Shown one piece after another: positions 1 to 64,000 of a stretch of DNA of 64,000 nt. Each line of letters opens with the position of its first letter. Positions within the stretch are counted from its first letter, which is position 1. The position numbers and the translations under genes are program-made. Origin of the DNA: Rothia koreensis. GTDB lineage: Bacteria; Actinomycetota; Actinomycetes; Actinomycetales; Micrococcaceae. The DNA lies in NCBI RefSeq assembly GCF_004136575.1, contig NZ_NOIQ01000001.1:496001-560000 (forward strand), read 5' to 3'. The notes under the pieces are model-generated. The model worked only from the letters and a program-made list of their open reading frames with translations, made no database searches and was not told the DNA's origin.

Positions 1-928
1 GTCCCCACCTGTCGGACAGCCCTCCGAACACCATCTGCGACACCGCCGACCCGCCGGCAAAAATACCCAGTGCGATCCCCGCAATGCTCGAACCGGACCC
101 GAAGCCTTGCTCCGGTGCGCCGACGGAAACCGCCAGCGCCGCAGCCAAGAGCGGAATCAACGCGACTCGGGCCCCGAGGTTCGCCCAACCGTGGACGAAA
201 CTCGTGAGCAGGAGCGAACGGTAGCTCCCGACGCCGAGGGCCTGCGAGAACTTCATCGGCAGAAGCACGGAGCCCGTGCTCGTGACCGGCGGGGCGGGAC
301 GAAGCTTCCAGGCGGCGACAACAATCGCCAGGAGAAGGGCAACCGCGTAGACCACGAACGGCGCTCGCAACCCCCACGCGGCCGTGAGACTCCCGATCAC
401 CGGTCCCATGATGCTTCCCAGCATGAAGGAGGTCGCGTAGTAGCCAGAGACCTTGGCCCGGATCGTCGGCGGCGCCAGCCTGGCAATGAGACCCATGGCG
501 GACACGGAGAACATGACCGAACCGACCCCACCCAGGCCGCGCAGGACGACCAGGAGACCGTAGTCCGGGGCGAAGGCCGTCGCCGCGGAGGACGCCGCGA
601 CAACGCCCAAGCCCGTCAGGTAGGTTCGGCGCTCGCCGATGCGCGACATGATGGGGCCGGCCACCGGAGCCCATGCGACTCGCATGAAGGCGAAGGCTGA
701 CATGACGGCCCCGGCCGCGGCCGCACCGACGCCGAAGGACGTCGCGAACTGCGGCAGGACGGGGGCGACGACGCCGTAACCGGCGGCGATCACGAATGCG
801 GCCACCACCAGGACCCTGAGGTCAGCGGGTACGCGCTGACGCCCCGGGGCATCCTTGCTCGGCCGCGGGTTCCCCTCCGATGCGCGGTGGCCGTCGGGGG
901 CATTGTTCTCAGGGGGTGGGGCACTCAC
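1..928 (-). CDS. MFS transporter, 3' end cut by the window edge
   Basis: This is a proton-driven solute or drug exporter of the major facilitator superfamily in the cytoplasmic membrane. Reading back from a GTG at 928 gives 309 codons still open at base 1, so the C-terminal part is missing. A Pro/Asn-rich cytoplasmic tail of about 35 residues precedes the first membrane segment (LRVLVVAAFVIAAGYGVV). The loop after TM2 has the MFS motif-A-like GPIMSRIGERR, and a second copy, FGGLSDRWG, is reached just at the window edge, as expected for the 6+6 fold. It is divergent from ftsY with a 94-base gap. The substrate cannot be inferred. Confidence 0.85.
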   Translation of the reverse strand, partial: MSAPPPENNAPDGHRASEGNPRPSKDAPGRQRVPADLRVLVVAAFVIAAGYGVVAPVLPQFATSFGVGAAAAGAVMSAFAFMRVAWAPVAGPIMSRIGERRTYLTGLGVVAASSAATAFAPDYGLLVVLRGLGGVGSVMFSVSAMGLIARLAPPTIRAKVSGYYATSFMLGSIMGPVIGSLTAAWGLRAPFVVYAVALLLAIVVAAWKLRPAPPVTSTGSVLLPMKFSQALGVGSYRSLLLTSFVHGWANLGARVALIPLLAAALAVSVGAPEQGFGSGSSIAGIALGIFAGGSAVSQMVFGGLSDRWG

Positions 929-1022
929 CAGAGGCACCTTACTCGCGGCGCACATTTCGGGCGACAGATGAACCGTCCACAGGGCGCTGCTGGGAGCCGA
1001 ACAGGTATGGCAAGCTGGAAAT

Positions 1023-2126
1023 GTGAATGACACACTCATCCTGATTCTGTACATCCTGGCCGGCGTCGTGGTTCTCGGCGGCCTGGCCTTCGTGTTCCTC
1101 AAGGGTCCCAAGGCTCCCAAGGGCGGTTATCCCGAGACGCGGGACGAGGACGACACGGCTCCTCCCGTCGGAGAGAAGGCTGAACCGGGGTACGAAACTC
1201 CCGCTCCCGTGGCGGGACGGCTGCAGAGACTCCGCGCCCGTCTCGCCAGGTCCAATTCGATGCTCGGCAAGGGCCTCCTGGCGTTGCTCTCGAGCGAGAA
1301 GATCGATCAGGACGTCTGGGACGAGATCGAGGAGACCCTGCTGATGGCGGACCTCGGGTCCGAGCCGTCGCAGCGTTTGGTCGAGGCGCTCCAGACCCGT
1401 GTGCGCGTCGAGGGCACCGATGACCCGGTGCGCGTCAAAACGATGTTGCGTGAGGAACTGCTCAAAATCGTCGATCCGACCATGGACCGTGAGCTCGGCC
1501 TGGACGGGGAAGGCGAGAATCCCGGCGTCGTACTGGTCGTCGGGGTCAACGGCGTGGGAAAGACCACCACGGTCGGCAAGCTCGCGCGAGTAATGGTCGC
1601 AGAGGACAAAACGTTGCTGTTGGGCGCGGCCGATACCTTCCGCGCGGCCGCGGCGGATCAGCTCGAAACCTGGGGCGGACGGGTCGGCGTGGACACCATT
1701 CGTTCCGAACAGGAAGGCGCCGATCCGGCGTCGGTGGCCTATGAGTCTGCGGCCGAAGCGAAGAAGCGCGGGGTCGACACCCTGATGGTGGACACCGCGG
1801 GCCGCCTGCAGAACAAGGCGGGGCTGATGGACCAGCTCGGCAAGGTCAAGCGCGTCGTCGAGAAAGTGTCGCCGGTCACCGAGGTCCTCCTGGTCATCGA
1901 CGCGACGACGGGCCAGAACGGCATGGTCCAGGCCAAGGTTTTCGCCGAGGTCGTGGACATCACCGGGATCGTGCTGACCAAGCTGGACGGCACGGCCAAG
2001 GGCGGCATCGTGGTCGCGATCCAGAACGAGCTCGGGGTGCCGGTCAAGCTCGTCGGACTGGGAGAGGGGCCGGACGATCTGGCACCCTTCGATCCCGAAG
2101 GCTTCGTGGACGCCCTCATCGACTGA
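1023..2126 (+). CDS. ftsY: Signal recognition particle receptor FtsY
   Basis: FtsY is the SRP receptor GTPase that docks ribosome-Ffh complexes at the membrane for cotranslational insertion. The protein has 367 residues. An N-terminal hydrophobic segment (ILILYILAGVVVLGGLAFVFL) acts as membrane anchor, followed by a short acidic linker, the helical N domain and the NG GTPase domain. The P-loop is GVNGVGKTTTVGKLA, with DTAGR and TKLDGTAKGG further on; the C-terminus GLGEGPDDLAPFDPEGFVDA is typical. The start is a GTG preceded by AGCTGGA. It lies upstream of an ammonium channel gene and ffh, a neighbourhood known in actinobacteria. Confidence 0.97.
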   Translation: MNDTLILILYILAGVVVLGGLAFVFLKGPKAPKGGYPETRDEDDTAPPVGEKAEPGYETPAPVAGRLQRLRARLARSNSMLGKGLLALLSSEKIDQDVWDEIEETLLMADLGSEPSQRLVEALQTRVRVEGTDDPVRVKTMLREELLKIVDPTMDRELGLDGEGENPGVVLVVGVNGVGKTTTVGKLARVMVAEDKTLLLGAADTFRAAAADQLETWGGRVGVDTIRSEQEGADPASVAYESAAEAKKRGVDTLMVDTAGRLQNKAGLMDQLGKVKRVVEKVSPVTEVLLVIDATTGQNGMVQAKVFAEVVDITGIVLTKLDGTAKGGIVVAIQNELGVPVKLVGLGEGPDDLAPFDPEGFVDALID

Positions 2127-2164
2127 ACGGACGTGTCTCCTGCGCGCCACGTTCGGCGCGCACC

Positions 2165-2205
2165 CGGCCCGGCCGATCCGCATCCGTGCGGAATCGGCCG
2201 GGCCG
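2165..2205 (+). terminator. Hairpin terminator after ftsY
   Basis: The arms CGGCCCGGCCGAT-CCGCA and TGCGGAATCGGCCGGGCCG pair over 18 bases with one bulged base and a TCCG loop. There is no long T run, as is common in GC-rich actinobacteria. Confidence 0.7.
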
Positions 2206-2232
2206 TTCTCGTGTCCCGGGGCGGCCCGCGCT

Positions 2233-2267
2233 GTTACCTCCGGGAAACATGGGCGACAAGACGTAAC
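2233..2267 (+). promoter_or_regulatory. GlnR-like nitrogen control site upstream of amt
   Basis: GTTAC (2233-2237), six bases, then GAAAC (2244-2248) match the actinobacterial GlnR box gTnAC-N6-GaAAC. An inverted GTAAC lies at 2263-2267. The site is 108-143 bases upstream of the ammonium channel start, where a nitrogen regulator would be expected. GlnR itself is not encoded in this window, so the assignment is inference from motif and context. Confidence 0.5.
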
Positions 2268-2375
2268 ACGGTGGCAATCCGATCGGAGGCCGGGCGAAAC
2301 ATCGCCGACGCAGACTGAACCCGTATTCCTCCGGGCACGACCCCGGAGAAAGCGCACCGTGAAAGGGAATCGGTC

Positions 2376-3695
2376 ATGAACCAATTGTCCGCAACCGACG
2401 TATGGACCGTCGTCGCCGCCGCGCTCGTTCTGCTGATGACGCCGGGACTCGCCTTCTTCTACGGCGGCATGACCAGGGTGACCGCGGCCCTGAACATGAT
2501 GATGATGAGCTTTGTGTCCATTGGCCTGGTGGGCGTTGTCTGGGTTCTGTGGGGATCCTCGATGTCGGCAGAACCCGGCTGGGTTCCCGGAATCGTCGGA
2601 AGCCCGTGGCGGGACTTCGGACTCGGTGAATCATCGGCCAGCGGTGACCTCTTGGCCGCCGGGTTCTCCGGGACCTTTGCGATCATTACCGTCGCCCTGG
2701 TCTCGGGCGCGATCGCGGACCGGACCAAATTCGGTTCCTGGTGCGTCTTCGTTCCCGTGTGGATCACCTTCGTCTATGCGCCCCTGGCCTTCATGGTGTG
2801 GACGGATGGCGGCCTCTTTGCCGCGGATGGCTGGATCGGCAAGGCCCTCGGCGAAACCATCGACTTCGCCGGAGGACTCGTGGTCCACGTCAACGCGGGC
2901 GTCGCCGGGCTCGTGCTGTGCCTGGTGCTCGGGGTGCGTCGCGGGTTCGGCAAGGATGCGGACCACAGGCCGCACAACTTGCCTTTCGTGATGCTTGGGG
3001 CCGCACTGCTGTGGTTCGGCTGGTTCGGTTTCAACGCCGGAGCGGCCGCCGATGCCGCGGAAGCGGGCCTGATCTGGATCAACACTCTGGTCTGCCCCGC
3101 CGCGGGCATGCTCGGCTGGCTTCTGGTGGAGCGGTTGAGGGACGGACACCCGACCTCGTTGGGATCTGCATCGGGCATCGTCGCGGGCCTGGTGGCCATT
3201 ACGCCGGCCTGCGCGAACGTGGACCCCGGGTGGTCGATCGTGCTCGGTCTGGTCTCGGGTGCGGCATGCTGCCTTGCCGTCGGGCTCAAATACCGGTTCG
3301 GGTACGACGATTCCCTCGACGTCGTGGGCCTGCACCTCGTAGCCGGCGTGATCGGTACGGTGGCGCTGGGATTCATCGCGACGGACGACAACGGTCGTGC
3401 CGGCCTGTTCTACGGGGGCGGGGTGGGGTTGCTCGTCGCCCAAGTCGTTGCCACGATCCTGACGGCTGTCTTCACCGCGGTCGTGACCTTCGTCATCGCC
3501 ATTGCCGTGAAGAAGACGATCGGATTCCGGGTCACGCCGGAGGTCGAGGAGCGAGGAATAGACGCGGTGTCCCACGCGGAGAGCGCCTACGCGTTCCTGT
3601 CCGGCGCGTCCGCCTATCCGGGGGACCGGGACCGGGCCGCCGTCGCGGAGCATCGCGTCTCCGACGGAGAGCAGGGAAAACACACGGCGTCGTAG
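2376..3695 (+). CDS. amt: Ammonium transporter AmtB family
   Basis: This Amt/Mep/Rh channel moves ammonium across the cytoplasmic membrane. It has 439 residues and about 11 membrane segments. The N-terminus (TPGLAFFYGGMTRV) is the classic Amt start, GGLVVHVNAGVAGLVL carries the first pore histidine and DVVGLHLVAGVIGTVALG the second. The ATG follows GAAAGGGA. A GlnR-like box lies upstream. In many actinobacteria glnK and glnD follow amt; here ffh follows directly, so PII control would have to come from genes elsewhere. Confidence 0.96.
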   Translation: MNQLSATDVWTVVAAALVLLMTPGLAFFYGGMTRVTAALNMMMMSFVSIGLVGVVWVLWGSSMSAEPGWVPGIVGSPWRDFGLGESSASGDLLAAGFSGTFAIITVALVSGAIADRTKFGSWCVFVPVWITFVYAPLAFMVWTDGGLFAADGWIGKALGETIDFAGGLVVHVNAGVAGLVLCLVLGVRRGFGKDADHRPHNLPFVMLGAALLWFGWFGFNAGAAADAAEAGLIWINTLVCPAAGMLGWLLVERLRDGHPTSLGSASGIVAGLVAITPACANVDPGWSIVLGLVSGAACCLAVGLKYRFGYDDSLDVVGLHLVAGVIGTVALGFIATDDNGRAGLFYGGGVGLLVAQVVATILTAVFTAVVTFVIAIAVKKTIGFRVTPEVEERGIDAVSHAESAYAFLSGASAYPGDRDRAAVAEHRVSDGEQGKHTAS

Positions 3696-3871
3696 GTCGC
3701 CGGCGGTGCGGTCGAGGACGAGTTCGCGCTGTGGAAAAGCTGCCGTCAGTGGGGAGTCGGCGGTGCTAGTCTTGGAGTCCGAGCGACCAACCGTGGCCGG
3801 CGGTGCTCCAGGCGCGTCCGGCCCGGAAAGCACAGTACCGATACGACTGCATCGAAAGTAGACCACGTCAC

Positions 3872-5455
3872 GTGTTCAATTCTCTGTCCGACCGCCTAGC
3901 ATCGACCTTCAAGAACCTGCGCGGCAAGGGCCGCCTGTCCGAGGCCGACGTCGACGCCACCGTCCGCGAGATCCGACGCGCCCTTCTGGATGCCGACGTC
4001 GCGGTTCCCGTGGTTCGCGAATTCACGGCATCGATCAAGGAACGCGCAACCGGCAGCGAGGTCTCCGAGGCCCTCAACCCGGCCCAGCAGGTCGTCAAGA
4101 TCGTCAACGAGGAGCTGCAGGGCATCCTCGGTGGCGAGACCCGACGCATCAACATGGCCAAAACCGGGCCGACCATCATCATGCTTGCCGGTCTGCAGGG
4201 TTCGGGCAAGACGACCTTCGCGGGCAAGCTGGGCAAGTGGCTGGCCGCACAGGGACACAAGCCGATCCTCGTCGCTTCGGACCTGCAGCGCCCGAATGCC
4301 GTGACCCAGTTGCAGGTGGTGGGGGAGCGAGCCGGCGTCCCGGTCTTCGCCCCGCACCCCGGCACGACCAGCGAGTTCGACGATCCGACCGGGGACCCCG
4401 TCCAGGTTGCCCGAGACGGTGTTGCTACCGCACGTGCCAAGCTGCACGACGTCGTCATCGTCGACACCGCGGGTCGACTGGGCGTGGACCAGGAGCTCAT
4501 GAAGCAGGCGCGCGACATCCGCGATGCCATCGTGCCGAACGAGGTCCTGTTCGTCATCGACGCCATGATCGGTCAGGACGCGGTCAACACGGCCCTTGCG
4601 TTCAACGAGGGTGTGGACTTCACCGGCGTCGTCCTCTCCAAGCTGGACGGTGACGCGCGAGGAGGTGCCGCGCTCTCCGTGGCCTCCGTGACGGGCAAGC
4701 CCATGATGTTCGCCTCGACGGGCGAGAACGTCGCCGACATCGAGCAGTTCCATCCGGACCGCATGGCCAGCCGCATCCTGGACATGGGCGATGTGCTGAC
4801 CCTGATCGAACAGGCGGAGGCCAGCTGGGACAAAGCCGAAGCCGATCGGATGGCCAAGAAGTTCCAGGATCGTGAGGACTTCACCTTCGAGGACTTCCTG
4901 TCCCAGATGCAGCAGATCCGCAAAATGGGGTCGATGAAGAAGATGCTGATGATGATGCCCGGTGCGGCTCAGATGCGTCAGCAGCTCGAGAACTTCGACG
5001 ACCGCGAGATCGACAGGGTCGAGGCGATCGTCCGCTCGATGACCCCTCACGAGCGGGTCGCTCCCAAGATCATCAACGGGTCCCGCCGTGCGCGCATTGC
5101 CAAGGGCTCGGGCGTCACGGTGTCCGAGGTCAACCAGCTCATGGAGCGGTTCGGTCAGGCGCAGAAGATGATGAAGAAGATGGCCTCCGGTCAGGGCGGT
5201 GGCATGCCCGGAATGCCCGGCGGTATGCCCGGGATGGGAAGCGCCGGCGGGGGAAAGAAGAACCGCAAGGGTGCCAAGGGCAAGAACGCCAAGAAGGTCC
5301 GGTCGGGCAACCCTGCCAAGCGCGAGGCGGAGCTCAAGGGTCAGGCGCAGAAGCCCAAACAGACGGACGGTTCGAGCTTCGGCAAGCAGCAGGACTTCGA
5401 CATGGACTCGATGAACCTGCCGAAGGGCTTTGAGAAATTCCTCGGGGACAAGTAG
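3872..5455 (+). CDS. ffh: Signal recognition particle protein Ffh (SRP54)
   Basis: Ffh binds signal sequences on nascent chains and, with SRP RNA and FtsY, targets membrane proteins. Translation from GTG 3872 gives 527 residues, the usual length. Order: N domain (FNSLSDRLASTFKNLRGKG), GTPase domain with GLQGSGKTTFAGKLGKWL, DTAGRLGVDQ and SKLDGDARGGAALS, then a Met-rich M domain (QMQQIRKMGSMKKMLMMMPG, and MERFGQAQKMMKKM). The tail is rich in Gly/Met repeats and Lys. The open frame runs 23 codons upstream of 3872, but that part does not resemble Ffh. Confidence 0.97.
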   Translation: MFNSLSDRLASTFKNLRGKGRLSEADVDATVREIRRALLDADVAVPVVREFTASIKERATGSEVSEALNPAQQVVKIVNEELQGILGGETRRINMAKTGPTIIMLAGLQGSGKTTFAGKLGKWLAAQGHKPILVASDLQRPNAVTQLQVVGERAGVPVFAPHPGTTSEFDDPTGDPVQVARDGVATARAKLHDVVIVDTAGRLGVDQELMKQARDIRDAIVPNEVLFVIDAMIGQDAVNTALAFNEGVDFTGVVLSKLDGDARGGAALSVASVTGKPMMFASTGENVADIEQFHPDRMASRILDMGDVLTLIEQAEASWDKAEADRMAKKFQDREDFTFEDFLSQMQQIRKMGSMKKMLMMMPGAAQMRQQLENFDDREIDRVEAIVRSMTPHERVAPKIINGSRRARIAKGSGVTVSEVNQLMERFGQAQKMMKKMASGQGGGMPGMPGGMPGMGSAGGGKKNRKGAKGKNAKKVRSGNPAKREAELKGQAQKPKQTDGSSFGKQQDFDMDSMNLPKGFEKFLGDK

Positions 5456-5465
5456 ACCTGGGTCC

Positions 5466-5957
5466 ATGGCTAATACTTACTTGTCCGAAGAGGATTTCAG
5501 AGCTTTCGTCAATTCGTTGCCGCGACGCCGCATGGCCGCCGGAGCACTGATCACGGACGAGTCCGACCGGTTGCTGGTCGTCAAGCCGAACTACAAGGAC
5601 GGTTGGGCTCTGCCGGGCGGGACGGTCGAAGCCGGCGAAGCGCCGCAGGACGGGTGCTTCCGGGAGGTCCTCGAAGAGGTCGGCCTGGATCTTCCGCGCG
5701 GCCGCATGCTCTTGGTCTTCCATGGCCTGAACATGGGGGACTGGGGAGACTCCGCCTATTTCATCTACGATGGCGGCACGATCCCGGCAGACACGAGGAT
5801 CACGTTGCAGGAAGAGGAACTGACCGATTACGAATTCGTCGAGCTGAATCAGCTGGACGACTACCTCGGTTCCGGATTCTCCGACAGGCTCAGGCAAGCC
5901 CACGGGGTCAGGGGAACGGACGCGGTCATCGAACTCAGCTCCGGCCAATGGAATTGA
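5466..5957 (+). CDS. Nudix hydrolase
   Basis: Nudix enzymes hydrolyse nucleoside diphosphates linked to another moiety, such as damaged nucleotides or ADP-sugars. The protein has 163 residues from ATG 5466, ten bases after ffh ends. The Nudix box is visible as GGTVEAGEAPQDGCFREVLEEVG, whose catalytic core is the REVLEEVG helix; part of it is at about residues 48-68. A TTG at 5430 would overlap ffh and adds unlikely sequence. The substrate is not predictable. The tight spacing suggests co-transcription with ffh. Confidence 0.9.
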   Translation: MANTYLSEEDFRAFVNSLPRRRMAAGALITDESDRLLVVKPNYKDGWALPGGTVEAGEAPQDGCFREVLEEVGLDLPRGRMLLVFHGLNMGDWGDSAYFIYDGGTIPADTRITLQEEELTDYEFVELNQLDDYLGSGFSDRLRQAHGVRGTDAVIELSSGQWN

Positions 5958-6033
5958 TGTCCCCCGAAGACCCGGGAACCGGTCTCTGACGAGTACCGTG
6001 AAAGGAACCGACGCACGAAAGGACAGGCAGACA

Positions 6034-7134
6034 GTGACCGACGACCGTCGCACCCCCAGGACACCCGACCAGGGCGGTATCACCTGGCAGTGGGTCCCCG
6101 TGCGTTTGGACCTCCACCGACGGCTCACCGAGACCCCGGAGGGCGGAGTGGTCGTCACGAGCGCAGGAGCCGAAGCCGAACGGGAACGGATCCTCAAGCT
6201 CATCAGGGAGCAGTCGGTCCCGGCCCTGTACACGACGGGTGACCACAACCTGCGACTGATGGTCCCGGTGCACATTCAGGGAGAGGTCACCCACGTGGCC
6301 CGCGCGGACGCTTCGGGCGAACTGAGCCTGGGCGGAGAACTCGGCGAATTCATGGAAACCATCCTTGCGTTCCCCGGCCTCGAGTACGCCTCGTGGCAGA
6401 CGGGCGACGGACTGAGCCACGCACCCAGCGCGGTCGCGATGTTCGAAGGGTCGGCGCGCTCGGTGCGCCACGCCCTCGGATCCGTGCGGCCGCAGGGGTG
6501 GTTCGAAATGGCCCCTTCGGGCGACCGGTGGATCGTGGTGACCTGCGAGTTCTACGAAGACCTGCTGGCTTTGGTGGACGAGCTGCCTCGACGCGCCGTC
6601 GTCCTGGACACGGACGGCGAACATCGTGCCGCGACCTTCTGTCCTTCGGTGGGTGAACCGGTGTCCCTCGCGTGGGGTCCGGTTCGCGGTGCCGTGGCGA
6701 CGTATCCTTCGGACTCGCCCGCGGGTGCCCTCCAGTCCGAAATCGCGGGTCAGGAAGAGGCCGAAGTGCGCGAGGCGGCCCGCACCAGGGCGGTCGAGAA
6801 TCTGACGGAGGCCTTCGGACTCGACGACGTGGGTGCCCGACGTCTCGAAAAGTATGCGGCCGACGACAACGGCCGGTACGCACCCGAATCCGTGTTGCAA
6901 TTGCTCGGTCTGTCGGACTTGCCCGCGAAGGTCATCGACGGGCGCAAGTCCCTGTCGGATCAGCCTGGTTACGAGAAGTTCGACCCCTCGGCCGAATCCG
7001 AGGACGCACCGGATCCGGTGTCCGACCTCCACGCCTCCGTCCGTCTCTCGGAGACGGTCCGGCGCGGGGGATGGGCCCTGGCCACCGCGGCCGGAGTCGG
7101 GCTCGGGGCGTGGATCCTGCGCCGGAAGAGATAG
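6034..7134 (+). CDS. Unknown protein with C-terminal membrane anchor
   Basis: I do not recognise this family. The 366-residue protein starts at GTG 6034 behind AAAGGAC; an in-frame GTG at 5998 lacks a ribosome site. The body is acidic and mixed alpha/beta with no catalytic motif that I can see. A helical stretch rich in Ala, Glu and Arg (EIAGQEEAEVREAARTRAVE) precedes a linker. The C-terminus has one membrane segment (GWALATAAGVGLGAWIL) ending in RRKR, so the bulk probably lies outside or is tail-anchored. The histidine kinase gene begins 9 bases downstream, so the two are probably co-transcribed. Confidence 0.75.
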   Translation: MTDDRRTPRTPDQGGITWQWVPVRLDLHRRLTETPEGGVVVTSAGAEAERERILKLIREQSVPALYTTGDHNLRLMVPVHIQGEVTHVARADASGELSLGGELGEFMETILAFPGLEYASWQTGDGLSHAPSAVAMFEGSARSVRHALGSVRPQGWFEMAPSGDRWIVVTCEFYEDLLALVDELPRRAVVLDTDGEHRAATFCPSVGEPVSLAWGPVRGAVATYPSDSPAGALQSEIAGQEEAEVREAARTRAVENLTEAFGLDDVGARRLEKYAADDNGRYAPESVLQLLGLSDLPAKVIDGRKSLSDQPGYEKFDPSAESEDAPDPVSDLHASVRLSETVRRGGWALATAAGVGLGAWILRRKR

Positions 7135-7142
7135 GGGATTCC

Positions 7143-8579
7143 GTGTCCGCCTCAGCGTCGGGAGTCTCGCGTCTCCGTCGGTGGCTGGACGACGACGAGC
7201 ACCCGAATTGGAGGCGACCCGGTCCCAGCCGGCGCCAGATGCGCAACGACGTCGTGCTGGCCCTGGTGCTCGCGATCGCAGGATTCGCGAGTCTCGTGCT
7301 CATGTCGAGTTATGGTCTGGTTGCCGCCGGCGGCCCCGTGAGTCTGCCGGAATACGTCGTCGCGGCAGTCTCCCCGCTGACGCTGGTGGTTCGGCGCCGG
7401 TTTCCGCTGAGCACCCTGATCGCCTCCAGTGCGGTCTTCGTTCCCCTGTTCTACACCTCGTTCTCGGTCTCGTTGTCCGTGGTGTTCCAGGCCAGTTACT
7501 TCGCGGCCATTTACACCACGGTCGCCTGGGCGGCCCACCGGCGTGCCACCTGGATCACCCTCCTGGTCATCACGATCATCTTCACCTCGTGGCTGGGGAT
7601 CACGTGGGCCGCTTCCCCAGAAGTCCTGGAAGACCTCCAAAGCAACCTGGCCGAGTCCGCCGGTCCCATCAACCCCGTCGTCGCGTACGCGATCTATGCG
7701 ACGTTGCTCAACCTCGCGTACCTGTGTGGCGCGGCGGCCTTCGGTCGCGGCGCCTGGCGCGCGGCCTTGCGGCGGGACCGACTCGAGCACCAGGCCCGGA
7801 CCATCCGCGACCAGGCCCAACGCCTCGCGCGGAACGCCGTGGTCGAAGAGCGGTTGCGTCTGGCCCGGGACCTGCACGACTCGATCGGTCACCACTTCAC
7901 CGGGGTCGGGCTCCAAGCGGGCGGGGCACGCCGAATTCTGGCCGCGAGCGACGACGGTACGGAGGTCCGGCTCAGCCCTGCCCAGGCCGGCCTGGTCAGA
8001 GAATCCATGGCGGCCATCGAAACCAGCACTCGAGAGGGGATCGGTGAACTCCAAACGGTCCTCAGGCTGCTGCGGGACCCGGATGAGGTCGAGACCGTGG
8101 CCGGGGGACCGAATGGGACGACGAAGTCCATCCAGGATCTTCCCGACCTCGTGGCCGGCTTCGAGCGCATGGGACTCAGCGCACGGTTGTCGGTTTCGGA
8201 CCGGGACCGTGCCCACCTCGACAACCTCAGCGAATCCCTCTCCACGGTCTACCATCACGGCGTCTACCGGATGGTCGAAGAATCTCTGACCAACGTGCTC
8301 AAGCATTCGGACGCCAACGAAGCCCAGGTGCATCTGTCCGTGAACGAAGAGACCGAGGAACTCTTGGTCGATGTCGTCGAGCACGGCAAGCCGGTGTCGC
8401 ACGTGGACCAGGGCGTGGTCCCCAGCACCGGATCGGGGCTACGAGGGATGCAGGAACGCGCGTCGGTGCTCGGAGGGCGCGTCGAGAGCACATCGCTGTT
8501 CCCCTGGCCGGGGTGGAGAACCAAACTCGTGCTTCCCCTGCCCACCGACCAGCATTCACCTCGGAAGGACACCGTATGA
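7143..8579 (+). CDS. Two-component sensor histidine kinase (HisKA_3 / NarL-partner class)
   Basis: This membrane sensor kinase has 478 residues from GTG 7143. After a basic N-terminus come five or six membrane segments (about residues 35-215) and no large periplasmic domain, so it probably senses within or near the membrane. The dimerisation/phosphoacceptor helix is ERLRLARDLHDSIGHHFTGV with its catalytic His. The N box is MVEESLTNVLKHSDANEA and the G box GSGLRGMQERASVLGG. It overlaps the response regulator gene by ATGA. The signal is unknown. Confidence 0.92.
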   Translation: MSASASGVSRLRRWLDDDEHPNWRRPGPSRRQMRNDVVLALVLAIAGFASLVLMSSYGLVAAGGPVSLPEYVVAAVSPLTLVVRRRFPLSTLIASSAVFVPLFYTSFSVSLSVVFQASYFAAIYTTVAWAAHRRATWITLLVITIIFTSWLGITWAASPEVLEDLQSNLAESAGPINPVVAYAIYATLLNLAYLCGAAAFGRGAWRAALRRDRLEHQARTIRDQAQRLARNAVVEERLRLARDLHDSIGHHFTGVGLQAGGARRILAASDDGTEVRLSPAQAGLVRESMAAIETSTREGIGELQTVLRLLRDPDEVETVAGGPNGTTKSIQDLPDLVAGFERMGLSARLSVSDRDRAHLDNLSESLSTVYHHGVYRMVEESLTNVLKHSDANEAQVHLSVNEETEELLVDVVEHGKPVSHVDQGVVPSTGSGLRGMQERASVLGGRVESTSLFPWPGWRTKLVLPLPTDQHSPRKDTV

Positions 8580-9310
8580 CTTCGCCACTGCGTGTATTCC
8601 TCGTCGATGACCAACACATGGTTCGCTCGGGGTTCTCCATGGTCCTCTCCGTGGAACCGGGGATCGACGTCGTCGGGGAAGCCTCGAATGCTGCGGAGGC
8701 GTTGGAGAAGCTGCGCCGCGAACCGGCCGACGTCGTCCTCATGGACATCCAGATGCCCGGCATGAGCGGACTGACCGCGACTCGCCACGTGGTGGACGAA
8801 GGGCTCGGGCAGGTCATCATGCTCACGACCTTCGACCGGTCGGATTACCTCTTCGGGGCCCTCGAAGCGGGCGCGAGCGGGTTCCTGCTCAAGACCGCCA
8901 GCGCGGAGGACCTCGTGACGGCGATCGAAGCGGTCGCCGACGGGCAGGCGCTCCTGAGTCCTGAAGTCACGTTGCCGTTGATTCGACGCATCGTGGACCA
9001 GAACACGACACACGCTGTGGACCATGGGGACAGTCAAGCGGCGCCCGAGGGCAGCACCAGCGACGGGCCTTCTCAGGTACTACTGTCGAATGACGACGTC
9101 GCCGTGCTCGAGACCCTCTCGGAGCGAGAGAAGGAAGTCCTGGCCCTGATGGCCGAGGGAAGGACGAACGGCGAGATCGCTGACGAGCTCTTCCTGGGGC
9201 TTGCGACGATCAAGACCCATGTCTCCCGCATTTTCGCGAAGACGGCGAGCCGGGACCGGGTTCAGGCCGTGATTTTCGCCTACCGGACGGGTATCGCCCG
9301 ACCGGTCTGA
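8576..9310 (+). CDS. LuxR/NarL-family response regulator
   Basis: This is a DNA-binding response regulator of 244 residues, partner of the kinase just upstream (ATGA overlap, RBS GGAAGGA). The receiver domain (residues 1-125) starts LRVFLVDDQHMVRSGF, with phospho-acceptor Asp in ADVVLMDIQMPGMSG and Lys in GFLLKTAS. A flexible Ser/Gln-rich linker of about 50 residues follows, longer than usual. The C-terminal HTH is SEREKEVLALMAEGRTNGEI and TIKTHVSRIFAK. Target genes are unknown. Confidence 0.93.
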   Translation: MTSPLRVFLVDDQHMVRSGFSMVLSVEPGIDVVGEASNAAEALEKLRREPADVVLMDIQMPGMSGLTATRHVVDEGLGQVIMLTTFDRSDYLFGALEAGASGFLLKTASAEDLVTAIEAVADGQALLSPEVTLPLIRRIVDQNTTHAVDHGDSQAAPEGSTSDGPSQVLLSNDDVAVLETLSEREKEVLALMAEGRTNGEIADELFLGLATIKTHVSRIFAKTASRDRVQAVIFAYRTGIARPV

Positions 9311-9361
9311 TCCCGCTCGTGGGGGCGTGACGCACGCGACGCGCAGAGCGGGGAGCGGCGC

Positions 9362-9390
9362 TGGTCATCGTTGCACGGCTCTGGCATACT
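9362..9390 (+). promoter_or_regulatory. Possible promoter for the rpsP cluster
   Basis: TGGTCA (9362-9367) and CATACT (9385-9390) are separated by 17 bases, each matching 4 of 6 consensus positions. The site lies about 134 bases upstream of rpsP, in the 213-base gap after the response regulator. It is only a candidate. Confidence 0.3.
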
Positions 9391-9523
9391 TGGTGGGTAC
9401 TCGATGTGCGTGGCCCCTCTCACCGCGCAGCATTTGGTCCGCAGGTTTCTCGCCGAAAACCCCGCCCCACGGGTGTATCCGAGCGAGAACCGACCTTGTA
9501 TAGATACAGGAGAGTCCACACAA

Positions 9524-9961
9524 GTGGCTGTAAAGATTCGTCTGAAGCGTCTGGGCAAGATTCGCGATCCCCGTTACCGCATCGTCGTCGCTGATTCCCG
9601 CACCAAGCGGGATGGCCGTGCGATCGAGGAGATCGGCATCTACCAGCCGACCGAGAACCCTTCGCTGGTCGAGCTCAATTCCGAGCGCGCCCAGTACTGG
9701 CTGTCCGTCGGTGCCCAGCCGACCGAACAGGTCCTGGCACTGCTCAAGCTGACCGGTGACTGGGCCAAGTTCAAGGGTGAGGGCTCGACCGAATCGACCG
9801 TGAAGCCGGTCGAGGGCAAGCCCGAGTTCCAGGTCCCGGAGAAGGATTCCGTGGTCATCCCCGAGGCCATCACTCCCAAGAGCGAGGAGAAGGCCCCGGC
9901 CGCCGAATCTTCCGAGGAGAAGGCCGAAGAGGCCGAGACCTCCGAAGAGTCTGCTGAGTAA
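9524..9961 (+). CDS. rpsP: 30S ribosomal protein S16
   Basis: S16 is a small-subunit assembly protein. Translation from GTG 9524 gives [20 protein letters not shown], the family start, behind AGGAGAG. The conserved core ends near residue 85. The remaining 60 residues form an acidic Glu/Ala/Ser tail ([15 protein letters not shown]), the C-terminal extension often seen in actinobacterial S16. The gene heads a khpA-rimM-trmD-rplS cluster. Confidence 0.97.
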
Positions 9962-9963
9962 TT

Positions 9964-10206
9964 ATGCTTTCCGAAGCTGTGGAGCACCTCGTCCGTGGGA
10001 TCGTCGATCATCCCGACGACGTCCAGGTTCGTTCGCGGTCCGGCCGTCGCGGCCAGAACCTCGAGGTCCGGGTCAACCCGGAAGACCTCGGTCGCGTCAT
10101 CGGGCGTGGCGGTCGGACCGCGAAATCGGTACGGACCGTTATCGGTGCCCTGGCTGACGGCGAACAGGTGAGGGTCGATGTGATCGACACCGATCGTCGT
10201 CGATAG
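9964..10206 (+). CDS. khpA: KH-domain RNA-binding protein (KhpA/YlqC family)
   Basis: This small RNA-binding protein of 80 residues consists of one KH domain. The GxxG loop is in GRVIGRGGRTAKSVRTV, and the ends MLSEAVEHLVRGIVDHPDDV and VRVDVIDTD match the family. It follows rpsP by two bases. In other bacteria KhpA pairs with KhpB/Jag and acts in small-RNA control and cell-envelope homeostasis; that role is inferred here. Confidence 0.93.
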   Translation: MLSEAVEHLVRGIVDHPDDVQVRSRSGRRGQNLEVRVNPEDLGRVIGRGGRTAKSVRTVIGALADGEQVRVDVIDTDRRR

Positions 10207-10232
10207 CAGGCGCGGCGGTATGATGCCGTGAC

Positions 10233-10272
10233 AACAGGCCCGCTCCCACCTCGTGGTGGGAGCGGGCCTGTT
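10233..10272 (+). terminator. Perfect 18-bp hairpin between khpA and rimM
   Basis: AACAGGCCCGCTCCCACC and its exact reverse complement flank a TCGT loop. The stem is strong and is followed by TATATTTCC rather than a T run. It could end most rpsP-khpA transcripts or act as a processing site, leaving rimM-trmD at lower level. Confidence 0.75.
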
Positions 10273-10328
10273 ATATTTCCGGTGTACGGTGCGGGTCCTT
10301 TCGGCCCGTCAGAAAGGAGTCCAGCCCG

Positions 10329-10925
10329 GTGCAGGTCCAGGTTGCAAGAATCGGCAAACCCCATGGGATCAAAGGGGAGGTCACGGTCCAGCTCTATACG
10401 GACGACCCCTCGACCCGGTTGGTGCAGGGTGCCACCCTGCGGATCGAACCTCCCACGCGATTGGCCCCCTCGGGGCAGGTGCGCATCAGGTCGGCCCGGT
10501 GGAACAAGAACATCCTGGTCCTGGGGCTGGAGGAAGCCGCCACACGCAACGATGCCGAAGCCTTGCGGAACCACACGCTCGTGATGGACACCGAAGAGGC
10601 GGAGGACACCGAAGGCTACTACGAGCACGAGCTCTTGGGTCTGGACGTCTACTCCGTACCGACCCCCGATGTCACCGAGCTGACGCATCGCATCGGCCGC
10701 GTGACCGGACTGACCACAGGCTCCACCCAGGATCTCCTGGCGGTTGAACTCGACAACGGTACCGAATCCCTGATTCCTTTCGTCGAGGAACTCGTACCGG
10801 ACGTGGATCTGGACCAGGGATTTGTGGTGGTCTGTCCGCCTCCCGGCCTCCTCGAGTTGAACGCCGAGACCGATTCCGACGTCGAGCCCGACGGCGATGC
10901 ATCAGGCCGAGGGAACGCCGAATGA
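10329..10925 (+). CDS. rimM: Ribosome maturation factor RimM
   Basis: RimM assists 16S rRNA processing and 30S head assembly and binds S19. The protein has 198 residues from GTG 10329 with AAAGGAG upstream. The N-terminal beta-barrel begins [18 protein letters not shown], and the PRC-like C-terminal half carries [16 protein letters not shown] and [18 protein letters not shown] polar tail of about 25 residues follows. The stop overlaps the trmD start (ATGA). Confidence 0.96.
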
Positions 10926-11749
10926 GACCGCGTTATGACGTCCTGTCGATCTTTCCCGAGTATCTGCAGCCCCTGGAGCTCTCGCTCATCGGCAAAGCCA
11001 GAAAATCAGGTCTTCTGAGCCTTACCGTGACCGATCTTCGCGACTTCACTACGGACCGGCACCGGACCGTGGACGACACCCCGTACGGGGGCGGCGCCGG
11101 CATGGTCATGAAGCCCGAACCATGGGCGCAGGCCCTCGAATCCGTTCTCGAGGCCCGTGGGGACGCGGACGTCGTGGACGAGCCCCCTGCCGAAGGGGAG
11201 GAGCGGCACGACTCGCGTCCGCTGCTCGTGGTTCCGTCTCCCGCGGGCAACGTCTTCACCCAGCGCACCGCCGAGGCATTCGCGCAGGAACGGCACATCG
11301 TCTTCGCCTGCGGTCGTTACGAGGGCATCGACGAGAGAGTTCTGGACTGGGCCGGGGAGAGGTTCAGGGTCATGCCCGTGAGCCTGGGAGATTATGTGCT
11401 CAACGGCGGGGAAGTCGCCGTCATGGCGATGGTCGAAGCTACCGCGCGGCTGCTGCCCGGCGTCATCGGCAATCCCGAGTCGTTGGTCGAGGAATCGCAT
11501 TCCGACGGCCTGCTCGAGTACCCGGTCTACACCAAGCCGGCGGTCTGGCGTGACAGGGCGGTCCCGGATGTCCTCCTTTCCGGAAACCACGCGGTCATTG
11601 CGCGGGCGAGGAGGGACTGGCAGATCGAGCGGACGGCCCGGCGTCGCCCCGACCTGATCGAGGCCCTGGACGAGTCCGACCTGAACGCGAGAGACCGTAG
11701 CGTCCTCGACGCCGCACGGTCCGAAGGTGACGAGGGCAATATCGAATAG
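10922..11749 (+). CDS. trmD: tRNA (guanine-N1)-methyltransferase TrmD
   Basis: TrmD methylates G37 of tRNAs with S-adenosylmethionine and prevents +1 frameshifting. It has 275 residues. SPOUT motifs are visible: [10 protein letters not shown] at the start, [30 protein letters not shown] and [17 protein letters not shown] (knot region). About 20 residues between the N-terminal part and [12 protein letters not shown] are an acidic insertion ([15 protein letters not shown]). It is translationally coupled to rimM. Confidence 0.97.
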
Positions 11750-11867
11750 TTCGCGACGCCGCCGGATTCTGTGGAAGTTGCATCGGCGGTGTGGCAAAAT
11801 AAGAAATCGCGCCGTGTTCGGGCACGCCCCTGCCGCAGGGGGAAGAGCGACCAAACGGACACAGGCA

Positions 11868-11890
11868 CCGGGACACCAATCCTGTCCCGG
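11868..11890 (+). other. Stem-loop in the rplS leader
   Basis: CCGGGACA and TGTCCCGG pair around a 7-base loop in the 240-base gap before rplS. It may be part of an autoregulatory leader for L19, as reported for this gene in some bacteria, but no family consensus was checked. Confidence 0.35.
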
Positions 11891-11989
11891 CTGAAACACC
11901 ACTTCGGAAGCATTCTCGGCGCACGCCGGGAGCCTCCGTCGCAGCAATCGGCCGGTGGCCTGCGGCATTGACCGAGGAGAAAAATCGTC

Positions 11990-12340
11990 ATGCAGACTCT
12001 GGATTTCATCGACCAGAAGAACCTCCGCACGGACATCCCGGACTTCGGCCCGGGTGACACGCTGGACGTTCACGTCAACATCACCGAGGGCAACCGCTCC
12101 CGTGTTCAGGTCTTCCGCGGCTTCGTGGTCGGCCGGCAGGGTTCGGGCGTCCGCGAGACCTTCACGGTGCGCAAGATTTCCTTCGGTGTCGGCGTCGAGC
12201 GTACGTTCCCGCTGCATTCCCCGATCTTCGACAAGATCGAGGTTCGTGCCCGCGGTGACGTTCGTCGCGCCAAGCTGTACTACATGCGCGATCGCCACGG
12301 CAAGGCCGCTCGCATCCGCGAGAAGCGCGAATCCGCATAA
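11990..12340 (+). CDS. rplS: 50S ribosomal protein L19
   Basis: L19 sits at the 30S-50S interface. The 116-residue protein matches the family throughout: [58 protein letters not shown] and [20 protein letters not shown]. The ATG follows GAGGAGAAAAATCGTC. A hairpin downstream overlaps the next coding region. Confidence 0.98.
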
Positions 12341-12345
12341 GGTTC

Positions 12346-13011
12346 TTGACGAACTCTTCGCAGGCCGCTCCGGCGGCCTCGGACACCAAGCGCCGGCTCC
12401 CTCCGAGGAGCCGGCGCTTGGTCGTGGTGGCCCTTGCCATCGCGGTACTGATCGTGATTCTCGTGCGCAGCCTCGTACTGGAGATCTTCTACATACCCTC
12501 GGGCTCCATGGATCCGACCCTGCGCAGCCACGACCGTGTCGCCGTCTGGCGGCCGGGAGCCGATGATCCACATCGGGGCGACGTCGTCGTCTTCGACGGG
12601 AAAGGGTCGCTCGCCCCGTACGATTCCGGCGCCAACTGGTTGACTGAAACCGTGTCCGACCTCGGCTCGTGGCTCGGCCTGGGCACGCGGCAGGGTGTGT
12701 ACGTCAAAAGGGTGATCGGGGTTGCTGGGGACCACGTCACGTGCTGCAGCGCTGACGGGCGGATCACGGTCAACGGAGAGCCGTTGGACGAGCCCTACGT
12801 TGCGCCGGGCGACAAACCCTCCGAAACCCCGTTCGACGTCGTCGTCCCCGAAGGCCGCATGTGGGTCATGGGGGACCATCGGTCGGATTCCGTGGATTCG
12901 AGATCCTTGATCGGGTCGCCTGGTGGCGGGCTGATCAGGACGAACAAAATTATCGGCAGGCCGGTGGCCGTGCTGTGGCCCCTGGACCGGATGACCAGAA
13001 TTGACCGCTGA
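12346..13011 (+). CDS. lepB: Type I signal peptidase (first of two)
   Basis: Signal peptidase I cleaves signal peptides of exported proteins at the outer face of the membrane. This copy has 221 residues from TTG 12346. One N-terminal membrane segment (VVVALAIAVLIVILVRSLVL) is followed by the Ser nucleophile in YIPSGSMDPTL and the Lys general base in VYVKRVIGVAGDHV; GRMWVMGDHRSDSVDSR is box E. The start is uncertain: a strong hairpin sits inside codons 14-26, and GTG codons at 12424 and 12427 lie just after it. Tandem lepB genes are common in actinobacteria. Confidence 0.93.
   Translation: MTNSSQAAPAASDTKRRLPPRSRRLVVVALAIAVLIVILVRSLVLEIFYIPSGSMDPTLRSHDRVAVWRPGADDPHRGDVVVFDGKGSLAPYDSGANWLTETVSDLGSWLGLGTRQGVYVKRVIGVAGDHVTCCSADGRITVNGEPLDEPYVAPGDKPSETPFDVVVPEGRMWVMGDHRSDSVDSRSLIGSPGGGLIRTNKIIGRPVAVLWPLDRMTRIDR
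12386..12421 (+). terminator. Perfect 15-bp hairpin after rplS, inside lepB
   Basis: CCAAGCGCCGGCTCC and its exact complement GGAGCCGGCGCTTGG flank a CTCCGA loop. It lies 45 bases after the rplS stop, the usual place for a terminator, but also within the 5' coding end of lepB as read from TTG 12346. Confidence 0.6.
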
Positions 13012-13068
13012 GGCGCTGATCGTCAGTAGACTGTTTCAGACCGAAGCACGTGAAAGAAGGACACTTCC

Positions 13069-13857
13069 ATGACACCAGGCCAGCATTCGGCATCGGGCGA
13101 CTCAGCAGACGGCACCGTGGATCCGGCGTCGTCGTCCTCGCGTGCCTCGCGGCGCAGGAAACCCCAGGAAGAACCTCAGGGCCTGTGGCCCAAGGTCAAG
13201 GAAGTTCTTCTGGTCATCGTCTACGCACTGATCATCGCGTTCCTGGTCAAAACCTTTCTGGTCAGAGGGTTCTATATTCCCTCGGGCTCGATGGAGAACA
13301 CCTTGCAGCTCAATGACAGGATCTTCGTCAACGTCGCGGGCAACTATTTCAAGGACCCGGATCGCGGGGACATCGTGGTCTTCAAGGACTCCCAGCACTG
13401 GATTCCGGAGAACCAGAATCCTGCGAGCACCAACCCCGTGCGCGAAGCGCTGTCCTTCGTGGGCGTGCTTCCGGATTCCTCCCAGAATTACCTCATCAAA
13501 CGCGTGATCGGTAAGGGCGGGGATCACGTGAGCTGCTGCTCGTCGGACGGCAAGGTACAGGTCAACGGCAAGTCCATTGACGAGTCCTCGTATCTGTATC
13601 CCGACGCGAAGCCTTCGGACTTTCCCTTCGACGTGACGGTCCCCGACGGCGAGTACTTTGTCATGGGGGACCACCGCAATGCTTCGGCCGACTCCCGGTA
13701 CCACATTGCCGAAGGCAATGAATTCGTGAAGAACAAGGACATCGAGGGCAGGGCGTTCACAATCGCCTGGCCCATCAGCCGGTGGACGTGGCTCAGTACG
13801 CCGGATGACGTCTTCGGCGACATCCCGAGCCCCGAGGCCAGCCACAGCGGTCAGTGA
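13069..13857 (+). CDS. lepB: Type I signal peptidase (second of two)
   Basis: This second SPase I has 262 residues from ATG 13069 behind AAGAAGGAC. A long polar, Ser-rich cytoplasmic N-terminus (about 45 residues) leads to one membrane helix (VLLVIVYALIIAFLVKTFLV). Catalytic Ser is in YIPSGSMENTL, catalytic Lys in YLIKRVIGKGGDHVSC, and EYFVMGDHRNASADSR is box E. Compared with the upstream copy it has a longer insert between the Ser and Lys motifs. The two may differ in substrate preference. The stop overlaps rnhB. Confidence 0.95.
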   Translation: MTPGQHSASGDSADGTVDPASSSSRASRRRKPQEEPQGLWPKVKEVLLVIVYALIIAFLVKTFLVRGFYIPSGSMENTLQLNDRIFVNVAGNYFKDPDRGDIVVFKDSQHWIPENQNPASTNPVREALSFVGVLPDSSQNYLIKRVIGKGGDHVSCCSSDGKVQVNGKSIDESSYLYPDAKPSDFPFDVTVPDGEYFVMGDHRNASADSRYHIAEGNEFVKNKDIEGRAFTIAWPISRWTWLSTPDDVFGDIPSPEASHSGQ

Positions 13858-14612
13858 CGCCCGACGACGTGACACGCACGGCGAGCGACCTGACCATTGA
13901 ACAAGGGCTCTTTGAGCGCGGATTCGCGGGCGTCATCGGTATGGACGAGGTCGGACGCGGGGCTTTGGCCGGTCCCGTCACCGTTGGGGCCAGCTGGGTT
14001 CCCGCATCGGCCACGCTCGAGGTCCCAGGGCTGACGGACAGCAAAGCCCTGACACCTGCCCGACGCGAGGCCATGGTTCCGGCCATTCTCGAGTGGGTCC
14101 ACGTCGCCACCGGATCGGCCTCACCCATCGAGATCGATGCCCTCGGGATGACCCAGGCCCTGCGGCTGGCCGGCACGCGGGCCATCCACGCGCTGGCATT
14201 GAGGGTCGGTGAACCCCTCATCGAATCCTCGGCCGTCCTCCTCGATGGCAAGCACGATTGGCTGACCCATGTTCCGGATCTGCTGTCCCTGGCCGAACCC
14301 GACCCGGTGGACCGTTACCTGAACGCCGCGGATCGGTCGTGGGATCTGCCGGTCACGATGCAGATCAAGGGCGATGATCGGTGCGCGAGCATCGCCGCGG
14401 CCAGCGTGGTCGCCAAGGTCGAACGCGACGCCGAAATGATCGACTTGGCGTCGGATCATCCGGCGTACGGGTGGACCGGCAACAAGGGATATGGATCCAC
14501 GACGCATCGGGAGGCTTTGGTCAGCCAGGGGCCGTGCCCCCTTCACCGGCTCTCCTGGTCCCTCGGTGCTTCCCCTGACACGGTGGACCGCGCCTGGGCC
14601 TTGCGGGGCTGA
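13854..14612 (+). CDS. rnhB: Ribonuclease HII
   Basis: RNase HII removes ribonucleotides embedded in DNA and RNA primers. The protein has 252 residues from a GTG that overlaps the lepB stop. Catalytic acidic residues are in IGMDEVGRGALAGPVTVGA (DE near residues 25-26), with further Asp in SAVLLDGKHDWL and QIKGDDRCASIAAASVVAKV. GNKGYGSTTHREAL is a typical late motif. Confidence 0.95.
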   Translation: MTPDDVTRTASDLTIEQGLFERGFAGVIGMDEVGRGALAGPVTVGASWVPASATLEVPGLTDSKALTPARREAMVPAILEWVHVATGSASPIEIDALGMTQALRLAGTRAIHALALRVGEPLIESSAVLLDGKHDWLTHVPDLLSLAEPDPVDRYLNAADRSWDLPVTMQIKGDDRCASIAAASVVAKVERDAEMIDLASDHPAYGWTGNKGYGSTTHREALVSQGPCPLHRLSWSLGASPDTVDRAWALRG

Positions 14613-14809
14613 TCCCCGCGATGTGATGCTCCTCGAACGAGGCAACCGCCCCGGTGAGGCGTCTCGGTCCGGGGGCTTCCGTTCGGTTGATCCACTGCGC
14701 GACAGGCTATGGCCGTTTCCTGGCATCTGTCCACAGCCGTGCGGCGTACCGGGGTTCGGGCTGCGGACCGTGTCGACTCCAGATGCACTCTTGCATCAGG
14801 AGGTACACC

Positions 14810-15181
14810 ATGAATTCACGAGCAGCGACCGGCAGGTGGGGAGAAGACCTGGCCGTCGCGGTCATGCACGTCCGTGGGTGGAGCATTCTGCATCGGAATT
14901 GGCGGCCGAAAACTGCCGCCCATGGGCTGCGGGGAGAGCTGGACATCATTGCGCGGGAGAACAACTCCTACGTGGCCTGCGAGGTCAAGACTCGGTCCAC
15001 CGTGGACTTCGGGCATCCGCTGGAGGCCATCGATGAGAACAAGGCTCGTCGCCTCTGCCTCTTGGCCAATGCATGGGCCGTGGAGGAAGGGATCCCGCCT
15101 TCGACGATGAGGATCGATGCCATCGCGGTGATCGGCGAGCCGAACACGTTTTCCTTCGAGCATCGCATCGGTGTCCTCTGA
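14810..15181 (+). CDS. YraN/UPF0102 family nuclease-fold protein
   Basis: UPF0102 proteins have a restriction-endonuclease-like fold; their role is not settled. This one has 123 residues from ATG 14810 behind AGGAGG. Conserved features are GRWGEDLAVAVMHVRGWSIL, LRGELDIIARENN and ACEVKTRS (the D...E-x-K catalytic pattern). It overlaps the comM start by one base (TGATG), placing it in the yraN-comM-dprA unit common in bacteria. Confidence 0.92.
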   Translation: MNSRAATGRWGEDLAVAVMHVRGWSILHRNWRPKTAAHGLRGELDIIARENNSYVACEVKTRSTVDFGHPLEAIDENKARRLCLLANAWAVEEGIPPSTMRIDAIAVIGEPNTFSFEHRIGVL

Positions 15182-16716
15182 TGGGTTTCGCACGCACGTA
15201 CGCCGTCGCCCTGCTGGGCCTGAACGGGCACGTGGTCGAGGTGGAGGCGGACGTCGGAGGGACTCTGCCGTCCTTCGTGCTGCTGGGGCTCCCGGATGCC
15301 ACGCTCAAGGAGTCGAGGGAGAGAATCCGTTCCGCCGCGAAGAACTCTGGGGCGCCGTTGACTCCCCGGAAGGCAACGGTCAGCCTGACGCCGGCAACGT
15401 TGCCGAAGACGGGATCCGGATTCGATCTGGCCATTCTCATTGCAGCCCTTCAGGCCTCGGGGCGGTGCGGTGCTTCCGGGGACTGCGTCTTTCTGAGCGA
15501 ATTGGGCCTGGACGGTTCGTTGCGGCCGGTCTCGGGGGTTTTCCCCGCGGTGAGCGCCGTCGTCCGGGCGGGTCACCGGAAGGTTGTCCTGGCCTCTGAG
15601 AACCTGCCGGAGGCCGAATTGGTTCCTGGAGCAGAGGCACACGGTTTCGAAGCACTGTCCGAGGTCCTCGAGTGGTTGGGCGCCGACCCGACGCCTTTGG
15701 TGAAACCTCCGGTGCGGCGCGAGGTGCCGGAAGACGAACCCGTCGTGCGCCCGAGGGCGGACCTGGCCGACGTCGTCGGACAGGCCGAGGGACGATGGGC
15801 CCTGGAGATTGCCGCGGCCGGCGGGCACCATCTGGCAATGATCGGGCCGCCGGGTTCCGGAAAGACCATGCTCGCCGAGCGATTGCCGGGAATTCTTCCG
15901 CCACTGGAGGCGCAGGCGACCCACGAGGTCACTGCCGTCCACTCGGTCGGAAACCAGAATTCACGGGTCCGCAGGCTGATTACCGAACCCCCGTGGGAGG
16001 CGCCCCACCATACGGCCTCGGCGGCGGCGATCGTCGGGGGTGGCAGCGGAATCCCCCAGCCAGGGGCCGCTTCGCGCGCCCACCATGGCGTCCTGTTCCT
16101 CGACGAGGCCCCGGAGTTCAGGCGCGGTGTCCTCGATGCCCTGCGCCAACCTCTGGAATCCGGGTGGGTCATGATTGATCGTGCCCGGGCCTCCGCGCGT
16201 TACCCCGCACAATTCCAGTTGGTTCTGGCCGCGAATCCGTGCCCGTGTGGCCGGACGGGCGGCATGGGAAGCCGGTGCACCTGTTCTTCACGAGCCCGAA
16301 GGGCGTACTTGGCCAAATTGTCCGGCCCCTTGATGGATCGTGTCGATCTCAGGATCGCCGTCCCCAAACTGTCCGCGGCGGACCTCGCGACCCGTCAGCG
16401 TGCGGAGACCTCCGCCGAGGTCCTGTCTCGCGTGACCGAGGCGCGTCGAATAGCCCGTGAGCGTCTCGCCCCGTGGGGAATTTCCACGAATGCGCAACTG
16501 CGCGGCACACATTTGAGGAATGAACTCAGACTCCCGGATGCGGCGCTGACGTCGCTCACCCGGCTTCTCGATCGCGGTGAGACGACTCTCAGAGGCTGCG
16601 ACAGGATCCAACGGGTCGCATGGACCCTCGCCGATCTGGACGGCTGCGGAACCCCCAGAGCGGAGCATGTCGATGCCGCCATCGGACTTCGCATGAAGGC
16701 AGGAGCGTTCTCCTGA
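15181..16716 (+). CDS. comM: ComM/YifB-type AAA+ ATPase
   Basis: ComM is a hexameric helicase that aids branch migration during natural transformation in other bacteria; its role here is inferred. The protein has 511 residues. An N-terminal Lon-like domain (VEADVGGTLPSFVLLGLPDA, TVSLTPATLPKTGSGFDLAI) precedes the ATPase core with Walker A MIGPPGSGKTMLAERLPG, Walker B HGVLFLDEAPEF, sensor ANPCPCG, and a Cys pair (CTCS) followed by LSGPLMDRVDLRI. It sits between yraN and dprA. Confidence 0.95.
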   Translation: MGFARTYAVALLGLNGHVVEVEADVGGTLPSFVLLGLPDATLKESRERIRSAAKNSGAPLTPRKATVSLTPATLPKTGSGFDLAILIAALQASGRCGASGDCVFLSELGLDGSLRPVSGVFPAVSAVVRAGHRKVVLASENLPEAELVPGAEAHGFEALSEVLEWLGADPTPLVKPPVRREVPEDEPVVRPRADLADVVGQAEGRWALEIAAAGGHHLAMIGPPGSGKTMLAERLPGILPPLEAQATHEVTAVHSVGNQNSRVRRLITEPPWEAPHHTASAAAIVGGGSGIPQPGAASRAHHGVLFLDEAPEFRRGVLDALRQPLESGWVMIDRARASARYPAQFQLVLAANPCPCGRTGGMGSRCTCSSRARRAYLAKLSGPLMDRVDLRIAVPKLSAADLATRQRAETSAEVLSRVTEARRIARERLAPWGISTNAQLRGTHLRNELRLPDAALTSLTRLLDRGETTLRGCDRIQRVAWTLADLDGCGTPRAEHVDAAIGLRMKAGAFS

Positions 16717-16760
16717 CGTCGTTGACGACCCCTGCACACGTTACTGAGAGAGGAAAGCCC

Positions 16761-18065
16761 ATGGCACACCGACCCCCACCAGCAACTCATGACGCCGCCG
16801 AAACCCGTCCCGGCACAGCGGTGCCCCAGGATCGAGAGGTCAGGAATGCCAGGATCCAGCTGATGCACCTCCTCGAACCCCAGGATTGCGCCGGCACGGC
16901 CTTGGTCGAAGCCTTCGGGCCCACTCATGCGCTTCGTATCGTTATGGAGCACCGGGACTTGGCACCGGAGGAGTACGCGGTCATCAGGGAGACGGGCACG
17001 GACGCCCTGCCGACATTGACCGGCAGAGGGTGGCAACGGACCAGAGCCAGGTGGGCCGCACGCACCCCACTGGATGATCCCGAGCGCATCGAGGAGCTCA
17101 TGGCCGCCCGCGGCGCGTGGCTCGTGACCCCTGAGGACCCGGAGTGGCCCGTGGCGTTCGGTGACCTCGGTGCCCAGCAACCGCTGGCGCTCTGGGGCCG
17201 TGGCGACAGGACCGGACTGTCGAAACCCGCGAGGGAGAACGTTGCGATCGTTGGGTGCCGGGACTCGACGCCCTACGGAACCTCCGTGGCCGCTCGATTG
17301 GCGGGCGACTTGGCCGCGCAGGGCTACGGGGTGCTTTCGGGAGCGGCCTTCGGGATAGATGCTGCGGCGCACCGTGCCGCCCTGGACTCTTCGGTGCGTC
17401 GGCCGTCCACCGTGGCCTTTCTCGCTTGCGGCATTGATCGGTCCTATCCGAGAGCTCACGCGGAGCTGCTCCGCGAAATCTCCGAATCGGGCCTGGTCCT
17501 GACGGAAATCGCTCCCGGATGCAGCCCCATGAGGCATCGGTTTCTGCAACGCAATCGGCTCATTGCCGCCCTGGCCTGCATCGTGGTCGTCGTGGAGGCG
17601 AGATGGCGATCAGGGGCACTGAACACCGCCCACCACGCTCTGGACATGGGGCACGAAGTCGCCGCTGTCCCGGGGTCCGTCTTCAGCGCCCAGTCGGCAG
17701 GATGCCACCGGCTGATTGCCGAGACACCCTCCCGAATCGTGACCTCGGCGAGGGACGTGACCGACCTACTGGACGTGCCCGCCCCGCCAGGGACCCCGGA
17801 CGGAGCGGGGCAGTCCCATCACGGACATCGAACACCGTGCGAAGAGCGTGGGCCGCAGGAATTCAGTAACAGCTCGATGATGGGCCTGACACAAAGTCAG
17901 CAGCTTGTACTCGATGCGCTTCCGGTGGGACACCACGTTCCGGCTGAGAAACTCTGTGCGGTCGCGGGTCTCGGGATCCGCGAGGTCATCCCGGCTCTCG
18001 CCCAATTGGAAGCCTACGGGCTCGCGGAAATGCGCGAGAACCGCTGGAGGATGAGGCGACCGTGA
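16761..18065 (+). CDS. dprA: DNA processing protein DprA
   Basis: DprA loads RecA on incoming single-stranded DNA. This one has 434 residues from ATG 16761 behind GAGAGGAAA. An N-terminal SAM-like region is followed by the Rossmann core: VAIVGCRDSTPYGTSVAA, VLSGAAFGIDAAAHRAAL, VAFLACGIDRSYPRAH and HRFLQRNRLIAAL, where other DprA proteins often have F-x-x-R-N-R. The C-terminal winged helix begins LTQSQQLVLDALPVG. The 44-base gap after comM suggests one operon. Confidence 0.95.
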   Translation: MAHRPPPATHDAAETRPGTAVPQDREVRNARIQLMHLLEPQDCAGTALVEAFGPTHALRIVMEHRDLAPEEYAVIRETGTDALPTLTGRGWQRTRARWAARTPLDDPERIEELMAARGAWLVTPEDPEWPVAFGDLGAQQPLALWGRGDRTGLSKPARENVAIVGCRDSTPYGTSVAARLAGDLAAQGYGVLSGAAFGIDAAAHRAALDSSVRRPSTVAFLACGIDRSYPRAHAELLREISESGLVLTEIAPGCSPMRHRFLQRNRLIAALACIVVVVEARWRSGALNTAHHALDMGHEVAAVPGSVFSAQSAGCHRLIAETPSRIVTSARDVTDLLDVPAPPGTPDGAGQSHHGHRTPCEERGPQEFSNSSMMGLTQSQQLVLDALPVGHHVPAEKLCAVAGLGIREVIPALAQLEAYGLAEMRENRWRMRRP

Positions 18066-18169
18066 CGACTCGTGAACAACGCCAGCAGGCGGACCGCGAG
18101 GCCCGAGCAGATCGGTACAGTAGAGCAAGTCGCTTGGACACCGTCGAAGGATCACGGAGGAAAGAGAAC

Positions 18170-19021
18170 ATGACGTCCGCACCGCCGAAGGACCAGTCGG
18201 TCTGCATCCACGTGACGGCTCAACGCAAGGCCGACGAGATCGAAGCCGCTCTTGTCCGCAACGGTCTGAATGTTCACCACTGTCCAACGATCACGACCAC
18301 TCCCGTGCTCGAGGACCAAGACCTCCTCGAGGTGACCAGGGAGATCATCCGGGTGCACCCGGACCTGCTGGTGGTGACCACCGGAGTAGGATTCCGCGGT
18401 TGGATGTCGGCCGCCGAATCGGCGGGGCTGAAGGAGGAGCTGACCAGAAGCCTGCGCGGCGCCATGATTGTTGCCAGGGGAGCCAAGGCCCGGGGCGCGG
18501 TGGTCGGCGAGGGCCTGGAAACAGCGTGGGTTTCCCCGGAAGAGACGGCCGCCGACGTCGCTGAGCACCTCCGGGGCCTGGACATGGCCGGTCGCTCCGT
18601 CGTGGTCCAGCATCATGGAATGGGCGCGGACGGCCTCGACGACGTCGTACGTTCGCTCGGCGGAACCGTGACTTCCGTGGTGACCTACAGGTACGCTCCG
18701 GCGACGAACACCACGGACATCGACCGAAGCATCAGGGAGTCCGTGACCGGCAGGCCCGTGGGAGTTCTGTTCACCTCGGCCGGGGGAGCCGAAGCATGGT
18801 TGGATCGAGCGTCGACCGCGGAGATCGATGCTCTGACGAGGCTGTCTGCGGTAGGCACCACTGGCCTTTTCGCGGTCGGCTCGGTCACGGCACAACCGCT
18901 CGTCGACGCCGGACTGACCCCCATCATCCCTCACCGATTCCGGCTCGGCACGCTACTGAAGAAGGTCATCGAATGGTCCGAGGGTTTTCCGGGAGAGCAC
19001 GTTCAAGGAGAAGAGTCGTGA
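18170..19021 (+). CDS. Uroporphyrinogen-III synthase-like protein (HemD family)
   Basis: HemD closes the tetrapyrrole ring in haem synthesis. Translation from ATG 18170, behind a strong CGGAGGAAAGAGAA site, gives 283 residues with two Rossmann-like lobes and the low sequence conservation typical of HemD: VTAQRKADEIEAALVRNG, LLVVTTGVGFRGWM, IVARGAKARGAVVGEG, VVVQHHGMGADGLDDVVRS, VVTYRYAP, VLFTSAGGAEAWL and FAVGSVTAQPLVDAGL. The frame is open back to 18062, overlapping dprA, but the RBS favours 18170. It sits outside any hem cluster, so true activity is uncertain. Confidence 0.8.
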   Translation: MTSAPPKDQSVCIHVTAQRKADEIEAALVRNGLNVHHCPTITTTPVLEDQDLLEVTREIIRVHPDLLVVTTGVGFRGWMSAAESAGLKEELTRSLRGAMIVARGAKARGAVVGEGLETAWVSPEETAADVAEHLRGLDMAGRSVVVQHHGMGADGLDDVVRSLGGTVTSVVTYRYAPATNTTDIDRSIRESVTGRPVGVLFTSAGGAEAWLDRASTAEIDALTRLSAVGTTGLFAVGSVTAQPLVDAGLTPIIPHRFRLGTLLKKVIEWSEGFPGEHVQGEES

Positions 19022-19968
19022 GCACACGCGAGGACCGCACGGACCAGACAGAGCTGAATGAGGATTTTGCCGAGGCCCTCGGCGCCTTCGAGAACTATCT
19101 GCTGTACGAAAAAGCGCGCAGCCCAGAAACCGTGAGGGCCTACACCTCCGACCTGCACAGCCTCTTCAGCTCGGCCCAGGCCCGCGGAGCGGCAGGCGTC
19201 CGGGAGATTGAGCTCGACCGACTTCGCACCTGGCTGGCCGAAGGCTACGACCGTGACGAATCCCGGGGAACCATGGCGCGCAAGGCGTCGAGTATTCGGT
19301 CCTTCTTCTCCTGGGCCGAGGGGAGAGGGCTCGTCGCATCCAACCCGGCCGCCCGGCTCAAATCGCCACAAGGGCGAAGGAGCCTCCCGAAAGTCCTCTC
19401 GACCCAGGACATGGGGGAGATCCTTGGCGTCCTGGCCGCCGATCTTTCGGAACGACCTGGCGATGCCCAGGTTCTCCGAACCATCGCCGTGATCGAGCTG
19501 CTTTACAGCGCCGGGCTGAGAATTTCCGAGCTGTGTTCGGCGGACCTCAACAGCATCGATCAAGAACGACGAACCGTCAGCGTGGTCGGCAAAGGCAACA
19601 AGCAACGGACCGTGCCTCTGGGGATCCCCGCCATGCAGGCCGTTCAGGCCTGGATCACGCAGGGGAGGACCCAATGGGTCCGGGGAAACCAGACCGCACT
19701 GTTCCTGGGCCCCCGGGGTCAGAGGGCAGGGCAGAGGCAGATCCGGGAGGACCTCAACGCGATCCTGGCACGGGCAACCAGCACGGGTGCATCCGGGGCA
19801 CACGTTTTCCGCCATACGGCGGCAACACATATGGTGGACGGCGGCGCGGACATCCGAGCGGTCCAGGAAATGCTGGGGCACTCCACGTTGGCAACCACGC
19901 AAATCTACACTCACGTCTCCGTCGACCGTCTGGCCCAGACCTACCGCCGCGCGCATCCTCGGGCCTAG
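19018..19968 (+). CDS. xerC: Tyrosine recombinase XerC
   Basis: XerC with XerD resolves chromosome dimers at dif. The protein has 316 residues from GTG 19018, overlapping the previous stop; AAGGAGA is upstream. The SAM-like core-binding domain (FENYLLYEKARSPETVRAYT) is followed by the catalytic domain: Arg in LLYSAGLRISELCSADL, Lys in VVGKGNKQRTVPL, HxxR in HVFRHTAATHMV, His in EMLGHSTLATTQ and the nucleophile Tyr in IYTHVS. Length and context (dprA neighbourhood) fit the housekeeping XerC rather than a phage integrase. Confidence 0.92.
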   Translation: MSTREDRTDQTELNEDFAEALGAFENYLLYEKARSPETVRAYTSDLHSLFSSAQARGAAGVREIELDRLRTWLAEGYDRDESRGTMARKASSIRSFFSWAEGRGLVASNPAARLKSPQGRRSLPKVLSTQDMGEILGVLAADLSERPGDAQVLRTIAVIELLYSAGLRISELCSADLNSIDQERRTVSVVGKGNKQRTVPLGIPAMQAVQAWITQGRTQWVRGNQTALFLGPRGQRAGQRQIREDLNAILARATSTGASGAHVFRHTAATHMVDGGADIRAVQEMLGHSTLATTQIYTHVSVDRLAQTYRRAHPRA

Positions 19969-20146
19969 CCGGGCTCGGTCGGACGACCCATGGAGCGAAC
20001 TGAGAATTCGCCGGGTATCGGTCCGTTCCTCTTTGTGCGGAGAGGCATCATCAGGCACAATGGTGATCGTTGAGAATCTCCTCACACGTGGAATCTCGGG
20101 GACAGATCGTAGGGGAAGACGCATCTGTCGATTGCAGGGAGCTACT

Positions 20147-20653
20147 GTGAGCAAGATATTGACGCAGGGGGTTTTGCACGTTCACGCGGCCCCACAAGCT
20201 TTGTGCCCTCACATCCGCTGGGCACTCGAATCCGTGGCTGGACAGTCAACGGATCTTCAATGGTGCGCTCAGACCGCAACCGTCGATGAAGTGCGAACCA
20301 CTCTGGAATGGGAGGGACCCCAGGGCACTGGCGCCCTGATCGCTTCCGCGCTGGGTCGTTTGAAGAATATCCGGTTCGAGGTCTTCGAAGAAGCCAGTCC
20401 GGGTGCGGACGCCGGCCGGTGGGCGTACACCCCCGAATTGGGAATCTTCTATTCCATGATCGATGCCTCCGGAAACACCGTCATCACCGAGGACCGTGTC
20501 CGGTACGCCTACGAGGCCGCACGGGGAGACTCGAACGCACTGTTGCGGCAATTCTCCCTGGCCTTGGGAGAAGCCTGGGACACCGAGCTCGAGCCATTGC
20601 GGGCCTGCGCCACGGAACCCTCGAACATTCGTTACCTGCATCGGGTGGGGTGA
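20147..20653 (+). CDS. DUF3145 family protein
   Basis: This is an actinobacterial conserved protein of unknown function, 168 residues from GTG 20147 (CAGGGAG upstream). It begins SKILTQGVLHVHAAPQALCP, with HIRWALESVAG and GRWAYTPELGIFYSMIDASG further on, and ends IRYLHRVG. No catalytic motif or membrane segment is seen. It lies convergent to fabF beside the FAS II genes, so a link to lipid synthesis is possible but inferred. Confidence 0.85.
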   Translation: MSKILTQGVLHVHAAPQALCPHIRWALESVAGQSTDLQWCAQTATVDEVRTTLEWEGPQGTGALIASALGRLKNIRFEVFEEASPGADAGRWAYTPELGIFYSMIDASGNTVITEDRVRYAYEAARGDSNALLRQFSLALGEAWDTELEPLRACATEPSNIRYLHRVG

Positions 20654-20732
20654 GCCCGAAGGCCAGAAAGGCCCCTCCGGCATCGAATGGAGAGGGCCCC
20701 GACCAAGACTTCCCGCGCCGCAACGCTCAAGG

Positions 20733-20776
20733 GACGACAACGCCCGGACAGGAAACCCTGTCCGGGCGTTGTCGTC
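20733..20776. terminator. Bidirectional terminator between DUF3145 and fabF
   Basis: GACGACAACGCCCGGACAGG and its exact complement (20757-20776) flank an AAAC loop, a perfect 20-base stem between two convergent genes. Confidence 0.9.
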
Positions 20777-20822
20777 AGTGGGCGGGACACCGGTCGTCGA
20801 GGACCGGTCGCCACGGGAGCTG

Positions 20823-22091
20823 TCAGTCGACGGACCGGAAGGCCGCGACCGAGTTGTGACCACCGAACCCGAACGACGTCGAGAGAGCGACGATTTCGCC
20901 CGACGGCAGATCACGAGCCTCCGTGACGACGTCGAGGTCGATGTCCGGGTCCTTGTTCTCCAAGTTGATGGTCGCAGGAGCCGTGCGGTCCTTGAGTGCC
21001 ATCACGGTCATGACGGCTTCCAAGGCCCCGGCGGCCCCCAGAAGGTGCCCGGTCATGGACTTGGTCGCCGAAACCGCGACCTGGTCCGTATGGGACCCGA
21101 GAGCGACCTTCAGAGCCGTTGCCTCCGCAGGGTCACCCACGGGTGTCGAGGTCGCGTGGGCATTGACGTGAACCACGGAGCTCGGGTCGATCTCACCTGC
21201 CTTCAGGGCTTCGTCGATGCTTCTGGCCGCGCCAGAACCCTCCGGATCGTTGGCCGTGATGTGGTAAGCATCCGAGGACACCCCCGTCCCGGCCAGTTCG
21301 GCATAAACGCGGGCACCGCGCGCCTTGGCGTGTTCCTCGGACTCGAGCACCAAAGCTGCCGCGCCCTCACCCATCACGAAGCCGTCGCGATCGACGTCGT
21401 AGGGCCTCGACGCACGCTCGGGATCGTCGTTGCGCTTGGAGAGTGCTTGCATCTTGGCGAAGGAGGCCATGGTCATCGGGTGGATCGCGGACTCCGTGCC
21501 GCCGGTGATCACGACGTCGGCCTTCCCGCTGCGAATGAGGTCGAGCGCCACGTGCAAGGACTCGGTGCTGGAAGCGCAGGCCGAGACCACGGTCTGGGCC
21601 GCCGCACGGGCCTTGTGGTTGAGGGCGATGGCCGCCGTCGAACCGTTGGGCATGAGCATGGGGACCGTCATGGGCAGGATGCGACGAGGTCCGCGTTCAC
21701 GCAACGTGTCCCAGCTGTCGAGGAGCGTCCACACGCCGCCGATGCCGGTTCCGAAGGAGACCGCCAGGCGTTCGGGGTCGAGCTCGTCGGCCTCTTCGGC
21801 GTCTCCCGCGCTGAAACCCGCGTCCTGCCACGCTTGGCGCGCGGAAATGACCGCGAATTGCCCCGAAGGGTCCAGGCGCTTGGTCTCGACCTTGGAAATG
21901 AACTCGGAATCCTCGACCGACTGGGCGACCCTGCCGGCGATGTACACGGGCAGATCGTACTGGGAAACCCAGTCGTCGGTGATCGCCTTGATACCGGAGA
22001 CACCCTTGACGGCGTTCTCCCACGTCTCGGTTGCGGTGCCGCCGATCGGGCTGAATGCCCCGAGGCCGGTGACTACTACTTTCTGACTCAT
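20823..22091 (-). CDS. fabF: 3-oxoacyl-[ACP] synthase II
   Basis: FabF elongates acyl-ACP with malonyl-ACP in FAS II. Translation from ATG 22091 gives 422 residues (MSQKVVVTGLGAFSPIGG). The active-site Cys is in VVSACASSTESLHVALDLI, and the two His are in VHVNAHATSTPVGD and MTGHLLGAAGALEAV; the C-terminus has STSFGFGGHNS. The frame is open 16 codons further upstream, but that part is not FabF-like. It ends the fabD-fabH-acpP-fabF cluster. Confidence 0.97.
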   Translation of the reverse strand: MSQKVVVTGLGAFSPIGGTATETWENAVKGVSGIKAITDDWVSQYDLPVYIAGRVAQSVEDSEFISKVETKRLDPSGQFAVISARQAWQDAGFSAGDAEEADELDPERLAVSFGTGIGGVWTLLDSWDTLRERGPRRILPMTVPMLMPNGSTAAIALNHKARAAAQTVVSACASSTESLHVALDLIRSGKADVVITGGTESAIHPMTMASFAKMQALSKRNDDPERASRPYDVDRDGFVMGEGAAALVLESEEHAKARGARVYAELAGTGVSSDAYHITANDPEGSGAARSIDEALKAGEIDPSSVVHVNAHATSTPVGDPAEATALKVALGSHTDQVAVSATKSMTGHLLGAAGALEAVMTVMALKDRTAPATINLENKDPDIDLDVVTEARDLPSGEIVALSTSFGFGGHNSVAAFRSVD

Positions 22092-22224
22092 CTCACGTCT
22101 TTCTCGTCTCCGCCCGAGTGTACAGGCCGTGGTCCGCACCGGACGGCTTCTCCTCGGGCGGGTAAATACTTGGGGAGAAGCCAGGGCGCGGTGCCACGGA
22201 GCACCGCGCCCGAATCAGCACCTC

Positions 22225-22467
22225 TTAGGAGGCGTTCGCGATGAAGTCGACGGCCTCGCCCACGGTGGTCAGGTTCTTGACCTCTTCGTCCGGAATGGTC
22301 ACACCGAACTTTTCCTCGGCGTTGACCACGATGGTCATCATCGAGATCGAATCGATGTCGAGGTCCTCGGTGAAGGACTTCTCGAGCTGAACGTCCGAGG
22401 TCTCGACGCCGGTCTCTTCGTTGACGATCTCGGCCAGTCCGGCGAGAATCTCGTTCTTGTCAGCCAT
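22225..22467 (-). CDS. acpP: Acyl carrier protein
   Basis: ACP carries growing acyl chains on a 4'-phosphopantetheine arm attached to the Ser in DLDIDSISMMTIV. The 80-residue acidic protein matches the family length and has AAAGGAG upstream. A 212-base gap to fabH holds a short CGGCTCC/GGAGCCG hairpin, so acpP may have its own promoter for high expression. Confidence 0.97.
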   Translation of the reverse strand: MADKNEILAGLAEIVNEETGVETSDVQLEKSFTEDLDIDSISMMTIVVNAEEKFGVTIPDEEVKNLTTVGEAVDFIANAS

Positions 22468-22679
22468 GATGTGTACTCCTTTGATTCATGATCACGCGAG
22501 CTTTCCTGCCGCGTGGGATTCTGGCGGCTCCAGGGGAGCCGGGGTGTTCCCGCGTTCGCGGGCTTGATCCGGTATTCACTGTATCGTTTCGAGACCTGAC
22601 GCGCCGGTAGATGTCCGCCCCCGACGTGCAGGGATTTGCGTCTCATTGCCCCGCGACGCCGCGGATCCCGGCGTCGGGT

Positions 22680-23708
22680 TCAGGGAAGGACCACAACCTG
22701 GGCGGCGTAGACCAGTCCGGCACCGAAACCGATCTGAAGAGCCAGCCGCCCGGAGAGCTCGGGATGCTCGTCCAGAAGTCGCCGCGCGGCCAGCGGAACG
22801 GACGCCGCTGAGGTATTGCCCGCGTCGGCGATGTCCCGACCGACCACGACATGGTCGGGCAGTTTCAGCGTCTTGACGAGTTGGTCGATGATGCGCATGT
22901 TCGCTTGGTGGGGTACGAACGCGCCCAAGTCCTCCGCAGAGACGCCGGCTTCGTCGAGCGCTTGTTGGGCGACCTTCGCCATTTCCCAGGCTGCCCAGCG
23001 AAATACCGTCGGGCCGTCCTGGTACAGGGTCGGCCACACCTTCTCGTCCTCTCGGACGGGATCGCTGATCCAGTCGCGGTTCCTCACCTCGAGCAACGAA
23101 TGAGTCATGTTGATGGTTTCCCACTTCGACCCGTCCGATCCCCAGACCGTGGGCCCGATGCCGGCCTCCTCCGAGGGCCCGACGACGACCGCACCGGCCC
23201 CGTCACCGAGCAGGAAGGAGATGGAGCGTTCGGAATTGTCGATGAAGTCGGAGAGCTTCTCGACCCCGACGACGAGCACATTCCTTGCCGCCCCGGCCCG
23301 GACGAGCGCATCGGCCTGTCCGACCCCATAGCAATACCCGGCGCAGGCCGCCGAGATGTCGTAGGCAGCCGCGGGGGAGACGCCGATCTCGTGGGCCAAT
23401 TTGGCGGCCAGGGAAGGGGTCGCATAGGGATGCGAGATCGTCGAAACGATCACGCCGTCGATCTCTTCCGGCGGTACGGCCGATCGCTGGAGCGCGTCCC
23501 GAGCCGCCGCGATGGCCAAATCCATGGCAGAGGTTTCGGAGTCCGCACGGTGGCGGGTGCTGATGCCGGTCCTCGTGCGGATCCACTCATCGGACGAGTC
23601 GATCCACTCGCAGACGTCGTCATTGGTCACGACCACGTCGGGTCGCGCCGTCCCGAGGCCCAGGATCTTCGAGAACTTCTGTAGGGGTCTGGTATTGAGA
23701 GTCACCAC
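22680..23708 (-). CDS. fabH: 3-oxoacyl-[ACP] synthase III
   Basis: FabH starts fatty acid synthesis by condensing acyl-CoA with malonyl-ACP. The protein has 342 residues. Catalytic Cys is in YDISAACAGYCYGVGQADAL, His in FVPHQANMRIID and Asn in DAGNTSAASVPL; EWIRTRTGISTRH is the conserved N-terminal motif. The start is one of two adjacent GTG codons behind GGAAAAGAG. Actinobacterial FabH often prefers branched primers; that is inferred here. Confidence 0.96.
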   Translation of the reverse strand: MVTLNTRPLQKFSKILGLGTARPDVVVTNDDVCEWIDSSDEWIRTRTGISTRHRADSETSAMDLAIAAARDALQRSAVPPEEIDGVIVSTISHPYATPSLAAKLAHEIGVSPAAAYDISAACAGYCYGVGQADALVRAGAARNVLVVGVEKLSDFIDNSERSISFLLGDGAGAVVVGPSEEAGIGPTVWGSDGSKWETINMTHSLLEVRNRDWISDPVREDEKVWPTLYQDGPTVFRWAAWEMAKVAQQALDEAGVSAEDLGAFVPHQANMRIIDQLVKTLKLPDHVVVGRDIADAGNTSAASVPLAARRLLDEHPELSGRLALQIGFGAGLVYAAQVVVLP

Positions 23709-23738
23709 GATGGTCTCTTTTCCTCGTTGGCCTGGACC

Positions 23739-24677
23739 CTATTCGGCGACGACGTCGTCCAGCTCGTCGGGTGAATTCAGCGCGGTCGCGGGCACGCCCT
23801 TCATCCCGCGCTTGGCCAGCCCGACCAGGGTGCCTGCCGGCGCGAGTTCCACCATGCTGCTCACGCCCTCGTCGACCATGGTCTGCATGCAGAGGTCCCA
23901 TCGCACCGGACGCGTGACCTGGTCGACCAGGGACTGCAACGCCGCGGCGCCCGAGGTCACCGGCTTGCCGTCCCGGTTGGACAGCAACGTGGTCACGGGT
24001 TCGTGGGCGTGGAGTTCGTGGGCGATTTCCTGGAGAGGACCGACAGCAGGGCGCATGTGGGAGGTGTGGAAGGCCCCCGCGACCTTCAGGGGGACCACGC
24101 GGGTCTTGGCCGGAGGGTTGTCCACGAGGGACTGGATCTTCTCCGAGGAACCCGCGGCCACGATCTGACCGGGACCATTGGAATTGGCGGCCGTGAGACC
24201 TGCTTCTTCGATCGCGGAACGAACTTCCTCTTCCTTGCCGCCGAGGACGGCGGCCATACCGGAAGGCTCGGCCGCCGATGCTTCGGCCATGCCGTTCCCG
24301 CGGACCTTGATGAAACGCATCGCGTCCTCGGGCGACATGACGCCGGACAGCGCGGCGGCGGTCACTTCGCCGACCGAGTGCCCGGCCCAGAGCAGTGGGC
24401 GTTCCCCGATGCGTTCGACGAGCAGCTCGCCGACCACGATTCCTGCGGCGACGATCAACGGCTGCGCGACGGCGGTGTCCTTGATGGTTTCCTCATCGGC
24501 TTCCGTGCCGTAATGAATCAGATCGAGCCCGGCCGCGTGACCCAGGGTCGAGAGCCGCTCGGATACGCCGTCCAATTCCAGCCACGGGGTCAGGAACCCG
24601 GGTTTTTGTGAGCCCTGTCCGGGGCAAAGTATCGCTAACACGCTGTCCAGCATTCCAGAATCCTTCTTATCAGTCAC
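23739..24677 (-). CDS. fabD: Malonyl-CoA:ACP transacylase
   Basis: FabD transfers malonyl from CoA to ACP. The protein has 312 residues from GTG 24677; an ATG at 24653 behind AAGAAGG is an equally good start and begins LDSVLAILCPGQGSQ. The nucleophile Ser is in WAGHSVGEVTAAALSG, the oxyanion Gln in CPGQGSQ, and the catalytic His in VAGAFHTSHMRPA. It heads the - strand fab cluster; the FasR-type regulator seen upstream of fabD in some actinobacteria is absent here. Confidence 0.96.
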   Translation of the reverse strand: MTDKKDSGMLDSVLAILCPGQGSQKPGFLTPWLELDGVSERLSTLGHAAGLDLIHYGTEADEETIKDTAVAQPLIVAAGIVVGELLVERIGERPLLWAGHSVGEVTAAALSGVMSPEDAMRFIKVRGNGMAEASAAEPSGMAAVLGGKEEEVRSAIEEAGLTAANSNGPGQIVAAGSSEKIQSLVDNPPAKTRVVPLKVAGAFHTSHMRPAVGPLQEIAHELHAHEPVTTLLSNRDGKPVTSGAAALQSLVDQVTRPVRWDLCMQTMVDEGVSSMVELAPAGTLVGLAKRGMKGVPATALNSPDELDDVVAE

Positions 24678-24685
24678 GTCACGTC

Positions 24686-24732
24686 AAAAAAGCGCTGCGG
24701 TCGGACTCTGCGAGAGAGACCGGCCGCAGCGC
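24686..24732 (-). terminator. Rho-independent terminator after aceE
   Basis: On the - strand GCGCTGCGGCCGG pairs with a near-complement ending CCGCAGCGC and is followed by six T. This ends aceE upstream of fabD. Confidence 0.85.
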
Positions 24733-24744
24733 AGTGGTCGTTGA

Positions 24745-27486
24745 TCAGGCGTCGCCGCCGGCGGTACCGCTGGTACCGGCATTGACGTCGAACAGGTCGT
24801 ACTTGTCGATGGCCTTGGCGGGGATGTCGGCGTCGATCTCTCCGCGTTCCGCCAGCATCTCGAGGGCCCGCACCACCATGGAGTGGGCGTCGATGTGGAA
24901 GAACCGGCGTGCACCGGCACGCGTGTCGGAGAATCCGAACCCGTCGGCACCGAGCGTCGCGAACTCGTTCGGGAGGAACTGTCGGATCTGGTCGGGAACC
25001 TCGGACACGAAGTCGGAGGAAGCCACGATCGGTCCGACCGCTCCTTCCAGCTGCTGGGTCACGAAGGGAACGCGTGCGTCGTCCTTCGGGTTCAGCATCG
25101 ACGCGCGTTCGGCCTCGAGGCCGTCACGGCGCAACTCGTTCCAGGAGGTCACCGACCACACGTCGGCGGAAACCTTCCAATCCTTGGCGAGGAGTTCCTG
25201 GGCTTCGAGTGCCCAGGGAACGGCCACACCGGAGGCGAGCAACTGGGTCCGCGGCCCGTCGACCTCGGCGGGCTTGAGCAGGTAGATGCCCCGGACAATG
25301 CCCTCGACGTCGACGTCGGCCGGTTCTGCGGGCTGCACGACCGGCTCGTTGTACACCGTCAGGTAGTACATGACGTTGTGGTCCTCGTCGCCCGTGCCGT
25401 ACATGTGTTCCAGGCCGCGCTTGACGATGTGCGCGATCTCGTAGCCGTAGGCAGGATCGTAGTGACGCACGGCCGGGTTGGTCGCAGCGATAACGGGCGA
25501 GTGGCCGTCCATGTGCTGCAGGCCTTCGCCGGTCAGGGTGGTCCGCCCCGCCGTGGCGCCAATGATGAAACCACGGGAGAGCTGGTCGGCCGCTGCCCAG
25601 AAGGCGTCGCCCGTGCGCTGGAAACCGAACATCGAGTAGAAGATGTACACGGGCACCATCGGAATACCGTGTGTCGAGTAGGATGAACCCACGGCGGTGA
25701 ACGCCGCGGTCGCCCCGGACTCGTTGATGCCGACGTGCAGCAACTGCCCCTGGGCGGACTCCTTGTACGCGAGCATGAGCTCGCGGTCCACCGACAGGTA
25801 ATTCTGTCCGTTCGGGTTGTAGATCTTCGACGTCGGGAAGAACGAGTCCATTCCGAAGGTGCGTGCCTCGTCGGGAATGATCGGCACCACGTGCTTGCCG
25901 AATTCCTTCTCCCGCATCAGGTCCTTGAGCAGGCGCACGAACGCCATCGTGGTCGCGGCCATCTGCTTGCCGGAACCCTTCTTGGCGACCGAGTAGGCCT
26001 TCTCGGACGGGAGCACGAGTTCGCGCTGGGATCCATCCCGGTGGGGCACGAACCCGCCGAGCTCCTTGCGGCGCTCGAGCATGTACTTGATCTCGGGGGA
26101 GTCCTTGCCGGGGTGGTAGTAGGGAGCCCCGTAAAGATCCTTCTCGAGCTCTTCGTCGCTGATCGGGATGCGCAGGCGGTCGCGGAAGACCTTCAGGTCA
26201 TCGAGGGTCAGCTTCTTCATCTGGTGCGTCGCGTTGCGCCCCTCGAAGTGGCTGCCGAGGCCATACCCCTTGACGCCCTGGGCCAGGATGACGGTCGGGC
26301 GACCCTTGGTCTCCATGGCCTGCTTGTAGGCGGCGTAGACCTTGCGGTAGTCGTGGGCTCCGCGCTTGAGGGCCCAAATGTCCTCGTCGGACATGTCCGA
26401 GACCATTTCCTTGGTCTCGGGGGAGCGGCCGAAGAAGTGCTCGCGGATGAACCCGCCCGATTCGGCCTTGTAGGTCTGGTAATCGCCATCGAGCGTCTCG
26501 TTCATGATGCGAACGAGCTCGCCGTTCTCGTCCTTCTCAAGGAGCTGGTCCCACTCGCGGCCCCACAGGACCTTGATGACGTGCCAGCCGGCACCGCGGA
26601 AGAACGCCTCGAGTTCCTGAACAATCTTTCCGTTGCCGCGAACCGGCCCGTCCAGGCGCTGGAGATTGCAGTTGACCACGAAGGTCAGGTTGTCGAGCTT
26701 GTCGTTGGCGGCCAGCTGGAGCGCGCCGCGCGATTCGGGCTCGTCCATCTCGCCGTCGCCGAGGAACGCCCAGACGTGCTGCTGGCTCGTGTCCTTGATC
26801 CCGCGGTTGTGCAGATATTTGTTGAACTGTGCCTGGTGGATCGCGTTCAGAGGGCCGAGACCCATGGACACGGTCGGGAACTGCCAGAAGTCTTCCTTCG
26901 ACCGGGGGTGGGGATAGGAAGGAAGTCCGTTCTCACCCTTGGTCTTCTCCTGCCGGAAGCCGTCCAGTTGTTCTTCGGTCAGACGACCCTCGAGGTAGGC
27001 GCGGGCGTAATTGCCCGGTGAGGAATGGCCCTGGAAGTAGACCTGGTCGCCACCGCCCGGGTGATCCTGGCCGCGGAAGAAGTGGTTCAGGCCGACCTCG
27101 TACAGAGTGGCCACACCGGCGTAGCTGGAAATGTGGCCGCCGACGCCGATTTCCGGGCGCTGGGCGCGATGCACCATCACGGCGGCATTCCAGCGGAGCA
27201 GCGCACGGTAGCGACGCTCGATTTCCTCGTCGCCCGGGAACTCCGGTTCCTGGTCCACGGGGATGGTGTTGACGTAGTCCGTGGTGGTCACGGTCGGGAC
27301 CTGGATGCTCTTGGCACCTGCTCGCTGGAGGAGGCGTCGAATGATGAACTGTGCACGTTCCGTGCCCTGGGACTCGACCAAGGCATCGAATGCCTCGATC
27401 CATTCCGACGTCTCTTCGTGGTCCTGATCCGACAGGCCCAGGGTGAGGGCGCTGAGGATGTGGTCATTCGTCTCTGAGGGAGCCAC
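24745..27486 (-). CDS. aceE: Pyruvate dehydrogenase E1 component, homodimeric type
   Basis: AceE decarboxylates pyruvate with thiamine diphosphate and passes acetyl to E2, making acetyl-CoA. From GTG 27486 (AGAGG upstream) the protein has 913 residues, the usual length; the frame extends 26 codons further but without family similarity. Early signatures are [20 protein letters not shown] and [18 protein letters not shown]; the ThDP/Mg motif is [10 protein letters not shown]...[14 protein letters not shown]. Its position beside the FAS II genes links acetyl-CoA supply to lipid synthesis. Confidence 0.97.
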
Positions 27487-27835
27487 GTTGAACCTCTCTT
27501 TGTCGATGTGAGGAGAAAGCTCACATCCCGGAAGGGATGATAACGGCAGGCACACTCGACCCACCTGGGCTTTGCTCCTATGGTGTCACACCTCGCCGAA
27601 TGACAATGACTCCTGACCGGATTCCGGACCGGGCTCCCGGCGTCGTGGAGGCTCCGATCCGCATGGAATGAGGGTTTTTTGCGTCGGACAGTGTTCGGGA
27701 TCACGCACGCCTACCGAGTACTTGATAGTGTGGGCAATCCAGTGTTGGCTTGGTGTCAACACCATTGCGGTGTACCCATCGCAATGCTCGGTGCGGAGGA
27801 TGTCCGGACCGATCCGATATTCAGGAGGAAAATAC
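27487..27835. other. Divergent intergenic region aceE / DUF3052
   Basis: This 349-base gap must hold the promoters of both divergent genes. Apart from the palindrome at 27751-27764 I see no gene, tRNA or clear consensus promoter in it. Confidence 0.6.
27751..27764. promoter_or_regulatory. Operator-like palindrome upstream of DUF3052
   Basis: TGGTGT-CA-ACACCA is a perfect 6+6 inverted repeat 72 bases before the DUF3052 start. A dimeric repressor could bind it. No known regulator consensus was matched. Confidence 0.35.
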
Positions 27836-28249
27836 GTGAGCGAGACCAAGACCGCCGGCGATCGCCCGGCTGTCCTGCTTGGTTTCAAGGATGGGGATCT
27901 CATCCAAGAGTTCGGCTATGACGACGACGTCGACTTCGCCCTGAGGGACGATCTCGAGGACGTCACCGGTTCCGAACTCCTCGACGAAGAAGACCAGGAA
28001 GTCGTGGATGCCGTTCTCTTCTGGTGGAGGGAAGGCGAAGGTGATCTGGTGGACGCCCTCGTCGACTCACTGACCACCCTGGACGAGGGCGGCGTGGTCT
28101 GGGTGATGACACCCAAGGCGGGGCGTGACGGACACGTGGCGCCCGCCGACATTCAGGAAGCTGCGCCGACCGCCGGCCTCAAGCTCACGACGAGTGCGCA
28201 GGTCAGTGAAGAATGGTCGGCCACGCGTCTGGTGACGACTCGTTTCTGA
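27836..28249 (+). CDS. DUF3052 family protein
   Basis: This is a short actinobacterial protein of unknown function, 137 residues from GTG 27836 behind AGGAGGAAAA. It begins ETKTAGDRPAVLLGFKDGDL, has an acidic centre (GSELLDEEDQEVVDAVLFWW) and a conserved VVWVMTPKAGRDGHVAPADI motif near the C-terminus. No membrane segment or catalytic pattern is visible. It is divergent from aceE. Confidence 0.85.
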   Translation: MSETKTAGDRPAVLLGFKDGDLIQEFGYDDDVDFALRDDLEDVTGSELLDEEDQEVVDAVLFWWREGEGDLVDALVDSLTTLDEGGVVWVMTPKAGRDGHVAPADIQEAAPTAGLKLTTSAQVSEEWSATRLVTTRF

Positions 28250-28379
28250 CGCCGACATGGTGTGTCGAAAGACACTGTCTGGACGGGGCCTCTCAAGTTT
28301 GGGCCTCTGTTCAGCTCATGTACTGTAATCAATCAGATCGGGTGCTGGCCGCTGTGCAAGCGGCCCACTCGGTTGTCAA

Positions 28380-28455
28380 GGGTCTTTAGCTCAGCTGGTA
28401 GAGCGCCACGTTTACACCGTGGATGTCATCGGTTCGATCCCGGTAGGACCCACCA
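28380..28455 (+). tRNA. tRNA-Val (anticodon TAC)
   Basis: The 76-base cloverleaf has acceptor arms GGGTCTT/AGGACCC, D arm GCTC...GAGC, anticodon stem CCACG/CGTGG with loop TTTACAC (anticodon TAC, Val codon GTA), T loop TTCGATC and an encoded CCA. It stands alone between DUF3052 and gnd. Confidence 0.97.
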
Positions 28456-28653
28456 CAGAATCGGCCGGACCCCACCTCAGGGGTTCGGCCGTTGCTCGTT
28501 CAACGCGCTGGTCGCGTCGCATGGGGGTTGGGCCCTGGAATGGGGCGCTGCGTCGTCGTCATCTGGGGTCGATCTGTCCGCCAGAGGCGATACCCTCCAG
28601 ATTTTTGGGAGTGCCCCTGCTCGTCGGACCGGTATTGCGCGTAATCTGGGCTC

Positions 28654-30183
28654 ATGGCAGTTGATAGCACTTCTCCCCAAAATTCCGAGGCACAATCAGG
28701 CAAGGCGCAGATCGGTGTCACCGGCCTGGCGGTCATGGGCGCAAATCTGGCGCGCAATCTGGCGCGGAACGGGTACACGGTCGCATTGCACAATCGCACC
28801 ATTGCGAAGACCGACGAACTGTTGGACAAGCATGGCGGCGACGGAGACTTCATCCGTACCGAGACCCTCCAGGACCTGGTCGACTCCCTGGAGCGCCCGC
28901 GGCGCATCCTGGTCATGGTCAAGGCCGGAGCGCCCGTGGATGCCGTGATCGAGAACCTGATCCCGTTGCTGGACACCGACGACATCATCATCGACGGCGG
29001 CAACTCCTACTTCAAGGACACGATCCGCCGCGAGAAGGAGTGCGCCGAGCACGGGCTCCACTTCGTCGGCGTCGGCGTCTCCGGTGGCGAGGAAGGTGCG
29101 CTCAACGGCCCCTCGATCATGCCGGGCGGATCCAAGCAGTCCTACAAGTCTCTCGGCCCGATGCTCGAAAAGATCTCGGCGAAAGCCGACGACGGCGCCC
29201 CGTGCTGCGCCTGGATCGATACCGACGGCGCCGGTCACTTCGTCAAGATGGTTCACAACGGCATCGAGTACGCGGACATGCAGGTGATCGGTGAAGCCTT
29301 TGATCTGCTTCGTTCCGTGGCCGGGATCGAGCCCCAGGACCAGGCCGAGGTCTTCCGGACGTGGAATACCACCGACCTGAACTCCTACCTGATCGAGATC
29401 ACCAGCGAAGTCCTTTCCCAGACGGACGGCAAGACCGGAAAACCACTGGTCGACGTGATCGTGGACCAAGCCGGTCAGAAGGGAACGGGGCGCTGGACGG
29501 TCCAGTCCGCATTGGACCTCGGGTCCCCGGTTTCTGCGATTGCGGAGTCCGTCTTTGCCCGTGCGTTGTCCTCCTCGAATCCCGAGGCGCGCGAGGAAGC
29601 TCAGCAGAATCTTCCCGCGGGGCTGATCTCGACGACGGGCGTCGCACAGGGAGATCCCGAGTTCGTCGAGGACGTGCGCAGGGCCTTGTACGCATCCAAG
29701 CTGGTCTCCTACGCCCAGGGCCTGGACATGCTCTCCGCCGCGGGCGAGGAATTCGGATGGAGCCTGGACCTGGACGTCATCGCGTCGCTGTGGCGCAATG
29801 GCTGCATCATCCGGGCGGAGCTTCTCGGCGAAATCATGGAGGCCTACAAGGGCGACAACGCGCCGGTCAACATGCTTCTCGCGCCGGGTTTCCAGAGCAT
29901 CCTCCAAGACCTGGTCCCCTCGTGGCGCCGCGTGGTCAGCAAGGCGACCGCTCTGGGCGTTCCGGTGCCGGTCTTCTCCTCGGCACTGTCCTACTACGAC
30001 GGGTTGCGTCGCGACCGTCTGCCGGCCGCACTGATCCAGGGGCAACGCGACTTCTTCGGCGCCCACACGTATCAGCGCGTGGACGAGGACGGCACGTTCC
30101 ACACTCTGTGGTCCGAGGACCGCTCCGAGGTCAACAGTGCTGGTGAAAAGGCCCCCGCTCCCGTGGACAGGGAAACCAAGTAA
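28654..30183 (+). CDS. gnd: 6-phosphogluconate dehydrogenase, NADP-dependent
   Basis: This enzyme makes ribulose 5-phosphate, CO2 and NADPH in the pentose phosphate pathway. It has 509 residues from ATG 28654. The N-terminal Rossmann fold has GVTGLAVMGANLARNLARNG; substrate and catalytic motifs are IIIDGGNSYFKDTIRRE, VGVGVSGGEEGALNGPSIMP and HFVKMVHNGIEYADMQVIGE (catalytic Lys). The helical C-terminal domain ends with AQRDFFGAHTYQRVD-type sequence. The length fits the long, dimeric GndA-type enzyme. Confidence 0.97.
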   Translation: MAVDSTSPQNSEAQSGKAQIGVTGLAVMGANLARNLARNGYTVALHNRTIAKTDELLDKHGGDGDFIRTETLQDLVDSLERPRRILVMVKAGAPVDAVIENLIPLLDTDDIIIDGGNSYFKDTIRREKECAEHGLHFVGVGVSGGEEGALNGPSIMPGGSKQSYKSLGPMLEKISAKADDGAPCCAWIDTDGAGHFVKMVHNGIEYADMQVIGEAFDLLRSVAGIEPQDQAEVFRTWNTTDLNSYLIEITSEVLSQTDGKTGKPLVDVIVDQAGQKGTGRWTVQSALDLGSPVSAIAESVFARALSSSNPEAREEAQQNLPAGLISTTGVAQGDPEFVEDVRRALYASKLVSYAQGLDMLSAAGEEFGWSLDLDVIASLWRNGCIIRAELLGEIMEAYKGDNAPVNMLLAPGFQSILQDLVPSWRRVVSKATALGVPVPVFSSALSYYDGLRRDRLPAALIQGQRDFFGAHTYQRVDEDGTFHTLWSEDRSEVNSAGEKAPAPVDRETK

Positions 30184-30193
30184 CCCTACAGGT

Positions 30194-30243
30194 CAACGAC
30201 GTCGCCCGCTCGCCTTCTTGACGGCGAGCGGGCGACGTCGTTG
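30194..30243. terminator. Strong terminator between gnd and cysE
   Basis: CAACGACGTCGCCCGCTCGCC (split here as a 21-base arm at 30194-30214) is exactly complementary to 30223-30243, with an 8-base loop. It separates two convergent genes and probably works in both directions. Confidence 0.9.
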
Positions 30244-30384
30244 TGCCAGAGATGCTCAGTGGCTGAGGCGCCACGCCCCGCGCTCGGGCCACCGGACCAG
30301 GCGGTTCACCCGTACGACGCGTTGAACCCGGCCGTGGGGCAGAGGGCTCCCCTCAAGCCACGAGCCGGTATCAGACCCGTACCC

Positions 30385-30969
30385 TCAGATCCACATGGCC
30401 GGGTCGATGTACGTCACGGGGTCAACCAGGGGTTTCTTCTTCTCCGGGGTTCGCGGACGAGCCTCCGCGGGGATGCCCGTGACGATGGAGGAAGCGGGGG
30501 CATCGTGCACCACGACGGCGTTGGCCCCGACGGCCGAATCCTCACCGATCGTAATGGGGCCGAGAATCTTCGCACCCGCGCCAACCGTCACACGGTGCCC
30601 GAGCGTCGGATGCCTCTTGACCTTCTCCAGGGAACGCCCCCCGAGGGTCACTCCGTGGTACAGCATGACGTCGTCGCCGATTTCGGTGGTCTCTCCGATC
30701 ACGATGCCCATACCGTGGTCGATGAAGAAGCGACGCCCGATGGTCGCACCCGGGTGAATCTCGACGCCGGTCAACCAGCGCGTCACCTGGGACAGAGACC
30801 TGGCCACGGTGCGCAGTCCCTCCGTCTGCCACAAGCGGTGGGTGAGCCGGTGGACCCAGATGGCGTGCAGTCCGGAGTAGTTGAGGATGATCTCGAGGTC
30901 GCCCCGGGCGGCCGGATCGTGGGTGCGGGCTGTGGTCAGGTCTTCCCTGAGACGGCTGAGAAAACTCAC
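30385..30969 (-). CDS. cysE: Serine O-acetyltransferase
   Basis: CysE makes O-acetylserine from serine and acetyl-CoA, the first step of cysteine synthesis. The 194-residue protein lacks the long N-terminal helical domain of the enterobacterial enzyme, as in many Gram-positives. The left-handed beta-helix is clear: [40 protein letters not shown] and [20 protein letters not shown]. The start is GTG. cysK lies just upstream in the same direction, so both steps are probably co-regulated. Confidence 0.96.
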
Positions 30970-31124
30970 GGTGTCGCTTTCATCGTGCGTGGGTGAAGTG
31001 GGGCAGGGTGCGGCTTTCCCGGTCGCCGGAGGGGGCGTCCGACGAGCAGGCTGTTCACTGTTGGTGCAACCTCGGAACGGTGGGCGCTATTCCCGGGTGT
31101 ACGTGCGGTGGATCCCACGCACGT

Positions 31125-31152
31125 GTGCCCACACGATTTCTCGTGCGGGCAC
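31125..31152 (-). terminator. Hairpin between cysK and cysE
   Basis: GTGCCCGCACGA and TCGTGTGGGCAC (on the - strand) pair with one mismatch around a short loop, 28 bases after the cysK stop. It may attenuate transcription into cysE. Confidence 0.5.
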
Positions 31153-31179
31153 AAGCAGCGTTTCCGGGGCGGTGTGGCG

Positions 31180-32115
31180 TCAGCCGCGGATGTCCTCGTA
31201 GAGAACGGTCGAGATGTACCGTTCGGCGAAGTCGCAAACGACCGTCACGATCAGTTTGCCCTCGTTCTCGGACTTCTTCGCCTCCTCGAGAGCGGCCCAC
31301 ACGTTGGCTCCGGACGAGATGCCGCCGAGGATTCCTTCCTTGGCGCCCAGTTCACGGGCAACCCGGACGGCGTCGTCCAGGTTGACGTCGGTCACCGAGT
31401 CGTAGATCTCCTGGTCCAGCGTATCGGGAAGGAAATTCGCCCCGAGGCCCTGGATCTTGTGCGGGCCGGCCTTGCCTTCGGTCAGCAGCGGCGAGTCGGA
31501 GGGTTCCACGGCGACGATTCTGACGCCGGGCTTCTGCTCCTTGAGGTACTTTCCGGCTCCGGAGATGGTTCCGCCGGTTCCGATGCCGGCAACGAAGAGG
31601 TCGACGTCGCCGTCGGTGGCGTCCCAGATCTCGGGTCCGGTGGTGTCGTAGTGGACCTGGGGGTTCGCCTCGTTCTCGAACTGGCGGGCGAGAACGGCAT
31701 TGTCGGAGTTCTCGACGATCTCGGCCGCCTTGTCGACGGCGCCACGCATACCTTCGGCGCCCGGGGTCAGCACGATCTCCGCACCGTAGGCACGCAACAT
31801 CACGCGACGTTCGGTCGACATGGTCTCCGGCATGGTCAGAACGACCTTGTAACCGCGTGCCGCGCCGACCATGGCCAGGGCGATACCGGTGTTGCCCGAA
31901 GTTCCCTCGACGATGGTCCCTCCCGGACGAAGCTGCCCGGACTTCTCGGCCGCGTCGACAATCGCCTTGCCGATACGGTCCTTGACGGAGTTGGCGGGAT
32001 TGTAGAACTCGAGCTTGACGGCCACGTTGCCCGGAAGGTCCTTGTCCAGTTGGTTGAGCCTGACCAGAGGGGTCGCCCCAATGGCCTCGGTGACGTTGTC
32101 GAGGATTTTAGCCAT
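31180..32115 (-). CDS. cysK: Cysteine synthase (O-acetylserine sulfhydrylase)
   Basis: CysK makes cysteine from O-acetylserine and sulfide with PLP. It has 311 residues. The PLP Lys is in YNPANSVKDRIGKAIVD, the substrate loop is EGTSGNTGIALAMV, the PLP phosphate loop GIGTGGTISGAGKYLKE, and the C-terminal GISSGANVWAALE is conserved. It precedes cysE on the - strand with a 210-base gap containing a hairpin. Confidence 0.97.
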   Translation of the reverse strand: MAKILDNVTEAIGATPLVRLNQLDKDLPGNVAVKLEFYNPANSVKDRIGKAIVDAAEKSGQLRPGGTIVEGTSGNTGIALAMVGAARGYKVVLTMPETMSTERRVMLRAYGAEIVLTPGAEGMRGAVDKAAEIVENSDNAVLARQFENEANPQVHYDTTGPEIWDATDGDVDLFVAGIGTGGTISGAGKYLKEQKPGVRIVAVEPSDSPLLTEGKAGPHKIQGLGANFLPDTLDQEIYDSVTDVNLDDAVRVARELGAKEGILGGISSGANVWAALEEAKKSENEGKLIVTVVCDFAERYISTVLYEDIRG

Positions 32116-32199
32116 GGTGTCGCCTTTCTAGAGCTGAGTAAACGGCGGAATCGGGCGTTCCAACCCGTTCTGCCACTACGGTAGTCCGCGAGAGCCTGG

Positions 32200-32736
32200 T
32201 CAGGTGTCCCTGAGCCACATCTTGTAATATTCCCGGGCCTTGCGGAGTTTGGGGTCGATGATCACTTGGCAGTACCCGTTGTAAGGGTTCCGCTGTTCGA
32301 AGTCCTGGTGAATGTCCTCGGCAGGGTAGAACGTTCCGAGGGGTTCAAGGGTCGTGACAATGGGCTTGTCGAACATGGCCTGGGCCCGTTCGATCTGTGC
32401 GCGGAAGAATTCTTTCTCTTCCTCGTTGCTGTAGAACAGCGCCGAACGGTACTGGGTGCCGACGTCGTACCCCTGACGGTTGAGGCTCGTCGGGTCGTGA
32501 GTCGTGAAGAACATGTCCATGATGACGTCTTCGGGGACCACGGTTTCGTCGAAGCGGACTCGTATGGCCTCAGCATGCCCGGTCTCGCCGGTGCACACGG
32601 ACTCGTACGTGGGCTCGAAGGTGTTGCCACCCGTATACCCGCAGACGGAGGATTCCACGCCGCGAGTTCGTTGGTAGACAGCGTCCAGGCACCAGAAGCA
32701 TCCGGCGGCTACGGTGAATTCTTTCATGGGCCCCAT
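32200..32736 (-). CDS. msrA: Peptide methionine sulfoxide reductase A
   Basis: MsrA repairs oxidised methionine (S-sulfoxide) in proteins. The protein has 178 residues from ATG 32736; a second ATG at 32727 is equally plausible. The catalytic Cys is in VAAGCFWCLDAVYQ; further conserved parts are GVESSVCGYTGG, YESVCTGETGHAEAI, FFTTHDPTSLNRQG, DVGTQYRSALFY and EDIHQDFEQRNP. Cysteine supply genes lie next to it, but a functional link is only inferred. Confidence 0.96.
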   Translation of the reverse strand: MGPMKEFTVAAGCFWCLDAVYQRTRGVESSVCGYTGGNTFEPTYESVCTGETGHAEAIRVRFDETVVPEDVIMDMFFTTHDPTSLNRQGYDVGTQYRSALFYSNEEEKEFFRAQIERAQAMFDKPIVTTLEPLGTFYPAEDIHQDFEQRNPYNGYCQVIIDPKLRKAREYYKMWLRDT

Positions 32737-32846
32737 TGTGGTCCCGGCGGAGCGTCTTCGTCATGGTCTTTCGCTGTTGGGGGAGCCCCTTCCAAGCCGG
32801 GCCCTGCCGCGTCCGGCGGGTGCCTGGAGCGCCGCAACCCACGTCC

Positions 32847-32852
32847 TAGACT
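32847..32852 (+). promoter_or_regulatory. Probable -10 of a leaderless nif3-family transcript
   Basis: TAGACT ends six bases before the ATG at 32859, so transcription would start at or next to the start codon. There is no ribosome-binding site. No clear -35 is seen. Confidence 0.4.
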
Positions 32853-32858
32853 GGGTGC

Positions 32859-33752
32859 ATGACTACTCCCAGCTTGAACGACGTCGTCCGTTCGGCCCAC
32901 GAATTGTGGCCGGTTGCCCTGGCCGAACCGTGGGATGCGAGCGGCCTCGTCTGCGGCCGAGGGGATCAGCCGGTTCGGAGGATTCTGTTCGCGGTCGACG
33001 CCGTACAGGCTACGGCGCGCGAGGCGGTGGAATCGGAGTGCCAATTGCTTCTCACTCATCACCCTCTCCTGCTCAGGGGAGCGAAATTCCTGCCGACCTC
33101 GAACGACAAGGGCGCGGTGGTGCACACGCTCATCGAGAACGGCTGCGGTCTCTTGGCATCGCACACGAACGCGGACAGCATGATCGGTGGAGTATCGGAT
33201 GCACTCATGGGTGCGTGCGGCATCACGGAATCCGTGCCCCTCGGGGATGCTGAGGCTTTTACAGGAATCGGCCGCGTCGGGGACCTCGCCGAAGAGATCA
33301 CTCTGGAGGAGCTGGCACAGCGCCTGGCCACGGCTCTTGTGCCCACGGCGGGCGGTCTGCGAATCGCCGGGCCCAAGGAGGGAACCGTCAAGCGCGTGGC
33401 GGTGTGCGGAGGAGCCGGTGATTCTCTGTTCGATGATGTTCGGGCTTCCCGGGCCGACGTGTTCGTGACGGCCGATCTGCGCCATCATCCGGCGTCCGAG
33501 GCACGGGAGCGGGCGCTGCTCGACGGCGGCACGCCGTACTTGATCGATTGCTCCCACTTCGCGAGCGAGGAACTGTGGTTGGCGTCCGGGGCCAAGATGC
33601 TCAGAGACCATCTGGCTGCCCGTGGCTTCGAGGTCGAGACCCTTCTGAGCAGCCTGAATACCGACCCCTGGGACTTCCGGGTCTCCACGGGTGAGGCACC
33701 CGCATCGGCGTCGACCGCTCCGGAAGGCGACGGATACGCCCGCGACCTGTGA
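32859..33752 (+). CDS. Nif3-like dinuclear metal centre protein (DUF34/NIF3)
   Basis: This widespread family has a dinuclear metal site and an unclear role (GTP cyclohydrolase-like activity has been reported for some members). The protein has 297 residues. Metal ligands are expected in CQLLLTHHPLLLRGAKFL, LLASHTNADSMIGG and, at the C-terminus, LIDCSHFASEELWL. The start MTTPSLNDVVRSAHELWPVA and EPWDASGLVCG are typical. It probably has a leaderless mRNA. Confidence 0.92.
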   Translation: MTTPSLNDVVRSAHELWPVALAEPWDASGLVCGRGDQPVRRILFAVDAVQATAREAVESECQLLLTHHPLLLRGAKFLPTSNDKGAVVHTLIENGCGLLASHTNADSMIGGVSDALMGACGITESVPLGDAEAFTGIGRVGDLAEEITLEELAQRLATALVPTAGGLRIAGPKEGTVKRVAVCGGAGDSLFDDVRASRADVFVTADLRHHPASEARERALLDGGTPYLIDCSHFASEELWLASGAKMLRDHLAARGFEVETLLSSLNTDPWDFRVSTGEAPASASTAPEGDGYARDL

Positions 33753-33791
33753 GAGTCTTCCACTCGCCCCGGACGAGCGGGTGGGAGACTC
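33753..33791. terminator. Hairpin between convergent nif3-family and lipoprotein genes
   Basis: GAGTCTTCCACTCGC pairs with GCGGGTGGGAGACTC with G-T wobbles, a few bases after one stop and before the other. Confidence 0.6.
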
Positions 33792-33798
33792 ATTGCGC

Positions 33799-34413
33799 CT
33801 ACTCGATGCGGATGCCGTACTCCATGAAGCAGTACTGAATCTGGCCGGACGGGGCCGTTTCTGGGTCTGCTGCCTTGCACCGTTCGATGTCCTGTTCGTT
33901 GCTGCGCACCTCGGCCTGATCGTCAGGGGTCCCGTAGCTTTCTGGGTTCATGGGGTCGGCACCGCCGGCCCAGTCTCCGAGCTGGTTGGCCGAGCAGTAC
34001 CGGACGAGTTCGTTGTGCAACGCCTCGCTGTATGGAGCGGCTGAATCATTCCAGACGTCGGAGATGCAACCGCCACCATTGTGCAAGTACTGGGCCAGCT
34101 GCGGAGAGGCCCCCGCGGCGTCAGCTCCGGGTTGTGCAGAGTCGTCGGCAGGTTGTTGCGAGGGCTCGGCAGAGGGCACCGAGTTTTCCGTGGGCCCGTC
34201 GGAGGACGTCTCGTCGGGGGCGTCGGACGATGACGTACTCGGGGACCCGGTGGGTGCAACGCTGGGCGATGAGGACGAAGGGGCTGCTGTGGAGCTCGAT
34301 GTCGACGGGCTGGGGCTGCTCGAGGACGACGAATCCGAGGAATCGTCTCCCTGCGAGCATCCCGCAAGCGCGAGGCCAGCCATGGCAACGACGGGCAGGA
34401 CTTTGAATTTCAC
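33799..34413 (-). CDS. Ser/Pro-rich secreted lipoprotein, unknown function
   Basis: I do not recognise the family. The 204-residue protein starts at GTG 34413 behind CAGGAGA. The signal peptide KVLPVVAMAGLALAGC has a lipobox (LAGC, Cys 19), so it is a lipoprotein on the outer membrane face. About 90 low-complexity residues (Ser, Pro, Thr, Asp) form a flexible stalk, followed by a small C-terminal domain with four Cys residues (GGGCISDVWNDSAAPY, VRYCSANQLGDW, IERCKAADPE, QYCFMEYGIR) that probably form two disulfides. Confidence 0.8.
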   Translation of the reverse strand: MKFKVLPVVAMAGLALAGCSQGDDSSDSSSSSSPSPSTSSSTAAPSSSSPSVAPTGSPSTSSSDAPDETSSDGPTENSVPSAEPSQQPADDSAQPGADAAGASPQLAQYLHNGGGCISDVWNDSAAPYSEALHNELVRYCSANQLGDWAGGADPMNPESYGTPDDQAEVRSNEQDIERCKAADPETAPSGQIQYCFMEYGIRIE

Positions 34414-34632
34414 GTGGTTCTCCTGTGGTTCTGGGATGTACTGGTGAGTATACGGTAGCTGCACCTCGACAACGGTCGGATGAGCGTCCGGGCTCGGAGG
34501 GCGGCGGGAGGGGAGAGGGCAGTGGGCGCCGACGAGTGCAGCCGAATCGACTGGATGAAGCCATTCGAACCAGGCGCAAGTCCGCCTGCATTCCTGTCAT
34601 GGAGCCGACGTGGTCCGGTTTCTGTGGGATGA

Positions 34633-35010
34633 GGCGGACGGGCCGGTCATAAGCCGGGTTCTGTCGACGCGAGGTTGACCTCGCGCCGTGACGATCATCC
34701 ATCTAGCCCCTTGGTTGCCCAAGGGGTCGAGCGGCCTACCCGAATGCCTGGGGCGAGCAGCCCTCGTCACGCATTCTGTCTGGCCTTGCTCCGAATGGGG
34801 TTTACCGAGCTTCCCGCGTCGCCGCGGGAACTGGTGGTCTCTTACACCACCGTTTCACCCTTGCCTGCCGAAGCAAGCGGTCTGTTTTCTGTGGCACTGG
34901 CCTGCGGGTTTCCCCGAGTGGACGTTATCCACCATCCTGCTCTGCGGAGCCCGGACTTTCCTCGGGGCGTCGAACACGCCACGCGATCGTCTCGACCGAC
35001 CCGTCCGGGG
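34633..35010 (-). ncRNA. rnpB: RNase P RNA (class A)
   Basis: This is the catalytic RNA of RNase P, which matures tRNA 5' ends. On the - strand the RNA starts with P1 (CGGACGGGTCGGTC), pairing with GACCGGCCCGTCCG at the 3' end. Conserved parts are GAGGAAAGTCCGGGCTCC (CR I), GGGTGAAACGGTGGTGTAAG with GAGACCACC, and the 3' motif ACAGAACCCGGCTTATGACC. Length is about 378 bases. A -10 TAGGAT lies just upstream at 35015-35020. Confidence 0.96.
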
Positions 35011-35014
35011 ATCA

Positions 35015-35024
35015 ATCCTACACT
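35015..35024. promoter_or_regulatory. Overlapping -10 elements for rnpB (-) and yaaA (+)
   Basis: On the - strand TAGGAT (35015-35020) sits 5-6 bases before the inferred rnpB 5' end. On the + strand TACACT (35019-35024) ends seven bases before the yaaA ATG. The two hexamers share two base pairs. Confidence 0.45.
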
Positions 35025-35031
35025 GGTAAGG

Positions 35032-35796
35032 ATGTTGATTCTGCTTCCTCCTTCCGAGTCCAAGACCGCGCCCAGTGCCGGGCCGAGCGTCGATCTGTCC
35101 GATATGAGCTTTCCGCAGCTCACCGAGGCCCGTGAAGCCATGCTTGACCGGTTGATCGAGGTGAGTTCGGGGGAGGATGCAGGTGACCTCCTGAAGACGG
35201 GCCCCAGCCTGGCGGCGGAAGTTGAGCGAAACACACGATTGCTCCGGGAGCCGACGGCGCCGGCGCTCGAGGTCTACACGGGGGTCTTGTTCGATGCTCT
35301 CGACCACCCGCACCTGAGCCCGAAGGCCCAAGAACGCGCCCGGACCCGTGTCGTGATCATCTCCGCACTCTGGGGCGCCGTGACCCCCGCTGACTTCATC
35401 CCCGCGTACCGACTGTCCATGGGTGCCAAGGTTGCGCCCGCGGGTACGCTCGCTGCGTGGTGGAAGGCTGAGCTCGGTCCGGTCCTGGATGCGCATGGTT
35501 CCGGACAGGTGATCGTGGACTGCAGGTCCTCGAGCTATGCCGCGGCGTGGAAAGCCCCCGCCGAGAGAACCGTGGGGATCAGGGTCGAGCGCGAGCTCAA
35601 CGGCAAGAGACAGGTGGTCTCCCACATGGCCAAACATTACCGGGGCGAGGTAGCTCGAATTCTCCTGGAGGCCGAAGTTGAGCCACAGTCTGTCGACGAC
35701 GTCGTCGAAATCCTTAGACCTCATTGGCAGGTTGAACTTGAGTCGGACCGGACCAAAGGCCATTCGCTGACGCTCGTGGTCCCCTCCGACGGCTGA
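35032..35796 (+). CDS. yaaA: YaaA/DUF328 family protein
   Basis: YaaA in E. coli limits peroxide damage by lowering free iron; the family has a DNA-binding fold. Here it has 254 residues from ATG 35032. Visible family features are MLILLPPSESKT at the start, YTGVLFDALD, VIISALWGAVTPADFIPAYR, VDCRSSSYAAAWKAP and SHMAKHYRGEVARILLE. The frame is open upstream but that part is antisense to rnpB. No RBS is seen, so the mRNA is probably leaderless. Confidence 0.9.
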   Translation: MLILLPPSESKTAPSAGPSVDLSDMSFPQLTEAREAMLDRLIEVSSGEDAGDLLKTGPSLAAEVERNTRLLREPTAPALEVYTGVLFDALDHPHLSPKAQERARTRVVIISALWGAVTPADFIPAYRLSMGAKVAPAGTLAAWWKAELGPVLDAHGSGQVIVDCRSSSYAAAWKAPAERTVGIRVERELNGKRQVVSHMAKHYRGEVARILLEAEVEPQSVDDVVEILRPHWQVELESDRTKGHSLTLVVPSDG

Positions 35797-35831
35797 TCAT
35801 CCGACCGGATTAATCAAGCTGAACTTGAGGT

Positions 35832-36416
35832 CTACTCTTCGTCCGAATGTCCGAAGGGATCCTCGTCGACCCCGGGCATCCACGTCAGATCGGGCTTGCC
35901 CCAGCCTTCCTTCTTGATCGCCTTCCTCGCCTTTTTCGCCCAACGGGCGTTGAGCCGGTCGACGTAGAGCTTGCCGTCAAGGTGGTCGGTCTCGTGCTGC
36001 ATGACGCGCGCGAACCATCCGGTGGCCTCGAATTCGATCGGGCGTCCGAATTCGTCCTGCGCGCTGACTTTGGCCCAATCCGCCCGCTTGAGCGGGTAGG
36101 CAAGTCCGGGCACCGACAGGCAGCCCTCAGCCTCATCCTCCTTGTCCGGCTCGACCTCGGAGATCTTTCCGAGGGTCAGCCGAGGGTTGACGAGGACCCC
36201 GCGGTTGGGCGCGTCGTCGTCGTTCTCGTGGACGAAGGTGAAAAGGCGCAGCGGCACGCCGACCTGTGTCGCCGCAAGCCCGACGCCGTGGGCCGCGTCC
36301 ATGGTCTCGTACATGTCTGCGATGAGACCTCGCAGTTCGTCGTCGAAGTCGGTGACGGGCCGCGTCGGGCTGTGCAGAACGGGGTCGCCGGTAATGACAA
36401 TCGGGCGAACGGACAT
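35832..36416 (-). CDS. def: Peptide deformylase
   Basis: Def removes the N-formyl group from new proteins with a metal ion. From ATG 36416 (AGGAGG upstream) the protein has 194 residues. Motifs I-III are present: GVGLAATQVGVPLRL, EAEGCLSVPGL (metal Cys) and VMQHETDHLDGKLYVD (HExxH). The C-terminal tail is basic then acidic. It is convergent with yaaA. Confidence 0.96.
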   Translation of the reverse strand: MSVRPIVITGDPVLHSPTRPVTDFDDELRGLIADMYETMDAAHGVGLAATQVGVPLRLFTFVHENDDDAPNRGVLVNPRLTLGKISEVEPDKEDEAEGCLSVPGLAYPLKRADWAKVSAQDEFGRPIEFEATGWFARVMQHETDHLDGKLYVDRLNARWAKKARKAIKKEGWGKPDLTWMPGVDEDPFGHSDEE

Positions 36417-36686
36417 GTGGCCTCCTGGGCGGTTAGAGCGGAATACACGCACCACCGTATCGGGAATCTCCGGACATCGACTCACCGCGAACGAAGCGAT
36501 TCGACGCAACGTGAACGCGTGCTACTAGGATGACGAAAGACAACAGTCGGTGACCAGCAGTGCGACTTCTACGGAGGATCGCTTGTTGCGGCCCTGTCAC
36601 GGCCGGAAAATCTGGCGCGTGATGATTCTGAAGCAGGGCAGCCGTCGGACCCGGGTCAGCCCGGTGCCGACTTCGACGTCGGCGGA

Positions 36687-37337
36687 ATGGCAATGGTGGT
36701 TATGTCCCGAAGGTTTGGGGTTGCCGAGGGGAACTCCCGCGACCCGGACGTCGCGCGAGCGGTTCGTGAAGCGCGCGACGAGCACGAGTTGCTCCAGAAC
36801 CTCATGGAATGCGCCTCGAACGGCAACCAGAACTGTTTTGAGCAGCTCTACGATGCCCTGGTTCCTCGGATTTACGGCCTCGTTCAGCGGATTCTCCGCA
36901 ATGTCGCGCACGCCGAGGAAGTGACCCAGGAAGTGTTTCTCGAAGTCTGGCAAAAGGCACCCCAATACGATTCCACGCGAGGGGCAGTGGGATCCTGGGT
37001 TACCGTGATCGCCCATCGTCGTGCCGTCGACCGTGTCCGAGCTGCTCAGTCGGCATCGGAGCGGGACATGCGGATGGGGGCAGCCGAGTTCGAGGAAGCC
37101 TACGAGCACGTGGAGTCGACGGTTCAGCAAGGTCTCGACAACGCCTCGGTGCATGCGGCTTTGTCCAGGGTTCCTGAATCTCAGGTTGAGGTCGTAACCC
37201 TGGCATATTTTGGCGGGCTGTCACAGAGTCGGATTGCGCAGGCCCTGGGTGTCCCGCTGGGTACCGTCAAAACAAGGATGAGGCTTGGTCTCATGCGACT
37301 GCGGTCAGAGTTGGGAGGCGAGTATGAAATCGGATGA
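36687..37337 (+). CDS. sigK: ECF sigma factor, SigK-like
   Basis: This group 4 sigma factor has 216 residues. Region 2 is LYDALVPRIYGLVQRILRNV with HAEEVTQEVFLEVWQKAPQY and GSWVTVIAHRRAVDRVR; region 4 is LSRVPESQVEVVTLAYFGGL with SRIAQALGVPLGTVKTR. The N-terminal 30 residues are polar, and the exact start is unsure because ATGs at 36687, 36693 and 36702 are all in frame. The downstream anti-sigma gene overlaps by 14 bases, as for sigK-rskA in mycobacteria. Confidence 0.9.
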   Translation: MAMVVMSRRFGVAEGNSRDPDVARAVREARDEHELLQNLMECASNGNQNCFEQLYDALVPRIYGLVQRILRNVAHAEEVTQEVFLEVWQKAPQYDSTRGAVGSWVTVIAHRRAVDRVRAAQSASERDMRMGAAEFEEAYEHVESTVQQGLDNASVHAALSRVPESQVEVVTLAYFGGLSQSRIAQALGVPLGTVKTRMRLGLMRLRSELGGEYEIG

Positions 37338-38145
37338 GAACGCCGTGGACGACGCAGCTGCGTACTCCCTCCATGCACTCGATCCCGAGGAGAACGAACG
37401 ATTCGAGGCTCGGGCCGGCCGGGCCGAAAAAGATCTCGCCGCGGAATGGGCACTGGTAGGGGCCCGCTTGGGGAAGGCGGTCGCTCCCGAAGAGCCGCCT
37501 GCGCGCCTCAAAGAAAATCTCATGCGGCAGGTTGCCCAGACAGAACAGGTCGACCCCTCCGCCCCACCCAAACCTGCCGGGAGTTCGAAAGCGCCCGCAT
37601 CCGGCGCCCGCGGCCGGGCCCGACGACGCTGGGGCATGGTGCCCGTGACCGTTGCCGCTGCTTGCGCGGTGCTGGCCGTTGTGGCCGGTGTGTGGGGGAT
37701 GGACCAGAAGCGCCAGGCGGATGAAACGCGGTCCGCACTTTCTGCGGCCGAGTCCGAATCCGGGTCGAAGACCGAGTCGCCATCGATTCTGGACCAGATC
37801 TCATCGGCGTCGGACGTCTCCCTGGCCAAGGGAAACATGGACGGGGCGAATATCTCCGTGATGTATTCCGCGTCCCACAACATGGCTGGGGTCTCGACGT
37901 CGGACATGCCGCCGTTGCCGGAGGGCAAGGTCTACATGCTCTGGCTCCTGGACAAGGACCACAACGTGGTCGGATCGGGGTCGATCTCGGGGGGTACGAA
38001 CGGAGAAGGACAGAACGCGGGCGTTGACTTGACGACCATGACGGACCAGGACCTGAGCTCCGTTGCGGCCTTCGGGATCACGGTCGAGAACCGCGATGCC
38101 AAGGCGCCCACCGGCGATCCCTTCATGCTGGAATCGGACAGCTGA
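37324..38145 (+). CDS. Anti-sigma factor, RskA-like
   Basis: This is a membrane anti-sigma factor expected to hold the upstream sigma factor. From ATG 37324 (GGGAGG upstream) it has 273 residues: an N-terminal cytoplasmic domain (DDAAAYSLHALDPEENERFE, the zinc-less RskA type), one membrane segment (MVPVTVAAACAVLAVVAGVW), a coiled linker and an extracytoplasmic RskA domain (LPEGKVYMLWLLDKDHNVVG and TVENRDAKAPTGDPFM). Release is probably by regulated proteolysis; the signal is unknown. Confidence 0.9.
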   Translation: MKSDENAVDDAAAYSLHALDPEENERFEARAGRAEKDLAAEWALVGARLGKAVAPEEPPARLKENLMRQVAQTEQVDPSAPPKPAGSSKAPASGARGRARRRWGMVPVTVAAACAVLAVVAGVWGMDQKRQADETRSALSAAESESGSKTESPSILDQISSASDVSLAKGNMDGANISVMYSASHNMAGVSTSDMPPLPEGKVYMLWLLDKDHNVVGSGSISGGTNGEGQNAGVDLTTMTDQDLSSVAAFGITVENRDAKAPTGDPFMLESDS

Positions 38146-38194
38146 CTCGGCTGCCGCCGTCCGATGCGGCAGAGCCTGGCGCTATCCGATAACC

Positions 38195-38207
38195 TGAACA
38201 CTGTTCA
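38195..38207. promoter_or_regulatory. BioQ-type operator upstream of bioY
   Basis: TGAACACTGTTCA is a 13-base palindrome, TGAAC-N3-GTTCA, 75 bases before bioY. The BioQ repressor site described in Corynebacterium is TGAAC-N3-GTTAC, so half-sites and spacing agree. It overlaps a likely promoter region (GATAAC just upstream). No bioQ gene is in the window, so this is inference. Confidence 0.55.
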
Positions 38208-38281
38208 AAATCACGCGACGGTCATCGGTGCCCCGGACATCCGGCGATCCGAGCAGACCGCGCACGACAATGGAGGAGACA

Positions 38282-38875
38282 GTGAATTCAGTACCCGGAG
38301 GGGCCCGCCCGGCCGCGACCGTGCAATCGACTTCGGTAGCGCACTCGATCGCCTATATTGCGGTTTTCGCGGCATTGGTCGCCGTCCTGGGGTTGCCGGG
38401 AAATATCCCCTTGCCCGGGCTCGTGCCGATTACGGCGCAGACCCTCGGAGTCATGCTGGCCGGCGCGGTTCTCGGGGCGCGCAGGGGAGCCCTGTCGATG
38501 ATCCTGTTCCTGGCCCTCGTTGCGATGGGCTTGCCTCTGCTCTCCGGGGGGCGCGGGGGACTGGGTGTGTTCGTGGGTCCGAGCGCGGGGTACATGATCG
38601 CCTGGGTCGTGGGAGCGGCGGTCGTCGGTCTCGTTGTTCGATCGGGGTCGGGGCGACCGACCTGGTTGAAAGCATTCGCCGGGTGCGTCCTCGGCGGAAT
38701 GATCACTCTCTACGTCATCGGAATCCCTGTCCAAGCAGCGGTGACAGGGATGTCGCTCGGCCAGACGTTCACTGCCTCACTGCTCTTCCTGCCCGGAGAC
38801 CTGATCAAGGCCGTCATCGCGAGCATCGTGACCATGGGGCTGTGGAAGGCCTACCCGAGAGCCTTCCACCAGTGA
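38282..38875 (+). CDS. bioY: Biotin transporter S component BioY
   Basis: BioY binds and moves biotin across the membrane, alone or with the BioMN energy-coupling module. From GTG 38282 behind GGAGGAGACA it has 197 residues and six membrane segments. Typical parts are LGLPGNIPLPGLVPITAQTL, GAVLGARRGALSMILFLALV, GLPLLSGGRGGLGVFVGPSA and LPGDLIKAVIASIV. It heads an operon with a ligase, a thiolase, bioM and bioN; overlaps link most of the genes. Confidence 0.95.
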   Translation: MNSVPGGARPAATVQSTSVAHSIAYIAVFAALVAVLGLPGNIPLPGLVPITAQTLGVMLAGAVLGARRGALSMILFLALVAMGLPLLSGGRGGLGVFVGPSAGYMIAWVVGAAVVGLVVRSGSGRPTWLKAFAGCVLGGMITLYVIGIPVQAAVTGMSLGQTFTASLLFLPGDLIKAVIASIVTMGLWKAYPRAFHQ

Positions 38876-40020
38876 CGCACCGGCCAGAACCTGTCCTCGC
38901 CGGCCGCGTCCGGCCGCTCCGGGACCGGGACCACGAACGAGTGCTGCGCGAAGCCCTCGCTGTTCGACGCGCAGGCGACATCCCGTTGATCGGAGACGAG
39001 CGTTGGAGCGAAGACCAGTGGCGCGGCGTCGTCGAGCACGCGACCGGTGCGATCGTCCCCGACGAGGCGGAATGGGCGGCATTGACGTCAGGAAGCACCG
39101 GGCGTCCACGGATCATCCTGAGAACCCAGCAATCGTGGGACATGTCCTATCCGTTCCTGGATGAGTGGGGCGAGCTGACCCCAGCGGACACCATGCTGAT
39201 CGCGGCCCACCCGGTGTCGTCCATGGCCTCCTACGCCGCCTCCCACGCGGCTCATACCGGATTCCCCTTCAATACGCCGGTGAAGCACCGCATGGGACCT
39301 GGAGATATCGCGAGCGCCACGATCCTCCACGGGACGCCGTGGCACCTGCGTGACCTCCTTGATCTGCTCGATGCCGGGCACCCCAGCCCAATGCGTGTGG
39401 CGTTCGTGGGAGGAGACCGGTTGCCCCAGCAATTGCGCCACCGGGCAGCACACCGCGGCATCCGGGTGTTGGGGTACTTCGGGGCTGCCGAGCTGTCCAT
39501 GGTAGCGATCGACGACGGCGACGGCCTGCGAGCCTTCCCGGGTGTGGACCTGCAGACCCGGGACGGCGTCCTCTGGGCGAGAACTGACCAGCGGGCAGTG
39601 GCCGTGCTCGGTACCGGCGGCGCCTATCGAGTCCGAGGAGCCTGGGCCACGGTCGGGGACCGTGCTGTCATAGCAGATGGCCGGCTGAGTCTCCGCGGCC
39701 GGAGCGACGACGCGATACAGACGGCTGGCGCCACCGTCCTCCCGAACGACATCGAGGAAGTCCTCGCGTCGGTCCATGGGGTGCATGCCGCAACCGTGAT
39801 CGGCGTTCCGGACGAACGTGCCGGTCAACTCGTCGCCGCCGCCCTCGAAACCGACGGCGGGGACACCACACAGGTTCTGGAACGCGTCAAGAGCATCGCC
39901 AGAGCGCAACTGACCCCCGCACACATTCCGCGCCGGTGGAAGACGACAACCCGATTGCCACGTACCGGTTCCGGCAAGATACGCAGACCGACGCCTGAAG
40001 AATTCGAGGCACTCCGATGA
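38872..40020 (+). CDS. Short AMP-dependent acyl-CoA ligase in the biotin operon
   Basis: This ANL-superfamily enzyme should activate a carboxylic acid via acyl-AMP to acyl-CoA. It has 382 residues, shorter than the usual 500+, with a reduced N-terminal region. Motifs: A3 LTSGSTGRPRIILRT, A5 GYFGAAELSMV, A8 region DGRLSLRGRSDDAIQTAGAT and A10 LPRTGSGKIRRP with the catalytic Lys. The GTG start overlaps the bioY stop. Context resembles yhfT in B. subtilis yhfUTS, a BirA-regulated bioY-ligase-thiolase group. Substrate (pimelate or fatty acid?) is unknown. Confidence 0.85.
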   Translation: MTHRPEPVLAGRVRPLRDRDHERVLREALAVRRAGDIPLIGDERWSEDQWRGVVEHATGAIVPDEAEWAALTSGSTGRPRIILRTQQSWDMSYPFLDEWGELTPADTMLIAAHPVSSMASYAASHAAHTGFPFNTPVKHRMGPGDIASATILHGTPWHLRDLLDLLDAGHPSPMRVAFVGGDRLPQQLRHRAAHRGIRVLGYFGAAELSMVAIDDGDGLRAFPGVDLQTRDGVLWARTDQRAVAVLGTGGAYRVRGAWATVGDRAVIADGRLSLRGRSDDAIQTAGATVLPNDIEEVLASVHGVHAATVIGVPDERAGQLVAAALETDGGDTTQVLERVKSIARAQLTPAHIPRRWKTTTRLPRTGSGKIRRPTPEEFEALR

Positions 40021-40048
40021 GACTCCCCAGACTCGCCCCAGGAACACC

Positions 40049-41170
40049 ATGCCCCACGCAGCGCTGACCGCGACCCGCCGAACCCCTGTCACCGCCCGCT
40101 CGCGAGCCCTGGCCCACTACCGCGTCGACGAACTCGCGGCCACGGTCCTGGCCGACCTGGCGACGGACTGGGGGCGGGCCCCCGACGGCGTCATGCTCGG
40201 CAACTGCACCGGTCCGGGCGGGAACCTGGGACGCAATGCGGCCCTTGCGGCAGGTTTCGGAGGAAGCTGCGTCGGGTGGGGGATAGACGTCCAATGCGGC
40301 TCGGGACTGGCGGCCGTGCAGCAGGCCGCCCACCAGGTCGCCGCAACCGGCACCACGATCTTTGCGGGCGGGGCCGAATCGGCCTCGACGGCGCCCACAC
40401 GTTCCTACAACGGCGTGCCCTTCGACCGGGCCCCCTTCGCACCTCAGGGGTTTCCCGACCCGGACATGATCGAGGCGGCCGACGCTCTGGCCCGCATCAC
40501 GAGGATCTCCCGGGAAAGGCAAGAAGGCTACGCCGTTCGGAGTCACCGACTCGCCCTGGCTTCGGAGCACCATCGATGGGCGGAAACGAGTTGGATGGTG
40601 GGGAACGATCGGGCCGCCCGAGTCGTCGACGACGGTCCGCGACGACTGACCTCAGAAAGCCTGAGGAGGTTTTCACCCATCATCGACGTGGAGAACGCCA
40701 CCGTGACACCGGGAACGACGGCACGCATCTCGGATGGGGCCGCGGGCGTCGTCGTCGCTCCCCTGGAATCGACGGACGGACCGCATTGGCGCATCATCGC
40801 GTCGACCCTGACCGGCGGGGACCCAGCGGTCCCGGGCCTCGCGCCGGTCGAGGCCACTCAGCAGGCCCTTGCCCATGCAGGGCTCGCGATGGACGACATG
40901 GACGTCATTGAGGTCGTCGAGGCGTTCGCCGCCCAGGTCATCGCTTTTCTCGAGCCCTTTCACCTCGCAACAGGCGATGCCATCGACCCCCGCGTCAACG
41001 CACGCGGAGGGGCGATCGCCCTGGGCCACCCCTGGGGTGCCTCGGGCGCCATCGCCCTGGGCACTCTCATGAATCGGCTCTCGGAAGCAGGGCCGGGAGC
41101 CCGAGGGCTCATGACATGTGCCATTGGAGGGGGTATGGGCGCCACCATGATCTTGGAGTACAACGCATGA
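40049..41170 (+). CDS. Thiolase family protein in the biotin operon
   Basis: Thiolases condense or cleave 3-ketoacyl-CoA. The protein has 373 residues from ATG 40049 (AGGAA upstream). Catalytic residues are visible: Cys in GIDVQCGSGLAAVQQ, His in GGAIALGHPWGASGAIALG and Cys in TCAIGGGMGATMILEY. Between them VEVVEAFAAQVIAFLEP matches the family, where N-E-A-F is more usual. It lies 28 bases after the ligase and overlaps bioM by ATGA. It parallels yhfS of B. subtilis. A role in making a biotin precursor chain is inferred. Confidence 0.88.
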   Translation: MPHAALTATRRTPVTARSRALAHYRVDELAATVLADLATDWGRAPDGVMLGNCTGPGGNLGRNAALAAGFGGSCVGWGIDVQCGSGLAAVQQAAHQVAATGTTIFAGGAESASTAPTRSYNGVPFDRAPFAPQGFPDPDMIEAADALARITRISRERQEGYAVRSHRLALASEHHRWAETSWMVGNDRAARVVDDGPRRLTSESLRRFSPIIDVENATVTPGTTARISDGAAGVVVAPLESTDGPHWRIIASTLTGGDPAVPGLAPVEATQQALAHAGLAMDDMDVIEVVEAFAAQVIAFLEPFHLATGDAIDPRVNARGGAIALGHPWGASGAIALGTLMNRLSEAGPGARGLMTCAIGGGMGATMILEYNA

Positions 41171-41859
41171 GCATCACCATCGACAACCTGACGGTCGAAG
41201 TTGACGGCCCGGAGGGGCGGACCCTCCTGCTCGACTCGGTTACGGCCGACCTCGACGCGCCCCGCATCGCCATCATCGGGGAGAACGGTTCCGGGAAATC
41301 CACGCTGACCAAAGCCATCGCCGGGCTCGTGCAGCCGACCGCCGGAAAGGTCGCCGTCAACGGAATCGACACCGTGGGGCAGGCCAAGCGGCTGCGGCGC
41401 GCCGTAGGATTTGTGTTCGCAAACCCCGGGGCGCAGACCATCATGCCCACGGTGCGCGAAGACATCGCCCTGACGCTTCGCGGAAGAAAGCTGTCCCGAG
41501 AGGAGATCTCGGCGAGAGTCGAAGAAGCCATCCGAGAACACGAGCTCGAAGATCTGGCGGACCGCCCGTGCCATGCGCTCTCGAGCGGCCAGATGCAGCG
41601 TCTGGCTTTGTGCTCCGTGCTGGTCGGCGAACCCGATCTGGTCATCGCTGACGAGCCAACCAGTCTGTTGGATGCACGGCATCGACGCATCATCGCGCGG
41701 CGATTGCTCGAACCGGCGGCCCCGCAGGTGCTCCTCGTGACGCATGACCTCGACTTGGCCAGACACTGTGATCAGGCAGTGCTGATCGCCGATGGCTCGC
41801 TTGCGGAACAGGGCGACCCGGCGCACGTGATTGATTGCTACGAACGGATTCTGGCGTGA
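41167..41859 (+). CDS. bioM: ECF transporter ATPase BioM
   Basis: This ABC ATPase energises BioY. It has 230 residues from ATG 41167. Walker A is IIGENGSGKSTLTKAI, Q loop GFVFANPGAQTIMPTV, signature ALSSGQMQRLALCSVL (second Ser instead of Gly), Walker B DLVIADEPTSLLDA and the switch His in LLVTHDLDLA. It overlaps the thiolase before it and bioN after it. Confidence 0.93.
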   Translation: MSITIDNLTVEVDGPEGRTLLLDSVTADLDAPRIAIIGENGSGKSTLTKAIAGLVQPTAGKVAVNGIDTVGQAKRLRRAVGFVFANPGAQTIMPTVREDIALTLRGRKLSREEISARVEEAIREHELEDLADRPCHALSSGQMQRLALCSVLVGEPDLVIADEPTSLLDARHRRIIARRLLEPAAPQVLLVTHDLDLARHCDQAVLIADGSLAEQGDPAHVIDCYERILA

Positions 41860-42467
41860 TCTCCCTCTACTCTCCGGGAAACAGCCCCGTTCACAGGATG
41901 CCCGTGGGCGGCAAGCTTGTCTCCTTCGCACTCGTCGCCCTCGGGCTCTCCTTTGCACCGGCGACGTGGTGGACGATCGGCGTGTGTCTGGTCATCGCGC
42001 CCGTTGCATACGCGCTTGCGGGGCTCGGAATGCGGTTGTTGTTCAAGGATCTGCGCGGACTCCTGCTGATCCTTGTTTTCCTGGCGGTGACCCAGGCGAT
42101 ATTCCTCGAACCGATCGACGCCGTCCGCAACACCGTGCGGGTCCTGGCGATTATTCTGCTGGCCCAGGTCGTCACCCGAACCACGCCGGTCCAGGGGATG
42201 ATCGAAACCTGCGAACGAGTCCTGGGGCCATTTCGACGTTTTGGTGTGAACCCGGAACGCATTGGCCTCGCCATGGCTCTGACCTTGACGTCCGTCAACC
42301 AGCTCGGAGCGATCGTCAAGGAGGTCAAGGACGCGCAGAAGGCCAGGGGAGTGCGGATCGCACCGTGGGCATGGGTCATGCCCGTCCTGGTGCTTACTCT
42401 GCAGCACGCAGACCAAGTCGGCGACGCCCTGGAAGCAAGGGGTTTGGGCGGGTCGGACGAGGACTGA
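41856..42467 (+). CDS. bioN: ECF transporter transmembrane component BioN
   Basis: BioN is the T component that couples BioM to BioY. From a GTG overlapping the bioM stop it has 203 residues and four to five membrane segments. The two Ala-Arg-Gly-type coupling motifs appear as KDAQKARGVRI and DALEARGLGG. The start ISLYSPGNSPVHRMPVGGKL is typical. It ends the operon; terminator and tRNA-His lie downstream on the other strand. Confidence 0.93.
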   Translation: MISLYSPGNSPVHRMPVGGKLVSFALVALGLSFAPATWWTIGVCLVIAPVAYALAGLGMRLLFKDLRGLLLILVFLAVTQAIFLEPIDAVRNTVRVLAIILLAQVVTRTTPVQGMIETCERVLGPFRRFGVNPERIGLAMALTLTSVNQLGAIVKEVKDAQKARGVRIAPWAWVMPVLVLTLQHADQVGDALEARGLGGSDED

Positions 42468-42499
42468 AGCCCGGGTCACGGAAGAGGCGGCCCGGAAAC

Positions 42500-42552
42500 A
42501 AAAACGAGGTGCGAACCCTCACTGGATGACCAGCGGTGGGTACACACCTCGC
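42500..42552 (-). terminator. Terminator after tRNA-His
   Basis: On the - strand GCGAGGTGTGTACCC pairs with GGGTTCGCACCTCG (with one or two mismatches) and is followed by TTTTTG. The hairpin begins six bases after the tRNA CCA end. Confidence 0.75.
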
Positions 42553-42557
42553 TTATC

Positions 42558-42634
42558 TGGGGTGAGCGACGGGGTTTGAACCCGCGACCTCCTGGACCAC
42601 AACCAGGCGCTCTGCCGACTGAGCTACGCCCACC
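42558..42634 (-). tRNA. tRNA-His (anticodon GTG)
   Basis: Acceptor arms GTGGGCG and CGCTCAC pair, and an extra 5' G (42634) faces discriminator C, the identity mark of tRNA-His. The anticodon loop is TTGTGGT-like within CCTGG...CCAGG, anticodon GTG. The T loop is TTCAAAC and CCA is encoded. Confidence 0.96.
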
Positions 42635-42753
42635 AAGAATCGGTGCCCGATCAGCAATCGGACAACGAATTAGAGCTTACATGAGCCCCGCCAGGGGTGC
42701 CAATCCGAAGCAGTGAGACATCAGTGAGAACTCTCACACCCGCGGGGCCGAGC

Positions 42754-43371
42754 TCAATCCTCCGCCTGGTCGGGAGAGAAGCGGCGCGAGATCTCGCGGG
42801 CGTCGTCGGAACTCGGTCCCGGTTGGGGAACGAAAATCGCTTCCCGGTAGTACTGGAGCTCGACGATCGAGTCCTTGATGTCTCCCAGGGCGCGATGGTT
42901 CCCCGTCTTGGCCGGCGCCTGGTAGTAAGCACGCGGGTACCAGCGGCGGGACAACTCCTTGATGGTCGATACATCAATCACCCGATAGTGCAGGTGCTCG
43001 ATGACCTTGGGCATGTCCCGTGAGAGGAATGTCTTGTCGGTGCCGATGGAATTGCCGCCCAGCTGGGCCTTGCCGGCATCCGGGACGTGCTTGCGAATGT
43101 GTTCGAGCACCTGGTGTTCGGCTTCCTCCATGGTCAGCCCCTGGTCGAGCTCCTCGAGCAGTCCCGACGTCGTGTGCATATCCCTCACGAAATCGTTCAT
43201 CTGCTCCAATGCCTCCGGCTCGGGCCTGATGAGCACATCGAGACCCTCGTCCAGAATGGTGAGCTCGGCATCGGTGATCAGAACCGCGACTTCGATCAGA
43301 GCGTCCCGCTCCAGGTCGAGACCCGTCATCTCGCAGTCGATCCATACTATGCGTTCATTCGTTTTTGACAC
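42754..43371 (-). CDS. orn: Oligoribonuclease
   Basis: Orn degrades di- and oligoribonucleotides, including the pGpG from c-di-GMP turnover. It has 205 residues from a GTG at 43371. DEDDh exonuclease motifs are present: IVWIDCEMTGLDLERDALIE (D, E), GNSIGTDKTFLSRDMP and NHRALGDIKDSIVELQYYR (H, D). It is divergent from the mannosyltransferase-like gene downstream. Confidence 0.96.
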   Translation of the reverse strand: MSKTNERIVWIDCEMTGLDLERDALIEVAVLITDAELTILDEGLDVLIRPEPEALEQMNDFVRDMHTTSGLLEELDQGLTMEEAEHQVLEHIRKHVPDAGKAQLGGNSIGTDKTFLSRDMPKVIEHLHYRVIDVSTIKELSRRWYPRAYYQAPAKTGNHRALGDIKDSIVELQYYREAIFVPQPGPSSDDAREISRRFSPDQAED

Positions 43372-43505
43372 TCTCCCAACCTACCTCCCCGCTTCGATCG
43401 TGCCTAAGCGTCCGCGCCGTCAGTGCGGGACCTGTAAAATCGATCGAAGTCTTGCCCGAGTTCCGGCGGACTTCCGGCACGAGACCACAGCACAAAGGGG
43501 GAAGC

Positions 43506-45035
43506 TTGAGCCACAGCGCGATGCTTCGGAAACGGCGCAACCGGGAACCCCGGTTCGTGCAACGAAGCCCGCTCAGGACCGTCATCATGGGCACGATCGG
43601 TTCTCTTCTGCTGATGTTCGGGTCTTTCGGCATCGGGTGGCTCGCGCCCATCTCCTCCCTGCGGTTGCACCCGTGGATCATTTCGCTGAGGTACACGGAT
43701 GGTGCCGTCGTCATGTGCATCATCGTGACTTCGATCGGCGCGATGGCTCTTACCCGCGAGTGGATGCGTTTGAGCCAGAAGGTCGACTGGGCCAGCAAAT
43801 CCGCGAAGAAGTGGGTCACGGCCGCGATCATTTCCTGGTCCGTCCCACTGATGGCGGCCATACCGCTGTTCAGTCGGGACGTCTATTCGTACTTTGCCCA
43901 AGGGCGCGTGTATCAGTCAGGACTCAACCCCTACGAGTCGGGCGTCTCCTCGGTCAACAACTTTCTCCAGAACGGCGCGGACCAGCTGTGGAGCCAGTCT
44001 CCACCGCCGTATGGCCCGGTCTTCCTCTGGATCGAGGGTGTGGTCGTCGGGATCGCCGGCGACTCGCCCGACGTCGGGTTCTACCTTTTTCGGTTCGTCG
44101 CGCTCCTCGGCGTGGGGCTGATTGCTTACTTCTTGCCCAAGCTCGCCAGATTGCACGGTGTGAATCCCACACGGGCCTGCTGGCTGTGCCTGGCCAACCC
44201 CATGTTTCTGGTGCACTTCGTGGTCTCGGCGCACAACGATGCCCTGATGATCGGCCTCATGATGGCCGCTGTCTACGTGGCGGCCCGGTGGCGCACCACG
44301 GCAGGGGGACTCGGCGGGATTACGCTCACGACATTGGCCGTCGCGGTCAAGCCGATTGCCTTGCTCATCCTTCCGTTCGTCGGCCTGCTGTGGGCGGGCC
44401 GCGGGGCCTCCTGGCCCCGTCGCTTCCTTTTCTGGTTCCTGACCGCCGGGGTGGCCCTGCTCGAACTCTGGCTCATGGGGCTTGCGAACGGTTTCGGTTT
44501 CGACTGGGTCGGAGCGCTGACGACGACGGGCGGCGTCTGGATCTGGTACGCCCCCGTCGGACTGGCGGGTTTCCTGATGCGGTTGTGGGGCGATTCTCTG
44601 GGGCTGCCCGGTGGCGACTTGCAGTCCCTGGTCCAGAAGGTCGGCCAGATGGCAGGTGTCCTGGGTGCCGCGGTGCTCGCATTCCTCGGCCGGGACGAAA
44701 AGCTGATCCGGCGGTTGACCATCGCACTGACCCTCGTCGTCATCCTGAACCCGATGATTCAGGCCTGGTATGTGGTCTGGTTGATCCCGTTCTTTGCCGC
44801 CACGGGGATCCGTTCGGACTGGCACGTGGACTTCTTCCTGCTGACCACGCTCTTCTTCATGATGTGGGCCGTATCCGACCAGTTGGATGTTTTCCCGTAC
44901 TTGAGCCTCGACATCAACATGGGTCGACTCGTGGCGGCCGTGGTGGCACTGCTGTACGGGCTGTACATCATGTTCATCGACCCCTCCACGCGCCGTGTCT
45001 TCAGGCGGTCTCGACGGATCGGTACGATCGTGTAG
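43506..45035 (+). CDS. MptB-like polyprenol-phosphate-mannose mannosyltransferase
   Basis: This is a GT-C type membrane glycosyltransferase like MptB, an alpha-(1-6)-mannosyltransferase of lipoglycan assembly. From TTG 43506 behind GGGGGAAG it has 509 residues and about 12-13 membrane segments. The first loop has the metal/substrate motif FSRDVYSYFAQGRVYQSGLN and NPYESG; SPPPYGPVFLWIE and AHNDALMIGLMMA are also conserved in the family. It transfers mannose from polyprenol phosphate outside the cell, by family inference. Confidence 0.88.
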   Translation: MSHSAMLRKRRNREPRFVQRSPLRTVIMGTIGSLLLMFGSFGIGWLAPISSLRLHPWIISLRYTDGAVVMCIIVTSIGAMALTREWMRLSQKVDWASKSAKKWVTAAIISWSVPLMAAIPLFSRDVYSYFAQGRVYQSGLNPYESGVSSVNNFLQNGADQLWSQSPPPYGPVFLWIEGVVVGIAGDSPDVGFYLFRFVALLGVGLIAYFLPKLARLHGVNPTRACWLCLANPMFLVHFVVSAHNDALMIGLMMAAVYVAARWRTTAGGLGGITLTTLAVAVKPIALLILPFVGLLWAGRGASWPRRFLFWFLTAGVALLELWLMGLANGFGFDWVGALTTTGGVWIWYAPVGLAGFLMRLWGDSLGLPGGDLQSLVQKVGQMAGVLGAAVLAFLGRDEKLIRRLTIALTLVVILNPMIQAWYVVWLIPFFAATGIRSDWHVDFFLLTTLFFMMWAVSDQLDVFPYLSLDINMGRLVAAVVALLYGLYIMFIDPSTRRVFRRSRRIGTIV

Positions 45036-45096
45036 CTTCCGGAAGTGGAGAGCCGAGGCCATCTCGCGGTAGTCTGTACGAGGTCGCGATGGCCAA

Positions 45097-45172
45097 GCCT
45101 CAGTAGCTCAGTGGATAGAGCAGGAGCCTTCTAATCTCTTGGTCGGGGGTTCGACTCCCTCCTGGGGCACCA
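45097..45172 (+). tRNA. tRNA-Arg (anticodon TCT)
   Basis: The 76-base cloverleaf has acceptor arms GCCTCAG/CTGGGGC (one G-T pair), anticodon loop CTTCTAA (anticodon TCT), T loop TTCGACT and encoded CCA. In the anticodon stem GGAGC faces TCTCT, so the pair next to the loop is C-T, a mismatch. The accessory region begins directly after the CCA. Confidence 0.93.
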
Positions 45173-45724
45173 ATAGAAACCGCGGAAAATCAGCGAACAA
45201 CCTATTGCACATCTTGATACGCAAACGGTTTTCGGGACGATCTGCACACCGTTCTGCACACCATTGACCGAGAAGAGCCTCGCCGGGAACATCTTCGAGC
45301 GGGCCTTTCGTATGCCACCACACGGGCGTCTTGCCCATCTCCATCACCCGGCCTACGCTTGCCCCACGACTTTGCCTCGCTGCGCGCTCTGTGATTCGGC
45401 CGCCAACGATCTGCCCCACAACAACCGGGCAAGGTGGTTGCCACCGGCCTCCGAGGGAGAACCGAACTAAGCCTTGTTCGGAGTTTCTTATAAGGCCCAA
45501 TTCGCTGACCGCCCGCAAGCTTGCATACGAAGAAAATGAGACAAACCTTCTGAGACTCGTGGAAGAGAACTGCGGGAATCCGGTCTTGGTGCAAGGGATC
45601 TTCTGGTCGGCCGGAGGGCTCATGCCGGAACGCCTGCTTGGTCCCTGAGACCTGTTCAGGCAGTTTCGTTTCTCGCCCGGCCGGTGGTCTCAGAAGCAGC
45701 TGAGCATGTGCGGTGATGGCCGTT
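45173..45724. other. Gene-poor stretch after tRNA-Arg, possible element debris
   Basis: No ORF here has a convincing ribosome site or family match. Apparent reading frames on both strands are short, and one runs through the tRNA. The position right at a tRNA 3' end and the lack of intact genes suit the remains of an integrated element, but no integrase can be shown. Confidence 0.4.
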
Positions 45725-46060
45725 CTACCCCTTGGGGTCGCTGTTTGCCTTGCCCATAACACGGACTATCTCGGCTTTGGCTGCCCCGCTTTCAGCCGGG
45801 ATCAGGCGCCACACGATACCAGCCTTGGTTTCACCTTCCTCACGGGGAACGATCCACCCCAGGGTCACCAGGGAAGCGGTCAAAATATCTAACCCATCAG
45901 CCAACAGTTCGCCTTCTCCGTCGCAAATCTCACCGGTGGCCGCGCAGAATCGCCATCCCCGTCGGGCGCAAATTTGGCTGGCCCACTGACGTTCATGGTG
46001 GACGTACCTTGGTGGGATTGTCAGTAACGTTGCACTGATCGGTTGTGTCTCATAAACCAT
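45725..46060 (-). CDS. Small protein of unknown function
   Basis: I do not recognise this 111-residue protein. The ATG at 46060 follows a good AAAGGAG with 5-base spacing, which supports a real gene. It is a single globular-looking domain with two or three Cys (ASQICARRGWRFCAATGEIC) that could bind metal, and an amphipathic centre (LTASLVTLGWIVPREEGE). No membrane segment is seen. It lies in the accessory region after tRNA-Arg, so mobile-element origin is possible. Confidence 0.6.
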   Translation of the reverse strand: MVYETQPISATLLTIPPRYVHHERQWASQICARRGWRFCAATGEICDGEGELLADGLDILTASLVTLGWIVPREEGETKAGIVWRLIPAESGAAKAEIVRVMGKANSDPKG

Positions 46061-46137
46061 GGTGGCTCCTTTTGCCCCACCGGAAGCAGCAGCCTCACCA
46101 CGTCCTGCCTGCTGTCGCGCACGATGTGGTTAAAAGG

Positions 46138-46195
46138 ATCGGGCCGGGGAGTGTGTTGCGGGAATTCTTAAGCGCAACAACTCCGCCGACCCGAT
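46138..46195 (-). terminator. Imperfect hairpin after the first KGG gene
   Basis: ATCGGG...GTGTTGCG pairs with CGCAACAACTCC...CCCGAT with a few mismatches, 24 bases after the KGG stop. Confidence 0.5.
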
Positions 46196-46218
46196 CTGCC
46201 AGCTAGGAGCAGGAGGAC

Positions 46219-46422
46219 TCAGCTGGACCCGTTGCCGCTGTGGCGGCCGCCTTTTGCCTTGTCCTCTGTGGACTGGGCTTGGGCTCCCTCCTGACCGGCT
46301 TCGTGCGGATCGGCAGCATTCTTTTCGCCGAAGCTGCCCGAACTCTGCTCGCCGCCCTTGTGGGCTTGCTCTTCGGTGTCGTTGCGGTTTCCGAACTGTC
46401 CGGGATTGTTCTTGTCAGCCAT
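46219..46422 (-). CDS. KGG-repeat stress protein, copy 1
   Basis: This is a short hydrophilic protein of the stress-induced KGG (GsiB/con-10-like) class. From ATG 46422 it has 67 residues: DKNNPGQFGNRNDTEEQA, HKGGEQSSGSFGEKNAADPH, and the C-terminal DKAKGGRHSGNGSS. It contains two KGG motifs and is almost without hydrophobic residues, so it should be unfolded and act as a desiccation or stress protectant. It shares 116 identical bases with copy 2. Confidence 0.85.
   Translation of the reverse strand: MADKNNPGQFGNRNDTEEQAHKGGEQSSGSFGEKNAADPHEAGQEGAQAQSTEDKAKGGRHSGNGSS
46307..46422 (-). repeat. 116-bp identical repeat, copy A
   Basis: Identical base for base to 47373-47488. It covers the 5' coding half of both KGG genes; identity stops outside it, in both directions. 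Confidence 0.9.
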
Positions 46423-46457
46423 CGTGATACCTCTTTCGCTACGGATTGGGTTCCTTC

Positions 46458-46478
46458 TTCTTGCCACCGTGTGCTTCA
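46458..46478 (-). promoter_or_regulatory. Conserved upstream element of KGG genes, copy 1
   Basis: On the + strand TTCTTGCCACCGTGTGCTTCA matches the 21-base element of the other two KGG loci at 17 of 21 positions or better. It lies about 36-56 bases upstream of the start codon, where a promoter would be expected. Confidence 0.4.
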
Positions 46479-46554
46479 ACCCTTGTCGAAGACCGGTAGA
46501 TTTCATGTGCCGGCGGATTCAGTCGAAGAACACACCTGGACCGGGTCTCTTGGC

Positions 46555-46980
46555 TCACGTCACGTCCGCGTCCGAAATGAACTCGATCAGTTCTCCGGCG
46601 AGATCCTCGGTGCAGTTGCGAGCAACATCGGCTTGAGTGACCATTCCGACCAAGTCATGTCCGTCGATGACTGGAAGCCGGCGTACCTTGTGCTCGCTCA
46701 TTGTCCGGATGGCTTCTTCGATGCTGTCGTCTGCTCCGACGGTCACGAGCTTCGATTCACCGAGCTCTCCAGCAGTGACCTCGCTGGGGTTGCCTCCTTC
46801 GGCGGTGCATCGGACCGTGATATCACGGTCGGTCACCATGCCCTTGAGGCGATTGTCGTTGCCACAGATTGGCACGGCACCAACGCGCAGATCACGCAAT
46901 AAACGTGCTGCATCGGTCAGGGTGTCCGATTCCCCGATGCACTGGGCATCAGGGGTCATGATGTCGCGTATTGCCACCAT
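46555..46980 (-). CDS. CBS-domain protein
   Basis: A stand-alone pair of CBS domains forms a Bateman module that binds adenine nucleotides. The 141-residue protein has repeats starting AIRDIMTPDAQCIGESDTLT and GESKLVTVGADDSIEEAIRT, each with the G-x-V-T-x-x-D motif: LKGMVTDRDITVR and LVGMVTQADVARN. The ATG follows GAGGAGG. It sits between the two KGG genes on the same strand, suggesting a shared stress role; this is inference. Confidence 0.9.
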   Translation of the reverse strand: MVAIRDIMTPDAQCIGESDTLTDAARLLRDLRVGAVPICGNDNRLKGMVTDRDITVRCTAEGGNPSEVTAGELGESKLVTVGADDSIEEAIRTMSEHKVRRLPVIDGHDLVGMVTQADVARNCTEDLAGELIEFISDADVT

Positions 46981-47155
46981 GATTGCCTCCTCTCCACCAC
47001 CTCCCGGTCGTTGGGTGGTGAGGTCCCGTTCCTTGGGCGCTTCACCGCCTGGCCCGTGGGCTGTGCGAAGGTGAAACCATAAGCAACCGAGTCCGCTCGA
47101 CCGGGACTACCCGTGAAGGTGAAACAGGATAGGACGGTCACGGTTGACGGAAGGG

Positions 47156-47210
47156 GGCCAATGGCGGGCACAAACCAGCGCATTTGCGGCTATATGCCCG
47201 CCCATCGGCC
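47156..47210 (-). terminator. Hairpin after the second KGG gene
   Basis: GGCCGATGGGCGGGCA (- strand) pairs with TGCCCGCCATTGGCC with one bulge and one mismatch, around a 24-base loop with its own inner stem. It lies 18 bases after the KGG stop. Confidence 0.6.
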
Positions 47211-47227
47211 TACCAGCTCATGGTGAT

Positions 47228-47488
47228 TCAGCTGGTCTGGCTGCCGCTGTTGCGGCCACCCTTTGCCTTGTCCTCGGTGGACTGGGCCTGTGCGCCTTCC
47301 CGACCTGCTTCGTGGGGGTCAGCCGAGTTCTTCTCACCGAAGCTGCCGGAGCTTTCCTGGCCTGCTTGGTGGGGATCGGCAGCATTCTTTTCGCCGAAGC
47401 TGCCCGAACTCTGCTCGCCGCCCTTGTGGGCTTGCTCTTCGGTGTCGTTGCGGTTTCCGAACTGTCCGGGATTGTTCTTGTCAGCCAT
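47228..47488 (-). CDS. KGG-repeat stress protein, copy 2
   Basis: This longer paralogue of copy 1 has 86 residues from ATG 47488. It starts with the same DKNNPGQFGNRNDTEEQA and has an internal 19-residue duplication: SSGSFGEKNAADPHQAGQE followed by SSGSFGEKNSADPHEAGRE. It ends DKAKGGRNSGSQTS. The duplication explains the length difference. Function as in copy 1. Confidence 0.85.
   Translation of the reverse strand: MADKNNPGQFGNRNDTEEQAHKGGEQSSGSFGEKNAADPHQAGQESSGSFGEKNSADPHEAGREGAQAQSTEDKAKGGRNSGSQTS
47373..47488 (-). repeat. 116-bp identical repeat, copy B
   Basis: Identical to 46307-46422. This implies a recent duplication or gene conversion between the two KGG genes. Confidence 0.9.
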
Positions 47489-48174
47489 AATCTTTGCCTT
47501 TCCTCTACTGGGAGGCGTTTTTTCTTACGACCGTGCGCTTCATTTATCCACCAAACTCGCCATCAACCCATTTTTCAATCCCTGAACAGAAATTTCACCA
47601 CATTTTTCTGGTTGCACAGATGGTGGCGAGGGGAAACTGCTCCATTGGCCCGCACAGAGCGGGAAGTTGAGGGGTTGAGTACAAGAAGGGGCTGGCGTGT
47701 CGATACTGCGATCGGCTCGCCAGCCCCCGGAAACTTGGGCGAAGCGCACGTTTTTGCATGCCCCAAGGTTCCTCGCTCGGGCGGTTGATGTCATGGGCCC
47801 GAGCTGTTTCAAGGATACATCAAATTCCCATGAAGAAAAATGATTATGGTTAACCTGAAAATGAGGTACGGCTTGTTGAGCGTGTTGCCTTTGTTGTGCT
47901 GAAACTTTTATGGGCAAATTGTGAATGAGGGGTGCCTTGGTGGCTCCGTCGTGTTCGCTGTGCCGATATGAACGTGTCACTAAGTGCCAGCAATAATCAT
48001 TTTCCTGATGAATATGATAATGGGATTTGTTTTCTGATTATCCCGATTAAATGGAAATTGCCGTACACTGTGTGGTGTTGGAGGGGACCTCACCTGGCGC
48101 AGGGATCGTCGGCCACCGGGCCGATGCGGATGCGCCGAATCGTTGACAGGTCCATGTCCAGACGGAGGTGCCAC
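47489..48174. other. Intergenic stretch with low-GC segment
   Basis: The first 60 bases hold the leader and conserved 21-base element (47522-47542) of KGG copy 2. A 10-base stem GGGGCTGGCG/CGCCAGCCCC (47688-47727) follows. From about 47815 to 48065 the DNA is much more A+T-rich than the rest of the window. I see no convincing gene. Confidence 0.6.
47522..47542 (-). promoter_or_regulatory. Conserved upstream element of KGG genes, copy 2
   Basis: TTCTTACGACCGTGCGCTTCA (+ strand) differs at one base from 56707-56727 upstream of the decayed third KGG gene. Confidence 0.45.
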
Positions 48175-48357
48175 ATGCCCAATAGTGAGCATGACGAACT
48201 GCGAACCCTCCTGGCGCGGTATGCCGACGAGGCGAGACGGTCCCAAACGGCACGGAACAACATGATCCGGACTGCGCACACGGCCGGGTTCAGTGTGGAC
48301 GAGATTGCTGCTTGTTCAGGACTGGACACCCTGACCATCAAGAAAATTCTCTACTGA
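48175..48357 (+). CDS. Small helix-turn-helix-like protein
   Basis: This 60-residue protein starts at ATG 48175 behind CGGAGGTGCC. Two helical halves are visible: a charged N-terminal helix (HDELRTLLARYADEARRSQT) and a C-terminal HTH-like pair (AGFSVDEIAACSGLDTLTIK) resembling sigma-70 region 4 or resolvase-type HTH. It could be a small DNA-binding regulator. The membrane-protein gene begins 43 bases downstream on the same strand, so the two probably form a unit. Confidence 0.6.
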   Translation: MPNSEHDELRTLLARYADEARRSQTARNNMIRTAHTAGFSVDEIAACSGLDTLTIKKILY

Positions 48358-48400
48358 TCGCCACGTTCAGCCCTAGATCAAGGGCTACTGAGGAGAGAAG

Positions 48401-49483
48401 GTGCCTATGGGGCCCGATCCGTCAGGAAATTCGAAACTGTCGTTGCTGTTTATTGCGGAACCGGGGGTTCCTGCCCACCGACTGCAAAAGATCCGAGCAA
48501 ACCTGGACGCACGGATCGTGCAGGTCTATGGAGTTTCCCCGGACCTGTATGACAGCTCGGAGGCGCTGGGCATCAATCCCGAGGGCAGCCTCGACATGCA
48601 AGTGATCGCGGATATTTCCCACAAGTTCCCGCATACCACGGCGGTGGTGTGCTTGACTGAAATGCCCCGCCACAGCGGTAAGCACCCATTGATCGCAGAA
48701 GTCAATACCACCAACTGCCTGGCAGTCATCTCCTGCCCAACCCTGGAGGGGCCTTGCCCCCGACGGCGCCTGGCCCAAACCATCATGGCCTGCTTGGCCC
48801 GCATGGACCTGCCGACCAACCCCGGGACCACCCCTCCGACCCGCCTTGCATGGGGTACCTGGGGCAAAAACGAGCACGGGTTCAGCATGCGTGCCCGGGT
48901 CTTCACCGGCGAGTTGCGCACTATCACAGGCATGGTGGTCACCAACGAACCGCTTCATACTGCTCCACGATTATCAAGCGTCTTGGCCACTGCTGCGGCC
49001 ACAGGCGCCTTCGGGATCTTCTACAACTCCATCTGGCAAATGTCCTCCACCTTGAGCACCGGACGGTTGGTCTTCGTTGCGGTCATGGCCATCGCATTGA
49101 TGGTCCTGTGGCTGATGTACAACAACCGGCTCTGGGACAGACCGGTCAGTAAGAATCGGGCCTGGCTGATCACGCTGTACAACGTCTCCACCGTGGTGAC
49201 CCTGCTGCTGTGTGTGATCATGCTCTTCGCTGCGTTGCTGGTTTTCACTCTGGTCGGTGGGCTGGTGATCATCAGCCCGGAGTTCATGGAACAGATCCTG
49301 GGCTATGAAGTCGGGTTCACCGACTACCTCAGGATCGCCTGGCTCAGTGCATCCATGGGTGTTATCGGTGGGGGACTGGGCAGTAGCTTCGACTCCGAAG
49401 AGGACATTCGACGGGTCACTCACGGGCAGAGAGAGCGTCAGAGGATTACGGAGCCTGAAGAGACTGACGAAGGTTCCGCGTAG
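48401..49483 (+). CDS. Unknown protein: soluble N-domain plus four membrane segments
   Basis: I do not recognise this family. The 360-residue protein starts at GTG 48401, seven bases after AGGAG. About 180 N-terminal residues look like a mixed alpha/beta domain (KLSLLFIAEPGVPAHRLQKI, FPHTTAVVCLTEMP, CLAVISCPTLEGPCPRRRLA). Four hydrophobic segments follow (about residues 190-207, 212-231, 248-285 (long, perhaps two) and 303-320), then a charged tail (DEGSA end). It lies behind a small HTH gene within the stress island. Confidence 0.75.
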   Translation: MPMGPDPSGNSKLSLLFIAEPGVPAHRLQKIRANLDARIVQVYGVSPDLYDSSEALGINPEGSLDMQVIADISHKFPHTTAVVCLTEMPRHSGKHPLIAEVNTTNCLAVISCPTLEGPCPRRRLAQTIMACLARMDLPTNPGTTPPTRLAWGTWGKNEHGFSMRARVFTGELRTITGMVVTNEPLHTAPRLSSVLATAAATGAFGIFYNSIWQMSSTLSTGRLVFVAVMAIALMVLWLMYNNRLWDRPVSKNRAWLITLYNVSTVVTLLLCVIMLFAALLVFTLVGGLVIISPEFMEQILGYEVGFTDYLRIAWLSASMGVIGGGLGSSFDSEEDIRRVTHGQRERQRITEPEETDEGSA

Positions 49484-49536
49484 AGGCACCATGGTGCGGG
49501 AAGGAGACGAGCAGTATCTGTAGGAGCGACCATACA

Positions 49537-49686
49537 GTGGAGATCCATCCCGTGACACGGTCACTGTCTCCAACCGGTTTTGACGTCGTCTGCGCCTGCG
49601 GCTGGAGCATACGGGTGACTGACCAAAGTCAGGCGGCTGCCAGGAAACAAGAACATCTTGGCGAGAACGGTGAGGACAGCCCATAG
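49537..49686 (+). CDS. Very small Cys-containing protein
   Basis: Translation from GTG 49537, ten bases after TAGGAG, gives 49 residues including TGFDVVCACGWSIRVTDQSQ and a charged end. The C-x-C pair could bind a metal ion. A real gene or the remnant of a longer one are both possible. It lies between the membrane-protein gene and dead oxidoreductase fragments. Confidence 0.4.
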   Translation: MEIHPVTRSLSPTGFDVVCACGWSIRVTDQSQAAARKQEHLGENGEDSP

Positions 49687-49693
49687 ACGCAAC

Positions 49694-49999
49694 GCTCGGA
49701 CCTTGCTGGACGAGGGCGTGAGAGTCGTTATTGCTGACACGGTCCCGGAGAGGCTCGTGCATACGGTGAAGAGTCTCGACCACGATCGTGTCACCGTTGC
49801 AGTTGCGGACCCCACTGACCCGAAAGCGGTCTAGCACGTGGCTGAGGTCGTCCGCGAAGAGGTCGGCGGCCTCAGCATTCTGGTCTGCGAGGCCGAGGCC
49901 CATGGCCCGGACGGCGCCTTCCATGAAATTGACGATGCCGGTCGGCCCCAGATTCTCGAGACCAACGTCGTGAGCACCGTGCGTGTGACCCGCGCGGTG
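49694..49999 (+). pseudogene. Short-chain dehydrogenase remnant with in-frame stop
   Basis: One frame reads ARTLLDEGVRVVIADTVPER, then TDPKAV, a TAG stop (49832-49834), then HVAEVVREEVGGLSILVCEA and ILETNVVSTVRVTRAV. This is the co-factor half of an SDR enzyme (D-x-D turn after beta-2, L-V-C-x-A near N-A-G, N-x-x-S/T). The N-terminal glycine motif, the active-site Tyr-Lys and the whole C-terminal half are missing, so it is a dead fragment. Confidence 0.7.
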
Positions 50000-50010
50000 C
50001 CGCGAGGGTG

Positions 50011-50103
50011 GTCGAGACCGGTCACCAGGTCATCGACTACGCGAAGCTGTTGCTCGCCACTGGTTCGGCAAACAAGGATCGCCGTCGAGTGGGTACTTCA
50101 TAG
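50011..50103 (+). pseudogene. FAD-dependent oxidoreductase fragment
   Basis: This frame reads VETGHQVIDYAKLLLATGSA and then a stop after KDRRRVGTS. The Y-x-K-L-L-L-A-T-G-S motif is the nucleotide-binding signature of ferredoxin reductase-type enzymes. Only about 30 residues remain, fused directly behind the dehydrogenase remnant. Confidence 0.6.
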
Positions 50104-50311
50104 TGATGGTTCTGAACAATCCGGGTGTCGTCGTCGCAGAGTTTGCTGGGTATGGGGCCAGGCACGAAGACAACCCAGGGGCAGTCCAGTGCCTTTCCAG
50201 TGTCGGCAGCAGAGACCGCACATCATGTGCGTGGGGACGTTCCTTCTATCGACGGGAAGCGAAGTGGGGCGTATTCTCGGCACCATTCCGATGCGGATGG
50301 TGAGGTGGCCG

Positions 50312-52687
50312 ATGACCGAGTCAGCAGAGCTTCGAGCGGTGGATGCCTGGTGGCGTGCCGCAAACTATCTTACGGTGGGACAAATCTACCTGCGGGACAA
50401 CCCATTGGCCCGGGGTGGGATCGCCGCCGAGCAGATCAAACCGCGTCTTCTCGGCCACTGGGGCACCTCGCCTGGGCTCAATCTGCTCTGGGCGCATCTG
50501 AATCGGTTGATTTGCCAACGTGAGTCCGAGGTGCTGTTCGTGTGCGGTCCCGGGCATGGCGGTCCCGCGATGGTTGCCAACGCCTGGCTCGACGGCAGCT
50601 ACTCCGAACTCTTCCCTGAGGTTGGTGAGAACGAACCGGGAATGGCGCGGCTTTTCCGACAGTTCTCGTATCCCGGCGGGATTCCCTCGCACGCGGCACC
50701 TGAGACTCCCGGATCGATCAACGAGGGCGGTGAACTCGGGTACAGCCTCATGCATGCCTATGGGGCGGTGTTGGACAACCCGGACCTGATCGCCGCGTGT
50801 GTCATCGGCGATGGCGAGGCTGAGACCGGCCCGCTGGCGACGAGCTGGTTCGGCAATATGTTCGTCGACCCGAGCACCGATGGCGCTGTGCTGCCGATTC
50901 TGCACTTGAACGGATACAAGATTGCGAATCCGACAGTACTGGCCCGTCTCGGACAGGACGAGCTGGTCACGTTGATACGTAGTCACGGGTACGAACCGAT
51001 CGTCGTCGCCGGTGGCGAGGACGGTGAGGCCCCGGACGCCATCCACTCTCGTCTGGCCACGGCCCTGGACACCGCCTTCGATGCTATTGCTGGCATCCAG
51101 TCCGAGGCCCGGGCAGGCCGGGGACCGGCGCGTCCGCGGTGGCCGATGATCATACTGCGCACGCCCAAAGGGTGGACTGGTCCTCGTGTGGTGGACAGGA
51201 CCCGGGTGGAGGGGACCTTTCACTCCCATCAGCTTCCCCTCCCGGAGGTACGAGAGGACCCCGATCACCGGGCTCTGCTGGAGCAGTGGTTGAGTTCGTA
51301 TGAGCCGGAGTCGTTGTTCCCGGATGGAGAGATTTCTTCCCAGCTGAGGTCGCTGCGACCGAATCCGGAACTGCGGATGAGCGCGAGCCCGCATGCCCAT
51401 GGCGGAATGGTCTCGGCCCTCGTGAAGCCCGAGATTGCCGGCTATCACGTTCCGCAGGACCGGGCGGGGGAGGTCGAGAGCACTCGAGTTTTCGGTGGCT
51501 GGCTTGCCGAGGTGATGAAGGAGAACCCGCAGAGTTTCCGTCTTTTCGGTCCTGATGAGGTGCTGTCCAACCGGCTCGACGAGGTCTTTCGCGTGGCCGA
51601 GCGGTCGTGGTCCGGCGAGATCGTGCCCACTGACGAGCACTTGGCGCGGCGTGGTCGTGTCATCGAGATGCTCAGTGAGCACATGATGCAGGGGCTGCTG
51701 GAAGGCTATTTGCTGACGGGCCGGCACGGTCTCCTCACGTCGTACGAGGCATTTGTTCACATCGTCGACTCGATGTTCAATCAGCATGCCAAGTGGCTTG
51801 AGAGCGCAGCCCATGTCCCGTGGCGTGGTTCGTTGGCCTCACTGACATACCTGCTTTCATCGCACGTGTGGCGGCAGGACCACAACGGCTTCAGTCATCA
51901 GGACCCGGGGTTCCTGAACGTGGTCGTGAACAAACAAGCCGACGTGGTGCGTGTTTACCTGCCCCCGGATGCCAACACCTTGCTGGCCACCATGGACCAT
52001 GCTTTCGGCACCAGCGATTTGGTGAATGTGGTTGTCTCGGGCAAGCAGCCGCAGCCGGTGTGGCTGGCGGGGGAAGAAGCCCAGGCCCATGTAGAAGCCG
52101 GTATCGGTATTTGGGACTGGGCGGGCAACGAGCCTCGAGGTCCCGCCACGGAGCCTGGTAGTGAACCCGATGTCGTTGTGGCCTGCGCCGGTGATGTGCC
52201 GACTTACGAGACGATCGCGGCGGCCCAACTACTGCGGGAGGAAGCCCCCGAGATCGCGGTGCGGGTGGTCAATGTGGTTGACCTGTTCCGGCTGCAGAGC
52301 AGTTCGTTGCATCCCCATGGGATCGACGACGCTTCCTTCGACGCCTTGTTCACCACAACCCGACCGGTGATCTTCGCCTTCCATGGGTATCCTTCACTGA
52401 TTCACCAATTGACGTATCGCCGGGCCAACGATGCCAGAATCCATGTGCACGGGTTCAAGGAATTGGGCACGACCACCACGCCGTTCGACATGGTCCACCT
52501 GAACGACCTTGACCGATACGGGCTCGCGATCGATGCATTGGAACGAGTCCCCGGGGGCACCGAAGCCCACCCGGGACTGACCGAACACTGGCAACAGGCG
52601 CGGGATGAGGCGCGATCGTACGCGTACGAGCACGGCGAGGACCCGGAGTTCATCCTGGGGTGGCGGTTCCGGGCTACTGGTTGCTGA
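50312..52687 (+). CDS. xfp: Phosphoketolase (xylulose-5-P / fructose-6-P)
   Basis: Phosphoketolase splits xylulose 5-phosphate or fructose 6-phosphate with phosphate to give acetyl phosphate, a ThDP-dependent reaction. From ATG 50312 it has 791 residues, the usual length. Family motifs are LLGHWGTSPGLNLLWAHLNR, GPGHGGPAMVANAWLDG, EGGELGYSLMHAYGAVLDNP, GDGEAETGPLATSW (ThDP) and SSHVWRQDHNGFSHQDPGF. No acetate kinase or Pta gene is nearby. The frame is open upstream through dead gene fragments, so the start is set by the family N-terminus. Confidence 0.95.
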   Translation: MTESAELRAVDAWWRAANYLTVGQIYLRDNPLARGGIAAEQIKPRLLGHWGTSPGLNLLWAHLNRLICQRESEVLFVCGPGHGGPAMVANAWLDGSYSELFPEVGENEPGMARLFRQFSYPGGIPSHAAPETPGSINEGGELGYSLMHAYGAVLDNPDLIAACVIGDGEAETGPLATSWFGNMFVDPSTDGAVLPILHLNGYKIANPTVLARLGQDELVTLIRSHGYEPIVVAGGEDGEAPDAIHSRLATALDTAFDAIAGIQSEARAGRGPARPRWPMIILRTPKGWTGPRVVDRTRVEGTFHSHQLPLPEVREDPDHRALLEQWLSSYEPESLFPDGEISSQLRSLRPNPELRMSASPHAHGGMVSALVKPEIAGYHVPQDRAGEVESTRVFGGWLAEVMKENPQSFRLFGPDEVLSNRLDEVFRVAERSWSGEIVPTDEHLARRGRVIEMLSEHMMQGLLEGYLLTGRHGLLTSYEAFVHIVDSMFNQHAKWLESAAHVPWRGSLASLTYLLSSHVWRQDHNGFSHQDPGFLNVVVNKQADVVRVYLPPDANTLLATMDHAFGTSDLVNVVVSGKQPQPVWLAGEEAQAHVEAGIGIWDWAGNEPRGPATEPGSEPDVVVACAGDVPTYETIAAAQLLREEAPEIAVRVVNVVDLFRLQSSSLHPHGIDDASFDALFTTTRPVIFAFHGYPSLIHQLTYRRANDARIHVHGFKELGTTTTPFDMVHLNDLDRYGLAIDALERVPGGTEAHPGLTEHWQQARDEARSYAYEHGEDPEFILGWRFRATGC

Positions 52688-52724
52688 CGTACGGAATGAT
52701 CCAGATCGACCAGTATCAGCACGG

Positions 52725-53873
52725 TCAGCCGCGGTCGGGTTTGAGCAGCACCTTGGTCCAGCCGTCCTCGCGGTCGTCGAAGTGACGATAAGCCCGGGCA
52801 GCATCGTCCAATGACAGCTCATGGGAGACGATCCACGAAGGTTTGGCCCGGTCAGCCGCGATCAGATCTCGCAATTGTCGATTGTACCGTTTGACCGGTG
52901 CCTGCCCGCTGGCGATCGACTGTCCTTTGAACCAGCTCAATCCGTAGTCCAGGTGCAGGCGGCCGGCGCCGGCGTCTTCGTCCTTGGCTCCGGGATCCGC
53001 GGGCAAAAAGATGCCCACTGACCCGATCCCTCCAGTGAACTTCACCGATTCGATCAACTGGTTCAAGGTCGTTGCCGGGTCCTCGTGCCCAGCGTGGTCG
53101 TGGGCCTGGTAGCCCACGCATTCACATCCTCGGTCCGCTCCCATGCCATCGGTTTGGTCGAGGACAAACTGCACGGGATCATTCTGTGAATCATCGACGG
53201 TGATGGCACCGATTTCCTCGGCCAGTCGGAGACGATCCGGCTGACGGTCCACGACGATGATCTTGGCCGCTCCGCGCAACGACGCCGAGAGGGCCGCCAT
53301 CAGCCCCACCGATCCGGCTCCGTAGATCACGACCGATTCGCCCGGGTGCAGGCCGGCAAGTTCGGTGGCGTGGAAGCCCGTGGGAAAGATGTCGGAGAGC
53401 ATGACGTAGTCATTTTCTTTTTCCTCCGCATCTTCACCCAGGATCAGAGCGTTGGAGTCCCCATAGGGTACACGTAGGAGTTCGGCCTGGCCGCCCGCGT
53501 AATCGCCCATTTCAGCGAATCCGTAGGCCGCTCCTCCTTTTCCTTCTGCCGGTTGGTTGGTGAGGCAATAACTGGTGTTGCCGGCCTCGCAGTTGGCGCA
53601 GAAGCCGCAAGAAATATTGAATGGCAGCACTACGCGGTCGCCTACCTTCACCCGGTCCACACCGGAGCCGATCTCCACGACCTCCCCAAGGTTTTCGTGC
53701 CCCAGCGAGCGTCCGGTTTCCATCGAGGTGCGGCCCTCGTACATGTGCAAGTCCGATCCGCAGATATTGGTGGTCGTGATGCGCACCAGGATGTCCGTTG
53801 GGCGTTCAACGGTGGCATCGGGAACGTCCTTCACGGCCACGTCTTTTGGTCCTTGGTAGATGACGGCTTTCAT
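52725..53873 (-). CDS. Zn-dependent dehydrogenase, glutathione-independent formaldehyde dehydrogenase type
   Basis: This medium-chain dehydrogenase has 382 residues from ATG 53873 (AAGGAG upstream). Catalytic zinc ligands are in TTNICGSDLHMYEGRT and SLGHENLGEVVE; the structural zinc Cys cluster is SCGFCANCEAGNTSYC. The NAD fold is VVIYGAGSVGLMAALSASLR. The inserted loop AGHEDPATTLNQLIESV and length fit the FdhA (dismutating, glutathione-independent) subgroup. Substrate is not certain. It is convergent with xfp and followed upstream by katE on the same strand. Confidence 0.88.
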   Translation of the reverse strand: MKAVIYQGPKDVAVKDVPDATVERPTDILVRITTTNICGSDLHMYEGRTSMETGRSLGHENLGEVVEIGSGVDRVKVGDRVVLPFNISCGFCANCEAGNTSYCLTNQPAEGKGGAAYGFAEMGDYAGGQAELLRVPYGDSNALILGEDAEEKENDYVMLSDIFPTGFHATELAGLHPGESVVIYGAGSVGLMAALSASLRGAAKIIVVDRQPDRLRLAEEIGAITVDDSQNDPVQFVLDQTDGMGADRGCECVGYQAHDHAGHEDPATTLNQLIESVKFTGGIGSVGIFLPADPGAKDEDAGAGRLHLDYGLSWFKGQSIASGQAPVKRYNRQLRDLIAADRAKPSWIVSHELSLDDAARAYRHFDDREDGWTKVLLKPDRG

Positions 53874-53987
53874 AACGAGCTCCTTGTCTCTTCGTGCCCC
53901 GGGGATTCGAATGCGCTCACCGGAGCCTGTGGGCGATGGCTGCCGGACATCGAGTGGCTCGTTGTGAGCCATCGTTGCCTGGGCCTC

Positions 53988-56255
53988 CTAGAGATCGAAT
54001 CGGTCCCAGACGCGATGCCGACTCAAGGCTTCCGTCACGCCGGCCAGCACCTGCTCCGGCCCGTCATCGATGAAGATGCCCGGATCGTCGTTCGCGTATC
54101 CAGCTCGGTATATCGCATCCGTTCCGCCGCCCCAGGCTCCGATCGCCTTGCCGTGCCTCCAGGCCTCGTCGAGCAACAGGTCAACTCGGGGGTCGAAGCC
54201 GGAGCCGGCTCGGGCCCCGGACTTGGCGTCCTGGCCCGACGGCTCTGCCGATTGCCTGGATGGCGAACCAGCCAGAACCAGCGCGTCCAGTTCCACGGAA
54301 CGAACCGTGGCAAGGGTTTTGGTGACGGGTACTCCCGAGACCTCGCCACCGTGAATGGAGATGATGTTCGGGACCATGGAAGAGCCAACGATGCTCTCAT
54401 GCAATTCCGCCAATCCCGCGGGAGGGTTGGCGGGATCCACGATGATTCCGACGATGCGACCGTCAACTGGCCACGTGCCCCCGAGCTGCGAGAGAGCAGG
54501 GCTACGGTCATCACCGGTCTGTTCGCTCCCTCGGACGTCGGGCACCGGTAGACCCAGACTCTCAGCTACTTGCTGGGCCAGCGACTCATCGACTCGGGCC
54601 AGGTTCACCACCTGACGTTCACGGACGGCGGGTTCGTAGCACTTCCCGAGTTCGAATGAGTACGCACCCACCACGTGATCTTTTTCGACGTCGGTCAGGC
54701 TGTTCCAGAACAGTCTGACCTGACTGAAGTGATCGTCGAAGCTCGCAGGAGCCGCGCGGGTCTTGACTGACTCGGCAACCGTGACGGGCAGGTCCGTGAA
54801 GGCCGCATCGGATTCGTTCGCGGTCAATGGATTGTTGCCATCCAGGGAATTCGGTGTGTAGGGTGCGACGCCGGTGTGCCCGGCCTGCTGCCCGTAGCCG
54901 TCTCTGAACATGTCGTTGACCGGGGCGTGCGGCCTGTTGATCGGCAACTGGTTGAAATTCGGTCCGCCGAGGCGAGTCAGCTGGGTGTCGATGTACGAGA
55001 ACAGCCGCCCCTGGAGCAGGGGGTCGTCGGTGACATCAATGCCTGGCGGCAGATGCCCGGGGTGAAAGGCAACTTGCTCGGTCTCTTCGAAATAGTTGCG
55101 TGGATTGGCGTTCAGGACCATTCGACCGATGAGCTGAACCGGGACCTTTTCTTCGGGAACAATTTTGGTGGGGTCCAGGAGGTCGATTCCCTCGTACGTC
55201 TGTTCCGGGGTGTCTTCGAAGACCTGGATCCCAAGTTCCCATTCGGGACAGGCCCCGGATTCGATGGCATCGGCGAGGTCTCTGCGGTGGAAATCCGGGT
55301 CCGTGCCTCCGACGATCTGAGCCTCTTCCCAGGTCAAGGAATGGACGCCCAGCTTTGGCTTCCAATGGAACTTCACCAAGCACGTGTGCCCCTCTTCGTT
55401 CTGCAGACGAAAAGTATGGATGCCGAAACCTTCCATCATCCTGTATGACCGGGGAATTCCGCGATCGGACATGTTCCACATCGTATGATGCTGTGCTTCG
55501 GTGTGCAGGGAGACAAAATCCCAGAACGTGTCATGCGCGCTCTGTGCCTGGGGGATCTCGCGGTCAGGATGAGGTTTGCCCGCGTGGATGATGTCCGGGA
55601 ATTTGATGGCGTCTTGGATGAAGAAGACCGGAATATTGTTTCCGACCAGGTCGAAGTTGCCTTCTTCGGTGTAGAACTTGGTTGCGAAGCCGCGGGTGTC
55701 TCGCACCGAGTCTGCGGATCCTCGTGATCCCAGAACCGTTGAGAATCTCACGAATACCGGCGTCGTCCGGCCTGGAGCCAAGAATTTCGCTCGAGTCACT
55801 GACGCCGCGTTGCCATACGCTTCGAAGTACCCGTGGGCCCCGGCTCCACGGGCGTGCACTACACGTTCCGGTACACGTTCGTGATCGAAATGAGTGATCT
55901 TTTCCCTGAAGTGGTGGTCCTGGAGCAGCGATGGGCCGCGTTCGCCGGCCTTGAGCGTATGATCGGTTTCCTGCAACCGGGAGCCGGCGGAGGTTGTCAG
56001 GAACGAACCGTGCTGAGCGATCGGGTCAGGATCTTCGTTCGCCACATCTCCGGTCGGGGTACGTGGTGAGACATTCTGCTGGTCCTCGCTTGCTCCCCAG
56101 GGAGGATGGGGAGCAGTCGGTTCCTCGACGGAGGGTTCTCCGGCGGCGGGACGGCCCGGAGGCGGAGTCGTATCAGATGGCAAATTCTGCCTCTGAGCCT
56201 CTGACACTGTCTTGGATTCGTTTGCTTCCGAAGGATTTTTCTGTGTGTGTGCCAT
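53988..56255 (-). CDS. katE: Large-subunit catalase (HPII type)
   Basis: This haem catalase breaks down hydrogen peroxide. It has 755 residues, the large-subunit class. After a polar, Pro-rich N-terminus of about 80 residues the core has [19 protein letters not shown] (distal His), [20 protein letters not shown] (distal Asn), [17 protein letters not shown]-type sequence and the haem Tyr in [14 protein letters not shown]. The C-terminal flavodoxin-like domain starts near [15 protein letters not shown]. It is the strongest oxidative-stress gene in the island. Confidence 0.96.
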
Positions 56256-56566
56256 GATATTGCCCGTTCTTAGATGGTGTGTGAGCGTTTTCCCCGACAG
56301 TGTGCGGATGAGGAAAGCCGAGAGCCACGAGGGCCGAACATCGGTAAGGTTGCGCGATTCGCTTCCGCATCGTCGGGTTGGGCGCGGACAGCGACCGATC
56401 CGCAGGAGCCGGGTTTTCGTCAGTGATGCGTCGCGGAACCCTTTGGCAATGCCCTATAGGGATGCCGGTATGCGTCTCGGTCATGAGCGAGGCAAGGTGT
56501 TGAATGGCGAGGAATCGTGGACGGAGTTCTTTCCGGTGATCCCGCCCGATGCGGTGTCTCGGACAG

Positions 56567-56671
56567 CTACGTTCGGTCGGAGTCGTTACCGCTGTGCCGG
56601 CCGCCCTTGCGGGCTTGCCCTCAGATGTCGCGGCGGTTTCCGAGCTGTCCCGGATTGTTCTCGTCAGTCAT
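56567..56671 (-). pseudogene. Decayed KGG-repeat gene, copy 3
   Basis: Reading from ATG 56671 gives TDENNPGQLGNRRDI and a TGA (56621-56623). Reading on in frame gives GQARKGGRHSGND, the C-terminal KGG motif of the intact copies, and a TAG. The middle repeats are missing. Start, end and leader match the two intact genes, so this is a shrunken third copy; the 16-residue peptide is unlikely to be functional. Confidence 0.75.
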
Positions 56672-56706
56672 AATCAGACCTTTCCGCTGTGGGAGTGAGG
56701 TTTTCG

Positions 56707-56727
56707 TTCTTACGACTGTGCGCTTCA
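56707..56727 (-). promoter_or_regulatory. Conserved upstream element of KGG genes, copy 3
   Basis: TTCTTACGACTGTGCGCTTCA (+ strand) is 36-56 bases before the start codon of the decayed KGG gene, the same place as at the other two loci. It differs from copy 2 at one base. Confidence 0.45.
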
Positions 56728-56933
56728 CTCAAGACTCAACTCCTTCAACCGACCTTTTTCAACCCTCCAAGCTGGGGCCCTTGTTTCTCGCCGGTCCAAG
56801 CAAGAAATGGATAGGAGGCAATTCGACGCCTTCTGCGGCATCGAGCTCGTGGGCCGTCAGGGACATAGCTCCGGTGTGGGGTGTCGGACGACCGTCCGCG
56901 AGACGGAAAGCAACCTCTGGGACGGTCCTGGTC

Positions 56934-58310
56934 TCAGTCCTTTGCGGTGCGGCGCAGTCGGGTGTTGACGAATTCGCCCATACCCCACCGTCCGAGTTCA
57001 CGGCCGAACCCTGAGCGTTTCACGCCTCCGAACGGCAATCCCGGCAATGTGGTGCCGTGCTCGTTGATGTAGGCCATCCCGACATCCAGCCGGTCAGCCA
57101 CCTGCTGGGCTCGGTCGAGGTCTGGGCTCCACACAGAACCACTGAGTCCGAAGCCCACGTCGTTGGCCAATTCCACTGCTTCGTCGACGGAATCGACACC
57201 ATAAACCACGGCCACAGGTCCGAAGATCTCTTCAGAGTATGCGTCCATCTTCGGGGTGACCCCGGTCAGTACCGCAGGTTCCATGAATGCGCCCGGCCCG
57301 TCAGATGACCGACCACCGGTGTGCAAGGTCGCGCCCTGCTCGACCGCGTCCTGGACCTGGGCGACCACGTTGTCTCGGGCCGTGACCGAGGACAACGGGC
57401 CGACCTGGACCTCTGGATCGGTCGGGTCTCCGACGCTAGCCTGGCTGAAAGCAGCGGAGATGGTGGAGACGAAGGAATCCACGTGCCTGTTGGGCACAAT
57501 GATCCGTTTTGGCGAATTGCACGCCTGCCCGGTATTGGACAGTCGTGCCTTCGCCACGGTCCGGGCCACCTGGTCGATGTCGGCGTCGTCCAGGACGATC
57601 AGAGGGTCCGAACCACCGAGCTCGAGCACCACCTTCTTGAGGTTTCGGCCAGCGGTCTCCGCCACGGACGAACCAGCTCGTTCACTGCCCGTCAGCGAAA
57701 TACCGCGGACCCGTGGGTCGGCGATCATGTCAGCGATCTGTTCCTTCGAAGCGAAGACATTGATGTACGCCTCCTCCGGGACTCCGGCGGTGTGGAGTAT
57801 CTCAGCCATCACCTCCGACGACCAAGCGCAGATCTCAGCATGCTTCAAAATAATGGTGTTACCGGCCATGAGGTTAGGCGCCGCAAACCTGGCGGCCTGA
57901 TAATACGGGTAGTTCCACGGCATCACGCCTACCAGCGATCCGATAGGTCGCGTCTGGACGACCGATTCTGCTGCACCTTGCGGATCGAGTTCTTCCCGTT
58001 CCAGGAGATCCGGACCGTGCTCGGAATACCAGCGGAAAATCGCGCCCGCCAACTCGGCTTCGTCGACGGCCTCCTGCAACGGCTTTCCCATTTCTGAAGC
58101 GATCAGTCGTCCCAACTCGTCCTTGCGGGAATCATAAATATCGGCGGCTTTCGAGAGGATCGATGCGCGTTGTTCCGCTGGGGTGTCTTTCCAGCCGGGA
58201 AATGCGGTGGCGGATTGGTCAAGTACTCGCTCGACACCTTCTGCGTCGAGTCCTGGAAATTCGCGTTCTGTGGTTCCTGTGGTGGGATTGGTGGTCGTAT
58301 ATGTAGCCAT
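56934..58310 (-). CDS. NAD(P)-dependent aldehyde dehydrogenase, succinate-semialdehyde type
   Basis: This ALDH of 458 residues resembles the GabD/Sad succinate-semialdehyde dehydrogenases. Visible are GVMPWNYPYYQAARFAAPNL, the catalytic Glu in KKVVLELGGSDPLIV, the catalytic Cys in NTGQACNSPKRIIV and the C-terminal EIFGPVAVVYG and GVKRSGFGRELG motifs. The ATG has no strong RBS. Its substrate could be another short aldehyde; neighbours are stress and detoxification enzymes. Confidence 0.9.
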   Translation of the reverse strand: MATYTTTNPTTGTTEREFPGLDAEGVERVLDQSATAFPGWKDTPAEQRASILSKAADIYDSRKDELGRLIASEMGKPLQEAVDEAELAGAIFRWYSEHGPDLLEREELDPQGAAESVVQTRPIGSLVGVMPWNYPYYQAARFAAPNLMAGNTIILKHAEICAWSSEVMAEILHTAGVPEEAYINVFASKEQIADMIADPRVRGISLTGSERAGSSVAETAGRNLKKVVLELGGSDPLIVLDDADIDQVARTVAKARLSNTGQACNSPKRIIVPNRHVDSFVSTISAAFSQASVGDPTDPEVQVGPLSSVTARDNVVAQVQDAVEQGATLHTGGRSSDGPGAFMEPAVLTGVTPKMDAYSEEIFGPVAVVYGVDSVDEAVELANDVGFGLSGSVWSPDLDRAQQVADRLDVGMAYINEHGTTLPGLPFGGVKRSGFGRELGRWGMGEFVNTRLRRTAKD

Positions 58311-58867
58311 GTCGTCAGCGTAAGCAATGTGCGACGACGTCGGTCAACCAATTTCGGTCCATTGTGTGCACCGAACTGATTTTTAAAATAAGTGCATATT
58401 GAGGGTGTACATACTGACTAGGGAAGTTTCGGACATCAAGAGGTATGAGCACTACTATCTGACGGGGCGCGCCCTCACCGGGGCTGACAACGGGGGCAAA
58501 AGTTCCGCTGGCCTGGGCGGTCGGGCGGGTTCCAACCGGAAGGAGGGTACCGGCCGGAATTATTGGGCCAGGATGGCCTCGCTTCGTCCATTCAGCAACA
58601 TTTCATCGGCGCGAAGGGCGGGATCGAAGCAATCAATCGAGGTGTCCGCCCCTGAGCGACCATCTCTCGCGGCTTGTGCTGGAGACATGCCGTTATTCGA
58701 TATGGCACAGCGGGCACGTCAAGAATACAGATCGAATAATGCAGGCCAGATCACCTGTCGGCATTACTCAAACCTGATCAATGGGTCGGTGAGTGCTACT
58801 GGTGGCCAAAGGGCCAGCATGAGGTGTTGGATGGATATCACGGTTCACCACCTCGAAAGGAGCCGTC
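58311..58867. other. Intergenic stretch, nothing recognised
   Basis: A 161-residue open frame exists here but has no RBS, no family look and atypical composition. I see no RNA gene or clear repeat. It must include the promoter of the aldehyde dehydrogenase gene on the - strand. Confidence 0.6.
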
Positions 58868-59083
58868 ATGGACCCGGAACTTGACAAAGCACTGGCGGAA
58901 ATTCGGCAGGAGCTGGAAGCACTTCATCAGAAGGTGGATCGGCTCCTGCAACAACAACCACCGATTCCCCCGGATGAGCCATTCCCCGCGCACCAGCCAC
59001 CGGCCGCACCCCCTTCTGCTGACCCCTCACAACCCACCATGGACAACGCAGACAAAACGACCTCCGCTCCGCCCACGGTCTGA
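58868..59083 (+). CDS. Small coiled-coil / proline-rich protein
   Basis: The 71-residue protein starts at ATG 58868 with AAAGGAG at good spacing. Residues 4-28 form a leucine-heptad helix (LAEIRQELEALHQKVDRLLQ), a probable short coiled coil; the rest is Pro/Ala-rich and disordered (PPIPPDEPFPAHQPPAAPPS). It could be a scaffold or adaptor. I do not recognise a family, and no partner gene is obvious. Confidence 0.6.
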   Translation: MDPELDKALAEIRQELEALHQKVDRLLQQQPPIPPDEPFPAHQPPAAPPSADPSQPTMDNADKTTSAPPTV

Positions 59084-59262
59084 CCGAGACATCTGCTCAG
59101 GCTGGGGGGGGATTCCATAGTTCTCGTCAGGGCGATTGCCCCTACCGAACACAACGCCAACACGGAGTGGATCGTCGATCAACGTCCAGCAACACCCCAC
59201 GGTCTTGGGGAAGGACTGAAAGTCTTCTGTAGTGTCCCGCGACGAGAAGGAACTCGGCCATC

Positions 59263-60087
59263 TTGGACATCGATTCGATACTCGACAAAATCTCCGAGGC
59301 GCTCCGGAACGTACCGGGCATTCAAGCGATTGTTCTTGGCGGTTCCAGGGCGCGCGGAACGCATTCCTTTGATTCCGATATCGACGTCGGAATCTATTAC
59401 GATCCCGCCGCACTCGATATCCCGAAACTGAAGACGGTTGCGCATGACATCGACGATGGCCATCGAGATGAGTTGGTCGCCGTTCCGGGAGAGTGGGGCG
59501 ATTGGGTCAACGGGGGAGGATGGCTCGTCGTCGACGGGCATCATGTCGATCTCATCCTGCGTGAAACGGCACGGGTCGCCGCAGAAATCGACAATTGCCA
59601 GACCGGACGCGTGACCGCCCATTACCAGACCGGGCATCCGCACGCGTATCTGAACGTGATGTACGTCGGGGAGCTGGCTGTCAGCCGTCTTCTCTGGGAC
59701 GGAACGGGCGAGGTGTCGCAGTTGAAACACGTTGCCGAGATCTACCCTTCCGCGCTCAAATCGGCCTTGGCCGGCTTCTCCATGTTCGAGGCCAGATTCT
59801 CGGCGAGGTTCGCCGCCGCCAATGCGACCAAGGATGATCCCTACTACGTGCAGGCACATCTCACGCGGTCAGTATCCTGCCTCAACCAGGTCCTCTTCGC
59901 TCTGAATGAGCAGTACTGCATCAACGAGAAGAAGGCGGTTCGGATGATCGATGGGTTCCGAATCCGTCCCGTCAACTATGGAGCGCGGATTGGCCAGGTT
60001 TTTCGGGAAGCGGGAGATGACCTTCCCTCGGCGTGCGGCCTTCTCGAAGACCTCATCCGAGACACCCAAGCTCTCGTCGACGCGTAA
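59263..60087 (+). CDS. Nucleotidyltransferase-fold protein (DUF4037-like)
   Basis: This protein has the polymerase-beta nucleotidyltransferase fold seen in aminoglycoside and tRNA nucleotidyltransferases. From TTG 59263 (GAAGGAA upstream) it has 274 residues. The catalytic motif is VLGGSRARGTHSFDSDIDVG, with G-S and D-x-D, and a third acidic residue in VDGHHVDLILRE. The C-terminal helical half (YYVQAHLTRSVSCLNQVLFA) resembles the substrate-binding domain of such enzymes. Antibiotic modification is possible but cannot be claimed. Confidence 0.85.
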   Translation: MDIDSILDKISEALRNVPGIQAIVLGGSRARGTHSFDSDIDVGIYYDPAALDIPKLKTVAHDIDDGHRDELVAVPGEWGDWVNGGGWLVVDGHHVDLILRETARVAAEIDNCQTGRVTAHYQTGHPHAYLNVMYVGELAVSRLLWDGTGEVSQLKHVAEIYPSALKSALAGFSMFEARFSARFAAANATKDDPYYVQAHLTRSVSCLNQVLFALNEQYCINEKKAVRMIDGFRIRPVNYGARIGQVFREAGDDLPSACGLLEDLIRDTQALVDA

Positions 60088-60466
60088 CCACGGTCGCCAG
60101 GTCCGCCTGTTCCTGCCGATGACTGGATGAATGAACGTGGTGAAAGGCCGGGTCCGAGTGAAAATTCCAATTCCTTCGCGACGTGTTTTGAGGGCCCCGT
60201 CGACGCAGCCTTCGACGACGAGGCTTGCATCGTATCCGAGGGCGGTCTGCCCAATCGCAGGGCGGCTACTGGGAGGCCCGATCTCCTCGTCCGCGTTGAA
60301 CGGGAAGGTTGCGGTCGGCAAGAGGATTCGATCGAAACCAGGGTGTCTGCGTCCGCAAGGATTGATTCCTGGGCCTCTCGGCCGGCGTGGGGAATGTTGG
60401 TGGCGGGCAGACGGTGCGGTATCACAAAACTCCTGAGGTCCTTCGAAGAGTTGCCAACGCTGTTGG
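60088..60466. other. Intergenic stretch between convergent genes
   Basis: Reading frames are open on both strands, but none has a ribosome site or recognisable motif. It may hold remains of an older gene; I cannot tell which. Confidence 0.5.
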
Positions 60467-61507
60467 TTACCGTTGTTGCAAAGACTCCCATAAGGCAAAC
60501 GCGGTCAGTGCGATGAAGGGACTGCAGGCCAGAGCGTTGAGCCACCGGTGCTGGCTGATAATCGCAACGAATTCGCGAATAAATGCGCTGGGAACAAAAT
60601 ATTTGGCCGTAGCCGAACCGACAACAATTGCCTTTACTCCAGCTTTCCGCGTCAAACTAGCGGCGCGCAGCACGTGATAATTATTGGTAACGACAAAACA
60701 CTGATCCGACCTGTTGTGCTGCGATATTATTTCTGCGGAAAAATTGATGTTCTCCCAAGTGTTGGCGGACTTCGTCTCCGGCTGCACATCCCGTGGGTCG
60801 GCGTCGTGCTCGACCAAATACTCTGCCATTGCCTGACCTTCGGCCCGGTCTTCGTCCGCGCCTTGGCCTCCGGACGGAACCAGCAGGGGGCGATCATCGG
60901 CGCAGTCACTGTTGCGATAGATATCGAGGGCGCGATCCAGCCGACTGCGCAATAGCGGTGGAACCTTGCCGTTGATCAGTCCCGACCCCAGAATGACGAT
61001 CGCCGACGGGCATTGGACGCGCGGCGTACGGCCGTAAACCACTGAATACACGGCAAAAGACACGAACGCGACGCTCAAATAAACAACCACCAGGACAACG
61101 AGCAGACTCAAAGCCCTGATGCACACGTTCCACGGGTAAGGAATGGTGTGATACCCAGCGATTCTGAGCAATCCGAGGGGCAGCCCGGGGACCAGGACGC
61201 CCATCATGAGCGACAGTAGGTTGCCCAAGCTTCGGCCCTCCCTCCGCAGCATGACCAGCCCATTGGCAATGAGGGCAATGGAAAGAGCCACTACGGTCAG
61301 CGGAATCAGCAAAAGGATGAAAGCGACCAAGGTTTCGCCCGCCGGTCCGGTGGACGCCAGAAGGGTCAGTCCGAGGAGGACGCATGTGCCCAGAGCCATC
61401 GTCAGGAACACGCCGTTACGGACCATGCGGGGGTCCCGGCGCCGTCCCCACGCGTACAGAGCAAAAAAGAAGCAGGCCAGTACAAGGAGCGCTCGGGCAA
61501 TAAGCAT
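60467..61507 (-). CDS. YdcF-like membrane protein (DUF218)
   Basis: The family has a DUF218 domain whose role is linked to envelope processes in other bacteria. From ATG 61507 behind AGGATAGG the protein has 346 residues; a TTG at 61525 is an alternative. Five or six membrane segments occupy residues 1-165. The DUF218 domain starts SAIVILGSGLINGKVPPLL and has SRLDRALDIYRN, LLVPSGGQGADEDRAEGQAM, ETKSANTWENINFS and VVTNNYHVLRAASLTRKAG. The C-terminus returns to the membrane. Confidence 0.9.
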   Translation of the reverse strand: MLIARALLVLACFFFALYAWGRRRDPRMVRNGVFLTMALGTCVLLGLTLLASTGPAGETLVAFILLLIPLTVVALSIALIANGLVMLRREGRSLGNLLSLMMGVLVPGLPLGLLRIAGYHTIPYPWNVCIRALSLLVVLVVVYLSVAFVSFAVYSVVYGRTPRVQCPSAIVILGSGLINGKVPPLLRSRLDRALDIYRNSDCADDRPLLVPSGGQGADEDRAEGQAMAEYLVEHDADPRDVQPETKSANTWENINFSAEIISQHNRSDQCFVVTNNYHVLRAASLTRKAGVKAIVVGSATAKYFVPSAFIREFVAIISQHRWLNALACSPFIALTAFALWESLQQR

Positions 61508-61707
61508 CCACCTATCCTGGCACAATCCGGGATTCTGCTCCGAGACCTGCCGTTAATCCCGTTTTTCTGTGGATGGCATCGTCAGGTGATATTGAATTTT
61601 CCCCTGCAATTTCCTCGCCGGATGTCCGCCCAACGGGAATTCATCAATGACAGGGGGTCGCACGGGTCAGTTCCCGAAATCAGGCACCGGGACAACGATT
61701 CCTGTGA

Positions 61708-62721
61708 TCACAACGACCGCGGCGCGAGATGGTTGCCGGCGATCATGCAACGAACCGAGCCTCCCGCCGATTCGATCGTGGATACATCTACCGATTCGAT
61801 GGTGACGTACCGGGACATGCGATTCAGCTGATCGGGCGTGAGGGCCTTCTCTGCGGTCATGGACATGATCATCGTCGGGCCGTCCGCTCCCACAACTTCG
61901 AGACAATTGCCCGCGAATTCATGGATCTGGGATTCCTGGAGGTCGATGATTTCTCTGCCCGTAGACCGCAGCGTTTCGAGGACTTCGGCCCTCTGCTGCT
62001 CATCTCTGATCATCTCCGCGCCGATGACCGCGACGTTCGTGCCGACCGACATCAGCACGTTGGTGTGGTACACGGGAGAACCGAATGCATCCACGGCGTC
62101 GAAGACCAGGGCTCGAAAACCGAGGTCGTCGCAGAACTTGCCGAGAACGGGCAGTGATGCCCGGTGGGACCGGCATACATAGGCAATCCGGTGAACGTGG
62201 TCCAGAACCATGGCACCCGTGCCCTCGAGGTACATGCAGTCCGTTTCGGCGGAGCTGTAATCGATGATTCGCGTGACCACTCCCGACCGGTTGAGGTGGG
62301 ACACGATGTCTTCCCTGCGCTCCGCCCGACGGTTGGGTGCGTGCATGGGGTAGATGACCACGGTTCCGTCGTCGTGCGTGCTGAACCAGTTGTTGGGGAA
62401 CACGCTGTCGGGAGTCTCCACGGTTGCGTCCTCGAAGACCGTCACGCCGAGTCCCAGCCGATGCAGAGTGCGCTCCAGATTCGTGACCTCGTCGAAAGCG
62501 GCCTGGGCGACCTGATCCGGATCGCCGGAGGGTGTGCTCTGGAATCTGTTGTCCGTCTCCGTGAGCGGATTTGGCGTGAACTGATGAGGGCGTACCAGGA
62601 TGACGCGTGAAGGGCTCTGCTTCGACTCGAGGTCGCCGTTGCGCTGTGCGCAGACCTTCGTGGGCTCCGGGCCGTGGGCGTGGGTGTCTCGGGTTGCTCC
62701 GCGAGTGATGGTGGGGGCCAA
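61708..62721 (-). CDS. ctlX: Citrulline utilization hydrolase CtlX type (amidinotransferase fold)
   Basis: CtlX-like proteins belong to the guanidine-modifying superfamily and are thought to act on citrulline or a related compound. The TTG at 62721 has AGGAGAT upstream and gives 337 residues; the frame is open further but without similarity. Visible are RPHQFTPNPLTETDNRFQS, SVFPNNWFSTHDDGTVVIY, DCMYLEGTGAMVLDH, VYHTNVLMSVGTNVAVI (catalytic His) and HEFAGNCLEVVG (nucleophile Cys). No arginine pathway gene is nearby. Confidence 0.88.
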   Translation of the reverse strand: MAPTITRGATRDTHAHGPEPTKVCAQRNGDLESKQSPSRVILVRPHQFTPNPLTETDNRFQSTPSGDPDQVAQAAFDEVTNLERTLHRLGLGVTVFEDATVETPDSVFPNNWFSTHDDGTVVIYPMHAPNRRAERREDIVSHLNRSGVVTRIIDYSSAETDCMYLEGTGAMVLDHVHRIAYVCRSHRASLPVLGKFCDDLGFRALVFDAVDAFGSPVYHTNVLMSVGTNVAVIGAEMIRDEQQRAEVLETLRSTGREIIDLQESQIHEFAGNCLEVVGADGPTMIMSMTAEKALTPDQLNRMSRYVTIESVDVSTIESAGGSVRCMIAGNHLAPRSL

Positions 62722-63058
62722 TGGATCTCCTGTGCGCCGAATGATGGATCGCTTGCCTGGTGAAAACGCTACAAAACAGCACAATCTGTCCGAAATGGGC
62801 AAGATGATCACATATTGCTCACTCAATGCGCGAAGTGGCACCGGCCAATTGCCAAAGTGTCGAGTCGGCTGCGCAGGGCATGACGTACACGACTCATCCA
62901 CAAGGCCTGATTTCGCGGATCGGTCGAGGCGTGCATCCACAGCAGGCCGGGTTATCACCTCTCGCCCCTGAGCCCAGGGGACCGGCTGGGGCACTCTGTT
63001 GGTGACATGAGCGATCGCGGTCGACGCGACGCCGACGCCGAGGATCGGAGGACAAGCA

Positions 63059-63670
63059 ATGACAGATCACCTGACAATACGCGGCTTTGTCGCGACCATC
63101 CCGGACCTGAGAACACTGCCTGATGGCACACCGGTCTGCTCGTTCCGGGTGGCGTCTACGGCGCGGTGGTTCGACGGCCGGACGGGCGATTGGGCCGAAG
63201 GGCATACCAACTGGTTCACCGTGAACTCGTTCCGGACTCTGGCGACCAACGTCGCGGCCAGCGTCAAGGTCGGGCACCCTGTCCTTGTCCGCGGGAAGCT
63301 CAAGGTCAGGTATTGGACCACGGCCCAGCAGGAAAAACGCACGAGCGTAGATATCGAGGCCCAATCTGTCGGACCCGATCTGGCCTTCGGCACGGCCACG
63401 TATGCCCGGAGTTCGGGGAAGCGTGGCACACGGACGGAGATCAAGTCTCCGGCGAGTGCAGACCCCGAGAACTCGTGGGAGGCGGCGGCCGAGAGGCACG
63501 GCCTGTCCACCAACGACAACCCGAGGATCGCCCCGTCCGGTGACCCGCTGGCGGAGGGCCAGGAATCTCTGGACGACATTGGTCTGACGGGCGAATCCGA
63601 TGTCTCGGGTTTGGCGTGCGAAGGCGCCGGCGTGGGAGGCAGCGAGGAATCGGCCTCCTCGGACCAATGA
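63059..63670 (+). CDS. ssb: Single-stranded DNA-binding protein
   Basis: SSB coats single-stranded DNA. The 203-residue protein has an OB fold (TIRGFVATIPDLRTLPDGTP, VCSFRVASTARWFDG, NWFTVNSFRTLATNVAASVK, GHPVLVRGKLKVRYW) and a long Gly/Ser/Glu tail. The tail ends SEESASSDQ and lacks the classic acidic D-D-x-P-F tip, so partner binding may differ. The gene stands alone, not in an rpsF-rpsR operon, so it is probably a second SSB. Confidence 0.92.
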   Translation: MTDHLTIRGFVATIPDLRTLPDGTPVCSFRVASTARWFDGRTGDWAEGHTNWFTVNSFRTLATNVAASVKVGHPVLVRGKLKVRYWTTAQQEKRTSVDIEAQSVGPDLAFGTATYARSSGKRGTRTEIKSPASADPENSWEAAAERHGLSTNDNPRIAPSGDPLAEGQESLDDIGLTGESDVSGLACEGAGVGGSEESASSDQ

Positions 63671-63795
63671 ATCCAGACCGTTCCACCAACCGTGGCTCGG
63701 TCGAAGGGAGTGGGCCCGATCCAGAGCGGTCGGCGAAGATATAATTGCCGCCCACAGGCCCTTGAGCGCGCCGCGGGCCGGAGATTCTGCAGACA

Positions 63796-64000
63796 GTGAC
63801 CCGAGGGGGATTCGTGGGTGGGGTTCGTGGCCGGTGGCAACGTGCGGTGATGAGGATTTCCGTCTCTGTGGGGGCGATGAGTTTCCTCGCCGGGTGCCAC
63901 GGGCCGGTCTCCGAGCCTGCCAACAGCAACGCGGATGCCTCAGCCCACATCGCGAGGCAGGAAGCTGGGCATCAGGACACATCAGCCATCGAGAGCGCCG
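63796..64000 (+). CDS. Lipoprotein, 3' end cut by the window edge
   Basis: The frame is open to the last base. From GTG 63796 it gives 68 residues; starts at GTG 63847 or ATG 63850 would give a shorter signal peptide. RISVSVGAMSFLAGC is a signal peptide with lipobox (LAGC), after which the chain is polar (HGPVSEPANSNADASAHIAR). The protein should be lipid-anchored outside the membrane. No domain is visible in the part seen. Confidence 0.65.
   Translation, partial: MTRGGFVGGVRGRWQRAVMRISVSVGAMSFLAGCHGPVSEPANSNADASAHIARQEAGHQDTSAIESA

Follow-up and report, generated by a model that had tools for sequence, protein, structure and literature searches.

The gene groups closest to the unit described here are yhfUTS of Bacillus subtilis and bioY with yhfS-yhfT of Staphylococcus aureus, in which bioY is likewise combined with an acyl-CoA ligase gene and a gene of the thiolase family, all of them controlled by a biotin repressor. 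Passages of PMC6391492, PMC7235819, and PMC11089781 place yhfS-yhfT under BirA in the same way as bioY, and those of the first two term its products merely putative. The bioYMN genes of Corynebacterium glutamicum also encode an ECF biotin transporter, have predicted TGAAC-N3-GTTCA sites, and are induced by biotin limitation; they form a three-gene operon as described in passages of PMC3398298, whereas the unit in our window (the whole 64-kb stretch of DNA analysed) has five genes. Its bioY adjoins a ligase and a thiolase-family gene, as in the yhfUTS group, and the likeness to this part of the BirA regulon that the original prediction had pointed out is sound.

The five genes are tightly packed at positions 38282–42467 of the forward strand, in the order bioY, AMP-ligase, thiolase-family gene, bioM, and bioN. 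bioY (38282–38875, 197 aa), which starts with GTG directly downstream of a GGAGGAG site, encodes the substrate-binding component of the ECF biotin transporter (Pfam BioY, 124.2 bits against a curated cut-off of 25) and aligns with the BioY of PDB 4dve with an E value of 5e-23. It is followed by the gene of a short, N-terminally trimmed AMP-forming acyl-CoA ligase (38872–40020, 382 aa; AMP-binding, 36.8 bits, cut-off 29.9; AMP-binding_C, 48.6, cut-off 24.5) and by that of a thiolase-fold protein (40049–41170, 373 aa), which belongs to the thiolase family according to TIGR01930 (246.1 bits, cut-off 240.55), Thiolase_N (90.9, cut-off 26.4), and Thiolase_C (101.3, cut-off 27). The ECF ATPase gene bioM (41167–41859, 230 aa) matches ABC_tran (103.3 bits, cut-off 25), and its best NCBIfam model, ECF_ATPase_1, stays below its cut-off (177 against 315 bits). 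The ECF transmembrane component is encoded by bioN (41856–42467, 203 aa), whose GTG start was read from the sequence and which entered the family searches from 41859, one codon short; it matches the CbiQ family (48.5 bits, cut-off 25) and had zero matches in the NCBIfam profile search. Four-base overlaps join bioY to the ligase gene, the thiolase gene to bioM, and bioM to bioN, and the gap between the ligase and thiolase genes is 28 bases. The S, A, and T components are thus encoded in one operon, and BioYMN is predicted to be a biotin transporter from the alignment of BioY to 4dve and the family matches. The coordinates, overlaps, and Pfam scores bear out the gene identities and the coupled five-gene operon of the original prediction.

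An exact fit to the BioQ motif TGAAC-N3-GTTCA, as quoted in a passage of PMC3398298, lies 74 bases upstream of the bioY start (TGAACACTGTTCA, 38195–38207). With at most one mismatch, the motif occurs at four places in the whole genome: three of them precede the bioY unit, bioA, and bioB, and the fourth, taken as chance, lies in a coding stretch of phage-like character. The sites preceding bioA-bioF::P450-bioD and bioB are near-identical, with one mismatch, so that the operator stands before three sets of bio genes, as in a BioQ regulon. A TetR_N protein, identified by its family match, is encoded 2 genes from bioB (locus L084, 7303–7914) and may or may not be BioQ. The operator precedes bioY in 15 unit-bearing genomes (in G007, L009, it shows when the BioY start is not placed too far upstream); the remaining loci scanned had none in the 500 bases next to bioY, and its control is therefore not general. 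At Rfam gathering scores, the 64-kb window contained 4 matches, an RNase P RNA and three tRNAs, and no riboswitch or other regulatory RNA. The bioABDF genes, whose presence the original prediction had left to be looked up, were found in the genome: bioA and bioB are there, bioD is represented by a bioD-like frame, and bioF encodes a fusion of BioF with a P450, a candidate source of pimeloyl. A bioF-bioD fusion is contradicted by NCBIfam, PDB, and the sequence itself, which all give BioF::P450 with bioD in a separate frame.

Near relatives were represented by 119 genomes, 26 of which bear the ligase and 93 of which make up the others; the match in the window's own genome is given by construction, because its ligase was the query or a profile member, and the carrier counts are lower bounds, because the carrier G056 has a more divergent ligase that was missed at the search cut-off. 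bioY, the ligase gene, and the thiolase gene lie side by side in 22 of the 26. Elsewhere, G024 has bioY and the ligase gene at a contig edge, G086 has the ligase and thiolase genes on a short contig, G058 has these 2 genes, with bioM and bioN no more than about 2 kb away and bioY farther out in a longer stretch, and G052 has the ligase gene alone. At class level, the 3 genes were found together in all loci of the best 30 of 50 matches, and the loci of 8 of the 20 matches outside the best 30 were additionally fetched. The unit was found in many actinobacteria and on two Azospirillum plasmids, in the orders bioY-lig-thi-bioM-bioN, bioM-bioN-bioY-lig-thi, and bioY-thi-bioM-bioN-lig and as two neighbouring groups; this recurrence in several gene orders argues that the ligase and thiolase are real partners of the ECF transporter for biotin. 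A comparison of 13 extended loci, selected for carrying the unit, showed nothing but the five genes to be common to all (antisense frames over them were ignored), and the unit therefore looks self-contained. Pairs of ligase and thiolase genes are also found apart from genes for biotin transporters, on an R. etli plasmid and, at a distance of about 32 kb, in G042, so their chemistry need not concern biotin. A single-protein scan of genome contigs gave one weak Acidimicrobiales match, with no bioY in its locus.

The cassette BioYs cluster in the BioY tree, with 3 label changes compared with 18.3 in shuffles, a count in which the carrier G056 was labelled "non". The position comparison was made without the non-cassette rows G044, G056, and G073, which cluster with the cassette type. 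An altered BioY specificity was considered and rejected: the GLPxLxGGxGG stretch of the cassette BioYs resembles the BioY of PDB 4dve, which is titled a biotin transporter, and this likeness leaves no ground for claiming a different BioY substrate.

The ligase has the P-loop, A5, hinge, and catalytic lysine motifs of the ANL family, with TSGSTG as the P-loop, YFGAAE, VGD, GR, and PRTGSGK around the catalytic lysine, and residues S73, G74, R84, S88, W89, and K369 are invariant across 15 aligned members. Its N-terminal region is incomplete, the Pfam match beginning at profile position 158. The short length stressed by the original prediction, about 380 residues, is real (382 aa) and is a lineage trimming, but it is not diagnostic of the unit, as the ligases of relatives with the same linkage have 450–537 aa and NCBIfam holds a MenE model of 362 positions. 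The ligase is no less similar to MenE and benzoate ligases than to fatty-acid ligases.

Catalytic residues of the thiolase-fold protein were compared in 51 copies, comprising 50 with bioY in the locus and that of G086, where bioY is on another contig; those of G058, R. etli, and Niallia were not among them, and the copies of G094, truncated by the end of the locus, and L140, also truncated, were unscored at some columns. The comparison revealed that (i) the nucleophilic Cys89 is kept in 51 of 51 copies and His348 of the GHP motif in 50 of 50 scored; (ii) the base Cys378 of the CxG motif is lost in all 49 scored copies and replaced by Ala, Ser, or Gly; (iii) the oxyanion Asn316 of NEAF is replaced in 48 of 50 copies, Asn being found in only 2, and is present in 6 of 9 further copies; and (iv) 16 of the 49 copies, the window's own and 15 others, have a cysteine one residue before the lost base. 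The window's copy keeps Cys83 and His327 in the Cys89 and His348 columns and has Val290 in place of Asn316 and Ala358 in place of Cys378. The Cys378 column was set with the Niallia reference and agrees with the PDB alignments, and the alignments of the window's copy to 1ULQ are ungapped at the Asn316 and Cys378 columns. The other 5 thiolases of the genome keep Cys378, four in the column and one by a shifted motif. Single-sequence structure models had mean pLDDT values of 33 and 39 and were useless for inference. Judged by its residues, the "thiolase" of the operon is probably an acyl-enzyme former and not an ordinary thiolase, and we propose no making or breaking of C–C bonds because Cys378 and usually Asn316 are gone.

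No bioB match was found in 17 of the 26 ligase-bearing near relatives, in 37 of the 50 class-level ligase matches, or in 24 of the 30 of these in which the linkage was seen. As the pair stays with the transporter where bioB is unmatched and one enzyme has lost catalytic parts, it probably handles imported biotin or something similar and does not take part in making biotin. Tentatively, and with slightly less than even confidence, we place it on the uptake side, as a pair of enzymes for the activation and transfer of an acyl group, with imported biotin or a close analogue as the substrate. The operon would then be an uptake unit induced by biotin starvation, in which the ECF transporter BioYMN is joined to a two-enzyme module for the imported molecule. 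Low biotin would free the operator from a BioQ-type repressor, as the site suggests, and biotin or a close analogue would be imported by BioYMN, as expected of the family. The ligase, with the chemistry usual in its family, would convert the valeryl carboxyl of the presumed substrate into an adenylate and then a CoA thioester, and the acyl group may be transferred to Cys83 of the thiolase-fold protein, with the help of His327, and passed on or released. This pathway, which would not be a step of biotin synthesis, could serve to capture and hold scarce biotin, or to process a biotin derivative, in cells dependent on uptake. A holding function is plausible because, according to passages of PMC12642757, biotin leaks from S. 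aureus and is recaptured by BioY. That the transporter comes with its own metabolic-trapping machine, in which the ligase traps biotin as an acyl-adenylate or CoA thioester and a thiolase fold stripped of its C–C chemistry holds or relays it, is a rather doubtful extension; no description of such an acyl-carrier use of the thiolase fold was found in the parts of the literature searched.

Several observations count against this uptake-side role. Ligase and bioB are unrelated in the near relatives (bioB in 9 of 26 against 30 of 93, p 0.82), copies of the bioM-bioN-bioY-lig-thi order keep Asn316, and the cysteine one residue ahead of the lost base might still serve as a substitute. In addition, full-length FadB is present in 24 of the 26 ligase-bearing genomes and in 45 of the 93 others (46 if a full-length match of 29% identity in G049 is added to the hand-compiled list), a suggestive enrichment that matches the prediction of a link to β-oxidation. 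Within the genus, FadB is found in 8 of 8 ligase-bearing genomes (in two pieces in G024) against 0 of 27, a pattern possibly due to one event; outside the genus the difference is not clear (16 of 18 against 45 of 66, p 0.13). A dependence on FadB is thus suggestive and confounded inside the genus.

Such a link would suit a salvage of the biotin side chain, in which the ligase would activate imported bisnorbiotin-type acids, the thiolase would lengthen them by two carbons from acetyl-CoA, and general fatty-acid enzymes would reduce the product to biotinyl-CoA. This route would work without bioB, and HADH (PF02737) was found in all 26 ligase-bearing relatives and in 70 of the 93 others. However, a Claisen condensation requires the base, missing from every scored copy, and normally the oxyanion Asn, missing from most; no reductase or hydratase is common to the 13 extended loci, and the ligase-bearing G054 and G086 have no full FadB. 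We therefore consider the salvage unlikely. A lipid adaptation, in which a shortage of biotin slows acetyl-CoA carboxylase and malonyl-CoA is spared by the recycling of fatty acids through the ligase and thiolase, would agree with the co-occurrence of FadB, with the BioQ-type site at the operon, and with the biotin-repressor control described for S. aureus in passages of PMC6391492 and PMC7235819. It is nevertheless improbable, given that the genes lie within a transporter operon that has its own type of BioY, that the thiolase residues are lost, and that the ligase has no preferential likeness to fatty-acid ligases.

The synthesis or salvage of a pimeloyl-type precursor for BioF, one of the options of the original prediction, has in its favour that the unit has an operator in common with bioA and bioB here, but it is very unlikely, since the ligase often occurs where bioB is unmatched, BioF::P450 is a candidate pimeloyl source here, and a condensation by the thiolase cannot be assumed. 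As a general role it was rejected and is close to refuted, bioB being unmatched in most class-level ligase genomes; of that interpretation, the gene identities, the coupling, and the yhfUTS likeness stand, the pimeloyl option is unsupported, and the other option, a recovery of biotin from a modified form, may hold. A role in disposing of toxic biotin analogues that enter through BioY is just as hard to credit: actinomycetes make biotin antimetabolites and the pair could divert carboxylic analogues, but induction by starvation would come at the wrong time and biotin itself would presumably be consumed.

We found no description of an actinobacterial bioY-ligase-thiolase operon in the titles, abstract openings, and passages of the open-access literature searched. 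A parallel to the uptake-side activation that we favour is vectorial acylation, the trapping of the FadL-FadD type, in which the uptake of an acid goes together with its activation by CoA; the coupling would be the same here, with a different substrate, a different class of transporter, and the thiolase fold as a partner. Among specific NCBIfam models, PRK07638 and PRK06690, which we take to be YhfT and YhfS, respectively, are the best relatives of the pair in its Azospirillum and G317 versions; the window's copies lie far below the cut-offs (90.9 against 518 bits and 224 against 498 bits). The BioW, BioI, and BioZ pimeloyl routes, as passages of PMC12915131 present them, likewise tie acyl activation or condensation to biotin, but they feed BioF, whereas units of the present type often occur where bioB is unmatched. 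Compared with yhfUTS, the operon has the pair between bioY and bioMN, an N-terminally trimmed ligase, and a BioQ-type site. In actinobacteria and Azospirillum, the same pairing is now tied to transporters for biotin, the capture of which matters to how fit auxotrophs are in communities. Being transporter-linked, common where bioB is unmatched, and equipped with a thiolase that has no catalytic base, it shifts the question posed by the yhfS-yhfT pairing from biotin synthesis to biotin uptake.

The five tightly ordered genes that the original prediction placed at window positions 38282–42467 were found there, with a 4-base overlap at three gene junctions, and family scores upheld their identities as BioY, an AMP-forming ligase that includes its C-terminal domain, a thiolase-family protein, an ECF ATPase (BioM), and an ECF transmembrane protein (BioN). 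Rfam places a class A RNase P RNA upstream of the operon (34635–35003, minus strand) and a tRNA gene directly past it (42561–42633, minus strand). A perfect TGAACACTGTTCA is located 74 bases upstream of bioY; the predicted BioQ sites of C. glutamicum are reported as TGAAC-N3-GTTCA (PMC3398298). Allowing at most 1 mismatch, this 13-base operator pattern occurs at four places in the whole genome: at the window operon, 5′ of bioA and 5′ of bioB (1 mismatch each), and within a phage-like coding stretch, where the match is taken as chance; a reversed control pattern also gave one match in the same genome. A TetR-type regulator gene two genes from bioB (locus L084, 7303–7914, minus strand) is a candidate BioQ gene of this genome.

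The ligase was found in 26 of 119 near-relative genomes, R. koreensis included (E ≤1e-25), and bioY, ligase, and thiolase genes were adjacent in 22 of these 26 loci. Thirteen extended loci (12 relatives and the window, picked for carrying the unit) had only the five genes in common, antisense frames over them being disregarded. In the class-wide sample, the ligase profile matched 50 of 394 genomes (E ≤1e-50), and the three genes occurred together in all 30 loci of the best 30 of the 50 matches, five of these loci being from genomes also in the near-relative set. Eight loci fetched from the remaining 20 matches exhibited all five genes (G393 and G373), the order bioM-bioN-bioY-ligase-thiolase (G317 and G435), the order bioY-thiolase-bioM-bioN-ligase (G230), two neighbouring groups (G071), a ligase-thiolase pair about 32 kb away from bioYMN (G042), and a ligase by itself on a short contig (G242). 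The bioM-first order also exists on two Azospirillum plasmids, and a Nonomuraea record has the gene order of the window. MFS transporter genes lie directly 3′ of the Azospirillum units (L108, 8210–9459; L111, 8385–9620). Because the unit genes were rearranged repeatedly yet retained together, their conservation argues for functional partnership.

In the thiolase of Zoogloea, Cys89 serves as nucleophile, Asn316 together with His348 holds the oxyanion, and Cys378 acts as base (PMC3406046); work in the reference list of that paper reports that Cys378 to Ser alters acetyl-enzyme partitioning. The corresponding residues of the window protein are Cys83, Val290, His327, and Ala358. Among 51 thiolase copies (bioY in the locus for 50), Cys89 is retained in 51/51 and His348 in 50/50 scored; the Cys378 column is Ala, Ser, or Gly in 49/49, and the Asn316 column is Val, Thr, Ile, or Gln in 48/50, the two Asn copies both being from Azospirillum. 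Nine further copies, including one repeat (L161 = G174) and one unlinked (G042), all miss Cys378, and six retain Asn316. The five other thiolases of the R. koreensis genome retain Cys, four in the column and one in a shifted LCGGGG motif. A Cys one residue before the Cys378 column, present in 16 of 49 copies including the window copy, might compensate for the lost base. On R. etli plasmid pRetIE4771d (L107, 3818–6933), thioesterase, AMP-ligase, and thiolase-family genes are consecutive without bioY, and the thiolase has Gly at the Cys378 column; thus, such ligase-thiolase pairs extend beyond biotin.

The ligase is short, as had been noted: it has the complete set of core motifs, and the beginning of its N-terminal region is missing. 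Since linked ligases of relatives span about 350 to 537 residues, with uncertainty in some of the start positions, the short length is specific to the lineage. R84, S88, and W89 past the P-loop are invariant in 15 ligase members. Profile comparison puts MenE and ligases of fatty or aromatic acids closest among solved structures, which does not pin down the substrate. In a tree of 55 rows, the cassette BioYs group together (3 label changes versus 18.3 in shuffles, with the carrier G056 marked as a non-carrier), and the five same-genus non-carrier BioYs included sit in a different cluster; G050 and G060 each have a second BioY. The cassette type is similar to the BioY of PDB 4dve, and its cargo is therefore likely to be biotin or a closely analogous molecule.

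An uptake-side module is the simplest fitting scheme: the imported acid would be activated by the ligase and the acyl group then transferred via Cys83 without C–C chemistry. Of this scheme, the linkage, the operator, the residues, and the occurrence without bioB were observed, and the regulator identity, the substrate, the acyl transfer, and a physiological benefit are inferred. A beta-oxidation-type salvage stays alive, because FadB co-occurs with the ligase (24/26 ligase-bearing relatives versus 45/93 others, or 46 with the divergent G049 match included), although this is mostly a within-genus signal. The pimeloyl-type precursor role, one of the options originally raised, was not borne out as general: no bioB match was found in 17 of 26 ligase-bearing near relatives, 37 of 50 class-level ligase genomes, 32 of 41 under a stricter ligase cut (E ≤1e-75), or 24 of the best 30 of 50 class-level matches, where linkage was seen, and a bioB-less genome gets no biotin from pimeloyl-CoA. 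bioB was rarer with the ligase in the class sample (13/50 versus 184/344 without; Fisher p = 4e-4, relatedness uncorrected); near relatives gave no association (p = 0.82).

The R. koreensis genome does carry biotin synthesis genes: bioB, bioA (500 bits; NCBIfam cut-off 405), a bioD-like frame under its cut-off (69.9 versus 83.3 bits), and BioF (about 242–244 bits, below the 426-bit cut-off) as the N-terminal portion of a 765-residue protein encoded between bioA and bioD (L083, 7663–9960 = G000:C4:25662–27959, minus strand). G003 has an equally long frame (L089, 8009–10315). Its C-terminal portion is similar to cytochromes P450 in R. koreensis (PDB phmmer 3e-25), with a visible heme motif FGHGIHRCLG and a Pfam p450 score of only 18.5 bits, under the cut-off. 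BioI of B. subtilis is reported as a pimeloyl-group source and called unique to that species (PMC12915131); by analogy, the P450 part is a candidate pimeloyl-group source, and the fusion is possibly a BioF::BioI-type enzyme producing its own pimeloyl thioester.

The open-access literature searched yielded no description of the actinobacterial unit or of the lost thiolase residues. Among known systems, yhfS-yhfT of S. aureus is described as a BirA target with functions that are putative only (PMC6391492, PMC7235819), and a review reports BirA control of yhfS-yhfT in both B. subtilis and S. aureus (PMC11089781).
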